40,309 nucleotides of DNA from Acidilobaceae archaeon (lineage in GTDB: Archaea > Thermoproteota > Thermoprotei_A > Sulfolobales > Acidilobaceae). The translations under genes were made by a program, and so were the position numbers. How positions within the stretch are numbered: position 1 is the first letter of the stretch; the number at the start of each line of letters is the position of its first letter. The DNA is taken from positions 1 to 40,309 of the forward strand of contig JALUAM010000050.1 in the NCBI GenBank assembly GCA_027051095.1, written 5' to 3'. This document shows positions 1 through 40,309 of the stretch, piece by piece. The notes under the pieces were generated by a model. It searched no databases and was not told where the DNA came from. It was given only the letters and a program-made list of their open reading frames with translations.

Positions 1-1440
1 CCATTCATAGGGGCCCCTGCGCTCTACGCTATGTTTGTTGCCGGCGGCATGCTTAGGCCCACCACAGACGAGACGATGATCCTAGTGGAGTTCGGTCTTT
101 GGGGCGCCCTGCTCCTAGCCCTGGGAATAATGATGTCGAGGGTTACACCTCCACCCCTAACCAGGGGCTCGGCTATACTCATAACAGTGCTAGTCTGGAT
201 AATGGTGCCTCTCATATCATCGGTACCGCTTGCCCAGACCCTGGAGATCAGTATAGTCGACGCTGTATTCGAGGCTGTTGCGGGGTGGACCACTACGGGG
301 CTCACAATAATGGTTGGAGGTTATAGCAGCCAGGGAGGCTATGTGCCCAGCGTAGAAGAGCTCCCCGAGACAGTGAAGATCTGGAGGTCACTCATACAGT
401 GGGAAGGCGGGGTCGGCATAGTCATATTCACCCTGGCGTTCCTAGCGCGGCCCGGGATCTCTGCTGCAGCCCTCTACCTTGCTGAGGGCAGGTATGAGAG
501 GTTGGAGGCGAGCCTGAAGAGGAGTGCGTTCAAGATGACTCAGGTATACATAGTATTCACGATGATAGGCACGGCTGTGATGGCCCTCCTCGGGATGGAC
601 GTTTACTCGGCTCTACTCCACTCGATGACGGCTATATCCACGGCAGGCTTCTCTACGTGGGATGAGAGCATAGGTCAGTTCAAGGGGTCAACTCTGATCT
701 ATATAGCTACAATGGCAGTCTCCTTCGCGGGGGCTATGAGCTTTGCAGACCTAGACAACATTATATCGCTGAGGCTGAGAAGGCTCCTAGCCAGCCCTGA
801 GCTCAAGGCTCAGGTGTTACTAGCCGTCGCGGCCTCCCTGATAGCTCTGCTGATATGGAGCAGGAGCCCCGAGATGAGGGAGGAGTACCTGGCCATAGAC
901 GCGGTATACAATGCTCTCTCAGCCCTCACAACGGTTGGCTACAGCACTGCCAGCCTCGAGAACGTGCCCAGCTCATACCTAGTCCTCTTAATAGTACTAA
1001 GCTTCATAGGGGGTAGCGCGTTCAGCACTGCAGGCGGCATCAAGGTGCTTAGGCTGCTGATAGCGATAAAGGTTATAGAGATAGAGGCTAGGAGCCTCTC
1101 CATGCCCAGAGGCTACGTGCCGAGGAAGAGGATCGGCCACCTCAAGCTGGACGAGGCAATAATGAGGAGGTCCCTGGCAGTAATAGCGGCGTTCATGCTA
1201 GCATACGCAGTGCTACTTATAACAGCATTCACGCTCTACTCTGACATGTACGAGCCCATGAAGCTCATATTCGAGGTTACTAGCGCCCTGGCCAATATAG
1301 GCTTGAGCACCGGGGTCACCTCGCCGGAGGCCCCCTTAGGCCTCAAGCTCATACTGATAATAGGCATGCTGCTGGGAAGACTGGAGGTAGTGCCCTACAT
1401 AGTAGCGCTTTCATACCTAGTGAGGTTTGTAAGGCATTAA
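1..1440 (+). CDS. TrkH/KtrB-type potassium uptake protein, 5' end outside the window
   Basis: This is an integral membrane subunit of a Trk/Ktr K+ transporter. Four membrane-pore-membrane repeats are visible. Counting from the ATG at 31, the pore-loop glycines lie in TTTGLT (Gly90), STAGFST (Gly206), TTVGYST (Gly303) and ANIGLSTG (Gly424), and the family motif FSTAGGIKV is at 331-339. The frame is open to the window edge, and residues encoded at 1-30 (PFIGAPALYA) continue the hydrophobic first segment, so the true start is probably upstream and the ATG at 31 is internal. The family normally works with a cytosolic TrkA/KtrA regulator, which is not seen here. The stop codon overlaps the end of a decayed minus-strand gene by a few bases. 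Family assignment is secure; exact ion preference is inferred from the family. Confidence 0.9.
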   Translation, partial: PFIGAPALYAMFVAGGMLRPTTDETMILVEFGLWGALLLALGIMMSRVTPPPLTRGSAILITVLVWIMVPLISSVPLAQTLEISIVDAVFEAVAGWTTTGLTIMVGGYSSQGGYVPSVEELPETVKIWRSLIQWEGGVGIVIFTLAFLARPGISAAALYLAEGRYERLEASLKRSAFKMTQVYIVFTMIGTAVMALLGMDVYSALLHSMTAISTAGFSTWDESIGQFKGSTLIYIATMAVSFAGAMSFADLDNIISLRLRRLLASPELKAQVLLAVAASLIALLIWSRSPEMREEYLAIDAVYNALSALTTVGYSTASLENVPSSYLVLLIVLSFIGGSAFSTAGGIKVLRLLIAIKVIEIEARSLSMPRGYVPRKRIGHLKLDEAIMRRSLAVIAAFMLAYAVLLITAFTLYSDMYEPMKLIFEVTSALANIGLSTGVTSPEAPLGLKLILIIGMLLGRLEVVPYIVALSYLVRFVRH

Positions 1441-1947
1441 CAATCGCTCTCCGGAAGAAGACCAGATTTCAGCAGCGAGAACTGGTCGAGAGCTATAGAG
1501 GCGACTACAACGTCTATAACAAGGATCCCGTAGGTCTCTAGCACTGCGGCGCTAGCCACCCCACCAGGGCTTCTATAGTCAACGCTAGGGCCGCGCGGCA
1601 ACCGAAAAAGGCGGGGGGCCTAGTCCCGCGGGAATACGTCTATCAAGGCTAGGAAAACCCTAGCCATCACCATATAACTTGCTCCCGCGATTCCAGCCCT
1701 ACTAGAATGAGCCTAGACTGACAGAGGACGTAGATGCCGACGAGAGCCCCCACGGTTATAAGGTCATAGTTGTAAATCCAGAGCATTCTAGCACTAGGCC
1801 CGCCAAGATCGCTGAAAGCGTCCCTCATGAAACAAACTACTCGGAATTAACAATCTAAGCAGCGCCTATAACTATCCATGCAGAAACGGCGGCGAAGGGG
1901 CAGAAAAGTACGCAGACCTTGAGCCCTGCCTGGCGCTCAAGATGCAT
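1437..1947 (-). pseudogene. Decayed DUF998-like membrane protein gene
   Basis: No intact reading frame exists here, but pieces in successive minus-strand frames line up as one protein of about 170 residues. The order is: an ATG at 1947 followed by a hydrophobic stretch containing FAAVSAWIVIGAA; two in-frame TAG codons; a shift to a frame with MRDAFSDLGGPSAR and a second membrane segment (DLITVGALVGIYVL); a TGA and another shift to MVMARVFLALIDVFPRD; a further TAG; then a C-terminal part with LETYGILVIDVVVASIAL ending at a TAA at 1437. The SDLG motif and the arrangement of membrane segments fit DUF998 proteins. At least three stops and two frameshifts make function unlikely. The family name is my recognition of the pattern and is less certain than the fact of decay. 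Confidence 0.7.
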
Positions 1948-2281
1948 CACAATCTAAACTGATACGATATAATGGAGGCTTGTTCTTGCGCGCTAGTAAG
2001 CTGGCTGTAAGGAAGGGTCTTTACTAGGAGACTGTGGCCTCAAGGAGCGACTCGATGAAATATCATTTAAAGACGAGATAGGAGAGACTCTTTCACGCTT
2101 GAGGGGCTTCGGGAAGACCTTAAGGCGCGTGACTAGTTAAAAAGGGGCTAAACGCTAAAAGTTTATCCCCCATTCCGCTCTTCCTACCCGCTTTTAGCTC
2201 TTACTCTTCTCTTACCGGGCGAGGGTCATCCCAGCTCTAGAAGGTTGGTTTTTAAGACCTTGGATTAGCGGTGGCCGGGGG
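1948..2281. other. Intergenic region with no recognisable gene
   Basis: No convincing gene lies here. One plus-strand frame is open from 2000 to 2140 (47 codons, ending at a TAA) and has a charged, helix-like composition (for example ERLDEISFKDEIGETLSRLR), but it has no good start codon and opens just after two consecutive stops. It may be another gene remnant beside the decayed membrane gene. AT-rich promoter-like stretches lie near 2155-2168 and 2247-2259. Confidence 0.4.
2247..2259 (+). promoter_or_regulatory. Probable box A (TATA) promoter for the membrane protein gene at 2282
   Basis: The sequence GGTTTTTAAGACC is centred about 28 bases upstream of the TTG at 2282. This is the usual archaeal spacing from TATA box to transcription start, so the mRNA would be leaderless or nearly so. 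This supports the TTG start. Confidence 0.45.
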
Positions 2282-2938
2282 TTGCCTGAGGGGGAGTGTG
2301 AGGAGGCTAAGAAGGACATGGCTCTTCTCGCTTTTCTGGCTAGGAGGGTAGCTGTGTTTGCTTCCGCCGCCGCGGGTGCTTACTCCTTCTTTGCTTTCGG
2401 CATGAGCATAGCAGGGTTTGTAGCTGTATCAGGTCCCGTGGCGAGGCTTCTGGGCGTTGAGCCCGGGGGTCTAGTAATCGTTCTGGCCGTGATGCTGGGC
2501 ATAGCGGCCTCTCTAGCGCTCATAGCCCTCATACCGGGGCCCGTGTGGAGGTGGCTTGCCTCTCAGGGGTTCGCGGGCCAGTGGACTACTAGGGATACGG
2601 TGGCAAGTATGACGGCATTTATCGGGGGATTCGCCCTAGCCTACGCGGCTTCTCCGGCCCTCGGCGAGTGGTATCCTCCCGTCGCCTGGTACCTGGGCCT
2701 GGCTTTCGCCTTCACAGCGCTCTACGTCTACGATAGGGTTTGGGGTAGGACCTACGCGGCCCCTACATTCGGAGTTGCTGCAGCTTTAATAGCGGTCACA
2801 GCCCCCATACCGCTCTACATAGCCTGGTCCATGGGCCCGGACGAGGCGTCTTCTGTTGCAGCCGGGTTAATGCTGCTGTCGTACCTAGCCGCGGGCAGCT
2901 ACGCATTGAGAAAGGCTGCCGGCGCCCTGGAGGGGTAG
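2282..2938 (+). CDS. Uncharacterised multi-pass membrane protein
   Basis: The product is a 218-residue, mostly hydrophobic protein with about six predicted membrane segments separated by short loops, and a short charged N-terminus. I do not recognise a catalytic motif or a named family. The next gene, a small winged-helix regulator, starts only four bases after this stop, so the two are probably co-transcribed. Such membrane protein plus DNA-binding protein pairs are common in archaea and suggest that the regulator controls, or responds to, the membrane protein. The TTG start at 2282 fits a TATA box at 2247-2259. An internal ATG at 2318, preceded by GAGGAGG, is an alternative start. Confidence 0.75.
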   Translation: MPEGECEEAKKDMALLAFLARRVAVFASAAAGAYSFFAFGMSIAGFVAVSGPVARLLGVEPGGLVIVLAVMLGIAASLALIALIPGPVWRWLASQGFAGQWTTRDTVASMTAFIGGFALAYAASPALGEWYPPVAWYLGLAFAFTALYVYDRVWGRTYAAPTFGVAAALIAVTAPIPLYIAWSMGPDEASSVAAGLMLLSYLAAGSYALRKAAGALEG

Positions 2939-2942
2939 GAGT

Positions 2943-3347
2943 TTGAGTAAAGAGCGCGAGCCAGGGCTCGATAATGTCCTGGCTAGGCCTAAGAGGCTCG
3001 CAATAGCCGCCCTACTATACCTCAGAGGGCCCACTACCATGGCAGAGCTTAGAAGAGCGCTTGGAATGTCATGGGGGGACCTCGACAGCAACCTAAGAGC
3101 CCTAAGAGAGGCAGGCTACGTAGAGGTTAGAAAGATACCGACGCTTAAGGGCCCGAGGACCATGGTAACGCTTACACAGCTGGGCAGAAAGCGCTTCGAA
3201 GAGACAGTAGATATCCTAGAGAGGATAATAGCCGAGGTGAGAAGAGCCAGAAAGACCCAGAGAGGCCCCCAAGGCTCTGGGAGCGCAAGCCCAGGCAAGT
3301 CTAAGATACTAGTCTCTTTAACCGACGAACTCCCAAGCAGGACTTAA
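2943..3347 (+). CDS. Winged-helix transcriptional regulator (HTH_34/MarR-like)
   Basis: This 134-residue protein has a classic winged-helix layout at about residues 18-75: RGPTTMAELRRALGMSWGDL as helix-turn entry, then NLRALREAGYVEVRK as recognition helix, and a beta wing with LKGPRTMVTLTQLGRKRFEE. This matches the small archaeal wHTH proteins related to MarR/ArsR/PadR (HTH_34 type). The C-terminal 35 residues are basic and low in complexity. The TTG start is preceded by a GAGGGGTAGGAG ribosome-binding region and lies four bases after the membrane protein gene, suggesting an operon. No cysteine sensor is visible. The target is unknown; autoregulation of the pair is an inference. Confidence 0.8.
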   Translation: MSKEREPGLDNVLARPKRLAIAALLYLRGPTTMAELRRALGMSWGDLDSNLRALREAGYVEVRKIPTLKGPRTMVTLTQLGRKRFEETVDILERIIAEVRRARKTQRGPQGSGSASPGKSKILVSLTDELPSRT

Positions 3348-3402
3348 AGTGTTTCACTCTCGAGTCTATGAGTGAATGTAAACCTAGAGTAGTCAAATTG
3401 TA

Positions 3403-3490
3403 TGGTGCGGGGGGTGGGATTTGAACCCACGCAGGCCTACGCCAACGGGTCTTAAGCCCGCCCCCTTTGGCCAGGCTCGGGCACCCCCGC
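3403..3490 (-). tRNA. tRNA-Leu (anticodon TAA), CCA encoded
   Basis: On the minus strand a seven-base acceptor stem GCGGGGG pairs with CCCCCGC, followed by discriminator A and genomically encoded CCA. The D-arm region (TGCCCGAGCCTGGCCAAAGG) and a long variable arm fit the class II shape of tRNA-Leu. The anticodon loop reads CTTAAGA, giving TAA. The T-arm has GGGTTCAAATCCC. No intron is seen. The 5' end is close to the acyl-CoA dehydrogenase gene on the other strand, which argues against the longest reading frame of that gene. Confidence 0.95.
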
Positions 3491-3538
3491 GCCCATAACG
3501 CATATATTCAGGCTAGGGGGGTAAATAATTCCGTCGTA

Positions 3539-4612
3539 GTGGAGAGCCTCCTAGCGGTGCGAGGAGCATTGTGGTTCGGCTGCTTGAGTGGAGGAGCGGA
3601 GAGATTTCTTAGGGCTGAGCTGTTGAGGGAGGCTAGGGGTATAGACGAGGCTAACATAGTCCCCTCTAGCTTGTTAAAGAGGGGCTGGGAGCTAGGCCTT
3701 TTCGATATTGAGAGCGTGGAGTGTCTTCTGGAGGCTGTCAGAGCAGCGTCGTACTCTAGTAGGGGTTACGCTCATGTGATCCTGGTTCACGGATCGTCGC
3801 GCCTAGGCGTAGGCGGAGGGCGGGGTCTCTACGCTCTGAGTATAACAGAGCCCCGCGGCGGCACGGACGTGAGGGGCAACCTCGAGACTAGGGCTAGGGA
3901 GGAGGGAGGTTACTATGTAGTAGAGGGTTCTAAGATGTTCACTAGTAACGCCCTCTACGCTGACACGTTCATAGTTCTAGCTGACGCCTCGGGCGAGCCA
4001 GCCATAATGGCATGTCCTAGGAGCCGCGAGATCGTTGTAGAGCCTCTCAATCTATCAGGGTTCAGGGGCTCCGGCGTGGGGGCTGTCAAGTACCTCGGGG
4101 CTAAGTGTGAAAGGGTCACGCCGCCGGGCGTAGACGGGGTCAGGGCGGCGCTCGAGTACATAAACGTGGGGAGGCTGGGCTACGCCGCCATAGCCCTCGG
4201 CATAGCTGACAGAGCGCTGGACCTTGTAGTCGAGGCTGCCAGCGGGAAGACCATCTTCGGTAAGAGGCTCATAGACTATCAAGGTCTTAGATGGATGATC
4301 GCCTGGCTGGAGGCTAGGTCCTCGGCCCTCGAGGCCCTGGTAGAGAGGGCTGCAAAGGGGGGCAAGGTGGACCCTGAGAGGGCCGCGGCGGCTAAGGTCC
4401 TAGCAGGTGAGCTCGCGAGGGAGGCCGCGTGGCTCGCAGTTCAGGTCCTAGGGGGCAGGGGGCTGGAGATGTGGGGTGAGGCTGAGAGGATGCAGAGGGA
4501 TGCGAGGGTGATCGATATAGGCGAGGGTGCTAGGGAGGTGCTATTAGACTTCATAGCCTCGAGGAGCGTTAAAAAGAGGGCTAGGGCTGGGGGAGGAGGT
4601 AGAGAGGCTTAG
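3539..4612 (+). CDS. Compact acyl-CoA dehydrogenase family flavoprotein
   Basis: This is a 357-residue member of the acyl-CoA dehydrogenase family, which uses FAD to introduce a C2-C3 double bond into acyl-CoA. The middle beta domain carries TEPRGGTDV and EGSKMFTSNA (flavin and substrate contacts). The C-terminal helical domain has FGKRLIDYQGLRWMIA, QVLGGRGLEM and RDARVIDIGEGAREVLL, where the Glu of GEGA sits where many family members carry the catalytic base. The N-terminal helical domain is short and divergent; the usual EEQK-type segment before TEP is missing. The frame is open back to 3467, but that would overlap tRNA-Leu, so I prefer the GTG at 3539 (GTG at 3557 is possible). The 3' end overlaps the convergent SOD gene by 32 bases. 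Substrate unknown. Confidence 0.85.
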   Translation: MESLLAVRGALWFGCLSGGAERFLRAELLREARGIDEANIVPSSLLKRGWELGLFDIESVECLLEAVRAASYSSRGYAHVILVHGSSRLGVGGGRGLYALSITEPRGGTDVRGNLETRAREEGGYYVVEGSKMFTSNALYADTFIVLADASGEPAIMACPRSREIVVEPLNLSGFRGSGVGAVKYLGAKCERVTPPGVDGVRAALEYINVGRLGYAAIALGIADRALDLVVEAASGKTIFGKRLIDYQGLRWMIAWLEARSSALEALVERAAKGGKVDPERAAAAKVLAGELAREAAWLAVQVLGGRGLEMWGEAERMQRDARVIDIGEGAREVLLDFIASRSVKKRARAGGGGREA

Positions 4613-5228
4613 CGTTGTTGAGGGCTTGCTCAAGCCTCTTCTCCACGTCATCCCAGTTCACGACGTTCCACCAGTTCTCCACGTAGCTAGCCCTGTCGTT
4701 CTTGTACTGCAAGTAGTAGGCGTGCTCCCACACGTCTATGACTAGTATCGGAACGAGGCCCGCGGTCATGAAGAGGTTGTGCTTCTCTATCTGAAGTATC
4801 CTGAGTTCCTGGGTCAGCGGGTCGACGGCCAGCACAGCCCATCCGACACCCTCAACAGTCTTAGCTGCCTGGCTGAACAGGGCCTTGAACTTCTCGAAGC
4901 CGCCGAACTGCTTATTTATAAGGTCTGCGACCCTGCCTCCAGGGGTGCCTCCGCCCTTGCCGGGAGGGGCCATGTTGGGCCAGAATATAGTGTGCATTAT
5001 GTGGCCCGCGTAGTTGAAGCTGAAGTCTCTGAGCACAGCTCTAACGTCAATTTGTATTTCGCCTTTAAGGTGCTTCTCAAGCTTCTCCAGGGCCGCATTA
5101 GCCCCCACTACGTAGCTGTTATGATGCTTCTTGTGGTGTAGCTCCATTATCTCCTTTATGATGTAGGGCTCGAGGGCGTCATACTTGTAGGGCAGGGGGG
5201 GCAGCTCGTACCTCTGGAACGAGACCAT
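4581..5228 (-). CDS. sod: Fe/Mn superoxide dismutase
   Basis: This 215-residue protein is a cytosolic iron/manganese superoxide dismutase converting superoxide to oxygen and hydrogen peroxide. The four metal ligands of the family are present: His31 in ELHHKKHHNSYV, His79 in GHIMHTIFWPN, and Asp165 and His169 in DVWEHAYYLQYKN. Other hallmarks are GGGTPGGRVADLI and YVENWWNVVNWDDV. Length is normal. The sequence agrees closely with the Aeropyrum pernix SOD as I remember it, which supports the genus call. The presence of SOD fits an aerobic organism. It is convergent with the acyl-CoA dehydrogenase gene with a 32-base overlap. Metal preference (Fe, Mn or cambialistic) cannot be read from sequence with confidence. 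Confidence 0.97.
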   Translation of the reverse strand: MVSFQRYELPPLPYKYDALEPYIIKEIMELHHKKHHNSYVVGANAALEKLEKHLKGEIQIDVRAVLRDFSFNYAGHIMHTIFWPNMAPPGKGGGTPGGRVADLINKQFGGFEKFKALFSQAAKTVEGVGWAVLAVDPLTQELRILQIEKHNLFMTAGLVPILVIDVWEHAYYLQYKNDRASYVENWWNVVNWDDVEKRLEQALNNAKPLYLLPQP

Positions 5229-5262
5229 CGTGCCGCACCTGCCGGGGATTCGTGTAACTACT

Positions 5263-5277
5263 CAAGTCTAATAAGAA
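5263..5277 (-). promoter_or_regulatory. Possible box A for the superoxide dismutase gene
   Basis: On the minus strand, GTTCTTATTAGACTT is centred about 42 bases before the ATG at 5228, which would place transcription start around 5244 with a short leader. The match to the archaeal TATA consensus is moderate. Confidence 0.3.
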
Positions 5278-5303
5278 CTCGTAAATAGGAGTTGAATGTG
5301 GCT

Positions 5304-5672
5304 TCACGAGCCCTGCTCTTCTCCGCCTCCAGGGGCTGCCTCAGCCTCGCCCGACGTCGCCATCTGCTCGGTGGCGGGCACCCTGATAGTTACCTCCTTC
5401 ACTGTCAGGAGTCTGCCCAGAGAGTAGCCGTGCTTCCTTAGCAGGTCCTCCACGGCCCTCCTAACATCGTCGACCTTGGAGTCGCCGCTGTAGATTACAT
5501 CTACGTCTAGCATGGGCAGCCTCGCGTTCTGGACTAGGAAGCTGTTAATCCTAACGTTGACGTCCTCCCCATACAACTCTTTAAGCGTCTTTGCTAGGTC
5601 CTCTAGGAAAGATACCTTCCACCTGCGCCCCACGAATCTTATCCTGACAGCTTTTACCTCCTCCATAGCCAA
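5304..5672 (-). CDS. Conserved-looking small protein of unknown function
   Basis: This 122-residue protein is not recognised. The first 95 residues look like a small alpha/beta domain (RIRFVGRRWKVSFLEDLAKT, then a helix, a strand LPMLDVDVIYSG, a helix VDDVRRAVEDLLRKHGY and a strand). The last 25 residues are an acidic Glu/Gly/Ala-rich tail. There is no signal peptide, membrane segment or cysteine. It lies 75 bases upstream of the SOD gene on the same strand, so co-expression with SOD is possible, but a separate promoter for sod is also plausible. The coding character (regular amphipathic segments, normal codon use) is good, so I consider it real. Confidence 0.7.
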   Translation of the reverse strand: MAMEEVKAVRIRFVGRRWKVSFLEDLAKTLKELYGEDVNVRINSFLVQNARLPMLDVDVIYSGDSKVDDVRRAVEDLLRKHGYSLGRLLTVKEVTIRVPATEQMATSGEAEAAPGGGEEQGS

Positions 5673-5860
5673 GTCTTAGCCACCTTATATTACATAATCT
5701 ATAGGCAGGCGCTATTAACTTCTTATGTGAGACCTTGGGCTGGAAGCCTCGTTAGGAGCATGGGGAGGCCGTCGCATACCCCAGAGCCAGTCATCGGGGC
5801 CCCTCCTCCAGGGCACGACTGCTCTCATCCGGCCCCGCGAGACTTTCCGGGCTTCTGCTC

Positions 5861-5872
5861 AGCTTAATACCT
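5861..5872 (+). promoter_or_regulatory. Probable promoter of the KaiC-like/NMD3/aIF1A/Rio1/aDim2 run
   Basis: AGCTTAATACCT is centred about 50 bases before the ATG at 5916 and predicts transcription start near 5893. The short leader then contains GAGGAGGG (5893-5900) as a ribosome-binding site. The box resembles GCTTTATACC in front of tRNA-Val at 37597. Confidence 0.45.
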
Positions 5873-5915
5873 TGCATTGCATTATCGTCGGTGAGGAGGG
5901 CGGAGCCAGCGGATC

Positions 5916-7931
5916 ATGGTGGTCGTGGAGAGGCTTAAAACAGGGGTTAGAGGCTTTGACAAGCTGATAGCGGGAGGTATACCTAGGGGCTTCTTCGTAG
6001 CAGTTGTAGGAGAGCCCGGGACGGGCAAGACTGTCTTCAGCCTTCACTTCGCTTGGCAGGGCGTAAAGGAGGGGGATAAGGTTATATATGTGACTACCGA
6101 GGAGAGCAGGGAGAGCATAATAAAACAGGCTGAAATGTTAGGCATGGACCTGGGCAGGGCTGTAGACGAGGGGCGCATGATAATAATTGACGCCTTGATG
6201 AGGAGCAGAGAGGACGAGTGGAGCCTTGAAGAGGTTAGTGTCGAGGAGCTGATAAACAAGGTTATACAGGCTAAGAAGGCGCTGGGCTATGGCAGGGCGA
6301 GGCTGATAATAGATAGCATGAGCGCGTTCTGGCTCGACAAGCCCGCAATGGCCAGGAAGTATAGTTACACCGTGAAGAGAGTGCTTTACAGATGGGACTT
6401 CACGACGCTACTGATAAGCCAATACGCCATAACAACCCAGAGCCTGCCGTATGATACGCCCATATTGGTTAGAAGGGGCAGATATGTTAGAGTGGTTGAG
6501 ATAGGCAGGCTGGCGTCGGAGGTATTAGGCGGAGAGGGCGTAGCCGCCCTAGAGGATAAGGTCTACACGCTGTCAGCTGACCCGGCTTCCGGGAAGGTCG
6601 GGTGGGGAAGAATCACGGGCGTCTTCGCTCACCGCCGCGCAGGACCTCTATACGAGATTAGGGACTTAAGGGGCGGACGGCTTAGAGTAACGGGCAATCA
6701 TAGCATATACGTGTACAGGGGCGGTGCTCTGGAGCTAGTCGGGGCCGGTAGTGTATCCTCCGGTAGCGTGCTTGCCGCGTTATCTAAGCTGGACCTAGAC
6801 TTGCTCGGCAAGGAAGTTAACATAGCGGAGCTGTTATGGGACGCAGGGTACAGATGGTTTACTTTGGAGTGCGGGTGGAGGCGCGCTCTAAGGCTGGTCG
6901 ACGCGTTTAGGATCAAGGGATGGGGAGCTGTAGATGAGTGTGTGATAGTGGATAATAGTGGCGGCTGGGTTGAGGCTCGCGTAGAGCTTACAGACGGCTT
7001 CATGGAGTTGCTGGGCTACTTATTCGGCGGGGGGGCTAGGACCTCAGAGGGAGGTATAAGGGTCAGAGTCGGGTGCGGGGACGTTCACTCGATTATAGGT
7101 AGCGCCCTAGGCGTGCTGGAGAGCCTGGGATTCGAGGTTGAGGTTGAGGGTTGCAGTATAGTGTTTAGGCCGGGTAGCGCGCTGGCGGGGGCAGTAAGGG
7201 ACCTGCTACTGGCTCCCTGGAGCCGGCAAGGTCCCGAGGTGCCTCCCCTCGTCCTCGCGTCTCCAAGAAGCTTCAAGGCGGCGTTTATGAGAGGGCTTCT
7301 CAAGTCTGTTGGCGCCGTGCCTAAGGTGGCTGCCGGCGACCCTGTAAGGGCTGCGGGGTTGACGTTGATTGCGTCATCGCTAGGCGTGGATTATAGCTTC
7401 GCTGGCGGGGGAGAAATGCTGTCTATGGGGCTGGTCGCGGCTAGGAACGCCTCAGGGGGGATAGCGGGGGCAACAGCTTCTCTCGTAGAGGCGGCTAGAG
7501 GGGGCAGCGAGGGAACTCTCGAGCCTCTACCCGTGGTAGGCGTAAGCGTGGTGCCCGGCCCCGACACGGTTTATGATATCTCGGTTGAGGGTAGAGAGAA
7601 CTTCTTAGCGGGTCCCAGCTGGGTCTTAGTCCATAACAGCGCCTTTGGGTGGGGCCTCGAGCATATAGCGGACGGGATAATAAGGTTTAGGCGGGCCATA
7701 GTGGGAGGAGAGCTCAGGAGGTACGTTCTAGTAGAAAAGATGAGGCAGACTCCTCACGACTTGAGGATACACAGGGTTGAGATAAGGGAGGGCGAGGGCA
7801 TGGTAATACTAGGGCCTGTAAAAATCAGGAGGGAGGACCTAGCTCTGCCACCCGACGTAGCTAGAAGGATAGCAAGGTCGAGCATCTGGTCTAGGATTGA
7901 AGAGGAGGGTGATAATAGTGAAGAGGGTTAA
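5916..7931 (+). CDS. KaiC-like RecA-superfamily ATPase, interrupted by an intein
   Basis: The precursor has 671 residues, of which 272 remain after intein removal. Extein residues show a single KaiC/RadA-type ATPase domain: Walker A GEPGTGKT (32-39), TTEESRESI (60-68) and Walker B RLIIDSMS (129-136). The extein continues after the intein with SAFGWGLEHIADGIIRFRR, a strongly conserved stretch in single-domain archaeal KaiC homologues, and ends with RYVLVEKMRQTPHDLRIHRV. The split falls between Gln175 and that Ser, in the conserved SQYAITTQ/SAFG loop next to the ATP site, a typical intein insertion position. The last codons overlap the start of nmd3, so the two are translationally linked. Cellular role is unknown; single-domain archaeal KaiC homologues are thought to act in signalling or regulation, not a clock. 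Confidence 0.93.
   Translation: MVVVERLKTGVRGFDKLIAGGIPRGFFVAVVGEPGTGKTVFSLHFAWQGVKEGDKVIYVTTEESRESIIKQAEMLGMDLGRAVDEGRMIIIDALMRSREDEWSLEEVSVEELINKVIQAKKALGYGRARLIIDSMSAFWLDKPAMARKYSYTVKRVLYRWDFTTLLISQYAITTQSLPYDTPILVRRGRYVRVVEIGRLASEVLGGEGVAALEDKVYTLSADPASGKVGWGRITGVFAHRRAGPLYEIRDLRGGRLRVTGNHSIYVYRGGALELVGAGSVSSGSVLAALSKLDLDLLGKEVNIAELLWDAGYRWFTLECGWRRALRLVDAFRIKGWGAVDECVIVDNSGGWVEARVELTDGFMELLGYLFGGGARTSEGGIRVRVGCGDVHSIIGSALGVLESLGFEVEVEGCSIVFRPGSALAGAVRDLLLAPWSRQGPEVPPLVLASPRSFKAAFMRGLLKSVGAVPKVAAGDPVRAAGLTLIASSLGVDYSFAGGGEMLSMGLVAARNASGGIAGATASLVEAARGGSEGTLEPLPVVGVSVVPGPDTVYDISVEGRENFLAGPSWVLVHNSAFGWGLEHIADGIIRFRRAIVGGELRRYVLVEKMRQTPHDLRIHRVEIREGEGMVILGPVKIRREDLALPPDVARRIARSSIWSRIEEEGDNSEEG
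6441..7637 (+). mobile_element. Intein (399 residues) in the KaiC-like ATPase, with a degenerate LAGLIDADG endonuclease
   Basis: The intein starts at a Ser codon (6441) and ends with Asn (7635-7637), followed by extein Ser at 7638. Splicing blocks are intact: block A SLPYDTPILVRRGRYV, block B LRVTGNHSIYVYRG (intein 81-94), block F TVYDISVEGRENFLA (376-390) and block G VLVHN with the penultimate His. The endonuclease part keeps the outline of two LAGLIDADG helices, LLGYLFGGGA (190-199) and FMRGLLKSVG (282-291), but the usual acidic residues (GDG and DADG) are replaced by Gly, Ser and Val. Splicing is therefore expected to work while homing is probably lost. Confidence 0.93.
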
Positions 7932-9033
7932 GTGTATTTCATGTGGGGGCCCCCTCGATACCGATGCGTTTGGAGGTTTGTGCAAGAAGTGCTATGTAGA
8001 GAAGGTGGGTATAGCATCGATACCATCAAAGATAAGATTCGTGTATTGCTCCGAGTGCGGCTCGTTTAAGTATCAAAGGGGCTGGAACGAGGGTCTAGAG
8101 TCCATAGAGGATACTCTGATAGAATTCGTTAAGTTCTACTTAGCAGGCAAGATGAAGACTAGCGAGCGTATAGGTGATGCGTGGATCGAGGAGGCTAGAC
8201 TCGCGAGGCCTTTCGAGGGCCCCGGCATCTACGACGTTATTATCAGGATTAAAGGTCTCGACCCGACGGGCCGCGAGGAGTTGGTGGACGATGTAGTAGT
8301 GAAGCTAGAGGCCGCTGTTTCGGTGTGCCCCACGTGCACTGCTAGGATTACAGGGCGTGGCTACGAGGCTGAAGTGAAGGTGAGGGGCGCCATAGGCCCC
8401 TTAAGCGGCGAGAAACTACGCGCTGTGAAGAGGGCGCTTAACGCACTAGCCAGAGGCGTGGGTAGGTACATAGCTAAGATTGAGGAGGCTGACGGCGGCG
8501 TCAACATATACCTGACGGACCAGCAGGCTGCTAGGGTCTTGGCGGGGAAGTTAAGGTCTATGTTCGGCGGCGAGGTGATAGAGTCCTATAAGCTAGTTGG
8601 TAGGAAGCCTTCGGGCAAGAGGAAGGGCAGGCTGACAATATCGGTTAGGATACCCGAGTTTAGGCCTGGAGACATGATAATTGTGGGCGACAGGAAATAC
8701 ATATTCCTTTCGACCATGAAAGGGGGCCTGCTAGTTGTAGACGCTGAGAGGGGCAAGGAAACCGTGCTCAAGCTGACAGCTAAGGACTATAAGAAGAATG
8801 TTAGAGTTGTTAGGCTTGAGGAGGTGGGGGGCGAGGCTAGGAGGGTGATGCTCCTCAGCAAGGACGGCCCTACCATGGTGTTCCTAGACGCAGATAAGGA
8901 CTTCCAGGACGTTATAGAGATACCTTCGAGCAACGTTAAGGTGTATGTTGACGGGTTCGAGCCCGGCCAGGTTTACTTGGCCTACAGGATAGGCAATAAT
9001 ATGTATGTTGTGGCCCGCGAGAGTAGTGGGTGA
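7918..9033 (+). CDS. nmd3: NMD3 family ribosomal large-subunit biogenesis protein
   Basis: This 371-residue protein is the archaeal counterpart of eukaryotic NMD3, which binds the 60S subunit during maturation and export. In archaea a role in late 50S maturation is assumed. The N-terminus has the family zinc-binding cysteine pairs: CISC and CKKC (with the GTG start, Cys6/9 and 22/25), then YCSEC (Cys44/47) and later VCPTC near residue 140. The middle and C-terminal parts carry alpha/beta and beta-barrel-like regions. I choose the GTG at 7918 because GGAGGG lies eight bases ahead; the longer TTG start at 7897 would add only MKRRVII. It overlaps the KaiC-like gene and is followed directly by aIF1A, so it belongs to a translation-related operon. 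Confidence 0.88.
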   Translation: MKRVKCISCGGPLDTDAFGGLCKKCYVEKVGIASIPSKIRFVYCSECGSFKYQRGWNEGLESIEDTLIEFVKFYLAGKMKTSERIGDAWIEEARLARPFEGPGIYDVIIRIKGLDPTGREELVDDVVVKLEAAVSVCPTCTARITGRGYEAEVKVRGAIGPLSGEKLRAVKRALNALARGVGRYIAKIEEADGGVNIYLTDQQAARVLAGKLRSMFGGEVIESYKLVGRKPSGKRKGRLTISVRIPEFRPGDMIIVGDRKYIFLSTMKGGLLVVDAERGKETVLKLTAKDYKKNVRVVRLEEVGGEARRVMLLSKDGPTMVFLDADKDFQDVIEIPSSNVKVYVDGFEPGQVYLAYRIGNNMYVVARESSG

Positions 9034-9041
9034 TCGCGGGC

Positions 9042-9365
9042 ATGGGCAAGAAAAAGAGTGAAGAGAAAAGCGAGATGCCCCTGCCCAGCGAGGACGAGGG
9101 CACGATGATATGCGTGGTGCAGAGGATAGTCGGGGCTGGCTACCTGGAAGCGTTATGCCAGGACGGCGACACCTACATGGCTAGGATTCCCGGTAAAATG
9201 AGGAGGAGGGTGTGGATACGGGAGGGTGACATCATACTGTTCCTTCCATGGGGGACTCGCGACAAGAAGGGGGAGGTAGTATATAGGTACATGAAAGACG
9301 AGGTTAGGAAGCTCGTAGAGATGGGCTTGATACCCGCTGACATGTTAGAAGAGGTGGAGGAGTAG
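9042..9365 (+). CDS. Translation initiation factor aIF1A
   Basis: This is the archaeal homologue of eIF1A/IF1, an OB-fold protein that binds the A site of the small subunit and promotes scanning and initiation-complex assembly. The product of about 107 residues has a basic, unstructured N-terminus (KKKSEEKSE) and the OB-fold with CVVQRIVGAGYLEALCQDGD, MARIPGKMRRRVWIREGDII and PWGTRDKKGEVVYRY, all characteristic of the family. The ATG at 9042 is preferred; a GTG at 9030 overlapping the nmd3 stop is also possible. It is the third gene of a run KaiC-like, NMD3, aIF1A, Rio1, aDim2. The aIF1A-Rio1-KH order is a known archaeal translation cluster. Confidence 0.95.
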   Translation: MGKKKSEEKSEMPLPSEDEGTMICVVQRIVGAGYLEALCQDGDTYMARIPGKMRRRVWIREGDIILFLPWGTRDKKGEVVYRYMKDEVRKLVEMGLIPADMLEEVEE

Positions 9366-9367
9366 GC

Positions 9368-10162
9368 GTGAAGAGGAGGATAAAAGCTAGAAGGCTGAAG
9401 AGGGAGAGGGAGGAGGCGGAGAGGATTAAAGATAGCGACCTCTTTAAGACCGTTGAGGAGGTATTCGACTCGTTCACGATAGACAACCTTTACAAGTTGT
9501 ATAGGAAGGGTGTTATATGGGAGCTCAAGGGAGTCATAAGTAGCGGTAAGGAGGCTAGGGTTTACTGGGGTAAGTCTAGGAGCGGCGAGGACCTAGCGGT
9601 CAAAATATACCTCTCAGCCACGGCCGAATTCAGAAAAAGTATTAAAAAATATATAATCGGGGACCCTCGATTCGAGGAGATACCTTCAGGCAACTTCAGG
9701 AAGCTGATATACGAGTGGGCTAGAAAGGAGTATAGGAACCTGAAGAGGATGTGGGAGGCCGGCGTTAGGGTTCCAAGGCCTATAGGCTACATAGCTAACA
9801 TAATAGTGATGGAGTTCCTCGGCGAGAATGGATATAGGGCTCCGCTGCTCGCTGAGGTGGGCGATGAATTAGACGAGGACTTCCTCAAATCAATATTCCA
9901 CGACGTTATAGCTCAGATTGAGAAGATAGTGTGCGAGGCGGGCCTAGTCCACGCCGATCTCAGCGAGTACAATATAATGATTTGGAGAGAGAAGCCGTGG
10001 ATTATAGATGTTTCTCAGGCAGTGACGCATAGCCACCCCTATGCGCTGGAGTTCCTTCAAAGGGATGTAGAGAACGTTTATAACTATTTCAGTGAGAGGA
10101 TTAGTTTAGACTTGGAGAAGGAGGCTCTCCTTAAGAAGTTAATATCATGCATGAGGGTGTAG
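9368..10162 (+). CDS. rio1: RIO1-type serine/threonine protein kinase
   Basis: This is a 264-residue atypical protein kinase that in eukaryotes acts in final 40S subunit maturation; an archaeal role in 30S maturation is inferred. The RIO signature is complete: P-loop SSGKEARVY (58-66), the ATP-anchoring Lys79 in LAVKIY, catalytic loop VHADLSEYN (194-202, Asp197) and metal loop IIDVSQAV (212-219, Asp214). A basic N-terminal tail (about 20 residues, Lys/Arg-rich) fits RNA or ribosome contact. The start lies two bases after aIF1A, and the KH-domain protein aDim2, the functional partner of Rio1 in eukaryotes, follows immediately, consistent with one operon. Confidence 0.95.
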   Translation: MKRRIKARRLKREREEAERIKDSDLFKTVEEVFDSFTIDNLYKLYRKGVIWELKGVISSGKEARVYWGKSRSGEDLAVKIYLSATAEFRKSIKKYIIGDPRFEEIPSGNFRKLIYEWARKEYRNLKRMWEAGVRVPRPIGYIANIIVMEFLGENGYRAPLLAEVGDELDEDFLKSIFHDVIAQIEKIVCEAGLVHADLSEYNIMIWREKPWIIDVSQAVTHSHPYALEFLQRDVENVYNYFSERISLDLEKEALLKKLISCMRV

Positions 10163-10166
10163 AGCC

Positions 10167-10748
10167 TTGCAGGCGAGGCCTAGACTTTACGTCAAGGTTC
10201 CCCCGGAGAGGATAGGGGCTGTCATAGGCCCCGAGGGCAAGGTGAAGCTCGAGATAATGAGGGCTACAGGCACCGTGATAACCGTCGATAGCGAAAACGG
10301 GGTTATTATAATAGAGCCTGAAGCCGATAACGTGCCGCCGGTCAACCTTATGAAGGCTGCGGAGATTGTTAAAGCGATAGCCCTGGGCTTCCCTCCCGAC
10401 AAGGCGATGAGGCTTCTAGGCGAGGACCAAGTCTTAGTGGTAGTAGACCTCAAGCAGATAGTAGGCGACAGCCCCAACCACCTGAAGAGGGTTAAAGGCA
10501 GGATCATAGGTGAAGGGGGCAGGGCCCGGAGAACCATAGAGGAGATGACGGGTACGTATATACACGTGGGTGACTACCACGTAGCGATTATAGGTGACTA
10601 CGAGAGAGCGATGGCGGCCAAGCAGGCTGTAGAGATGCTGGCTGAGGGTAGGATGCACAGCACAGTGTATAGGCATCTGGAGAGGCTGCTTAGAGAGATT
10701 AGGAGAAGAGAAAGCCTCAAGATGTGGATTAAAGACGAGTTTAAGTAG
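10167..10748 (+). CDS. KH-domain RNA-binding protein aDim2 (PNO1/Dim2 homologue)
   Basis: This 193-residue protein has two KH domains. The first has the loop VIGPEGKVK (about 19-27) and the second IIGEGGRARR (about 112-121). This matches archaeal Dim2/Pno1, which binds the 3' end of 16S rRNA, contacts aIF2-alpha and assists 30S maturation. The C-terminus is basic and helical (HLERLLREIRRRESLKMW). It starts with TTG four bases after rio1, and the Rio1-Dim2 neighbourhood mirrors their cooperation in eukaryotic small-subunit assembly. Length is typical. It is probably the last gene of the translation operon, followed by a strong hairpin at 10808. Confidence 0.92.
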   Translation: MQARPRLYVKVPPERIGAVIGPEGKVKLEIMRATGTVITVDSENGVIIIEPEADNVPPVNLMKAAEIVKAIALGFPPDKAMRLLGEDQVLVVVDLKQIVGDSPNHLKRVKGRIIGEGGRARRTIEEMTGTYIHVGDYHVAIIGDYERAMAAKQAVEMLAEGRMHSTVYRHLERLLREIRRRESLKMWIKDEFK

Positions 10749-10807
10749 CCCTGCGTGTCAACTTTCGATATTCATGGGATGAGCGTAGGGTGAGCTGGCG
10801 AGCTTAG

Positions 10808-10832
10808 ACCCCGGGGCCCAGGCCTCCGGGGT
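10808..10832. other. GC-rich hairpin between aDim2 and the next gene
   Basis: ACCCCGG (10808-10814) pairs perfectly with CCGGGGT (10826-10832), and inner GGCC/GGCC bases can extend the stem. It is followed by GTGATGA but no T-run or clear D box. It could stabilise or end the operon mRNA, or be part of a small RNA. No function can be assigned by eye. Confidence 0.4.
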
Positions 10833-10879
10833 GTGATGAAAGGGGATGGCGGCGACCGGCCGGGGGTGTCTTAGGCCTC

Positions 10880-11746
10880 TTGAAGGGCAGGGTTGCTGTA
10901 CTTGGCACAGGGTTCATGGGCTCTGCAGCGGCTAGGAGGCTCGCTTCCCTGGGGTTTGAGGTCTATTTATGGAATAGGACCTTCGAGCGGGCTGTGAAGC
11001 TCGCAAACGAGCTAGGGGGGCGTGCTTTCAGGACGGCAGCTGAGACTGTTAGCCACGTAGAGGCGGCCCTCCTATTCTTATCAGACGACGACGCTGTGCT
11101 CTCGGTAATAGCATCCCTTGGAAGGGTTGATGGGCTCGTGATTGTTAACTTGTCGACGGTGACGCCTAGAGCTAGCGTTGCGGCTGCTAGGCACTTAGAA
11201 TCGTTTGGAGGCTGCTACGTGGAAGCCCCGTTGATAGGAGGTCCGAGAGTCGTCGAGAGGGGGGAGGCTATAGCTATCGTAGCCGGACCCGAAAAATGCG
11301 TTGAGCCCGGGGAGAAGTATGTAAAGGCTATAGCATCTAGGATTTTCAGGGTAGGGGTGAACTATGGGTCGGCCGCGGCTTTGAAGCTCGCCTTTAACAA
11401 CATGCTATTGGCCAGCTTGGTGTCCTTGGTAGAATCGATAATGTTATTAAAAGCTTACGGTGTAGACCCCAACGTATTCAGGGACGTATTGAAGTCCACG
11501 TTTCTGGCTGGGATCGCAGACAGATTCTACGAGAGGGTGACGCAGGACAGGGTGGACACAACGTTTAGGGCTAAGCTTGCGGCTAAAGACTCGCGGTATA
11601 TATCTCAGGCCGCTAAAGAAGCGGGCTCTCTACCACTTCTATCCCAGAAAATAGAAGAGATATACAATTTAATGGATTACTCGGGCTGGGGAGACGAGGA
11701 TTATACTAGTCTGCTTAGATTCCTAAGAAGACTGAAGGCGCACTAG
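10880..11746 (+). CDS. 3-hydroxyisobutyrate dehydrogenase-like (beta-hydroxyacid dehydrogenase) enzyme
   Basis: This 288-residue NAD(P)-dependent oxidoreductase belongs to the beta-hydroxyacid dehydrogenase family. The N-terminal Rossmann fold starts with VAVLGTGFMGSAAARRLASL (GxGxxG at 9-14). The substrate-binding motif is NLSTVTPRASV with EAPLIGGP (115-121), and the catalytic Lys169 and Asn173 lie in ALKLAFNN. An Asn-Arg pair (WNRT, 31-34) after the second strand suggests NADP(H) rather than NAD. The substrate could be 3-hydroxyisobutyrate, tartronate semialdehyde, succinic semialdehyde or glyoxylate; the sequence does not decide. It starts with TTG and is followed closely by a CBS-domain gene. 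Confidence 0.88.
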   Translation: MKGRVAVLGTGFMGSAAARRLASLGFEVYLWNRTFERAVKLANELGGRAFRTAAETVSHVEAALLFLSDDDAVLSVIASLGRVDGLVIVNLSTVTPRASVAAARHLESFGGCYVEAPLIGGPRVVERGEAIAIVAGPEKCVEPGEKYVKAIASRIFRVGVNYGSAAALKLAFNNMLLASLVSLVESIMLLKAYGVDPNVFRDVLKSTFLAGIADRFYERVTQDRVDTTFRAKLAAKDSRYISQAAKEAGSLPLLSQKIEEIYNLMDYSGWGDEDYTSLLRFLRRLKAH

Positions 11747-11768
11747 TATTAGGGGGTGTAGCTTAGTC

Positions 11769-12212
11769 GTGGTGTTTATACGACGCAGGAGGAAGATACC
11801 ACTCAGAGCAGAGGACATAATGGTAACGGAGCTAGTCACAGTGGACCCTGACACCAGCATAGCTGAGGCTGCTAAGCTGATGTGGGATAAGAGGATAGGT
11901 AGCGTGCTAGTCGTAGACGAGGACGGCAGGCTGAGAGGCATTGTTACCGAGAGGGACATAGTTTTCGCCTGCGGGGAGGCATGGAACGCGAAAGAGCACA
12001 GGGTGTACGAGATAATGAGCGAGAACCCGATAACCGTCAAGCCCGACGACGACATACTAACTGTTATTAGAAGGATGAGGGAGGCTAACGTTAGGCACCT
12101 ACCGGTAATAGACGAGGATGGCAGGCCTGTCGGAATAATATCTTACAGGGATGTGCTGGACCTCATAATGACAATATTCGGCTTAACGCTGGGGGTATAT
12201 GCTGAGGACTAG
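11769..12212 (+). CDS. Two-CBS-domain protein
   Basis: This 147-residue protein consists of a basic N-terminal strip (RRRRK) and a tandem CBS pair forming one Bateman module. CBS1 covers about 13-68 (AEDIMVTELVTVDPDTSIAE, RGIVTERDIVF) and CBS2 about 80-140 (IMSENPITVKPDDDILTV, VGIISYRDVL). Such modules bind AMP, ATP, SAM or other adenosyl ligands and act as energy or ligand sensors. No fused output domain exists, so it probably regulates another protein in trans. The TxRD motifs (TERD and SYRD) that hold ribose-phosphate are present. Start is GTG. Neighbours (hydroxyacid dehydrogenase and flavoprotein) give no clear partner. Confidence 0.92.
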   Translation: MVFIRRRRKIPLRAEDIMVTELVTVDPDTSIAEAAKLMWDKRIGSVLVVDEDGRLRGIVTERDIVFACGEAWNAKEHRVYEIMSENPITVKPDDDILTVIRRMREANVRHLPVIDEDGRPVGIISYRDVLDLIMTIFGLTLGVYAED

Positions 12213-12250
12213 GACTCTTCCCTCACACAAGACCTTTAGGGGCCTCTAGC

Positions 12251-13321
12251 TTGGGGAGGGAAGACGTATTTCATATAATTGGCGGGGGGCCTGCAGGGGC
12301 TGGGGCTGCAGTTGCGGCCGCTAAAGCCGGCTTCAAGCCAGTAATTTACGAGGTCCATGATAGGCTCGCCGTTAAACCCTGCGGCCGCGGGATACCCGTG
12401 GTAGGCGATCTGTGGTTCGCTCGTATACCAGGCGACGCAGTCCTGAACAGAATTAAGTCCGCGGTCATGTTCATTAACGGGGAATTCCTATTCGAGCTGA
12501 GAGGGGTCTTCGAGGGTTATATAGTGGACAAGGCAAGGCTCTTGGAAGCGGTGATAACGTCTTCGGGCGGCGAGATAATGTTTAGGTCGCGTTTCTTGAA
12601 GGATAAGGGATCGATCAAAACGCCTCGGGGCGAAGTTAAGCCTGTCAGAGGAGTTTTCGCGGGGGGACACCCCTACTATGAGGGGCTTACCATAGGGGCT
12701 GTACAGTGGATCCTGAGGAATAACAGGCTCTCTGAGTCAGAGACGCTGGAAATTTACTTCGACACCGAGCTGATGGGATACTATTACGTGTTCCCTCACG
12801 GCCAGGGCGAAATTGAAGTAGGCGTGGGCGGCTTTGAGGACCTCGCGAGGCTCAGAGCTAGGCTAGAGAGGTTTATAAAGTCGAGGGAGGACCTAGCCTC
12901 GGCCGAAAGGGTGAAATTGGAGGGCGCTAGGATCGCTCTCGGAGGCCTAAGGCTAGGATGGATGAGCGGTCTAGTCAAGGCTGGCGAGTCGGCGGGCTTC
13001 GTCCTGCCATTAACGGGCGAGGGGATTAGGCCGTCGATGATTTCAGGCTTTATAGCCGCAAGGGCTTTAGCGGAGGGAAGAGACCCCGTTAGAGAGCTGG
13101 AGAGAAGCAGTATTGCAAGGGCTATAAGGGTTCAGAAGGCGATCCTCGACTTTGTGTTAAGGCTTAGCCCCCGAGAGAGAGCTGAAGTGCTAAAATCGCT
13201 TACACCAAGGGCCCACGCAGAAATCGCTCTAGGCAGGCTAAACTATAAAGTGTTGCTTATGGAGCTCGCGAAGAGCCCGGGCGCCGCGGCGAAGCTGCTC
13301 AAAGTTATCAAGCAAACTTAA
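12251..13321 (+). CDS. Geranylgeranyl reductase family FAD-dependent oxidoreductase
   Basis: This 356-residue flavoprotein has an N-terminal dinucleotide-binding fold (IIGGGPAGAGAAVAAAKAGF, glycines 11-18, with Glu34 at the end of strand 2) and the family motif KPCGRGIP, in which the Cys and following Gly lie by the flavin. Later come a middle sheet with YYYVFPHGQGEIEVGVGG and an FAD-contacting GFVLPLTGEGIRPSMISG. This matches geranylgeranyl reductases that saturate isoprenoid chains of archaeal ether lipids or of quinones and related cofactors. It is slightly shorter than the main digeranylgeranylglycerophospholipid reductase (about 390-450), so it may be a paralogue with another isoprenoid substrate. 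TTG start. The C-terminal 60 residues are helical. Confidence 0.82.
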   Translation: MGREDVFHIIGGGPAGAGAAVAAAKAGFKPVIYEVHDRLAVKPCGRGIPVVGDLWFARIPGDAVLNRIKSAVMFINGEFLFELRGVFEGYIVDKARLLEAVITSSGGEIMFRSRFLKDKGSIKTPRGEVKPVRGVFAGGHPYYEGLTIGAVQWILRNNRLSESETLEIYFDTELMGYYYVFPHGQGEIEVGVGGFEDLARLRARLERFIKSREDLASAERVKLEGARIALGGLRLGWMSGLVKAGESAGFVLPLTGEGIRPSMISGFIAARALAEGRDPVRELERSSIARAIRVQKAILDFVLRLSPRERAEVLKSLTPRAHAEIALGRLNYKVLLMELAKSPGAAAKLLKVIKQT

Positions 13322-13338
13322 ATAATTAATATACAATA
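13320..13338 (+). promoter_or_regulatory. Probable promoter of the Lrp/AsnC regulator
   Basis: The AT-rich run from 13320 to 13338 includes overlapping TAATTAATATA-like boxes 25-30 bases ahead of the TTG at 13360. The leader keeps only GGGGGTAGGTG as a ribosome-binding site. An AT-rich palindromic core such as AATTAATATACAATAAT could also serve for Lrp autoregulation. Confidence 0.4.
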
Positions 13339-13359
13339 ATAGGGGGTAGGTGCTCTGTT

Positions 13360-13842
13360 TTGACGGTTAAAGATAACTCGGTGGATGAAAGAGATTTAGA
13401 AATCTTAGAGGTTTTAGAGTCCGACGCCAGGATACCTTGGAGGCAGCTGGCGCAGAAGCTTGGCGTCAGCGAGGCCACAGTTTACCTTAGAGTTAAGAAG
13501 CTCCAAGACTTAGGGGTTATCAGAGGCTATACTGTGAGGCTGGACTTGGATAAACTTGGCATAAAGGCGAGGGCCATAGTAAGGATTAAGACTAAACCCG
13601 GCTACACTGCTGAAGTGGCTAGGGTTCTATCCCTTCATCCCCAGGTTATTGAGGCTTACGAGGTCACAGGCTCATACAATATTATAGCCTTCGTGATAGC
13701 CCCCACCCTAGAAGACGCTGCTAGAGTGGTGGACGAGATAGCGTCTATAGACAAGGTCGCCGACGTAGAGACTATCTTCGTTCTCAGGGTTATTAAGGAG
13801 AGCGAGGGCGCTGTCAAGGTGGCCCGGCTGGGTAGAGAATAG
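13360..13842 (+). CDS. Lrp/AsnC family transcriptional regulator
   Basis: This 160-residue protein has the standard Lrp plan. The N-terminal helix-turn-helix is at about 12-60 (ERDLEILEVLESDARIPWRQ, KLGVSEATVYLRVKKLQDLG, IRGYTVRLD). A C-terminal RAM ligand-binding and oligomerisation domain covers about 75-150 (ARAIVRIKTKPGYTAEVARV, EVTGSYNIIAFV). The start is TTG. Lrp proteins form octamers, and many respond to amino acids; the effector and targets here are unknown. The AT-rich upstream region would allow autoregulation. Confidence 0.93.
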   Translation: MTVKDNSVDERDLEILEVLESDARIPWRQLAQKLGVSEATVYLRVKKLQDLGVIRGYTVRLDLDKLGIKARAIVRIKTKPGYTAEVARVLSLHPQVIEAYEVTGSYNIIAFVIAPTLEDAARVVDEIASIDKVADVETIFVLRVIKESEGAVKVARLGRE

Positions 13843-13964
13843 AACACAGAATTAAGCATGGGGAAGGCGGTCCGGCGAGAGCCCCCGGCCATCTAGCGAT
13901 GTGAGCCCCGGTTAGCTACTCTTCATCCCGCCCGGTTAGCTGCTATTATGCAGGGAGCTTAATA

Positions 13965-14942
13965 ATGCGCGTCGTGCTTGTAGGCGGTTTGGGGTTCCTA
14001 GGTTATCATCTGGCAAGGGAGCTATCGGGCTGCTGCGAGGTGCTAGTTGCCGCGAGAGAGTCAAGTCTTAGGTCCTACTGGAGGAGGGCTTTGGCGAGGG
14101 AGGTTGAGAGACTTGGCGCCAGGCTGATACTGTTTAGAGGTGCCGTGGACGAAGAGGGCTTGGAGAAGCTAGGTGGCGACGTATACGTTCACGTTGCAGG
14201 CCGTATCTCGGGCAGTCTAAGCGCCCAGAGAGAGGCTCACGTGGCCCTGCTGGGAAGAGTTATAGGAGCGGCCTCCAGGCTCGGCGCTCGCGTGGTTTAC
14301 ATAAGTAGTATTCTAGCGTACGGCCGTGTTAGAGGGCTTAGAAGGGGCTCGCTTGTGCAGGAGGAGGAGAGACACTTAGAGGGCGAGCGCAGCTACAGGT
14401 CTTACCACGCTCTGACTAAGGCTGAGGGCGAGAAGCTCCTGGTCTCGCGGTCTAGCGACGTTAATGGCAAGTGGTCTATACTCAGGCCCGCGCTACTCGT
14501 AGGGGCTTGGGGTTACCACTTAGAGTGGAGAGCCGCCACCTGGCTCTCTCGGCTGAAACTTTACCCTTCAGCGCGCTGGAAGCTAAATGTTGTGCCCGCG
14601 AGGGACGTAGCTCGCGTGGCTTTGAAGGCCTCTAAGGGGGCCTATGATGGGCTATGGATCCACTTGTCACCATATCACGTCGAAGCCTCTACAATGTATA
14701 AGTTAGTCTGCGAGAATCTCGTAGGAGCGTCGTGCCGGGGAGTGCCTGTGTCTCTGCTCCTCGAGATACTGGGTCCTCTAGCGCCGCCGTACACAGCACT
14801 CTCGGCTGCGTGGGAGGGCATAAGCAACGGATATTTGTTTACTAGTAGAAGGCTCTCAGGCTTCGAGTGGACGCCTCTGGAAGAAGCCGTGAAGGAATTC
14901 GCAAATTGGGCTAGGTCGCAGGCTAGAAGCACCCGGTTCTGA
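13965..14942 (+). CDS. Extended SDR family (NAD-dependent epimerase/dehydratase-like) protein
   Basis: This 325-residue protein has an N-terminal Rossmann fold with VVLVGGLGFLGYHLARELSG (GGxGxxG at 7-13), RVVYISSILAYG as the Ser-containing strand, and ILRPALLVGAW. This is the layout of extended short-chain dehydrogenases such as nucleotide-sugar epimerases and 3-beta-hydroxysteroid dehydrogenase-like enzymes. At the catalytic YxxxK site the sequence reads SYRSYHALTK, so the residue four before Lys is His and the Tyr is one residue earlier. Either the active site is shifted or catalysis is altered. The 3' end overlaps the convergent HAD phosphatase gene by 20 bases. Substrate unknown. Confidence 0.8.
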   Translation: MRVVLVGGLGFLGYHLARELSGCCEVLVAARESSLRSYWRRALAREVERLGARLILFRGAVDEEGLEKLGGDVYVHVAGRISGSLSAQREAHVALLGRVIGAASRLGARVVYISSILAYGRVRGLRRGSLVQEEERHLEGERSYRSYHALTKAEGEKLLVSRSSDVNGKWSILRPALLVGAWGYHLEWRAATWLSRLKLYPSARWKLNVVPARDVARVALKASKGAYDGLWIHLSPYHVEASTMYKLVCENLVGASCRGVPVSLLLEILGPLAPPYTALSAAWEGISNGYLFTSRRLSGFEWTPLEEAVKEFANWARSQARSTRF

Positions 14943-15633
14943 CGCCCAGAACCCTCTCAATTATCTCTGCCACTCCCAGGGCGCCGGGCAGCCTGGCAAC
15001 GTATCTGGCCGAGGACCTAGCTAGTAGGCTAGCGTCGCCGGGCGCTCCTGACAGAGCGACAGCTCTTAGCATCTCGGCATCGTTGTCGCCGTCGCCGAAG
15101 ACTATGACCTCTTCTAGAGACGCCCCAGCCAGCTCTACTATCTTTGAGAGTCCTGCCAGCTTTCCGCCTCCAGGGGGCTGAATGTGTAGCGCGTATCCTG
15201 TCCATATAGCGTTGAAGCCTAGCCTTTTCACGTAGTTTATGGCCGCGGAGATTAGGTTAAGGTCGTGTCTTTCAGGGATTAAGGCGACCTCGTGGTATCT
15301 GTAAGCATTCTGCCACGACTCTCTGAACCCCATCTTCTTGACTTCATCTACTACATGGCCGGGAATGGAGCCAGAGCACACGTGAATAACGGAGCCGCCG
15401 TCGCTTATAACGCATCCGTTTTCAGCCGCTACAGGGCCCGTGGCCCCCAGGTACTTTGCGACCCCCGCGGCCACGGGGAGGCTATTACCAGTGATCAGGG
15501 ACACCTTTATGTTTATGGATTCTAAGAGCCTCACTATCCTTACGCCGCAGCAGCTGATATGAACGTCTCCGTGAGCCACTGTTAGAGTCCCGTCTAAGTC
15601 GAATACAGCTAGCTTAACACGCTTGCTAGCCAT
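14923..15633 (-). CDS. HAD-superfamily phosphatase, phosphoglycolate phosphatase-like
   Basis: This 236-residue protein has all four HAD motifs: VFDLDGTLT (Asp12 nucleophile and Asp14), LITGNS (motif II), the Lys in PGGGKLAGL (motif III) and VFGDGDNDAEML (motif IV). The cap domain lies between motifs II and III, as in type IIB HAD enzymes. The archaeal phosphoglycolate phosphatase (TA0175) family has this size and motif spelling. The reaction is likely hydrolysis of 2-phosphoglycolate or a related small phosphate ester. The gene is convergent with the SDR gene and divergent from the aminopropyltransferase gene. Confidence 0.85.
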   Translation of the reverse strand: MASKRVKLAVFDLDGTLTVAHGDVHISCCGVRIVRLLESINIKVSLITGNSLPVAAGVAKYLGATGPVAAENGCVISDGGSVIHVCSGSIPGHVVDEVKKMGFRESWQNAYRYHEVALIPERHDLNLISAAINYVKRLGFNAIWTGYALHIQPPGGGKLAGLSKIVELAGASLEEVIVFGDGDNDAEMLRAVALSGAPGDASLLARSSARYVARLPGALGVAEIIERVLGVRTGCF

Positions 15634-15695
15634 AGTAGGTAACCCGTTAACGACAATACTCCCGGGCGTGGTGTTAAGCTCAAGGTGAGCGGGGA

Positions 15696-16646
15696 TTGGG
15701 CTCCCAGGAGTTCTTTTCCAGGTGGAGTTGGTTTATTGAGTGGATGACCCCTTCGAGGGCTACATTAAAGTGGGTCAAGCGCGTTATATTTTCGGCGAGA
15801 AGCGAATACCAGGATATAGCGTTAGTAGAGGTTGACGGCGAAGGTAAAGTGTTGATAATAGACGGTAAGACCCAGTCAAGCCTTGCCGACGAGTATATAT
15901 ATCACGAGGCGCTCGTGCATCCTGCAATGCTGCTTCACGGGTCGCCTAGAAGAGTTTTGATATTAGGTGGGGGGGAAGGTGCGACGCTTAGGGAGGTCTT
16001 GAAGTATAGGTCCGTGGAGGAAGTTGTAATGGTGGACATAGATAAGGTGATGGTAGAAATAGCCAAAAACTACCTAAAGGAGTGGCATCAAGGCTCGTTT
16101 GACGATCCTAGGGCCCGCGTCGTAATAGAGGATGCCTGGAACTATGTAGAGCGATCTGCCCGGGAGGGCGACACTTACGATGTAGTGATAGCGGACTTAG
16201 TAGACCCTGAGCCCGGAGGTCCGGCGACTCGGCTCTACACTAAGGAGTTCTACGATATGGTGTATAAGATAGTGGCTAAGAGGGGAGTGTTCGTGACACA
16301 AGCTACAAGCATAAGTTATACAGTCGAGGTTCATGCGTCGATAAGGAAGACTATAGGCAGCGTGTTTGGGAGTCACGCTACAATCAGTTATGGCGTCTAT
16401 GTGCCTAGCTTCGACAGTTACTGGGGCTTCGTCATGGCATCTAAGGGAGAGAACCCTCTCAAGCTCCTGGAGAAAGAGTTCCTGGAGACGAGAATTGAAA
16501 GAGCGCTTAAGGGGGACTCCCGGCTAAGGTTCATAGACTATCATTCAATGTTGCACATGTTCAGCATACCTAAGCCCTACAGGGAGCAGATCGAGAGGAT
16601 GGGCAGGATCTCGACGCTAGAGAGCCCGGTCGAGATGCCGGCTTAG
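15696..16646 (+). CDS. speE: Polyamine aminopropyltransferase (spermidine synthase family)
   Basis: This 316-residue protein transfers the aminopropyl group of decarboxylated SAM to a polyamine acceptor. Motifs are DGKTQSSLADEYIYHEALVH (substrate gate), the SAM-site LILGGGEGATLREVLKY with VVMVDIDKVMVEIAKNY, the proton-abstracting Asp in VVIADLVDPEP, and a C-terminal SYGVYVPSFDSYWGFVMASK. It lacks a SAM decarboxylase fusion. Archaeal members can accept agmatine, putrescine, cadaverine or longer amines and help make the long polyamines of thermophiles; acceptor specificity is not readable. TTG start. It shares a plus-strand run with the phosphosugar isomerase gene, 11 bases on. Confidence 0.92.
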   Translation: MGSQEFFSRWSWFIEWMTPSRATLKWVKRVIFSARSEYQDIALVEVDGEGKVLIIDGKTQSSLADEYIYHEALVHPAMLLHGSPRRVLILGGGEGATLREVLKYRSVEEVVMVDIDKVMVEIAKNYLKEWHQGSFDDPRARVVIEDAWNYVERSAREGDTYDVVIADLVDPEPGGPATRLYTKEFYDMVYKIVAKRGVFVTQATSISYTVEVHASIRKTIGSVFGSHATISYGVYVPSFDSYWGFVMASKGENPLKLLEKEFLETRIERALKGDSRLRFIDYHSMLHMFSIPKPYREQIERMGRISTLESPVEMPA

Positions 16647-16657
16647 GGGGATCATAA

Positions 16658-17674
16658 TTGAAGGAATTGTATGAAAGATGGCCTGAGGACTTAATTGAAG
16701 GATGGAAGAAAGGGGAGGAGCTTTCCGACCTGGCGGAGAGAGGAGATTATATAGTAGTGTGTGGCATGGGTGGCAGCGCCGCGGCCGGCGACTTCATAGC
16801 GATGCTTTCACAACTCAGGGGGGCAAGCGACATAATAGTTGTAAAAGACTTCGGGCCGAGGATCAAGCTGCTTGGCAATATAGTGTTAGTGGGCGTGAGC
16901 TATTCGGGCGACACGGTTGAAACTGTTAAATGCGTCTCGGCTCTTAGCAGAAGGGCTTCTACGGTTGTTACGCTGTCCTCGGGGGGTCTGCTGAGAGAGC
17001 TGTCAGTGGAGAACAAGTGGAGGTACATAGAGATCCCTAAGGGCCATATGCCCAGGACAGCATTTGCGTTTATGACTGGGGCTCTAGCCGGGATAGTTAA
17101 AACGAGGATCGGTGTTAAGGCTAGCGATGTTAAAGAGGCTGCTATCGAGCTAGCGAATCCTGAAGGCTTCTGGAGTACAATTAAGAAATCTGTAATAGAG
17201 GTTGTGGAAGGCGCTGCTAGGCTCGGGGAAAGGTCTCCGAGGCGCATTGTAGCTATAGATGTGTGCGGCGAAGTGGAGGCCTTGGGGGTGAGGGCTAAGA
17301 ACGAGCTTTCAGAAAACGCTAAATTACATGTTAAATTGCAGGTGTTTCCCGAGGCGGCCCACAACGACATTGTAGCGTTCCAGGCTTATAGAGAAATCCC
17401 CGTGTTGATAATGAAGCCCTCGGGAGGCCCTTGCAGGAGTGTGTTAGAGGCCGTGGAGCAGCTGTATTCGGACTATGGAGTTGATTATGTCACCGTAAGC
17501 GTAGACACTTCTAGCGCTGGAAGAGCCTTTTCAAGCTCGATTGCGATACTTAAAGGTATAGGCTTGGCGAGCGTCGAGATAGCGGAGAAGCTAGGGCTTG
17601 ACCCAGGGAACACAGAAATAATCTCCCGATATAAGAAATATTTAAAAATGAGGGGAGAGCCTGCCCAGGGATAG
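16658..17674 (+). CDS. Bifunctional phosphoglucose/phosphomannose isomerase
   Basis: This 338-residue member of the archaeal PGI/PMI family interconverts glucose 6-phosphate or mannose 6-phosphate with fructose 6-phosphate in glycolysis, gluconeogenesis and sugar nucleotide supply. A SIS sugar-isomerase fold is shown by VVCGMGGSAAAGD (33-45) and GVSYSGDTVETV (79-90), where the Ser/Thr-Gly-Asp loop binds phosphate. AKNELSENAK and PEAAHNDIVAF supply the Glu and His thought to act as base and acid. Bifunctional activity has been shown for the homologous enzyme of Aeropyrum pernix. Start is TTG; ATTGAAGG gives a weak ribosome-binding site. Confidence 0.92.
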   Translation: MKELYERWPEDLIEGWKKGEELSDLAERGDYIVVCGMGGSAAAGDFIAMLSQLRGASDIIVVKDFGPRIKLLGNIVLVGVSYSGDTVETVKCVSALSRRASTVVTLSSGGLLRELSVENKWRYIEIPKGHMPRTAFAFMTGALAGIVKTRIGVKASDVKEAAIELANPEGFWSTIKKSVIEVVEGAARLGERSPRRIVAIDVCGEVEALGVRAKNELSENAKLHVKLQVFPEAAHNDIVAFQAYREIPVLIMKPSGGPCRSVLEAVEQLYSDYGVDYVTVSVDTSSAGRAFSSSIAILKGIGLASVEIAEKLGLDPGNTEIISRYKKYLKMRGEPAQG

Positions 17675-17724
17675 CCTGCTTTCAATTCTGTACGGATTAG
17701 CTTAAAATTAATGGAGGCTATGCG

Positions 17725-18873
17725 GTGGCTATGGAGGGCGGTATTAAAGCGAGCCCGGAGCTGGGGAGCCTAAGGGGGGGCAATAAAGCGCTTATACTAG
17801 TAGTGGACTTAGACGATGATGTAGGCCGCCTGCTTGGGACGAGCGTCGTGGTCGGCTATGAAAGGGTTTTAGACGCGGCGATTAAATTTGCTCTTGAGAG
17901 GCCCGAGGACGCGGATGTTAACGCAATGTTCTCGGGGTTAAATCTCTATCACAGGTTGTCGAAAAGTTACAGCCAGGTAGAAATAGCAGTCGTGGGGGGC
18001 GATGAAAGGAGGGGTATTGAGGCTCAGCGTAAGCTCAAGGAGAGGGTTGAGGAGATCGCATCAACTATTGGGAGGGATGGGCTCGAGATATATCTAGTTA
18101 GCGACGGCGAGGACGAGATCATAGTGGGCCAGCTTATATCGTCGATAGCGCCCATAGCGGCTGTTAAAAGGGTAATAGTGACCCAGCACTTAGGAATAGA
18201 ATCTAACTATATGTTGATACTCAAATACTTGAAGAAGGTGAGCGAGGAGCCCAGACTTTCAGTTTATTTCCTGGGGATACCAGGCATAGTTATAACCGTG
18301 TCGGCGCTGCTGTCGCTTATAGGGCTGCTCTCGCTTGCACTCAAGATCGCGCTACTAGTCGTCGGACTAGCCTTAATGGTATATGGGTTTAGGCTCGAGA
18401 ATAGCGTTAAAAGCTTAATATTGAAGATCGTCGAGGATCTACGCGATAGGCCTCACATAAAGATTGGTGGGGCTGCAGTTATAGCTATAACAAGCCTTAG
18501 CGGCTTAATGGTGGCATACTATTCTTACATCTCTGAGGGGTTTATAGGGCTAGTGGAAACAGCCTTAGCCTATACTATACCTTTAGTGCTGGGAGGCGTG
18601 GCAGTCTACGTAATCATATCCATAATAGTTAGGGCCGCCAGCGGGTCTACAGATATAAGCAGGCATGTAGCGCTGGCTTTTGTGCTAGGCTTCTCCTCGC
18701 TGGCTTTCTATAGCCTTGGGTCAGAGTTAGAGGCGTTCAGGGCGGCCGGCATAGGGCTTCCAGAAGCGATTATACGAAGCATAATAGAATCAAAGTTCCT
18801 GCAATATATAATAGTTGGGGCGGGCTCGGCCGGGTTAGTGGAGTTACTCTCAAGAGCGTACAGGTCTTCTTAG
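17725..18873 (+). CDS. DUF373 family membrane protein
   Basis: This 382-residue protein has a soluble N-terminal half of about 180 residues beginning with ALILVVDLDDDVGRLLG. That motif is typical of DUF373 and resembles a nucleotide- or metal-binding alpha/beta fold; NAMFSGLNLYHRL and VGGDERRGIEAQRKL follow. The C-terminal half has about six membrane segments (first near SVYFLGIPGIVITVSALLSL). The family is widespread in archaea, mostly Crenarchaeota and Euryarchaeota, and its role is unknown. GTG start with a short spacing to a purine-rich site. It is followed 22 bases on by the inosine/xanthosine triphosphatase-like gene. Confidence 0.88.
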   Translation: MAMEGGIKASPELGSLRGGNKALILVVDLDDDVGRLLGTSVVVGYERVLDAAIKFALERPEDADVNAMFSGLNLYHRLSKSYSQVEIAVVGGDERRGIEAQRKLKERVEEIASTIGRDGLEIYLVSDGEDEIIVGQLISSIAPIAAVKRVIVTQHLGIESNYMLILKYLKKVSEEPRLSVYFLGIPGIVITVSALLSLIGLLSLALKIALLVVGLALMVYGFRLENSVKSLILKIVEDLRDRPHIKIGGAAVIAITSLSGLMVAYYSYISEGFIGLVETALAYTIPLVLGGVAVYVIISIIVRAASGSTDISRHVALAFVLGFSSLAFYSLGSELEAFRAAGIGLPEAIIRSIIESKFLQYIIVGAGSAGLVELLSRAYRSS

Positions 18874-18895
18874 CTGTGCAGGGTGTATAGGGGGC

Positions 18896-19477
18896 ATGGC
18901 TAGAGTCAGGGTTGCAGTCGGCACGAGCAATCCCTTGAAGGTTAGAGCGGCTAGAATAGTGTTCTCAAGGTACTTTGATGCCGAGGTCGTAGCTATAAGC
19001 GTAGACAGCGGGGTTGGGCCGCAGCCGGCAGGCTCGCGTAAAGTCGTAGCAGGAGCTCTGAGAAGAGCAGTGGACGCCATGAGGAGGACTGCCTCAGACT
19101 TCGGAGTGGGTGTTGAGGCGGGCCCTGTAGAGTTCCCCTCGCCGCTGGGGTATCTTGAAACCCAGGTGGCAGTAGTTGTCGATAGGGAATGCAGGGTTGG
19201 GCTAGGACTGAGTGCTTCGTTCGAACTAGACGAGGATATAGTAAGGAGCGTTGTGGGCGGGGGTGTGGAACTGGAGAGGGCTGTGAGCTACAAGCGCAGA
19301 GTCCCTATAGGCGAGGGGATAGGTTTCGTGGGCATAGCTACTAGAGGTTTTATCACTAGAATGGATTTAACTATTCAAGCGATAGCCATGGCGCTCATAC
19401 CCTTCATAGAGGGCTATTCGAGGATGGCGTCTGCCAATAGCCTCGCAGAGAGCCTCGGAGCAAGGATTGAATGTTAA
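18896..19477 (+). CDS. Inosine/xanthosine triphosphatase-like protein (DUF84/YjjX family)
   Basis: This 193-residue protein fits the DUF84 NTPase family, which hydrolyses non-canonical ITP and XTP to keep deaminated purines out of nucleic acids. The N-terminus VAVGTSNPLKVRAARIVFSR is the family nucleotide-binding motif. GVGPQPAGSRKVVAGALRRA and DFGVGVEAGPVE carry the conserved Gly/Glu region that binds base and metal, and ITRMDLTIQAIAMALIPF ends the domain. Length matches the family. The start ATG at 18896 has GGGTGTATAGGGGG upstream. It precedes the S8e and SRP19 genes on the same strand. Confidence 0.85.
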   Translation: MARVRVAVGTSNPLKVRAARIVFSRYFDAEVVAISVDSGVGPQPAGSRKVVAGALRRAVDAMRRTASDFGVGVEAGPVEFPSPLGYLETQVAVVVDRECRVGLGLSASFELDEDIVRSVVGGGVELERAVSYKRRVPIGEGIGFVGIATRGFITRMDLTIQAIAMALIPFIEGYSRMASANSLAESLGARIEC

Positions 19478-19517
19478 TTAGGCTAAGCGGCTTCGAGCCT
19501 AACAGGGCGGGAGAGAA

Positions 19518-19934
19518 ATGGGAGTCTACCAGTGGCGAGACCATAAGAAGCCTTCGGGCGGTAAGCGCAACTGGTACTATAAGGTTAAGAGGAAGTACGC
19601 CTTTGGCAGGCCTTTCGTGCCAGCCGTTCTATCGCCCGACGAGAAAGAGGAGAGAGTGCTAATCAGGGTGAGAGGAGGCAACTACAAGGTTAGAGCTAGG
19701 AAGGTAGCGTTCGCCGTGGTCTCAGACCCTAAAACGGGTAAGTCGCAGAAGGCTAGGATCTTGAAGGTGCTTGAAACGCCGGCTAACAGGGAGTACGCTA
19801 GAAGGAATATCATAGTTAAAGGTACGATAATAGAGACTACATTAGGCAAGGCTATAGTCACCTCGAGGCCGGGCCAGGACGGCGTTGTGAACGCTGTTCT
19901 CATAGAGCCTGCAGGCGAGGGTAAAGGTAGCTGA
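19518..19934 (+). CDS. rps8e: 30S ribosomal protein S8e
   Basis: This 138-residue small-subunit protein is of the S8e family found in archaea and eukaryotes. Hallmarks are the N-terminal MGVYQWRDHKKPSGGKRNWY, VRARKVAFAVVSDPKTGKSQ and ETPANREYARRNIIVKGTII, ending with VTSRPGQDGVVNAVLI. The strongly basic first third fits rRNA binding. The ATG is preceded by GGCGGGAGAGAA. It is followed 13 bases later by the SRP19 gene, so the two are probably co-expressed. Confidence 0.96.
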   Translation: MGVYQWRDHKKPSGGKRNWYYKVKRKYAFGRPFVPAVLSPDEKEERVLIRVRGGNYKVRARKVAFAVVSDPKTGKSQKARILKVLETPANREYARRNIIVKGTIIETTLGKAIVTSRPGQDGVVNAVLIEPAGEGKGS

Positions 19935-19947
19935 GGATATTGCGGAG

Positions 19948-20238
19948 TTGGCTGGCAAGAGGCTAGTTATCTGGCCACAGTACTTTGACTCCAGCCTCAG
20001 CAGGAGGATGGGTAGAAAGGTTTCTAGCGAGCTGGCAGTTCCGTCTCCTAAGCCCGAAGAGATTGAAAGAGCTCTTAGAGCTGCTGGGCTTAAGTTCGAG
20101 TCCAAGAAGGCCAGGTACCCTAGAACCTGGTGGCAGGAGTCGAAAATGTTTATCATTGAGTTCGAGGGTTCTAAGACTGAGCTGCTTAAAATCGTGGCAG
20201 CTGAATTGAAAAAATTGCGGGGCAGGAGGAAAAGCTAG
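19948..20238 (+). CDS. srp19: Signal recognition particle 19 kDa protein, SRP19
   Basis: This 96-residue protein binds 7S RNA and pre-orders it for SRP54, as part of membrane protein targeting. Family features are LVIWPQYFDSSLSRRMGRKV, then a helix with KPEEIERALRAAG and KARYPRTWWQESKMFIIEF, and a Lys/Arg-rich end. The TTG start follows GAGGATATTGCGGAG. Length is normal for archaeal SRP19. Its 3' end meets the convergent TFB-like gene with a four-base overlap. Confidence 0.95.
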   Translation: MAGKRLVIWPQYFDSSLSRRMGRKVSSELAVPSPKPEEIERALRAAGLKFESKKARYPRTWWQESKMFIIEFEGSKTELLKIVAAELKKLRGRRKS

Positions 20239-21113
20239 ACATATATGATTATGGCAATGTTGTCTATAAGAAACCTGTAATGCTTCCTCACGTTGCTCTC
20301 CTTGAGCTTCACCGCGTCTGCCACTACCTTCTGGGTCACGCTGTCGTGGCCTAGGAGGCGGGCTGCCAGGTACACGGCTGCGGCGGCGACCGCCTCAGGG
20401 CGCTTCCCGTGGAGGTCCTTCCTCTGCCCCGGCCTCCTCTCAGCCCTCAGGCTAGCCTCCACTATCTCGCGGGCAAGCCCAGCAACCTCACCCGGCAGGC
20501 CCAGCTGCCCAACAATCCTCTCTATGAACTGCGCGGTCCTCTCCAGAAGCCTACCCCCGCGGCTTCTAGCCAGGGCCTGCACCTGCAGCCTCCGGGCGGC
20601 GCTAGACTGTGATAGCCGGGCCCTGGCCTTCCACAGGTCGCTAGGGCTCACTCCCAGCAGCTCAAGAACCTCGCCCTGAGCCACGGCTACGTTATGAATT
20701 TCGCACGCCTTTAAGAGAGCGGCTGCTACCAGAGGCTCAGGCTTGCCCGGCAGCTTACCGCCTTGCTCGTCGAAGAGGGATCTCAGCATAAGCGCAGCTG
20801 TCTCCACGACGCTACGCGAGAGGCCTAGAGAGCTAGCGGCCTCTTGTAGGATTCTAAGTGCCGTGACTAGGGGTACGTCGCGCCTGCTAACTCCTGAGTA
20901 TCGAGGCCCCCCTCTAGCCCTCCGCAGCGGGTTCCTCGTCTTAACATTAACTATATCTACACCGACTCCCAGGTCGTGACGGGTAAACGTTATAGTTGAC
21001 GGCTCACCCGTAACAAAGCCTCTAGGAAAGCCCGAGTCGTAAATATAATCCTCGCCATTACAAACCGACTCTACACACTCGCTACTGCCTCTTACCTCCT
21101 CTCTTTCCTCCAC
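20235..21113 (-). CDS. TFB (archaeal TFIIB) paralogue without an intact zinc ribbon
   Basis: About 292 residues from the GTG at 21113 (GGGGAGG lies eight to twelve bases ahead); the frame is open to 21194 but that would overlap gar1 by 113 bases. Two cyclin-fold repeats of a TFB core are visible: ALRILQEAASSLGLSRSVVE through KACEIHNVAV, and QFIERIVGQLGLPGEVAGLA through AVYLAARLLGHDSVTQKVVA. The B-linker motif TFTRHDLGVGVDI is conserved. The N-terminal zinc ribbon that docks on RNA polymerase is degenerate: only Cys13 and Cys18 (spaced by four) remain and the second CxxC pair is absent. It likely binds TBP-DNA but recruits polymerase differently, or acts as a regulator. It shares an operon with gar1. 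Confidence 0.85.
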   Translation of the reverse strand: MEEREEVRGSSECVESVCNGEDYIYDSGFPRGFVTGEPSTITFTRHDLGVGVDIVNVKTRNPLRRARGGPRYSGVSRRDVPLVTALRILQEAASSLGLSRSVVETAALMLRSLFDEQGGKLPGKPEPLVAAALLKACEIHNVAVAQGEVLELLGVSPSDLWKARARLSQSSAARRLQVQALARSRGGRLLERTAQFIERIVGQLGLPGEVAGLAREIVEASLRAERRPGQRKDLHGKRPEAVAAAAVYLAARLLGHDSVTQKVVADAVKLKESNVRKHYRFLIDNIAIIIYV

Positions 21114-21501
21114 CTTTACCACCTCCCCTGCCGCGCCTAGCCTTGGACCGCCTAGAGGGGGGGCGGGCTTTCCTCTTCGGAGGAGGAATGTCAACGTAGA
21201 GTAGCTCGTCTATAGAGACGCTCCTTGCTAAATCCTTATTCTCGGGCTTAACGACTATGAAAGGGTTCTTGACGTTTCCGATAACGTCGGAGACCTTGCC
21301 AATCCTCTTCTTTACCATATCTACGACTATATAACCCAGCTTGAGTTCATTGACTATGTCGGCATCTAGGGGTTTAACGATTATGTGGCCGGTCTGCACT
21401 ATTGCATGAACTTTGCCTAGAGGCTTAAGCACGGCTCGACCCCCATTCACTTTCAGCCGTAAATAGAGTATTTCTAGCCCGCCCCCTCGAAAGGGGTTCA
21501 C
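21082..21501 (-). CDS. gar1: H/ACA RNP subunit Gar1
   Basis: This 139-residue protein is a Gar1/Naf1-type subunit of the H/ACA guide RNP that makes pseudouridine in rRNA. The central beta-barrel is clear: LKPLGKVHAIVQTGHIIVKP, VNELKLGYIVVDMVKKRIGK, VSDVIGNVKNPFIVVKPE. The C-terminal 40 residues are Pro-, Arg- and Gly-rich with GKGGGKRGGKR repeats, an RNA-binding tail typical of Gar1. The GTG start at 21501 could be replaced by a later one, since residues 1-15 are less conserved in character. The stop overlaps the presumed start region of the TFB paralogue, implying translational coupling. Confidence 0.92.
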   Translation of the reverse strand: MNPFRGGGLEILYLRLKVNGGRAVLKPLGKVHAIVQTGHIIVKPLDADIVNELKLGYIVVDMVKKRIGKVSDVIGNVKNPFIVVKPENKDLARSVSIDELLYVDIPPPKRKARPPSRRSKARRGRGGGKGGGKRGGKRQ

Positions 21502-21696
21502 CTCTGAGCTCTACTTTTCAGGGGATACGCTGTGGCGAAGCAAGATAAGAATTATTAGCTTGTAGGCTGGAATGAGTGGCGGGGAGTCCGAGGAGGTCGT
21601 GCCCGGCCTCCCGGCTAAGTAAGAGCAAGTAGCTAATGTCATATAACTTCATCTATAGATAGGTGTGGAACTGGCTGTTGATGTGGAATTTAATGG

Positions 21697-21711
21697 CGGG
21701 TAGATAAAAAT
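21697..21711 (+). promoter_or_regulatory. Possible promoter of the TFE-beta gene
   Basis: A GGGTAGATAAAAATC box around 21697-21711 is about 65 bases before the ATG at 21771, implying a leader of some 35-40 bases. It is the best TATA-like sequence in the 269-base gap between gar1 and this gene. Confidence 0.35.
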
Positions 21712-21770
21712 CGCGGACTCCTTAACCAGTATCCCGAGAGAACGCTGGAGTGCTAAGAGGTGCAGAATGA

Positions 21771-22160
21771 ATGGTAAAAAACATCGAATTCTATGAGGCT
21801 AAGGCGCTCGAGCTAATCAAGAACAACAAAGGGATCTTGCAGAGCGAGCTGTGGAAGCGGCTGGGCCTTGACAGCAGGGAGGGCTCAAGGATCGTCTTAA
21901 GGCTTGAAAGGAAGGGAGTTATAAAGCGCGAGGGAGTCATAGTTAACGGCAGAAGGACATATAAATTATATTATATAGGTTCTAGCGAGGCCAAGAAAGT
22001 TAGAATACTTGTGGATCTATCCAGCATCTTGGATTTGCCCTGCTCTACTTGCCAGTTTCTAAGTCAGTGCGGGCCCCACGGCGTGTATTCACCATATACA
22101 TGTAAACTCATAGAGGACTGGGTTTTGAGGCATTCATCGATTTCTGGCAGAGGGGGATAG
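21771..22160 (+). CDS. Transcription factor TFE beta subunit (RPC39-like, Fe-S type)
   Basis: This 129-residue protein is a winged helix plus a cysteine cluster. The winged helix is at about 10-65 (LELIKNNKGILQSELWKRLG, GSRIVLRLERKGVIKREGVI, RRTYKLYYI). Cysteines 91, 94, 100 and 111 (LPCSTCQFLSQC and SPYTCKLI) match the [4Fe-4S] motif of archaeal TFE-beta, the homologue of human RPC39. TFE-beta pairs with TFE-alpha to open promoter DNA and stimulate initiation. TFE-alpha is not in this window. Overlap with the convergent trm1 gene is 27 bases. Confidence 0.82.
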   Translation: MVKNIEFYEAKALELIKNNKGILQSELWKRLGLDSREGSRIVLRLERKGVIKREGVIVNGRRTYKLYYIGSSEAKKVRILVDLSSILDLPCSTCQFLSQCGPHGVYSPYTCKLIEDWVLRHSSISGRGG

Positions 22161-23330
22161 CTCCTTAATGATTTCCACTACCTCCTGAGGGGGAGCGTCG
22201 GCCCTAAACCCCTCCGGTGAGAAGTGAGTCTCCGAAGCTCTGTACCCTCTCGACTTTAATTCCTCTATAATTAAACGCCTAGACGGCATTGAAACCTTCA
22301 AGGACGATGAGATCCCTGCTATCGAATAATATATCGTTGAAGGGGGGAATGTGTATTCAACGCTAATATGAGATAGTAGCTTCTTCAAGCTTTTATAAGA
22401 TCCTAGATCCTCGGACAGGTTCGAAAGGGCTTTGAGCGCTATGTTAGCGTCTCCTAGAGGGCCTGACCATAGGGGGCCGAGAGCGATTTTATTGCCGTTG
22501 CACTCTGCTTCATCGAACACAACTACACCTAAGTTAATACAGTGGTATGCGTGTTTCAACTGTGAAAGAGACTTCTCGGCTCTACTAGCGCCCCTCTGCA
22601 CTTTAACGAATACGCGGATGAAGTGGCCGTGGTATACTGACATTAAGGGTTCTACGCCCTTGTCGAAGATTGCCGCTGTCTTAGCGATAAATGCTAGAAG
22701 GGCCCTCACAGCTACTTCCCTCGAAGACGGGGTCTTGTAAACCTCTACCATGTATCTTCTAAATGCTTTCTTCGGCTTAGAGCCCTCCAACACCGCTAAA
22801 TCAGTCGCAGTCACCGCTACTATAGACCCGTGGCCTGCCAGGTCTAGGGCCGCGTGTAGGAAGGGCGCGGGGCTCCCATAGGGGTCTATGTCGATCAGGG
22901 CTATAGGTGTGGGCTCCTCTCTCTTAAGCCTATACATCAATGCGTTTGCATCGGCGACTGTTATCCTCACGCGGCTAGTCACGCCGTTAAGCCTAGCATT
23001 AGCGTGGGCTAGCGCCGCCGCATAAGGGTCTATATCATTGATTATGGCTTCCTCGGCGCCGGCCTCCACCACATACCTAATGCCTCTAATACCCGTTCCT
23101 CCGTGGGCGTCGAGCACTCGCAGATCTCTCTTGCCCCTCATCTCCTCCAGCAGGAGGGAAGCAGTCACGACGCTCAAATCGCGGTTTACCTCCATCGCGG
23201 GGTTGTAGAATACATCTAGCCATGCGGGCTCTAGCCTACCGCTCGTAACAGCGCCTCTAGGGTCGGGAATGTATATTAGAACTCTGCCTTCTCTAACGAC
23301 AGCCAGCCTTCTCGGCGAGTGCCTCTGCAA
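22134..23330 (-). CDS. trm1: tRNA (guanine-26 N2)-dimethyltransferase Trm1
   Basis: This 398-residue SAM-dependent enzyme dimethylates G26 of tRNA. The family motif FYNPAMEVNRDLSV (41-54) is followed by the SAM site VLDAHGGTGIRGIRYVVEAG (73-92), NDIDPYAAALA, and the catalytic-type LIDIDPYGSPAPF (145-157). The C-terminal domain has HGHFIRVFVKVQRG and ends with helices and a wing; GPLWSGPLGD lies in the usual place, without the zinc cysteines (CGP) some archaeal relatives have. The gene overlaps the next gene downstream on the other strand, and its start overlaps the THEP1 NTPase gene by 38 bases, indicating an operon with the latter. Confidence 0.94.
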   Translation of the reverse strand: MQRHSPRRLAVVREGRVLIYIPDPRGAVTSGRLEPAWLDVFYNPAMEVNRDLSVVTASLLLEEMRGKRDLRVLDAHGGTGIRGIRYVVEAGAEEAIINDIDPYAAALAHANARLNGVTSRVRITVADANALMYRLKREEPTPIALIDIDPYGSPAPFLHAALDLAGHGSIVAVTATDLAVLEGSKPKKAFRRYMVEVYKTPSSREVAVRALLAFIAKTAAIFDKGVEPLMSVYHGHFIRVFVKVQRGASRAEKSLSQLKHAYHCINLGVVVFDEAECNGNKIALGPLWSGPLGDANIALKALSNLSEDLGSYKSLKKLLSHISVEYTFPPSTIYYSIAGISSSLKVSMPSRRLIIEELKSRGYRASETHFSPEGFRADAPPQEVVEIIKELSPSARNR

Positions 23331-23907
23331 GTCTAGGAGCCACCTCTCCCAAAGCGCTCCTGTTGGCTATGGAGACCTCTACTGTGCAACCCTTAGAGAC
23401 TAGCCTGTAGACCTCCGGGTCGCTGCTGCGCAGCCTCCTATGAAATACTACTACTTTGGGCTTCTGAGATGCAAGCGCGCTTACTATAGCGTCTCTTAGA
23501 GGCGCTAGCGTCAGCTCCATGGGGCCAATCTCATCTATGCCTATCACATCAGCGCGTTCAACCGCTTTTCTCAAGGCTGGCACTCCAATTCGAATCACGT
23601 CATACTCAACAACATAATATCGGCCCACCCTGGGGGCTCCAGGAGGACCTGAACCTCGCTTTGCAAGCCATCCCTCCTCGCCGCTCATTAAATCAACTAT
23701 TTTGAAGCCTGCTCTGGAACTACCAGTTCTTACTTCAGGCGCCGCTATGCCTCCCACCTTGCAGCCAAGCTCTTTTAAGCCCGCAATTATTTTAGAGAAT
23801 ATGGTGCTTTTGCCGACTCCTGGAGGCCCTGTAAATCCTAACAGAGCGTCAGCTCCGCTCTTTGCTTTAACGCATTCAACTATACTCCAGGCTCTTAAGT
23901 CGCTCAA
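23293..23907 (-). CDS. THEP1 family nucleoside triphosphatase
   Basis: This 204-residue P-loop protein has Walker A GPPGVGKST (27-35) and Walker B VIGIDEIGPME, in the layout of the small THEP1/DUF265 NTPases that hydrolyse ATP, GTP and other nucleotides. GGIAAPEVRTGSSRAGFKIV and VGRYYVVEYDVIRIGVPALR are family-specific segments. Length is normal. Its TTG start lies inside the end of the upstream regulator gene (32-base overlap), and its own end overlaps trm1, so regulator, NTPase and Trm1 form a tightly packed operon. The biological role of this family is not known. Confidence 0.9.
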   Translation of the reverse strand: MSDLRAWSIVECVKAKSGADALLGFTGPPGVGKSTIFSKIIAGLKELGCKVGGIAAPEVRTGSSRAGFKIVDLMSGEEGWLAKRGSGPPGAPRVGRYYVVEYDVIRIGVPALRKAVERADVIGIDEIGPMELTLAPLRDAIVSALASQKPKVVVFHRRLRSSDPEVYRLVSKGCTVEVSIANRSALGEVAPRLAEALAEKAGCR

Positions 23908-24853
23908 GAGCCTCCCTAGGAGTTAGAGGCTCTTGAGCAATGGATTTGAGCTTACCGTGCTCAGCTCTTTCTCCCACAACGAATAGGAATAGCGACGAGA
24001 CCACGCCGCTAAATCTCTCGGTCTTAGCAATCCTCTCTGCTATGCTACTAACGCTTTCCCTCCTCCGCACAGTAACCACTAGAGCTTTAATGTTTTCACG
24101 CTTAACCCCGAGATCTACGCTAGTCCTCTTAGCGTGGACCACCCTATAACCTATCCTTGCCAACTCCCTGGCAAGCGTCTCCTCCTCGGGAGCGTCGAAG
24201 GGTTCTAAGTTCTTAACGTCAACTCCGCGCGGGGGTTCAAGTAGGTTTATAGGGTTTAGTATATCCTCTCCAAACAGCTCAACGAGTTTTTGAGCCCTCT
24301 CAACAGTCGGCTCCATAACGCCCTTCTCGTACTCATATACAGCCTTACGTGAAACTCCTAGATAGAACGCTACGTCTCCCAGGCTAAGGCCTTTTTCAAG
24401 CCTCTTCCTGCGTAGCTCATCGCCTTTAATCCTAACTTTAAATATATCTTTATGAGCTATAATGACGGGTAATCGCTTCCCTGAGAGAGCGTCTTCCAGT
24501 GTTTCCAGGTTGACTAGATTAACCCCGTGTCTTTCGTAGACAACGCCGCTTTCAAGCTTAACTCCGGATAGGAATTCGGAGACTATTAGAGCAGAGGCGT
24601 CCAGCACCGAAGCAAGCCCCTTCAACTCGGCGGCCTCCTTCTTCGAAACCGTAGAGGCGTCAAGAGCGCATTTGACAAGCAAATTGACTATGTCATCCCG
24701 GCTTCCAGCCAAAGAAGCTACTAAGTCTATGCTACGCTTATTTGGGCTTCTAGGATAATCTATAACTGCGACTTCCCTAGCGTACTTATAGATAGTTGCT
24801 AGCACCTTGTAAAAGTAATCTTCCGCATTAATGTCTCTCGCATTCAGTCTCAT
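23876..24853 (-). CDS. XRE-type transcriptional regulator with large N-terminal domain
   Basis: This 325-residue protein belongs to a conserved archaeal family of putative HTH regulators. A Cro/C1-type helix-turn-helix lies at about 145-203 (ELRRKRLEKGLSLGDVAFYL, VSRKAVYEYEKGVMEP). The N-terminal domain of 140 residues resembles a nuclease-like or ligand-binding alpha/beta fold (DYPRSPNKRSIDLVASLAGS). The C-terminal domain has VVHAKRTSVDLGVKRENIKA and repeats the alpha/beta theme. Targets are unknown. It is first in an operon with the THEP1 NTPase and Trm1. The upstream intergenic region holds an 11-bp inverted repeat at 24899-24979. Confidence 0.88.
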   Translation of the reverse strand: MRLNARDINAEDYFYKVLATIYKYAREVAVIDYPRSPNKRSIDLVASLAGSRDDIVNLLVKCALDASTVSKKEAAELKGLASVLDASALIVSEFLSGVKLESGVVYERHGVNLVNLETLEDALSGKRLPVIIAHKDIFKVRIKGDELRRKRLEKGLSLGDVAFYLGVSRKAVYEYEKGVMEPTVERAQKLVELFGEDILNPINLLEPPRGVDVKNLEPFDAPEEETLARELARIGYRVVHAKRTSVDLGVKRENIKALVVTVRRRESVSSIAERIAKTERFSGVVSSLFLFVVGERAEHGKLKSIAQEPLTPREALERLKSLEYS

Positions 24854-24898
24854 CGCCTATACCACCGGCGGCATTAAATCCATGTACAGCTACTACCT

Positions 24899-24979
24899 GC
24901 AACTCAATCCACATTAAAACTTAAATTAGGAGCTATTTAAACTTCTAGACTTAGAAGAGGGTTTCCAAGATTGAGTTGC
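24899..24979. repeat. Inverted repeat in the divergent promoter region
   Basis: GCAACTCAATC at 24899-24909 and its exact reverse complement GATTGAGTTGC at 24969-24979 flank 59 AT-rich bases containing TATA-like boxes. The pair lies between the divergent XRE regulator (start 24853) and the protein phosphatase (start 25111). A regulator binding both arms, possibly by looping, is one reading; a very long stem is another. Confidence 0.6.
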
Positions 24980-25110
24980 CATTCCCGTTTAATAACCGTT
25001 CTAGCGTACGCCGTCTTAAATATTACGGGATGCAGGTAATATTTAGCTAATCAATAGTTAACAGGTTTGATACCCCTCGACTAGAAGCGGTTTCACTCGG
25101 GCGTTCGGAA

Positions 25111-26025
25111 TTGAACGGTCATGAGGCGCCTGATGCTAGCGTCTTAGAAGACGCTCTCTCTAAACTAATAGAATATAATGATAAAGTGAGGGAGGGCAAC
25201 TATGAGGTAGCTGGGTGCAGCTACGAAGCAAGGGGTGGTGTTATCATAGTAGATCAATGTCATAATAAACCCATAATAATTATAGGTGACATACATGGTG
25301 ATATAGAATCTTTAATTTATATAGATGAAATAGTATTGAAGGATAAGGCAAAATCGTCTATGGTAATCTTTCTGGGAGACTACGTTGATAGGGCTTCAGG
25401 AGTTCGACAGATAAAAACGGTGATAAAGCTTAGTGAAATAGCTGGGAAGTATGCAGGCAATGTGTTGCTTCTGAGAGGTAACCATGAGCCACCCCGCGGG
25501 CTGGAACCTATGCCCCATGACTATCCTGAGGCGCTTATAAGCCTCTACGGGGACGAAGCAGGATACAAGCTGTACGAGGATTCTAGAAGGTTTTTCGACT
25601 CTCTTTTCCACGCGGTTGTGGTAAAAGAGGGCGTCCTAGCTGTCCATGGCGGCCCACCCACATGGGGCTTTGACAGAGACGTGTTTGAGTACTTAGATTG
25701 GAGGCGGGAGACGGAAAGGTTTATAGAGATACTATGGAATGATCCTTACGAGGGCGAGTACGAGCAGCTCCCTAATCCTAGAGGTGTTGGGAAGCTCTGG
25801 GGAAAACCTGTAACGGTTAAGGCATTAGAAGCCACAAACACCAAAATCATAGTCAGGGCTCATGAGCCAGTAGCTAGCGGGTACAAGTTTAACCACGAGA
25901 GGAGGGTGATAACAGTATTCTCAAGGAAGGGGGCGCCCTATGGTAACCCTCTCGCTGCGGTAATAATATGTCAGTCCTCTATTCAGCTTGCTAGGACTCC
26001 TCGTCAGTGCGTATTCCAGTTTTAG
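25111..26025 (+). CDS. PPP-family protein serine/threonine phosphatase (PP1-arch type)
   Basis: This 304-residue metallophosphoesterase dephosphorylates Ser/Thr (and perhaps Tyr) residues. All PPP motifs are seen: GDIHGDIESL (59-68), GDYVDRAS (89-96), RGNHEPPRG (122-130), AVHGGPPTWGF and the late RAHEPVASGYKF. The two-metal ligands Asp60, His62, Asp90, Asn124 and two later His are present. Archaeal PP1-arch enzymes of this length are known from several Crenarchaeota. Start is TTG. Codon use is somewhat more AT-rich than in neighbours. Its partner kinases are not nearby, apart from Rio1. Confidence 0.93.
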   Translation: MNGHEAPDASVLEDALSKLIEYNDKVREGNYEVAGCSYEARGGVIIVDQCHNKPIIIIGDIHGDIESLIYIDEIVLKDKAKSSMVIFLGDYVDRASGVRQIKTVIKLSEIAGKYAGNVLLLRGNHEPPRGLEPMPHDYPEALISLYGDEAGYKLYEDSRRFFDSLFHAVVVKEGVLAVHGGPPTWGFDRDVFEYLDWRRETERFIEILWNDPYEGEYEQLPNPRGVGKLWGKPVTVKALEATNTKIIVRAHEPVASGYKFNHERRVITVFSRKGAPYGNPLAAVIICQSSIQLARTPRQCVFQF

Positions 26026-26075
26026 ACAGTTAAGTATAGTTTAGCTGGGGCTCGGAGATTAATTACAGGGCTCTG

Positions 26076-26513
26076 TTACTTTTGAAGTTTCTTCGCATTC
26101 TCTTCTATTTCCGGTATGTTACCTGCATTGGCGTCTCTAGGCTTGAAGCCTGTCGCGGGGCACCCATACTTTATGGCTAATATGTTGAGCCTGTTACAGA
26201 TAATACATACTAGTTTCTGCATCTCGACGTAGCTGGACTCGGGGTCGTCGGACGCTCTAGAGAGTACGTCAGCCAGCTTCTTGACAGCTGCTCTCATGGA
26301 AGCATCGTTCATGATTATCCTAACGTATTTGTCGCCCCTCTTACCCTCCAAGTAATACGAAATAGCGGCCGGCGTAGTGCCTAAGACTTTGGCGGCTGAA
26401 TACTTGCTCATATTCTTCTCTTCGACGAGCACTTTTGCGACGGCAGCTCTTATAGAAGGGAATATATTCCTAGCAGCATATTCGCAGGGAAGCTCATATC
26501 TCGGCGTAATCAC
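26076..26513 (-). CDS. COG2522-type archaeal transcriptional regulator with four cysteines
   Basis: This 145-residue protein has a helix-turn-helix at about 36-60 (SKYSAAKVLGTTPAAISYYL) in the form of the small archaeal regulators of COG2522. Four cysteines stand out: Cys10 in the N-terminal PCEYAARNIFPSIRAAV, then Cys103, Cys106 and Cys118 in LVCIICNRLNILAIKYGCPA. They could hold an iron-sulfur cluster or a metal, so a redox or metal sensor is plausible. The gene is divergent from the disulfide oxidoreductase gene, whose promoter region it may control. The effector is unknown. Confidence 0.78.
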   Translation of the reverse strand: MITPRYELPCEYAARNIFPSIRAAVAKVLVEEKNMSKYSAAKVLGTTPAAISYYLEGKRGDKYVRIIMNDASMRAAVKKLADVLSRASDDPESSYVEMQKLVCIICNRLNILAIKYGCPATGFKPRDANAGNIPEIEENAKKLQK

Positions 26514-26694
26514 GAGGTAACACCCTGACCCCTTCCATTATGTTAAGGCGTCTTCGTGGAAAATATACTTTTCATACAAGCATATGCCGCCGCCGACCGC
26601 ACAAATAAGGTGTATGATATGCTTTAACGTTTAAGCCCTGTGGTTGTGCATGAGTATGTGTTAGGCGGCGCTAAAGAATGGGGGGTAGACAGTC
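26514..26694. promoter_or_regulatory. Divergent promoter region between the COG2522-type regulator and PDO gene
   Basis: The 181-base gap is AT-rich. CGTTTAAGCC near 26627-26636 is a plausible box A for the disulfide oxidoreductase gene (start 26695). AAAATATACTTTTCATA near 26558-26575 can act for the minus-strand regulator. Shared control is an inference. Confidence 0.35.
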
Positions 26695-27435
26695 TTGCAT
26701 CGCAGGTTTTACGAGCTAGATCTCTCCGATGAGTTTAGGAGGGAGTTACGCGAGACTCTAGCGGAAATGATTCACCCCGTCGAGGCGAACGTATTCCTAG
26801 CCCGGTCGGGTTGTGACACGTGCAGCGACACGCTGGCACTGATGAAGGCAATAGAAGAGGAGGCTCCGGTTAAAGAAGGCAGGAAACTGTTTAAGCTAAA
26901 CGTGTATTGGAGGGAGGATCCTAGCGCTGCTGAAGCATTCAAGAGGGAAAAGGTTGATCGCGTACCTACGGTCTCGTTTATCGACGGATATGCTAGGTGG
27001 ACAGGTATACCTGCGGGCGAGGAGATCAGGGCTCTTGTCGAGGTTATAATGAGGATTAGTGAAAGGGAATCCGGCCTGGAGGAGACGACGAAGCAGGAGC
27101 TGAGGAAGCTTAAAGGTAAGGTCCATGTCGAAGTGATAGTCACGCCGAGCTGCCCCTACTGCCCCTACGCGGTCCTGCTTTCACACATGTTCGCCTACGA
27201 GGCCTACGTGGGAGGTAACCCGGTGATAATATCAGAGGCGGTAGAGGCCTACGAGAACACGGATATAGCAGACAAGTATGGAGTCATGAGCGTCCCCAGC
27301 ATCGCTATCAACGGGCAACTTGTATTCGTAGGTGTTCCCTACGAGGAGGACTTCATAAACTACGTAAAGGCCGCTGCCGAGGGTAAGCTCAAGATTAGAG
27401 GGCCCATAGAGGCCGGTGAAGCCGAGGGGCTCTAA
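26695..27435 (+). CDS. pdo: Protein disulfide oxidoreductase (two thioredoxin folds)
   Basis: This 246-residue protein consists of two thioredoxin-like domains, each with a CxxC site: Cys40-Asp-Thr-Cys43 in the N-terminal unit and Cys153-Pro-Tyr-Cys156 in the C-terminal unit (TPSCPYCPYA). cis-Pro loops RVPTVSF (90-96) and SVPSIAI follow each. This is the cytosolic PDO of hyperthermophiles, which makes or rearranges disulfide bonds; many intracellular proteins of Aeropyrum-like organisms are believed to carry disulfides. CDTC is less usual than CPYC in the N-terminal domain. TTG start with GGGGGGTAGACAG ahead. The neighbouring Cys-rich regulator may sense redox state for this gene. Confidence 0.93.
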   Translation: MHRRFYELDLSDEFRRELRETLAEMIHPVEANVFLARSGCDTCSDTLALMKAIEEEAPVKEGRKLFKLNVYWREDPSAAEAFKREKVDRVPTVSFIDGYARWTGIPAGEEIRALVEVIMRISERESGLEETTKQELRKLKGKVHVEVIVTPSCPYCPYAVLLSHMFAYEAYVGGNPVIISEAVEAYENTDIADKYGVMSVPSIAINGQLVFVGVPYEEDFINYVKAAAEGKLKIRGPIEAGEAEGL

Positions 27436-27437
27436 GG

Positions 27438-28637
27438 CTAATCCCTCCCCCTCTGCTTCATGGCAGCCAGCCTGGCTTTAAGAAGCCTGGTAGCCATAGG
27501 ACGTCCAAGCCTTATTTTTATCTTTCCGCAGAAACAGGGAGGCAAAGGTATACTTACACGGGGCCCACCGGGCATGAGAGTAGCGGAGCCTCCGGGACCC
27601 TCTACAACGACCTCCCTAGCAGGCATGGGAGGGTTGAAATGAACCCTGCCAGCGTCGGCGCTGCCCAGTACAACAGCCTTGATTACCACTTCATCTTTAA
27701 CTTCTACTAGGGCTGCATGAGCCTCTACGCTGTAGAAATTGAAATGCCTCCTAGGGCCTTCCACGGGCTTCCAGTCTACTAGCATTTCAGCGAGCATTCT
27801 AAACGCAGTGTCAACGCCTCCCGCCGCAACAGCAATGGGGCCTTTAGAGCTGACGTAGACTCGCCCGCTGGATAGCTCGATTTCCACCCCGTTGATGGAA
27901 GCCATCGAGACCATTCTACGGCCGTACCCGAGAACCAACGCTAAGGCTTCGAAGGACCCCGATGAGAACCTGCACTTATCCAATGGCTCATGGAACGTGG
28001 ATATATAAAGCATTTTTATTTTTAAATGGGTAGCCCTGCTTTTCAGGCTCAGCTCGGACTCGCCCGGGTACAATAGGATTGAGCCCCTGTTCTCGTAGGC
28101 CTCCCACCCGCCACCGAGCTTATATATATTCCACGTGGCTAGCCTGGAAAGCGTCCCCTCGGCTTCTAAGACGCCGGCCACGGCCATCCTGCTCTGGGCT
28201 CGCCTCGCCGGCAAGGCTTCAAGGCACCGAGAGGTCGCAGCGGGGTTAAGAGGCTCTAAGCCAGGAGGCGCTAATGGGCCCCACCCTGTTTGAATGCATC
28301 CGGCTGTCTCGGCTTTCACAGGAGATATAGTTTTCCATGAGAGAGGGTTGAAGTAGCCCTCTACTCCTTCACCGCCTAGAAGGTTCAAGAGCCCCCTAGC
28401 CGGCATTTCAGGGTCTATGCGCCCATATTCTAAGACAAACCTGGCGGGAGCCGACATATGAGACGTGAGGGTCTTGTCGCCCCCGGCTAAGTAAGAGAAC
28501 GAGCCGCACTCTAGTGAAGGGCCGTCCCATCTTGCTAGCCCCTCTATCACGGCAAGAGAGTAGCCCGGCACTGCCTCTCGTAGCAATTTAACCGACTCAG
28601 CCAATGGTGCCAATATGCCGTCAAAGCAGACTGTCAA
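27438..28637 (-). CDS. Protein of unknown function, 399 residues
   Basis: I do not recognise this protein. It is soluble, has no signal peptide and is rich in Gly and Leu. It contains several short conserved-looking stretches, such as SHMSAPARFVLEYGRIDPEM, WKTISPVKAETAGCIQTGWG and HFNFYSVEAHAALVEVKDEV, with many predicted strands towards the C-terminus. The C-terminus is basic (KARLAAMKQRGRD). Its start overlaps the end of the 110-residue gene by 17 bases, so the two are translated together and may form a complex. The composition and regular strand/helix pattern support a genuine gene. No reaction is proposed. Confidence 0.7.
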   Translation of the reverse strand: MTVCFDGILAPLAESVKLLREAVPGYSLAVIEGLARWDGPSLECGSFSYLAGGDKTLTSHMSAPARFVLEYGRIDPEMPARGLLNLLGGEGVEGYFNPLSWKTISPVKAETAGCIQTGWGPLAPPGLEPLNPAATSRCLEALPARRAQSRMAVAGVLEAEGTLSRLATWNIYKLGGGWEAYENRGSILLYPGESELSLKSRATHLKIKMLYISTFHEPLDKCRFSSGSFEALALVLGYGRRMVSMASINGVEIELSSGRVYVSSKGPIAVAAGGVDTAFRMLAEMLVDWKPVEGPRRHFNFYSVEAHAALVEVKDEVVIKAVVLGSADAGRVHFNPPMPAREVVVEGPGGSATLMPGGPRVSIPLPPCFCGKIKIRLGRPMATRLLKARLAAMKQRGRD

Positions 28638-28953
28638 GTATGCTAGCCACCTCCCCAGCGCTCCTAGCCTTAAACGCTACATGAAGCATTCCTGCCTCGC
28701 GGTCGACGTCTAAGTCTAGGTTTAATTCCTCGGCTCTCTCGGCTACGTGCTGATACCTGTCTAGCCTGGCAATTAGTTGCACGAAGACGTAAGAGCCGAA
28801 AACAACGCTTACCCTTAAAGAGCCGGCTTCGTCGAACCCTACAACCTTAAAACGAGACACCCAGGCACCGTCGAGAGCTTTAAGTTTTTCCTCTATCCTG
28901 GAAACCCTTAAACCTTTATCTTCCAACAGCTTGGCGACACCGCCGGCATCCAA
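28621..28953 (-). CDS. Small protein of unknown function
   Basis: This 110-residue protein is not recognised. It looks like a compact alpha/beta domain: an N-terminal helix (VAKLLEDKGLRVSRIEEKLK), a strand hairpin (WVSRFKVVGFDEAGSLRVSV), a hydrophobic strand, a helix (DRYQHVAERAEELNLDLDV) and a final strand-helix. It has no cysteine or membrane segment. It overlaps the 399-residue unknown gene by 17 bases, suggesting translational coupling and a joint function. The two genes run towards the PDO gene and end next to it. Confidence 0.65.
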   Translation of the reverse strand: MDAGGVAKLLEDKGLRVSRIEEKLKALDGAWVSRFKVVGFDEAGSLRVSVVFGSYVFVQLIARLDRYQHVAERAEELNLDLDVDREAGMLHVAFKARSAGEVASILDSLL

Positions 28954-29164
28954 GCTACCTCACCTCTTCCAGGGGAGCGTCTGTGACCGCGGTAATGTCG
29001 TCACCCCTCGGGAGGGGGCAAGTGTCTTCATCCGCTCCCCATAGCTAACCCGGAAAACCCCGGGCATCCTAATAACTATGTGATCGGGGCTATGAGGAGT
29101 TACTCCCGGCCCGAGCATTGTATGCGATGAAGAAAACTTACCCGCCTGAGCCCCTGAGCGAAAC

Positions 29165-29183
29165 AAAGCTTACACTAAGCTTT
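29165..29183 (-). terminator. Perfect hairpin at the end of the coiled-coil gene
   Basis: AAAGCTTA at 29165-29172 and TAAGCTTT at 29176-29183 form an eight-base stem with a three-base loop, overlapping the stop codon of the coiled-coil gene. On the minus strand a T-rich run (GTTTCGC, then TTTTCTTC) follows. It could end transcription or protect the 3' end. Confidence 0.45.
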
Positions 29184-30081
29184 AATCTAGTATGCCGTAA
29201 AGGATCTTCAACTCGTCTAGGGTTAAAGGCTCGCCTCTCTTCATCTTCTCCGTTAGCTCTTGCTTCTTCCTTTCTAGCTCTTCTAGCTCGAGGCCCTTAG
29301 CTATAGCAAACTTTATCTCGCTAAGCCTCCTTTCAAGCTCTTTCCTCTTAGACTGCAGCTCCTCTATCTTCTTAGTAAGCTCGTCTATGGAAGCACTTTT
29401 CTCCTCTATCTTCTTAGTAAGCTCGTCTATCCTAGAATTGTATTCCTCTATTCTTTTAGTGAGTTCTGCGAGCTCGTTCTTAAGAGTGCCGGCTTTCTCT
29501 CTCAACTCGTTTATCCTGCTGGTTAGCTCGCGGCTGCGGAGTATGAGCGCCTTAACCTCAGCCTTTAACTCTATAAGCGATAGCACCTGCTGCCTAGCCT
29601 TTTTTACCCTCTCAACGATCTCCTCGAGCCTCGCGATCTCCTCCACTATGTTCTTCTCCTCTTCAGGTGATAGCAGCCTAGTCTGCATAATCATCTCTAG
29701 CTCTTCTATCCTTTTCTGTAGCCTCTTAATACTGACCTTGACTATGTTGCTTCCCTCGCGTGAAACGAGATTCTGAAGAACCCTTAATTGGTCCCTTTTA
29801 ATGACTAGCTCGTCCCTAACCTTCTTTCTCTCCTCTTTTAGCTTAGCTAGCTCGTCTAGGACCTTCTTTCTCTCCTCTCTAACCTCTCTTAATCTGGCGA
29901 CGAACTGTCTCTTCTCCTCTATAAGACTCCTTTTCTGCTGTCTTAGCGCTTTAACTTCTTCGATAAGCTTCCTCCTCTCCTCCTTAAGCTTGACTATCTC
30001 GTTCCTAATCTCGTCAAGCTGTTTTGTCAGCAGGTCGGCTTCCTTTCTAAGCTCTGCAACATTCCTCCCGCGGCCCTGCAC
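29182..30081 (-). CDS. Archaeal coiled-coil protein of the COG1340 type
   Basis: This 299-residue protein is almost entirely coiled coil with about 45% Glu, Lys and Arg and regular heptads. Two long coiled-coil arms (about 5-135 and 155-285) are separated by a short hinge with QTRLLSPEEEKNIVEEIARL, a stretch typical of the COG1340 family of uncharacterised archaeal coiled-coil proteins. It has no ATPase head, so it is not an SMC or Rad50 protein. Tandem near-repeats of IDELTKKIEE occur near residues 222-252. It may be a structural or scaffold protein; role unknown. The ORFs on the opposite strand at 29387-30118 are antisense shadows. Confidence 0.88.
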   Translation of the reverse strand: MQGRGRNVAELRKEADLLTKQLDEIRNEIVKLKEERRKLIEEVKALRQQKRSLIEEKRQFVARLREVREERKKVLDELAKLKEERKKVRDELVIKRDQLRVLQNLVSREGSNIVKVSIKRLQKRIEELEMIMQTRLLSPEEEKNIVEEIARLEEIVERVKKARQQVLSLIELKAEVKALILRSRELTSRINELREKAGTLKNELAELTKRIEEYNSRIDELTKKIEEKSASIDELTKKIEELQSKRKELERRLSEIKFAIAKGLELEELERKKQELTEKMKRGEPLTLDELKILYGILD

Positions 30082-30228
30082 TCACTCATCACCTAGGTCT
30101 CATTTAGTGAGCCCTTAATCCGTTCTAAGCCTGTAGAGGTAGACTTACTGCAACCCCTAAAAAGGCTTATCGGGTCGTAGTGGGTGGAGAAAAGGGAGGA
30201 AGCTTAAAACTAGTAATTGCGGAGCGCT

Positions 30229-30414
30229 TCAGGCGATCTTTGTCCTAGCTATAAGGGCTAGAGTGGGGTTCTCTGTGAAAGCTGCAGCTACTATTCCCTT
30301 TACCTCTTCGCTAGCCCTATGCTCTACTAGCAAGTACTCGCTATCGCTGCCCCTATCGTTGCTGGGTCTCTTAACCCTTAGAAGTAGCGATTCCAAGGCA
30401 ATCACCGCCGGCAT
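30229..30414 (-). CDS. Small protein, probably leaderless mRNA
   Basis: This 61-residue protein is of unknown function, with a hydrophobic start (PAVIALESLLLRV), a polar middle and a hydrophobic end (IVAAAFTENPTLALIARTKIA). It is short but supported by a clear TATA-like promoter (30426-30444) about 26 bases before the ATG, the spacing expected for a leaderless transcript. I do not recognise a family. It could be a small alpha/beta or swapped-dimer protein. Confidence 0.5.
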   Translation of the reverse strand: MPAVIALESLLLRVKRPSNDRGSDSEYLLVEHRASEEVKGIVAAAFTENPTLALIARTKIA

Positions 30415-30425
30415 AGCTAATCCCC

Positions 30426-30444
30426 GTTATTTATAGTTTATATT
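30426..30444 (-). promoter_or_regulatory. Promoter of the small leaderless gene
   Basis: The minus-strand sequence AATATAAACTATAAATAAC contains two TATA-like elements. The upstream one is centred about 26 bases before the ATG at 30414, predicting transcription starting at or very near the start codon. Confidence 0.55.
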
Positions 30445-30623
30445 TCAACGGGAGGCTTAAAATGATATGATTTCTGGGTAAGTGTAAACGGTGGGTTAAA
30501 CGTATAAGCGGTTAAGCCTGATTGAGGCGCATTGATGCTTAGTGTTAGCGGGTTCTAGCTTAGCATTTAATCGTGTTTTTGCCTGCGCTGAGTGGTGTTG
30601 AGCTTAGCAGGAGATGGTGCGAT

Positions 30624-31214
30624 ATGAGAGTCGGCGATGTTATAGCAGCTTTGTCAATGGCTTTGATCATTATCATATTTCTGTCGCTTGTGACTATATT
30701 CTCATTTATAGTGTGGAATCGCCTGGGTTTACCCGAAGGACCTGTAAGGCTTGAGTTAGCGCTAGTCGGTGTTCTACTAGTTTTTGCTGGTATTACAGGC
30801 ATTGTGTGGGTGTATTTAAAGTTCCCGCCAATAGCAATGTTATCGTTAACTATAAAGTCTTTGCCGGGGGAAGTAGCGGCTCTTATAGGCGTCTATAGGC
30901 CGCCTAGCAGGTGTACAAGCACGTTTAAAATAGTGGTCGAGGGCCCCTACAGGTGTACGAGGCACCCGCTTTACTCGTCTGCTCTACTCGTCTTCACGGG
31001 CTTAGGCCTCATAAAGCACCCATTCCTGCTAGCCTCGGCATTACTGTACGCCGGCTACATGGTGATTGCAACCGCAGAGGAGAGGTACCTAGAGCTGGTG
31101 ACATGCGGGGAGTATAGTAGGGCTATGAAGGGAGTCCCCAGGCTTAGCCCATTCAGTATGCTATTGTGCCTTATACGTATAGTTAAGCCTAGCGGGGCTC
31201 CCCGCAGAGCCTAA
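30624..31214 (+). CDS. Isoprenylcysteine carboxyl methyltransferase-like membrane protein
   Basis: This protein of about 196 residues has about four or five membrane segments and the C-terminal signature of the ICMT/PEMT-like family: VVEGPYRCTRHPLYSSALLV, then ATAEERYLELV. In characterised members the RHPxY and EE motifs bind SAM at the membrane. Substrate may be a prenylated protein, a lipid or a small thiol or amine; archaeal members are mostly uncharacterised. I prefer the ATG at 30624 (MRVGDVIAAL), preceded by GGAGATGG, over the GTG at 30573. The 3' end overlaps the convergent flavoprotein gene by 26 bases. Confidence 0.8.
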   Translation: MRVGDVIAALSMALIIIIFLSLVTIFSFIVWNRLGLPEGPVRLELALVGVLLVFAGITGIVWVYLKFPPIAMLSLTIKSLPGEVAALIGVYRPPSRCTSTFKIVVEGPYRCTRHPLYSSALLVFTGLGLIKHPFLLASALLYAGYMVIATAEERYLELVTCGEYSRAMKGVPRLSPFSMLLCLIRIVKPSGAPRRA

Positions 31215-32280
31215 AAGGCTCAGGAGGCTTGACACCAAGGTCCTTGACTGACCGTTGAGAGCTGAAAGCGGCGTCGATCGCGCTCTCACCCTCGAGGTAT
31301 CGTGCCAGGCTTTCCGCGAGGGCTGGGGCCAAAGTAACGCCTATCCCGTCGAATCCGGCGAATAGGATTACATTCCGGCAACCCTTTAAGGGGCCCACGA
31401 GAGGCGCTGTATCCTTACATGCAGCGCAGGGGGCTGAAAGCACCTTTTTAAGACGCCAATAGCTGCTTTCAGGGACCCTCCTAGCCAGCGCGTCTATGAA
31501 CAATGATATGGACTGTGGGTCAGGCGAGTAGGCGTCCAGGGGCTTCCCTACTTTTCGAAAAAGCCCGTCACCAACCTGAGCATCCTGGCCCCAGAAAGCT
31601 GCGTAGAAGTCTAAAGAGTCGTCGATTATAGCGGAATGTTTGAGAGGCTTACGCGGGTCTAGGAAAGCAGTCTCACATGAATACACCTCTAAGGCCTCGA
31701 TTTCAAAGCCTAGGACCTCGGGTAGCCATGGCCCCGAGGCCACTATGATTACATCAGGACGTAACACTTTCGAGCCCACTACGACCGAGCCGCATTTTAC
31801 CCTGGCAATGCCGGCTATGACGTCACCGACCTCCCTAAAAACCATATTCTTTATAGAACCCGTGTCGACTAGAACGCTGTCTACAACATTGAGAACCTCT
31901 TCCCTGTAAATCTTTATTTGAAAGCCGGAGACCGTCTCGAAGAGACCAGGCTCCTCTGTAAATGTTAGAACCTTCTCCCCTCTCCTTTCAAGGCTCTCCA
32001 ACACGACTCTGGAGCATTTGTCGTTAGCATTTCTCACCCAATAGATGGGGGCTTCCTTAACGGACTCCGAGAACTCACTCAAGTATAGTCTCTTAGACTT
32101 TAAAGCTGCGTCTAAGAATGGGGGCGGCATAAGGGGGGAGACTATACCCGCTGATATGGAAGTCGCGTCTAGACCTCCCCCATCTATGATGGTCACGTCG
32201 TATCCCTTCCTAGCTAGGAACCATGCTGCCATGAGCCCTGCTATACCGGAGCCTACAATGGCTACTTTCAAAACGCGCAC
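31189..32280 (-). CDS. DAO-family FAD-dependent oxidoreductase
   Basis: This 363-residue flavoprotein begins with VAIVGSGIAGLMAAWFLARK (GxGxxG at 10-15) and an acidic end of strand 2 (TIIDGG). TSISAGIVSPLMPPP follows as the second flavin-contact region, and near the C-terminus VILFAGFDGIGVTLAPALAE is the typical FAD-binding GxxGxG-type motif. It resembles glycine/sarcosine/D-amino acid oxidase and related dehydrogenases. The substrate (an amino acid or N-methyl amino acid) is inferred from the family only. It overlaps the ICMT-like gene end-to-end and is divergent from surE. Confidence 0.85.
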   Translation of the reverse strand: MRVLKVAIVGSGIAGLMAAWFLARKGYDVTIIDGGGLDATSISAGIVSPLMPPPFLDAALKSKRLYLSEFSESVKEAPIYWVRNANDKCSRVVLESLERRGEKVLTFTEEPGLFETVSGFQIKIYREEVLNVVDSVLVDTGSIKNMVFREVGDVIAGIARVKCGSVVVGSKVLRPDVIIVASGPWLPEVLGFEIEALEVYSCETAFLDPRKPLKHSAIIDDSLDFYAAFWGQDAQVGDGLFRKVGKPLDAYSPDPQSISLFIDALARRVPESSYWRLKKVLSAPCAACKDTAPLVGPLKGCRNVILFAGFDGIGVTLAPALAESLARYLEGESAIDAAFSSQRSVKDLGVKPPEPFRLCGEPR

Positions 32281-32357
32281 CGTTAGAGGTGGAAGTAGCT
32301 CACTGGCGCTAATTTTGGGCTTGAACCGCGGTATAGCGAGTTGTGTGGTGCGCTAGC

Positions 32358-33167
32358 ATGGCTGCTAGAGTGCTGGCGACTAACGACGACGGCGTATGGA
32401 GCCTCGGGCTAAAGCTGCTAGTGAAGGCGCTTAAGAGTGAAGGATTAGACGTTGTAGTCTATGCTCCACTGGGTGACTGGAGTGGCTCCGGCAAATGCAC
32501 GGGTAAGACTGATCCAAAGGCGATATTCAGGATAAGCCTAGCCGGGGTTAGCGGGTACGCTGTTAACGCTCCTCCAGCCATGTGCGTAGAGATAGGCCTA
32601 CTAGCAGAGCAGGGTTATGACGCTGTGGTTTCGGGTATAAATCAAGGGCCTAATGTAGGCGTTTACGATTTCTTCACAAGCGGGACTATAGGTGCGGCGC
32701 TTGAAGCGGCCCTCAGAGGGGTTCCCGCGGTAGCCGTTAGCAGCTACTGTGGCGATAAGCAGGGGGACTACGAGGATAAGTGTATGGGGCCTGCCGCGGT
32801 TGTCGCGGCAAAGATAACCTCGTTTATAGCTGAGAGGAGGCCCCAAACCTTCGACGTTGTAATAGTAAACGCTCCAAGGCCTCCCTGGAAAGGCGTCATC
32901 GAGGCAACAATGTATGTGGGTGCGCCGAGGCCTAGGTTAGAGTTGAGGGGGTTTAGGGCTGTGATAGGCCGCCTTGATCGAAGACGTTTCTACGCAGAAG
33001 CGCCTCAGGGCAGCGATGCGCGGGCAGTGCTAGAAGGCTATCTTGTATTGGTGACTGTTAGGGTTGGAAAGGATGGCGTCTATTGGGGTATAAGAGGGCG
33101 TGAGGCCGAGGACCTACGCTCGCTGGCTGAGAGGGCTGCAGTTGATATTGGTGCTGTTGAGCGTTGA
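32358..33167 (+). CDS. surE: SurE 5'/3'-nucleotidase
   Basis: This survival protein SurE homologue of about 269 residues is a metal-dependent nucleotidase removing phosphate from nucleoside 5'- and 3'-monophosphates. Motifs are VLATNDDGVWSLGLKLLVKA (Asp-Asp metal ligands), the phosphate-loop YAPLGDWSGSG, VSGINQGPNVG and SGTIGAALEAALRGVPAVAV. The ATG at 32358 is preferred over the upstream start at 32343 because the NDDG motif should lie close to the N-terminus. The 3' end overlaps the convergent recombinase gene by 110 bases. Confidence 0.92.
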   Translation: MAARVLATNDDGVWSLGLKLLVKALKSEGLDVVVYAPLGDWSGSGKCTGKTDPKAIFRISLAGVSGYAVNAPPAMCVEIGLLAEQGYDAVVSGINQGPNVGVYDFFTSGTIGAALEAALRGVPAVAVSSYCGDKQGDYEDKCMGPAAVVAAKITSFIAERRPQTFDVVIVNAPRPPWKGVIEATMYVGAPRPRLELRGFRAVIGRLDRRRFYAEAPQGSDARAVLEGYLVLVTVRVGKDGVYWGIRGREAEDLRSLAERAAVDIGAVER

Positions 33168-34149
33168 TAGCGGGAGGAGGCTCTGGATGATAGAAGCCTG
33201 CAACCTGCACGGAGGCGTTGAGCTGGTGCGGGGGCGTAGGTGTAGCCGTAGGTGCGGCTATAATAGCCGTTTCGGCCCGGTGGGCCAGAAACGCCTTCTC
33301 GTACTCCCTTAAAGCGTCCTCGGTGGTTAAGTGGAGGTACACTTGAGTCACTTTTATGTCGCTGTGGCCTAAGAGCTTCTGGAGAGACGCTAGGCTTATA
33401 CCCCTCCTTAGCGCCTCGGTGGCAAAAGTATGCCTGAGAATGTGAGGGGAAACCCTGCGCGGGTCGACCCCCGCCCTCTCAGCCAGCTTCTTAATCCTCT
33501 TATAAACCGCTTTATAAGATAGAGGGATAACTCTGCCTTTCCACCCACTCCTAACACCAGCCTCCATGATTAGGGTTCTAGAGATAGGTCCTAGGGCTAC
33601 CAGTCTCTCCTTTCCATACTTTCCCCTGACTCTGGCAACGCCGCGCTCCAGGTCGACATCCTTGTATTCCAGGGAGAGCAGTTCGCCGACTCTCATCCCT
33701 GTCTCAGCCATGAGTGCTACTATGAGGGCGTCGTAAAGGTCTCTTGCAGCTGATATGAGGGCTTCAACCTCGCCCCATGATAAGGCGCCTCTAACCCTTC
33801 TAGGCCCTTTAGGCAGAGCTGGAGCCTCGGTTAGCGAGCCGGCCCATTTAAGAAATTTTCTCACGAGCACGGTATAGTAGTGGGAGGTTGCTTGAGAAAG
33901 GCCTCCTTTAGACGCCATTCTAGAGAGCGAAGCAGACCAAGCCAGGTAATCGCTATCCCCCACAGAGTACATAGGCCTGTTGGGCCCTGCGAACTCAGCG
34001 AACCTTTTCAAAGCAGCCTTGTAGACCTTCAAGGTCCTATTGCTAGCCCCCGACGCCTCCAGGTATTTAAGAAATATCTCTATGGCCTGCTCGAGTGTTA
34101 GCCTTTCTAACCCCTTAGGAGGAGGAGGTAAGGGTATCGATAGCCGCAA
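33058..34149 (-). CDS. xerA: Tyrosine recombinase, Xer-like, with extra C-terminal tail
   Basis: This 363-residue recombinase has an N-terminal SAM-like core-binding domain (about 18-105) and a catalytic domain (about 120-290). Catalytic residues are Arg153 (ETGMRVGE), Lys177 (VRGKYGKERL), His236 and Arg239 (SPHILRHTFAT), His262 (LLGHSD) and Tyr271 (TQVYLHLTT). The pattern fits archaeal XerA, which resolves chromosome dimers at dif. Residues about 296-363 form a Pro/Gln/His-rich tail not expected in XerA; it is encoded opposite and past the surE end and may come from loss of the original stop. A mobile-element integrase is the alternative, since a tRNA-like sequence lies just upstream. Confidence 0.88.
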   Translation of the reverse strand: MRLSIPLPPPPKGLERLTLEQAIEIFLKYLEASGASNRTLKVYKAALKRFAEFAGPNRPMYSVGDSDYLAWSASLSRMASKGGLSQATSHYYTVLVRKFLKWAGSLTEAPALPKGPRRVRGALSWGEVEALISAARDLYDALIVALMAETGMRVGELLSLEYKDVDLERGVARVRGKYGKERLVALGPISRTLIMEAGVRSGWKGRVIPLSYKAVYKRIKKLAERAGVDPRRVSPHILRHTFATEALRRGISLASLQKLLGHSDIKVTQVYLHLTTEDALREYEKAFLAHRAETAIIAAPTATPTPPHQLNASVQVAGFYHPEPPPAINAQQHQYQLQPSQPASVGPRPHALLYPNRRHPFQP

Positions 34150-34233
34150 CCCTCGCCCCCTATAAGCTTTGCATTATAGTGAACGGCTTAGAACCGCTGA
34201 GGGGATGATACTGCGGTATTTCCGTTGCTCGGC

Positions 34234-34327
34234 TAATAGCGTGTAGTGGTAATAACGCGTTAGGGATTTGAACCGCGACCCGCAACACTCGACTAAGCAC
34301 CCCGCTAAGCTAGCCGTTAATAGCGTG
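34234..34327. repeat. Ten-base direct repeats around a degenerate tRNA-like sequence
   Basis: TAATAGCGTG occurs at 34234-34243 and again at 34318-34327, exactly 84 bases apart, and flanks a tRNA-like segment. A second short direct repeat, GTGAACGG, is at 34179-34186 and 34325-34332. They lie next to the recombinase gene and could be traces of integration or excision. Confidence 0.45.
34249..34318 (-). pseudogene. Degenerate tRNA-like sequence
   Basis: On the minus strand the order is: a half-acceptor TAACG, a D-arm-like TAGCTTAGCGGGGTGCTT, a loop reading GTGTTGC (would give anticodon GTT, Asn), a T-arm-like CGCGGTTCAAATCCC, and CGTTA closing the acceptor. The anticodon and T stems have several mismatches, and the acceptor pairs only five bases. 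It is not a working tRNA by inspection, but the TTCAAATCC loop and the D-arm resemblance are unlikely to be chance. Its position beside a recombinase gene suggests a relic att site. Confidence 0.45.
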
Positions 34328-34367
34328 AACGGTTTGATCCGAAAATCTGGAGCGGGGGTAAATAGTA

Positions 34368-35990
34368 TTGCCTTTATGGAGGATCCCTAAGCCTAAGAAC
34401 GAGAAGTTCCTAGGCTTCGAGCCTGGAACTAAGGAGAGAGAGCTTCTGAAGAAGAAGCTAGAGGAGATCAAGAACAAGACCGTAGAGATACCGCTGATAA
34501 TTGGCGGCAAAGAGGTTAAGACGGGGAACACGATAGAAATTAGGGCTCCCCATGAGAAGGATAGAGTACTAGCCATAGCTCACCTTGCAGGAGAAGAGGA
34601 GATCAGGGAGGCTATTGAGAAGGCTCTCGACGCTTGGACTAAGTGGAGCGAGATGGAGTGGTACCACAGAGTGGCTATATTCCTAAAGGCAGCCGACCTG
34701 CTGGCAGGACCTTACAGGATCGAGGCGGACGCAATAATAATGATGAATCATTCGAAGACGCCGTGGGAGGCTGAGATAGACCTAGCAGAGCTAGTCGACT
34801 TCTGGAGATTCGGCGCCTATTACACAAGATTCATATATGAGCAGCAGCCGGAGCAGGCCGAGGGCGAGATTAACAGGGTCGACTGGAGGCCCTTAGAGGG
34901 CTTCATACTAGCCATCCCGCCGTTCAACTTCTTCAGCATCGGAGGCAACCTGCCTTCAGCTCCGGCTATGGTAGGCAACGTGGTGATCTGGAAGCCTTCC
35001 AGGTGGGTTATATACTCAAACTATTTCATAATGAAGATACTGATGGAGGCTGGCCTGCCGCCGGGCGTAATAAACTTCGTGCCGTTCGAGTATAAGTACA
35101 CTAATATAGTGTTGAGCCATCCAGACTTCGCCGGCCTACACTTCACGGGTAGCTATTCCACCTTTGTGAGACTCTGGAAGATGATCTCTGCAAACCTCGA
35201 GAAGTATAGGAACTTCCCGAGAATAGTAGGCGAGACCGGAGGCAAGGACTTCATAGTGGTGCACCCCAGCGCTGATATAAGGGAGGCAGTGGTGGCAACT
35301 ATCCGAGGAGCCTTCGAGTATCAGGGTCAGAAGTGTAGCGCCGCTTCAAGGCTCTTCGTGCCCAAGAGTATATGGCCCAAGTTCTGGGAGATGATGAAGG
35401 CTGAGCTGGACAAGATAAAGGTCGGCCCCGTCGACGACTTCTCAGTCTTCATGGGGGCCCTGATAAGTGAGGAGCAGTTCAGGAAGGTCGTTAGCTACAT
35501 AGAGTACGCTAAGCAGCACCCCGAGGAGTACCAGATAATCTATGGCGGGAAGTACGATGACAGCAAGGGCTGGTTCGTCTGGCCCACGGTGATACTCACT
35601 AATAACCCGAAGGGTAAGCTTATGACTGAGGAGATCTTCGGACCCGTCTTGACGGTATACGTCTACGATGACGACAAATACGACGAGATCCTATGGATTG
35701 TTGACAAGGCGGCCCCCTACGGTCTAACGGGTAGCATCTTCGCTAAGGACAGAGAGGCTATAATGAAGGCTGAGAGGGCGTTGAGGTACGCTGCAGGCAA
35801 CTTCTATATCAACGATAAGCCCACGGGCTCTATAGTGGCTAGGCAGCCCTTCGGAGGCAGCAGGTGGAGCGGCACTAACGACAAGGCGGGCTGGTTCCTC
35901 AACTTACTCAAGTGGCTGACCCCAAGGAGCATCAAGGAGACGCTTGTGCCGCCCAAGGAGTGGCGGAGGCCGTACATGGAGCCAGAGTAG
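34368..35990 (+). CDS. Aldehyde dehydrogenase, 1-pyrroline-5-carboxylate dehydrogenase type
   Basis: This 540-residue NAD(P)-dependent aldehyde dehydrogenase likely oxidises glutamate gamma-semialdehyde (P5C) to glutamate in proline and arginine breakdown. Key residues are Asn187 (AIPPFNFF), Glu289 (IVGETGGKDF) and the nucleophile Cys323 (YQGQKCSAASR). The cofactor motif FTGSYSTF and the late EEIFGPVLTVYVYDDDKYDE and RQPFGGSRWSGTN are also seen. Length and the GETGGKDFIVVHPSADI spelling match P5C dehydrogenases. Start TTG at 34368, with no clear SD. A proline dehydrogenase partner is not nearby. The substrate call rests on the overall family pattern. Confidence 0.85.
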   Translation: MPLWRIPKPKNEKFLGFEPGTKERELLKKKLEEIKNKTVEIPLIIGGKEVKTGNTIEIRAPHEKDRVLAIAHLAGEEEIREAIEKALDAWTKWSEMEWYHRVAIFLKAADLLAGPYRIEADAIIMMNHSKTPWEAEIDLAELVDFWRFGAYYTRFIYEQQPEQAEGEINRVDWRPLEGFILAIPPFNFFSIGGNLPSAPAMVGNVVIWKPSRWVIYSNYFIMKILMEAGLPPGVINFVPFEYKYTNIVLSHPDFAGLHFTGSYSTFVRLWKMISANLEKYRNFPRIVGETGGKDFIVVHPSADIREAVVATIRGAFEYQGQKCSAASRLFVPKSIWPKFWEMMKAELDKIKVGPVDDFSVFMGALISEEQFRKVVSYIEYAKQHPEEYQIIYGGKYDDSKGWFVWPTVILTNNPKGKLMTEEIFGPVLTVYVYDDDKYDEILWIVDKAAPYGLTGSIFAKDREAIMKAERALRYAAGNFYINDKPTGSIVARQPFGGSRWSGTNDKAGWFLNLLKWLTPRSIKETLVPPKEWRRPYMEPE

Positions 35991-36138
35991 CGCAAGCCTA
36001 GAACCGCATAAATTTGGTTTTTGTGGGCCTTAATCCTATGCCCCGCCCACCAGTTTTAATACGTATGACAGCCACTTTTCCCGTCAAGCGTTAAGTTCCG
36101 GAGCCTTCTACTAGGAGTCTAGCTAGGAGGTGCAGTCT

Positions 36139-37557
36139 GTGGCGGCAGCCCACGATAAGACTCACATGGACTACGCCTATGAGCTCGACATCGCTGTTAA
36201 GCCCGACGCTAGGACACCCATATTCAATAAAGAGTATGGCTCCTTCAGTGGGGCCGGGGTGCCTCTGTTCAGCCTCGGCGGGGGCCCTCTAAGGTATGCT
36301 CTCTATGAAGTCCTGGTGAAGTTCCATGCGAGGCGAGGCTATTACGTGGTTGAAACCCCTATTATAGCCAGCACGGAGCTATTCAGGATATCGGGCCACT
36401 TGGAGTTTTACAGGGAAAACATGTACATCTTCAACATAGAGGACCACGAGTTCGCAGTGAAGCCTATGAACTGTCCTTACCATATACTCTTATTCATGAA
36501 CCAGGTTGCTAAATACCGCTCTAAGACGCCCTTGCCTTTCAAGGTGTTCGAGATAGGCAGGGTTCACAGGTATGAGCCGAGTGGTAGCGTGTACGGCTTG
36601 CTAAGGGTGAGGGGATTTACACAGGACGACGCTCACATAATAACCCCAGGGGAAAAAGCTGTAGAGACGGTCTACAGGGTCTTCGAAGAGATGAAGCTGG
36701 TCCTAGAAAAGATATTCAAGATAAAGGTGGGCCCCGAGACTTTCAGGGTTAGGCTCAGCATGGCGGATAGGAGCAAGATCGGGGAAGAGTACATGGGGAC
36801 TCTGCAGGAGTGGGTGGGGGCTGAGAGCGCTCTCGAGGAGGCAGCTAAGATTATAAGGGAGAGCCACGGCATAGAAATTGTCAAGCTTGAGGGGGAAGCT
36901 GCTTTCTACGGGCCCAAGCTGGACTTCATAATGGTTGTCGAGGAGGCGGGTGTGAGGAAGGAGTGGCAGATGGGCACTATACAGTTCGACTTCAACCTGC
37001 CCCGTAGGTTTAAGCTGTACCAGCTGACCCGGGAGTCTCACGGCATAGAAGATGTTTACATCATACACAGGGCTCTATTAGGTTCTATAGAGCGCTTCCT
37101 AGGGGCATACCTGGAGCACAGAAAGGGTAGGCTCCCCTTCGTGCTAGCACCGCTCCAGTTCGCGGTGGTTAAGGTCCTTACAGGCGACGAGAGTATAGAC
37201 AAGGAGATAGAGAGCGTTGCCGAGAGCCTCAAAGGGAAGCTGCTAGAGAGGGGCTTCAGGGTGGCCGTGATGGACTCGTCGAAGACAGGCCTCTCGGGCG
37301 ACGTGAAGAGGATGGAGTCCACGGTGAAGCCTTACATAGCCGTCTTCGTGGGCGCCAGGGAGGTGTCTGAGGGGAAGTTAGACGTGAGGCCGTTCAACCT
37401 GGAAGCCATGAAGAGGGATAGAGTTGTGATAGAGTATATGAGCGTGGAAGAGGCGGCGAGCATGCTGGAGAAGCTGGCAGCGGAGCTGGAGAAGCCTGTA
37501 GCCGAGCTAGCAGGCCAGGCGCCCAGGATACCGGGCGACTACACCCACATGGTGTGA
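36139..37557 (+). CDS. thrS: Threonyl-tRNA synthetase lacking the editing domain
   Basis: This 472-residue class II synthetase charges tRNA-Thr. Class II motifs are visible (RRGYYVVETPIIAST; FEIGRVHRYEPSGSVYGLLR; HRALLGSIERFLG). Zinc-binding Cys lies in KPMNCPYHI and the third His in YIIHRALLG, and the anticodon-binding domain follows (LPFVLAPLQFAVVKV). The usual N-terminal editing and TGS domains are absent: catalytic sequence begins within about 30 residues. Such catalytic-only ThrRS is known in some Crenarchaeota, including Aeropyrum, which also carry a separate editing protein to remove Ser-tRNA-Thr. I choose the GTG at 36139, with GGAGGT eight bases upstream. Confidence 0.93.
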   Translation: MAAAHDKTHMDYAYELDIAVKPDARTPIFNKEYGSFSGAGVPLFSLGGGPLRYALYEVLVKFHARRGYYVVETPIIASTELFRISGHLEFYRENMYIFNIEDHEFAVKPMNCPYHILLFMNQVAKYRSKTPLPFKVFEIGRVHRYEPSGSVYGLLRVRGFTQDDAHIITPGEKAVETVYRVFEEMKLVLEKIFKIKVGPETFRVRLSMADRSKIGEEYMGTLQEWVGAESALEEAAKIIRESHGIEIVKLEGEAAFYGPKLDFIMVVEEAGVRKEWQMGTIQFDFNLPRRFKLYQLTRESHGIEDVYIIHRALLGSIERFLGAYLEHRKGRLPFVLAPLQFAVVKVLTGDESIDKEIESVAESLKGKLLERGFRVAVMDSSKTGLSGDVKRMESTVKPYIAVFVGAREVSEGKLDVRPFNLEAMKRDRVVIEYMSVEEAASMLEKLAAELEKPVAELAGQAPRIPGDYTHMV

Positions 37558-37596
37558 CCCGGGCTTAGAATCAGAGTAGCTCGGCCATGAGGCAAC

Positions 37597-37606
37597 GCTT
37601 TATACC
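37597..37606 (+). promoter_or_regulatory. Box A promoter of tRNA-Val
   Basis: GCTTTATACC centred near 37601 lies about 34 bases before the tRNA 5' end, which places transcription start around 37627 with a short leader. Confidence 0.55.
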
Positions 37607-37634
37607 TCCCCCGGGAGAGTCTACCCTGGAATGG

Positions 37635-37712
37635 GGGCCCGTCGTCTAGCCCGGTTAGGACGCCGCCCTCACACGGCGGAGGTCCGGGGTTCAAATCCCC
37701 GCGGGCCCACCA
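37635..37712 (+). tRNA. tRNA-Val (anticodon CAC), CCA encoded
   Basis: The acceptor stem GGGCCCG pairs with CGGGCCC, with discriminator A and encoded CCA (37710-37712). The D-arm contains AGCCCGGTTAGGA, the anticodon arm CCGCCCTCACACGGCGG has the loop CTCACAC with anticodon CAC, and the T-arm is CCGGGGTTCAAATCCCCG. No intron. The sequence right after the CCA encodes an integrase-like C-terminus, so this tRNA probably served as an integration target. Confidence 0.95.
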
Positions 37713-37965
37713 CAGAGCCATTACAGAGCGGTTCTATACACTGGAGCTGCAGGTCCTGCTGGGCCATGCGGCCCGGGAGGTAGTCGAGAAGCACTACCTC
37801 CTCCGCGACCAGATCGAGGACCTGCGCCGGAAGTACGATCTCGCCATGTCTTACGTGCTGTGCCTGGGAGAGGAGGGGGGAGAAGGTGGGTGGTGGCTGA
37901 GCCTACGGCTCCTCACGGCCTCTCTAAGCCCGAGAGGGTGGCTAAGCTCTACCGTAAGAGGATAG
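37711..37965 (+). pseudogene. Remnant of an SSV-type integrase C-terminus (int(C))
   Basis: The open frame running out of the tRNA-Val gene encodes ITERFYTLELQVLLGH, then VVEKHYLLRDQIEDLRRKYD and further. An LGH box followed ten residues later by HY, and then by a basic helix, is the layout of the catalytic His and Tyr region of SSV-type tyrosine integrases (Tyr codon at 37795). The upstream catalytic boxes (Arg, Lys, HxxR) are missing, so this is a remnant only. The stop at 37963 lies inside the next gene. The orientation (sense with the tRNA) differs from SSV1. It is strong evidence for past site-specific integration at tRNA-Val. Confidence 0.6.
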
Positions 37966-38123
37966 TCCCGAGCGGCCGGGTCTACGTGCACAAGCTCGGC
38001 TACGACGCCTACAGGCTCGACGCTATACCTGGCGATGTCAGGAAAGAGTACGAGGAGAAGCGCCGGGCGGCGATGCAGCCCCTCCTGGAGGAGCTGGAAA
38101 AGGCGTGGCTAGGTGAGGGCTAG
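37893..38123 (+). CDS. Small basic protein of unknown function
   Basis: This protein of about 76 residues from the GTG at 37893 (GGAGGGGGG upstream; a GTG at 37860 would add 11 residues). It is basic and helical with LYRKRIVPSGRVYVHKLGYD in the middle, followed by DVRKEYEEKRRAAMQPLLEE. No family is recognised. It overlaps the integrase remnant at its start and meets the minus-strand small gene at its end with a four-base overlap. In the island context it may be a DNA- or RNA-binding accessory protein. Confidence 0.6.
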   Translation: MAEPTAPHGLSKPERVAKLYRKRIVPSGRVYVHKLGYDAYRLDAIPGDVRKEYEEKRRAAMQPLLEELEKAWLGEG

Positions 38124-38317
38124 GAGCGGGCAAGCCTCTTAAGCTCCCTTATGAGGTCCTTGTAGGTTATCTTGCCCAGTGTGAAGTCGTCTAGCAGCCT
38201 CCCCGCCTTCTCCCTGTCCCTCGCCTTGAGGTATAGTCTGTGGATTAGCAGGGTCCTCCTCTTAACTACGGCCTCGTGCCTCGCAACCTCCTTCTTAAGC
38301 GAGGACACCCCAGCCAC
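38120..38317 (-). CDS. Small helical protein downstream of the PIN gene
   Basis: This 65-residue basic helical protein (KKEVARHEAVVKRRTLLIHR, LDDFTLGKITYKDLIRELKR) has a GTG start preceded by GAGGGGGG. It starts 14 bases after the PIN-domain gene and shares its direction. Its size and location make it a candidate antitoxin or partner of the PIN protein, although no known antitoxin fold (AbrB, RHH, Phd) is evident. Function is not known. Confidence 0.6.
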   Translation of the reverse strand: MAGVSSLKKEVARHEAVVKRRTLLIHRLYLKARDREKAGRLLDDFTLGKITYKDLIRELKRLARS

Positions 38318-38331
38318 CCCCCTCTAAGAGG

Positions 38332-38727
38332 CTACTCTACGGGTATAAATATGGGTCTGCGCCCGGTCTGGTCGCTGTAGAACTGGAATAGCCTTAGATC
38401 GCACGTGGCGAGGATGGCGTCTAGCTCTATCGCGGACAGGGCTATCATGACGTCTGCTGGGCCGATCTCCCTAACCCACCTGCCATACCTGCCTAGCCTG
38501 CGCTCCAGCTCCCTAACCCTAGGCCCCTCTGGCTGGCCTAGCATCTCCATCGCCTGCCTCCTCAGCCACTCCCTCCCGCTGGCCTCTATGTCATAGAGGA
38601 CCGCGTACGTCAGGCACGCGTGCTCCAGGATGCACCTGGCTATGCTCCTCAGCGGCTCCCTGCCGCGCGCTGCTACCCATATCACGCATGTGTCAGCCAC
38701 TACCTCACAGCTCCTCCTCGCCGCCAT
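38332..38727 (-). CDS. PIN-domain protein (VapC-like ribonuclease)
   Basis: About 131 residues. The PIN fold is shown by VVADTCVIWVAARG near the N-terminus (first acidic residue, Asp), a central helical part with conserved Glu, ADVMIALSAIELDAILATCD (second acidic cluster) and LRLFQFY at the end. PIN domains are metal-dependent RNases, and many are VapC toxins. The ATG at 38727 overlaps the end of the upstream 232-residue gene, so both come from one mRNA; the next gene is a 65-residue helical protein. No upstream VapB-type antitoxin is visible; the partner may be one of the two neighbours. Confidence 0.72.
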   Translation of the reverse strand: MAARRSCEVVADTCVIWVAARGREPLRSIARCILEHACLTYAVLYDIEASGREWLRRQAMEMLGQPEGPRVRELERRLGRYGRWVREIGPADVMIALSAIELDAILATCDLRLFQFYSDQTGRRPIFIPVE

Positions 38728-39403
38728 ACTCGCCCTCCTCAAGGGCCTTCAGTATCTCCTCCTCGCTCGGCACCCCCTCCCTGCAGAGCACCTCTATGAG
38801 CACGGAGTAGCGTGTGCTCGGGGGTGGCCCCCGGGGCCTGTAAGCCCACTTTAAGCCTTCCCACGCTACTAGCCCGGCCATGGATTCTTTGAGCTCCTCG
38901 CAGTCCCCCCTCCTGGGCGCCGTGAGATATGGGGCTAACTCGGAAACGTCGCCTCTCTCGAGGAACCGCCGGAGGGCCTGCTTGAGGGCCTCAGCGCTAC
39001 GCTTACCCCACCTATATCCCCTAGCGAAGTCGTAGCTCACGCCCTCCTCGCCCCTCTTAACAATCGCCCTGGCGTCCTTCCCCGCTATGCGCCTGGGCAG
39101 CCTCTTCCTCCGCAGGGCGTAGGCTACCAGGCGCTTGATGACCCTAAGCTCAGCCTCGCTAGCCCCGTGTATCCTCGCGAGGCGTACAATGAACCTGAGG
39201 CGCCTCTCCGCCAGGTCCCAGGCCATCCTAATTTTCTTACAATCGTCGTTATCATACGTGTACCCCCTCCGCCAGTCCCTGAGGACCGCCCAGGCCAGCG
39301 CCACAGCCTCGCTAATAGTGTCCACCCCGGGCCTCTCGATCCTCCGGATAAACCAGCCCTCCCTCCGGGCCATGCAGCTATCTCTACCTTGATACACAGG
39401 CAT
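38705..39403 (-). CDS. Uncharacterised Arg-rich protein, 232 residues
   Basis: From the ATG at 39403, with GGAGGTGAGAGT directly ahead, the protein has 232 residues; the frame is open to 39502, but the longer start would run through the upstream gene. It is rich in Arg, Ala and Leu, with helical segments such as KKIRMAWDLAERRLRFIVRL and LRVIKRLVAYALRRKRLPRR. RGDCEELKESMAGLVAWEGL occurs later. No membrane segment or family is recognised. It overlaps the PIN gene by 23 bases and probably belongs to the same operon, so a nucleic-acid or PIN-related role is possible. Confidence 0.65.
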   Translation of the reverse strand: MPVYQGRDSCMARREGWFIRRIERPGVDTISEAVALAWAVLRDWRRGYTYDNDDCKKIRMAWDLAERRLRFIVRLARIHGASEAELRVIKRLVAYALRRKRLPRRIAGKDARAIVKRGEEGVSYDFARGYRWGKRSAEALKQALRRFLERGDVSELAPYLTAPRRGDCEELKESMAGLVAWEGLKWAYRPRGPPPSTRYSVLIEVLCREGVPSEEEILKALEEGEYGGEEEL

Positions 39404-39407
39404 ACTC

Positions 39408-39620
39408 TCACCTCCGGCCCCCAAGCAAGAGGAAGCCCAGGACAGCCGCGGCCAGGATGCCAGCCGGGACCAGCAGCCCACGGAGCCCGGAGCCGCCCTC
39501 ACCCTGGAGGGTGATGGTTTGGACCTGGGTAATGACAGTTGGCTTCCCAGATATCGTTGTGGTTATGATTTTCGTTGTCGTTGTGGTTATCGTTTGGTTT
39601 TCGTGACCGTCTGCCGCCAA
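39408..39620 (-). CDS. Thr-rich tail-anchored membrane protein, probably a surface protein end
   Basis: A 70-residue reading frame starts with TTG. It has a Thr-rich stalk (TITTTTTKIITTTISGKPTV, then VITQVQTITLQ) and one C-terminal membrane segment (LLVPAGILAAAVLGFLLLGG) ending with RR. That plan is typical of archaeal surface proteins held by a C-terminal helix. The upstream reading frame overlaps this one by 34 bases in a frame differing by one, so the two may be one protein split by an indel, or overlapping coupled genes. The next gene downstream (start 39403) follows within five bases. Confidence 0.55.
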   Translation of the reverse strand: MAADGHENQTITTTTTKIITTTISGKPTVITQVQTITLQGEGGSGLRGLLVPAGILAAAVLGFLLLGGRR

Positions 39621-39856
39621 CCGCTAACGCCAGGCCCTATTTGCTCCTCAGCCTTTAGGTTCCCATTGCTATCGTAAACCCTGACTGTGCCCTCGCAGCT
39701 CATTCCCAGGCTCCCGCCCAGCCCAGCCCCGCTTGCAGCCGCCGCGCTGGGTGTCCTCGGATTCACGCTTTTGAGGCGGAGGTGAGGTCCTACGCAATCG
39801 TTAACCACCCGGTTAACGATAATAGCGTCTGTCACGCTGGATGCGATAACCACCAC
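39587..39856 (-). CDS. Upstream part of the probable surface protein (start uncertain)
   Basis: This 89-residue frame has an Ala/Gly-rich linker (SAAAASGAGLGGSLG) and a beta-rich part (EGTVRVYDSNGNLKAEEQIG, GVSGWRQTVTKTKR). The palindrome at 39797-39820 lies inside the first codons, so the true start is probably a later GTG (for example the one encoding VNPRTPS). Its end overlaps the Thr-rich frame. Read together with a one-base shift, the two give a beta domain, a Thr stalk and a membrane tail, which would be a complete small surface protein. Confidence 0.45.
   Translation of the reverse strand: MVVIASSVTDAIIVNRVVNDCVGPHLRLKSVNPRTPSAAAASGAGLGGSLGMSCEGTVRVYDSNGNLKAEEQIGPGVSGWRQTVTKTKR
39797..39820. 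promoter_or_regulatory. 24-base perfect inverted repeat between divergent genes
   Basis: ATCGTTAACC (39797-39806) and GGTTAACGAT (39811-39820) are exact inverse copies around ACCC. Each arm contains GTTAAC. It lies at the head of the minus-strand surface-protein gene and 55 bases before the plus-strand gene at 39876. An operator for a dimeric regulator is the simplest reading; a recombination site is an alternative. Confidence 0.55.
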
Positions 39857-39875
39857 CCTAGGCCTGGGCCTGAGA

Positions 39876-40088
39876 GTGCCCGAGGCCGGGCCCCTCGCCT
39901 CGAGGCTGCTACCTTCCTTAGGGCCTCTCTACTGGCCTCTGCAGGCCCTGGTGCTGCTGTGCCTCTACAGGCTGCTTAGGAGGGCGGGGCTCCCCCCGGA
40001 CTGGGCCGCCGCGGTCGCGGCGCTGGGGCCCTGGGCCGCTGGGTGGCATAATGCAGGTTTATTGTTGAGGGGTGCCCCGGGTGTCTAG
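39876..40088 (+). CDS. Small membrane-like protein before the PIN gene
   Basis: This 70-residue protein from the GTG at 39876 has one or two hydrophobic segments (LYWPLQALVLLCLYRLLRRA and WAAAVAALGPWAAGWHNAGL). The gene overlaps the next PIN gene start by 17 bases, so the two are probably translated together. The family is not recognised. Its coding nature is supported by the overlap and by the hydrophobic pattern, but the region is GC-rich, where chance reading frames are common. Confidence 0.45.
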   Translation: MPEAGPLASRLLPSLGPLYWPLQALVLLCLYRLLRRAGLPPDWAAAVAALGPWAAGWHNAGLLLRGAPGV

Positions 40089-40309
40089 CAGGGCCCGGGA
40101 GAGGCGCTGCCGGGACGCGGTCTGCTACGTGAACGCTAACCTGCTGGTAGCCCTGGATAGGAGGGATAGGAGGGCTATAGAATTCGCGGGGAGAAACCGG
40201 GGCTGCCTCTACACTGTAGCAGAGGTAATCGAGGACGAGGTGCCAGGGGCCGCCGAGATAGCCCGGAGGCACGGGATACTAGTTAGGACCGTGAGCCGGG
40301 GGTTGATGG
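40072..40309 (+). CDS. PIN-domain protein, 3' end outside the window
   Basis: The frame from the GTG at 40072 runs to the window end (79 codons). After a basic N-terminus (RARERRCRD), AVCYVNANLLVALDRRDRRA resembles the first PIN strand and helix, although Asn replaces the usual first Asp (YVNANLL). GCLYTVAEVIEDEV has the second conserved acidic position, and AAEIARRHGILVRTVSRG follows. It may be the partner of the small membrane-like gene before it, or one of several PIN toxins of this island. The rest of the catalytic site is not visible here. Confidence 0.6.
   Translation, partial: MPRVSSRARERRCRDAVCYVNANLLVALDRRDRRAIEFAGRNRGCLYTVAEVIEDEVPGAAEIARRHGILVRTVSRGLM

Follow-up and report, generated by a model that had tools for sequence, protein, structure and literature searches.

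A decayed provirus behind tRNA-Val(CAC) in an Acidilobaceae archaeon and putative toxin-antitoxin cassettes at tRNA-Val genes of related Thermoprotei

Gene content of the element

The window analyzed here, 40,309 nucleotides in length, is the entire contig C50 (JALUAM010000050.1) of an Acidilobaceae archaeon (GCA_027051095.1). A reading made from the sequence alone had noted a tRNA-Val gene followed by small genes near the end of the window; ARAGORN identifies a tRNA-Val(CAC) at 37635-37712 on the plus strand, and small genes do follow it. The features of this end of the window, and their evidence, are the following.

37635-37712 (+): tRNA-Val(CAC) gene, the integration target (attB); ARAGORN
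37663-37709 (+): attL core, 47 bp of the tRNA 3' half; attR counterpart on contig C14 at 3298-3252 (-), 4.69 kb further; 46/47 repeat
37713-37729 (+): 17 bp shared without mismatch with the left end of the element on contig C29; the left arm and codons 1-364 of the integrase, which would come next, are absent; comparison with C29
37738-37866 (+): pNOB8-type tyrosine integrase, C-terminal remnant of 43 codons that retains the LGH box and the HY tyrosine; phrog_5127 and C29 match
37887-38114 (+): DnaA-like viral ATPase, C-terminal remnant; 93% identical to the last 76 aa of a 214-aa protein encoded on C29
38120-38317 (-): 65-aa ORF, function unknown; a 66-aa ORF in the same place on C29 has no significant similarity to it
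38332-38742 (-): PIN-domain protein, 136 aa; Pfam PIN, 8.4e-5, 23.6 bits, equal to the cut-off
38705-39502 (-): 265-aa ORF, homologous to orf14 of guttavirus APOV1; translation probably starts further in
39408-39620 (-): 70-aa Thr-rich protein with C-terminal hydrophobic stretch; sequence
39587-39856 (-): 89-aa ORF, unknown; no convincing family match
39876-40088 (+): 70-aa hydrophobic ORF, unknown; no family match
40072-40309 (+): start of a protein continuing on C14, PIN-like by eye; not recognised by Pfam
40183-40309: exact 127-bp overlap with the end of contig C14 (5470-5344), through which the element extends to attR

Only one of the two PIN-domain proteins initially counted stands, that at 38332-38742 (-), whose score lies exactly at the Pfam cut-off. 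The other, which begins at 40072 (+), has no convincing match in Pfam or PHROG when extended into C14. The G+C content of the element is 0.62, compared to 0.53 for window positions 1-37634, a difference that does not fix the origin of the element.

Boundaries of the element

Because the window is all of C50, the right-hand repeat lies outside it, on C14. There, 4.7 kb downstream, the 3' half of the tRNA recurs, as the sequence-only reading had predicted, in the same orientation, alike at 46 of 47 bp, and through the inferred join of C50 to C14, this direct repeat bounds an element of 4,692 bp (about 4.7 kb), with the tRNA gene restored on one side. The join rests on the assembly overlap, whose 127 bp are unique, and on synteny, in a metagenome-assembled genome that is 83% complete and consists of 76 contigs. 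The gene order thrS-tRNA-Val(CAC)-insert-amidase is common to this genome and its congener G002, the amidase on the C14 flank matching that of G002 at 51% over 435 aa. The insert itself is not shared: in G002, the one relative compared, the same slot between thrS-tRNA and amidase holds a different, 1.02-kb toxin-antitoxin (TA) unit.

Flank synteny, the exact 127-bp overlap, and the reappearance of the tRNA half on C14 together indicate a single 4.7-kb integrated element. With a direct repeat at its far end, a genuine integrase match, and flanks syntenic with G002, the proposal of a relic of a site-specifically integrated element is borne out. It is very unlikely that the assembly is chimeric, with a misjoin at the contig end and an artefactual integrase fragment in which the C29 element had a part: the assembly is fragmented, tRNA-Val repeats can break assemblies, and C29 carries a close copy, but the window copy is 85.5 and 88.0% identical to C29 DNA in the two matching stretches, hence not the same sequence misplaced, and both flanks retain the G002 order.

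A pNOB8-type integrase truncated by deletion

The frame that opens within the tRNA and terminates at 37963-37965 reads ...TLELQVLLGHAAREVVEKHYLLRDQIEDLRRKYD..., and the sequence-only reading had taken it, up to 37965, as the last third of an SSV-type integrase. That it encodes an integrase is confirmed by a profile search (phrog_5127, positions 316-352 of 355, E 3e-4) and by 93% identity to residues 365-407 of the intact integrase (415 aa) that C29 of the same genome encodes. The extent was overstated, since only the last tenth is present and the stretch to 37965 includes, in another frame, the start of the ATPase remnant (37887-38114). The 81-aa fragment has no match in Pfam, and a blastn search of phage and plasmid records with the window end returned only a 49-bp tRNA-like match in an Arthrobacter plasmid. 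As a separate matter, the C29 contig could stem from another strain.

Judged on the full-length C29 copy, the window integrase is, by sequence, of the pNOB8 type. The C29 protein scores 40.4 bits against PF00589 (cut-off, 27.1) and 4e-55 against phrog_5127, but only 13.4 bits against the SSV-type domain PF16795 (Phage_integr_3), below its cut-off of 27. It is related to the integrases of 14 Sulfolobales plasmid records (NC_006493 is not among the ten listed) and has no match in the phage collection, which may omit records close to the window. The C29 gene is intact and adjoins its tRNA, and in 7 of 10 other loci an uninterrupted homologue follows tRNA-Val, -Asn, -Gly, -His, or -Thr in the sense direction; two of the remaining three are themselves truncated or broken (L005 and L011). 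The sense orientation, initially thought to mark a different integration design, is thus usual in this family. After the CCA, the window follows C29 for 17 bp and then jumps to codon 365; the first 364 codons of its integrase were lost by deletion, not by splitting upon insertion as had been supposed.

The end of the window is very probably a decayed provirus. A pNOB8-type tyrosine recombinase would have integrated the element into the 3' half of tRNA-Val(CAC), restoring the tRNA gene on the left (attL) and leaving a 47-bp copy of the 3' half on the right (attR, on C14). Later internal deletion would have removed the left arm and integrase codons 1-364, as well as a second stretch that began at the integrase end and reached into the DnaA-like ATPase gene, a likely order of events in which the PIN and HTH genes may be mere leftovers. 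With these deletions, the element would no longer be able to move itself.

A suicidal, SSV-type element, its integrase split by integration and int(N) at the far end, is so improbable that we set it aside: a C-terminal fragment does stand alone at the tRNA, the genome does possess an SSV-type integrase (contig C65), and a passage of PMC4158269 reports that portions of a split integrase flank both A. pernix proviruses (in contrast to the single open 452-aa frame beside tRNA-Val(TAC) in genome G004), but the C29 homologue is whole and scores low with PF16795, most relatives are unsplit, and the only match to the C29 integrase among the ORFs of the element is the C-terminal piece, with none to int(N).

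Viral relatives

The right end of the element matches, at 74.6% over 339 bp, the right end of a 38,049-bp element at tRNA-Val(TAC) in the congener G004, which we take, from its equal size, to be provirus APSV1 of Aeropyrum pernix K1. The two elements share an integrase family, a sense position behind tRNA-Val, and a similar right end with its attR flank motif. They differ in target (TAC versus CAC in the window) and length (38 kb versus 4.7 kb), in the broken state of the window integrase, and in their inner genes, which are not common in the parts compared. No match to the middle of the window element occurs in the compared parts of the G004 element (560-563 kb lies outside the comparison), such that part of the window element could be a second insertion.

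Two ORFs have convincing matches in APOV1 (Aeropyrum pernix ovoid virus 1, Betaguttavirus kodakarajimaense, NC_028256), and no other gene of the element does: the orf14 homologue (52% over 118 aa, 7e-33) and an HTH gene that matches within the coordinates of orf5 (41% over 58 aa, 4e-8). The C29 ATPase has a distant relative (28%) in APOV1 and relatives in 71 records of the phage collection, which, among those tallied, are largely Sulfolobus spindle-shaped viruses. Unlike the window element, APOV1 is integrated in tRNA-Leu, according to a passage of PMC5882108, and its integrase is annotated as putative SSV-type rather than pNOB8-type. On this comparison of the element ORFs with APOV1, we classify the element only as provirus-derived, without assigning it to the Guttaviridae or to APSV1-like viruses.

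tRNA-Val genes as a hotspot

The occupant of the window is itself an ordinary decayed provirus, and what is new concerns its site. tRNA-Val genes are a hotspot. Elsewhere in this genome and in relatives, their occupants are fuller elements with the same integrase, elements that carry restriction-type cargo and another pNOB8-type integrase (int467), and tandem, integrase-less TA cassettes. In related Thermoprotei, these cassettes are units of about 0.8 kb that lie one after another behind tRNA-Val, each a TA pair followed by a conserved, attP-like tail of 106 positions and a tRNA-Val 3' half. The tail model matches 43 of the 214 genomes of the order and has no match in the genome of the window.

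The cassettes are predicted type II TA modules, recognized by a known toxin domain and an adjacent small antitoxin-like gene. At least one protein of five TA types (PemK/MazF with AF2212-like, DUF5615 with DUF433, PIN, PIN_2, and ParE) is encoded by 63 of the 74 units examined, and the order of the types varies. The array of G003 comprises MazEF-like and ParE-type cassettes. Across different genera, single units (G013u1/G017gac_u1, G018u3/G037u1, G012u1/G018u1, and G023u1/G030u1) are homologous over nearly their whole length, starting with the first bases after the CCA and extending as far as the core, in differing order and at different tRNA-Val genes. Unit ends are precise at the tRNA 3' end; a good tRNA core is lacking in 18 of 71 scorable tails. 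In one genome, the same tail also forms the end of a 14-kb interval that contains BrxL and methylase genes. Relative to XerA, the sole vertical marker, DUF5615 proteins are more alike in 19 of 24 pairs, and ParE proteins, not clearly so, in 6 of 14. The exact 27-bp tail-core junction was not found in viral contigs, and the MazF of cassette A has only short matches there (14 loci, 38-47% over 34-50 residues).

Several candidates were removed from this set. The apparent array in G010 is a real tRNA, and its row was dropped; the second tRNA-Val copy behind tRNA-Val(TAC) in G037 (L126) is probably a tRNA gene missed by ARAGORN and not a unit; and three G020 intervals (3.1, 1.4, and 2.4 kb) are not simple cassettes. 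The unit comparison leaves out tail matches in G098, G130, G068:C141, and G218.

An integron-like reading of the arrays

We consider it reasonably probable that Thermoprotei tRNA-Val genes serve as platforms of an integron-like system, whose cassettes are exchanged across genera and families by an int467-type recombinase acting in trans. Integrase-less cassettes, mostly TA pairs, would insert successively behind tRNA-Val at a site formed by the attP-like tail, with its GCATAT arm repeats, and the tRNA-Val 3' half, and the recombinase would be supplied by larger restriction or defence elements that share this tail. Should the arrays be mobile, hyperthermophilic archaea would possess an integron-like gene-capture platform, built from a tRNA gene and a plasmid-type integrase and devoted mainly to TA and restriction genes. 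This would provide a concrete route for the spread and build-up of TA modules in archaea, with elements that lack an integrase depending on related enzymes at a single att site, beside relics like that of the window, and is directly testable in cultured Aeropyrum pernix and A. camini.

As in integrons, including the archaeal ones described in portions of PMC9668308, the arrays consist of small tandem units with a common site, differing cargo, frequent TA pairs, and shuffled order; that the conserved site is a recombination site is here a prediction. Unlike that of integrons, the site consists of a tRNA-Val 3' half with its tail, and the arrays are anchored at a tRNA. The words tRNA, Crenarchaeota, and Sulfolobales are absent from the main text of PMC9668308. 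Consensus folding of 25 tails, tRNA core not included, gave no pairs, unlike the single-strand folding of attC. No integrase lies beside the arrays tested: the PF00589 match in G003, G018, and G012 is far off or on another contig, by a model that misses some pNOB8-type genes. The lone PF00589-matching gene in these three genomes and in G062 is presumably XerA-like. XerA was set aside as the cassette recombinase once int467 appeared with the same arm motif.

The integrase int467 is a candidate mobilizer, and mobilization in trans would be the simplest explanation of the arrays. It lies at tRNA-Val(CAC), and the GCATAT motif of the tails recurs in its own arm. The 74 tails contain 100 such arm-like repeats, compared to 2.5 expected by shuffling, an enrichment that is not independent of the search, the tails having been found by similarity. 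Several results weigh against the cassette reading, among them the tails without a good tRNA core and the ParE comparison given above. At 25 cassette 5' ends the motif is not enriched (2 seen, 1.9 expected), indicating that the cassettes are one-armed. Close int467 copies (89-100%) occur in only 3 of 214 genomes, that of G008 with an internal stop; all three genomes have tails (P = 0.008 over the order; P = 0.09 within the family). Like the C29 integrase, int467 matches 14 Sulfolobales plasmid records and is unsplit beside a tRNA, as classical (type II) pNOB8-type integrases are; identity to the plasmid integrases is about 27-35% in the listed records (34.8% to Sulfolobus NOB8H2 plasmid NC_006493). 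It has no match in the phage collection, subject to the same possible omission of records near the window.

Two other origins of the arrays appear unlikely, to a similar degree. Homologous recombination, acting on tRNA-Val halves and shared tails, could have spread the cassettes without a site-specific recombinase; the repeats, at about 150 bp, would permit this, no int467 relative at E 1e-40 is present in 40 of the 43 tail-bearing genomes, and in G003 and G062, each a single contig, PF00589 matches only a XerA-like gene (a pNOB8-type integrase at tRNA-Asn in G003 is missed by the model). Against it stand the recurrence of the arm-like GCATAT repeats beside int467 and the precision of the unit ends. 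The TA units could instead be immobile, independent deletion remnants of larger elements stripped to addiction modules. TA genes may resist loss, the window element shows decay by internal deletion at such a site, and the first units of G004 and G006 look like fusions of two cassettes, but the same unit recurs nearly full-length in different genera, in differing order and at different tRNA-Val genes, and independent deletions are not expected to produce the same ends.

SSV-type integrases occur in 12 of 19 array genomes, and the seven genomes without one (G003, G002, and G062 among them) indicate that they have no link to the arrays. Short or odd halves also lie behind tRNA-Asn in G005, G020, and G016 and behind tRNA-Val(GAC) in G018.

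Occupant of the tRNA-Val(CAC) site

The tRNA-Val(CAC) gene of the window probably marks a hotspot shared with an apparent integron-like system of toxin-antitoxin (TA) cassettes that we did not meet in the literature searched, and the occupant in the window is very likely a provirus relic, ordinary in kind. Contig C50 (40309 bp), which the window covers from end to end, belongs to a metagenome-assembled genome in 76 contigs (1.43 Mb, 83% complete). The left end of the element comprises the following features.

37635-37712, plus strand: tRNA-Val(CAC)
37738-37866: 93% identical to residues 365-407 of the integrase on C29, another contig of the genome
37887-38114: match to the C-terminal 76 aa of a 214-aa ATPase, at 93% identity

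The open frame behind the CCA of the tRNA has the product TLELQVLLGHAAREVVEKHYLLRDQIEDLRRKYD, which towards its C-terminus matches PHROG integrase family 5127 (E 3e-4), and this match and the identity to the C29 integrase confirm the integrase remnant that the sequence-only reading had recognized. Its relatives occur in 10 of 98 genomes searched, its own included, the best being those on C29 and in the congener G004. On C29 (locus L034), tRNA-Val(TAC) is followed by an intact 415-aa integrase. The first 17 bases behind the CCA are the same in both contigs, after which the window skips to codon 365; a second skip joins the end of the integrase to the C-terminus of the ATPase, whose gene is full-length on C29. 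With these two skips, the window holds a twice-deleted form of the C29 left end. The ATPase matches 71 phage-collection records, many of them annotated as DnaA-like and from Sulfolobus spindle-shaped viruses.

The genome has one further copy of the final 127 bp of the window, and it ends contig C14; such an overlap would be expected of neighbouring contigs. The predicted second copy of the tRNA-Val(CAC) 3' half is present on C14, where 46 of 47 bp, anticodon included, are repeated at 3298-3252 (window orientation), directly followed by a gene that, from its family, we take to be amidase-like. In the congener G002, the end of thrS and tRNA-Val(CAC) align with the window at 74% over 613 bp; there tRNA-Val(CAC) is followed by a different insert and then by an ortholog of the amidase-like gene (51%, 435 aa). 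The repeat and the syntenic gene together delimit an element of 4692 bp.

The right end of this element matches, over 339 bp at 74.6%, that of a 38,049-bp element in G004, which sits between tRNA-Val(TAC) and a copy of its 3' half; we take G004 to be A. pernix K1 and its element to be provirus APSV1. A 265-aa ORF resembles orf14 of Aeropyrum pernix ovoid virus 1 (52% over 118 aa), and an HTH gene on the C14 part matches within orf5 of the same virus (41% over 58 aa). The other genes encode one HTH_31/HTH_3 protein, further ORFs without an assigned family and a single PIN protein exactly at the Pfam cut-off, the only one of the two proposed PIN-domain proteins to reach it.

Class and orientation of the integrase

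By its C29 copy, the window-type integrase is pNOB8-type. This copy matches PF00589 and phrog_5127, and its relatives are integrases of 14 Sulfolobales plasmids, pNOB8 not being among the best 10 of the 14. It scores under the PF16795 cut-off, which speaks against the SSV type first proposed. At 7 of the 10 other loci an unsplit homologue follows a tRNA in the sense orientation, so the orientation seen in the window, previously considered unusual, is the rule here; the remaining three, two of them truncated or broken, have no tRNA within the fetched stretch. The split integrases of A. pernix proviruses, as described in PMC4158269, count against the unsplit reading, but the G004 integrase frame beside tRNA-Val(TAC) is open over 452 aa.

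Several other integrase-related genes were observed. On contig C52 of the same genome (L051, 3802-4208, minus strand), tRNA-Val(GAC) precedes a window-family integrase that is broken into pieces in different frames; this is a third tRNA-Val gene of the genome once used by a window-type element. Contig C65 (L037, 9113 bp) carries a second element: an SSV-type integrase (PF16795) at 958-1479 is close to a sequence at the end of the contig (26-56) that resembles a tRNA 3' half, and a resolvase-like ORF lies at 1737-2255. A recombinase gene that we take to be XerA-like (PF00589) lies in the window at 33322-33771 (minus strand), about 4 kb from tRNA-Val, and its G002 counterpart is likewise near tRNA-Val(CAC). 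In G056 (L198, 4334-4726, plus strand), an ORF that begins upstream of tRNA-Val(CAC) continues through the tRNA gene, and its start resembles, by eye, the N-terminus of the integrases described here.

Cassette arrays at the same site in relatives

Additional tRNA-Val 3' halves, 0.75 to 1.4 kb behind tRNA-Val genes, came to light when thrS plus tRNA-Val served as the query. Among 48 genomes of the family, 40 yielded matches to such halves, and downstream stretches were taken from nearly all. Tandem halves follow tRNA-Val(CAC) or tRNA-Val(GAC) in G002, G003, G004, G012, G013, G017, G018, G020, G023, G027, G033 and G037 (two arrays each in G017 and G020), and also occur in G006 and G030, where the tRNA is cut by the contig end. 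The usual unit spans 685 to 905 bp at a GC content of 0.37 to 0.42; D-type and fused units reach 1.0 to 1.4 kb.

Cargo types of the cassettes (Pfam)
A: AF2212-like with PemK/MazF
B: DUF433 with DUF5615
C: small unmatched gene with PIN
D: 75-aa gene with PIN_2
E: 70-aa gene with ParE

Array order varies: C-A-B in G018, A-B-C (inverted) in G013, C-B-A in G012, A-E in G003, B-B in G037, and A-E-B-B behind a GmrSD_C unit in G105. In all-against-all blastn, whole units are homologous between genera from just behind the CCA to the tRNA-Val core (G013u1/G017gac_u1, 90%; G023u1/G030u1, 91%; G018u3/G037u1, 90%); units with different genes are homologous only at their ends, typically the last 95 to 155 bp. 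The tail consensus has 106 positions, with no consensus fold found, and GCATAT occurs 100 times in 74 tails versus 2.5 in shuffled tails. The inverted VapBC cassette of G013 (L044, 7850-8740) adjoins a core with a palindromic TTTAAA in the T-loop. Fused first units occur in G004 (L040; start of A, then D) and G006 (L045; D, then E).

A sequence-only tail model built from family genomes has matches in 22 of the 48 genomes of the family (E 0.001). At the level of the order, 43 of 214 genomes, from seven families, match (E 1e-5), and at that of the class 44 of 229; the window's genome has no match. We examined 74 tails from 49 loci in 41 genomes. Wherever a same-strand upstream tRNA lies within the stretch, it is tRNA-Val (44/44: 37 CAC, 4 GAC, 3 TAC); 30 tails have an upstream stretch without a tRNA. 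A clear tRNA-Val core follows 53 of the 71 tails with enough sequence (29/39 in the family, 24/32 outside), versus 0 of 71 in the shuffled control. The exact tail-core junction recurs in eight named records, among them Thermodiscus, Zestosphaera, Pyrodictium and Acidilobaceae MAGs; Aeropyrum and Thermodiscus are both classified in Thermoprotei, Acidilobaceae. Of the 74 units, 63 encode one or more proteins belonging to the five TA types, and 53 encode two or more.

In comparisons across genera and families, most cassette proteins resemble each other more closely than do the XerA-like proteins from these genomes: MazF, 79.6% versus 46.3% (14/14 pairs); DUF433, 79.7% versus 46.4% (24/24); DUF5615, 66.1% versus 46.4% (19/24); and VapC, 87.8% versus 53.8% (3/3). 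The exception is ParE (51.2% versus 47.1%), more alike in just 6 of 14 pairs.

Among the matches listed, titles and abstract openings on archaeal TA, tRNA-Val and integrons named no such arrays, with subscription journals mostly outside the search. Archaeal integrons with TA cassettes are described in PMC9668308, in whose main text the word tRNA is absent. The VapBC genes of S. islandicus, reported in PMC3718332 to be flanked by degenerate IS copies, differ from the tRNA-Val arrays.

A candidate recombinase and larger elements

A second integrase, int467 (467 aa; copies 89 to 100% identical), lies in sense directly behind tRNA-Val(CAC) in G019, G041 and G008, the last with one internal stop. 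This enzyme, too, is pNOB8-type, with 34.8% identity in its match to the NOB8H2 plasmid; its identity with the C29 integrase is 26%. Within 96 bp of the tRNA, each left arm carries two or three GCATAT repeats in the form ATGCATATC, 8 over the three arms, where about 0.1 would be expected in each. Next to the same tRNA-Val core, the window-type integrase has a different arm motif, CTATACGC. The core is thus common to two pNOB8-type lineages, and the arm motif of the cassettes is that of the int467 lineage. At cassette left ends GCATAT is not enriched (2 seen, 1.9 expected in 25 ends). Cassettes may be moved in trans by an int467-lineage integrase; the enzyme is now absent from most tail-bearing genomes.

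Tails also occur with larger cargo. In G019, a cassette-type tail at the contig end, 6.6 kb beyond int467, presumably closes the same element; the stretch between them encodes an AAA_14 ATPase, a GmrSD_N protein and a 194-aa partner of the latter. In G041, int467 runs into a gene that, by eye, reads like an HsdM-type methylase. The G018 interval behind the array, tail-closed at 267090, encodes BrxL (1.6e-109) and an HmaB-like methylase (1.5e-45); these BREX-like genes and a large ATPase (C5:267000-281500, L171/L113) have the TA array on one side and another copy of the tail on the other.

What the first reader, a model, noticed from the sequence alone, without database searches (positions are those of the whole stretch)
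38120..39403. Three-gene minus-strand unit: Arg-rich unknown, PIN ribonuclease, small helical protein
The 232-residue unknown overlaps the PIN gene start, and a 65-residue basic helical protein follows 14 bases later. No usual VapB antitoxin is present, so either flanking gene could be a new type of PIN partner.
Basis: inference. Interest (0 to 1): 0.7.

Follow-up and report, generated by a model that had tools for sequence, protein, structure and literature searches.

The report
Reverse-order PIN toxin–antitoxin-like viral cassette
Inside a small, decayed virus-derived element in a heat-loving Aeropyrum-type archaeon, a predicted RNA-cutting (PIN) gene is followed by a tiny helical-protein gene that accompanies such PIN genes across related archaea; the two look like a toxin and a new type of antitoxin, whereas the large upstream gene is an ordinary virus gene.

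Summary
The three ORFs are real and at the stated positions, but they are not one functional trio. Gene A (38705-39403) is a fusion of two genes that are separate in related elements; [quoted passage not shown] PIN (38332-38727) and the 65-aa protein C (38120-38317) are a two-gene cassette. C belongs to an unlabelled small helical family, found only in one archaeal order among the genomes searched. A PIN lies directly upstream of 36 of 74 C copies, against roughly 1% expected. PIN and C distances correlate (r = 0.70; 0 of 10,000 permutations). Between two related elements the flanks are conserved while exactly the PIN+C block differs. AlphaFold2 of a relative's PIN and C read as one chain gives pLDDT 91 and pTM 0.89. 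Best reading: a VapBC-like type II toxin–antitoxin module in reverse order (toxin first) with a new antitoxin family, carried as cargo by guttavirus-like integrated elements. Toxicity and rescue are untested. Of 24 aligned C-linked PINs, 18 (not this one) carry Asn for the first catalytic Asp.

The parts
38332..38727 (-). PIN-domain (VapC-like) predicted ribonuclease, 131 aa, D-type with all acidic positions
   Evidence: PF01850 23.9 bits; alignments; relative's model matches VapC folds
38120..38317 (-). Gene C, 65-aa small helical protein, proposed antitoxin / PIN partner
   Evidence: family A3/A12 found by profile search, PIN directly upstream in 36 of 74 copies; AF2 PIN-C model of a relative
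38705..39403 (-). Gene A, 232 aa, fusion of two guttavirus-type genes (A-N residues 1-117, A-C residues 116-232); not the PIN partner
   Evidence: separate neighbouring genes in relatives; A-N 51% identical to APOV1 orf14
37878..38123 (+). 3' remnant of a DnaA-like ATPase gene, convergent with C
   Evidence: 88% DNA identity to intact gene on contig C29/L010; intact relative matches phrog_5484
37738..37868 (+). 3' remnant of a tyrosine integrase gene
   Evidence: 85% DNA identity to the integrase gene on L010, which matches phrog_5127 and PF00589
37635..37712 (+). tRNA-Val(CAC), integration target; its 3' part 37663-37709 recurs on C14 (L009 3252-3298) as the far att copy
39408..39620 (-). 70-aa Thr-rich ORF with C-terminal membrane segment, just upstream of A
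   Evidence: the genes upstream of A-N or A-C in relatives are of the same Thr-rich membrane kind
40072..40309 (+). 5' part of a second, N-type PIN-like gene (YVNANLL), continuing on contig C14 and followed there by a 75-aa C-like gene
   Evidence: relatives L040 and L067; Pfam PIN not significant for this copy itself

Best explanation
PIN (38332-38727) and C (38120-38317) form a two-gene type II toxin-antitoxin-like module in reverse order: a VapC-like PIN ribonuclease followed 14 nt later by a small three-helix partner of a new family. C is proposed to bind the PIN protein directly and hold it inactive; when C runs short, the freed nuclease cuts RNA and stops growth, which favours retention of the integrated element or acts during infection. 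Shown here: the genes, the conserved pairing, co-divergence and exchange as one block. Predicted: direct contact. Inferred: RNase activity, inhibition and role. Gene A upstream is a fused pair of virus genes next to which such cassettes are inserted.
For: PIN directly upstream of 36 of 74 C copies, 23 of 33 among the strongest, with PIN remnants at several others, against 1-31 PIN genes per genome, i.e. about 1% by chance. All six loci of the named-genome N-type PIN search carry C. PIN and C distances correlate, r = 0.70, 0 of 10,000 permutations. DNA similarity to L012 covers A-C and the ATPase remnant but not 38124-38697, which is PIN+C; A-C 93% identical, PIN 43%, C 27%. C of C29 and L012 differ by dS 0.05 while the adjacent ATPases differ by dS 1.0. 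PIN-C inserted after orf14 in APOV1-like proviruses, absent in APOV1. AF2 of L064 PIN-C read as one chain: pLDDT 91.3, pTM 0.89; PDB matches are VapC toxins.
Against: The model is of a relative (window PIN 41% and C about 38% identical to it), read through a stop codon as one chain, from ten sequences, with no non-cognate control; interface residues could not be inspected. About half of C copies have no intact PIN upstream and some stand in tandem arrays. No toxicity, binding or RNase data exist. Most C-linked PINs have Asn for the first catalytic Asp, so inhibiting a nuclease cannot be the whole story for the family.
Confidence: 0.62

Rival explanations
1. Gene A, or its A-C half, is the cognate partner of PIN and the three genes act as one operon.
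For: A-C overlaps or abuts the PIN start in the window, L012, L021 and L027, suggesting coupled translation.
Against: A-N and A-C occur without PIN in L013, L014, L016 and APOV1; A-C is 93% identical next to PINs that are only 43% identical; most PIN-C pairs have no A or A-C upstream.
Confidence: 0.08
2. PIN-C is not an addiction-type toxin-antitoxin pair but an anti-virus or superinfection-exclusion module (often with a downstream small membrane protein) in which C is a cofactor or adaptor of PIN rather than an inhibitor.
For: Cassette placed in integrated virus-like elements; small membrane protein follows C in several loci; 18 of 24 C-linked PINs carry Asn at the first catalytic position; a Fic/Doc gene lies near A-C in L014.
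Against: The window pair has no membrane protein after C and its PIN keeps the acidic residues; no PADLOC match; no infection data.
Confidence: 0.18
3. The cassette is a decaying remnant with no present function in this genome.
For: Integrase and ATPase are reduced to 3' ends and the element is only about 4.7 kb; PIN-C remnants are common elsewhere.
Against: A, PIN and C are intact with normal codon use; dN/dS about 0.3 for PIN and C against L063.
Confidence: 0.1

Closest known systems
VapBC type II toxin-antitoxin systems (PIN toxin VapC)
   Same: PIN-fold toxin with the acidic positions, small co-directional partner gene 14 nt away, predicted direct contact, mobile cassette behaviour
   Different: Partner is encoded after the toxin and is not an RHH, AbrB, Phd, DUF433, COG2880, COG1753, UPF0175 or MerR type listed for PIN in PMC2701414; it has no recognised DNA-binding domain
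Aeropyrum pernix ovoid virus 1 (Guttaviridae, Betaguttavirus; HE580237)
   Same: A-N matches orf14 (51%), a wHTH ORF matches orf5 (42%), DnaA-like ATPase of the sister element C29 matches orf19 (30%); integration at a tRNA gene
   Different: Element is about 4.7 kb instead of 13.8 kb, uses tRNA-Val rather than tRNA-Leu, lacks most virion genes and carries PIN-C cassettes absent from APOV1
VbhA-type antitoxins and SHOCT-like domains
   Same: A short helix-turn-helix-like hairpin ending in G-x-I-x-x-x-E-A-x-x-x-L; weak profile similarity (10 of 26 members to SHOCT-like, 4 of 26 to VbhA)
   Different: All matches weak; partner is PIN, not Fic; whole-protein architecture differs

Membership tests
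VapBC type II toxin-antitoxin | PIN-domain toxin with the acidic active-site residues | tested here: met
   PF01850 above cut-off; D, D (for E), D, D at the aligned positions; relative's fold matches VapC
VapBC type II toxin-antitoxin | Adjacent co-directional partner gene conserved with the toxin | tested here: met
   C downstream of PIN in 36 of 74 family copies; 14-nt gap here
VapBC type II toxin-antitoxin | Antitoxin of a known VapB family (RHH, AbrB, Phd and others) | tested here: not met
   No such domain in A or C
VapBC type II toxin-antitoxin | Antitoxin gene precedes toxin gene | tested here: not met
   C follows PIN in the window and in the relatives
VapBC type II toxin-antitoxin | Toxin and antitoxin form a complex | tested here: inconclusive
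   AF2 of a relative's PIN-C as one chain: pTM 0.89; no non-cognate control, no experiment
VapBC type II toxin-antitoxin | Toxin arrests growth, antitoxin rescues | not testable with these tools
   Needs expression assays
Guttaviridae (host element) | Orthologues of APOV1 genes and tRNA-gene integration | tested here: met
   orf14 and orf5 matches in the element; att repeat at tRNA-Val
Guttaviridae (host element) | Major capsid protein and complete genome of about 14-20 kb | tested here: not met
   Element is about 4.7 kb; no match of the element to the other APOV1 ORFs
VbhA antitoxin family (PF18495) | Significant profile match and Fic partner | tested here: not met
   4 of 26 members, best E 0.0045, window copy none; partner is PIN

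The most novel reading that the evidence does not exclude
C defines a new class of PIN partner shared by Asp-type and Asn-substituted PINs, and the PIN-C cassette, often followed by a small membrane protein, is a virus-borne exclusion or defence system in which a substituted and an intact PIN of one element may act together, rather than a simple addiction module.
Probability: 0.15. Interest if true: 0.78.

Novelty: new variant of a known kind. Interest (0 to 1): 0.58.

Why it matters
PIN (VapC) genes are abundant in archaea. A lineage-specific partner family encoded after the toxin, and carried as swappable cargo by archaeal viruses, would explain some PIN genes that seem to lack an antitoxin, give direct candidates for toxicity/rescue tests in hyperthermophiles, and make testable why most PINs of this family have Asn at the first catalytic position.

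Tried and rejected
Searches of phage records and IMG/VR contigs with the PIN proteins found nothing. Alignments with N-type PIN rows or many C-only rows misaligned and were not used. Gene A as the PIN partner: rejected (conserved without PIN). Gene A fold: low overall confidence (pTM 0.54) and no PDB match. C as a member of VbhA or SHOCT: only sub-threshold similarity; C profile has no solved relative. D-type profile hits L136 and L138 are ordinary VapC-like genes without C; L134 has only a weak C-like ORF (E 0.0016) and was not counted. PIN-C fold against viral structures: no good match. Literature searches found no description of this pair.

Full report
Observation. Codon use is normal for all three. 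The PIN call is real but close to threshold: PF01850 23.9 bits against a cut-off of 23.6. A and C have no Pfam, NCBIfam or PADLOC label and neither is a VapB-type protein.

Setting. The window is contig C50 of a 76-contig genome. Its last 127 bases are identical to the end of contig C14 and to no other place, so the two were read as joined (inference from the assembly). On the window side lies tRNA-Val(CAC), 37635-37712; a 47-base stretch of its 3' part recurs at 97.9% identity on C14 at 3252-3298. Between them are about 4.7 kb: 3' remnants of an integrase and a DnaA-like ATPase gene (intact relatives on contig C29), C, PIN, A, a Thr-rich membrane ORF, then on the plus strand a second PIN-like gene, a second C-like gene, a small membrane protein, two HTH proteins and an 81-aa ORF. 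This is a tRNA-integrated, decayed mobile element. Genome G012, of the same genus as the window's genome, carries APOV1 proteins at 100% identity, which points to genus Aeropyrum; named MAGs with this PIN family are Acidilobaceae or Desulfurococcales.

Gene A. Nineteen of 214 genomes of the order have relatives of A, nearly always as two separate genes, A-N (residues 1-117) and A-C (116-232), adjacent in several. [quoted passage not shown] So A is a fused pair of virus genes. Its AF2 model is confident only over A-N and matches no solved fold.

Gene C. Relatives of C were recognised on C29 and, directly downstream of a PIN, in L012, L018, L021, L027 and L030. Profile searches found the family in 30 of 229 genomes of the class, in up to seven copies, and in 9 of 398 genomes drawn from the phylum, all of the window's order. 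Of 74 unique copies with at least 420 nt upstream, 36 have a PIN match directly upstream, 29 of them over most of the domain; several others have PIN fragments there that the profile missed. With 1-31 PIN hits per genome about 1% would be expected by chance. The PINs next to C are highly divergent (18-43% identical to the window's), yet PIN and C distances over 24 pairs correlate (r = 0.70; 0 of 10,000 permutations reached it).

Cassette behaviour. DNA similarity between the window and L012 runs through A-C (38698-39056) and through the ATPase remnant (37878-38123), with nothing detected in between, which is PIN plus C. A-C is 93% identical in protein (dS 0.94) while PIN is 43% and C 27% identical. 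C of C29 and C of L012 are 98% identical with dS 0.05 although the neighbouring ATPase genes have dS 1.0. In the APOV1-like proviruses L030 and L018 a PIN-C pair stands after the orf14 homologue, where APOV1 has none. PIN and C therefore appear to move together and independently of A (inference from these comparisons).

Structure. In L064 the PIN stop codon and the C start keep one frame, so PIN and C could be read through TGA as one 216-residue chain. AF2 gave pLDDT 91.3 and pTM 0.89, with C as three helices. A pTM this high, on a chain whose last 60-odd residues are C, implies a firm placement of C against PIN. The PDB matches of the model are VapC toxins. Caveats: a relative rather than the window pair, an artificial short linker, ten sequences, no non-cognate control, no inspection of the interface.

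Mechanism. Best supported: a type II toxin-antitoxin-like module with a VapC-like toxin and a new downstream antitoxin. Shown: pairing, co-divergence, exchange as one unit. Predicted: direct contact. Inferred: RNase activity, inhibition and biological role. It works like VapBC but is not filed as VapBC proper, because two tested features (known VapB family; antitoxin gene first) are not met. The PIN partners listed in the main survey of such systems (PMC2701414) do not include it.

Open points. About half of the C copies lack an intact PIN upstream and some form tandem arrays (L054, L090, L092). Of 24 aligned C-linked PINs, 18 have Asn for the first catalytic Asp; the equivalent D7N change was made in Shigella VapC (PDB 5ed0, listed). 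The window's PIN keeps Asp; the second PIN of the same element has Asn. A small membrane protein follows C in several loci.

Noticed in passing
24 aligned C-linked PINs, e.g. L018, L030, L038, L087: 18 of 24 PINs next to C carry Asn in place of the first catalytic Asp (YVNTN, YVNTS, YVNAN types), suggesting inactive or altered PINs that still keep the C partner.
   Followed up: partly
window 40072-40309 continuing on L009 5470-4850 (minus): A second PIN-like gene (Asn type) with its own 75-aa C-like gene lies in the same element, so one element carries two different PIN-C modules; L021 likewise has one intact and one remnant module.
   Followed up: partly
L027, L064/L133, L079, L083, L087, L116, L141, L148 downstream of C: A small membrane protein of about 115-120 aa follows C in several loci of both Asp and Asn types, a possible third component absent after the window's C.
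   Followed up: partly
L054, L090, L092, L073: C-family genes occur in tandem arrays of two or three without an intact PIN.
   Followed up: no
L014:109-549 (minus): A Fic/Doc-family ORF (PF02661, above cut-off) lies downstream of A-C in a related element, where other elements carry PIN-C.
   Followed up: partly
L062, upstream of 1867-2049 (minus): A repeated motif in the translation upstream of this C gene looks like a CRISPR array; not tested.
   Followed up: no
L010 (contig C29) 1-3961: Second related element in the same genome with intact integrase and ATPase genes and a C gene at the contig edge; its PIN would lie beyond the edge.
   Followed up: partly
window 38705-39403: Gene A is a natural fusion of two virus genes that are separate in relatives.
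   Followed up: yes
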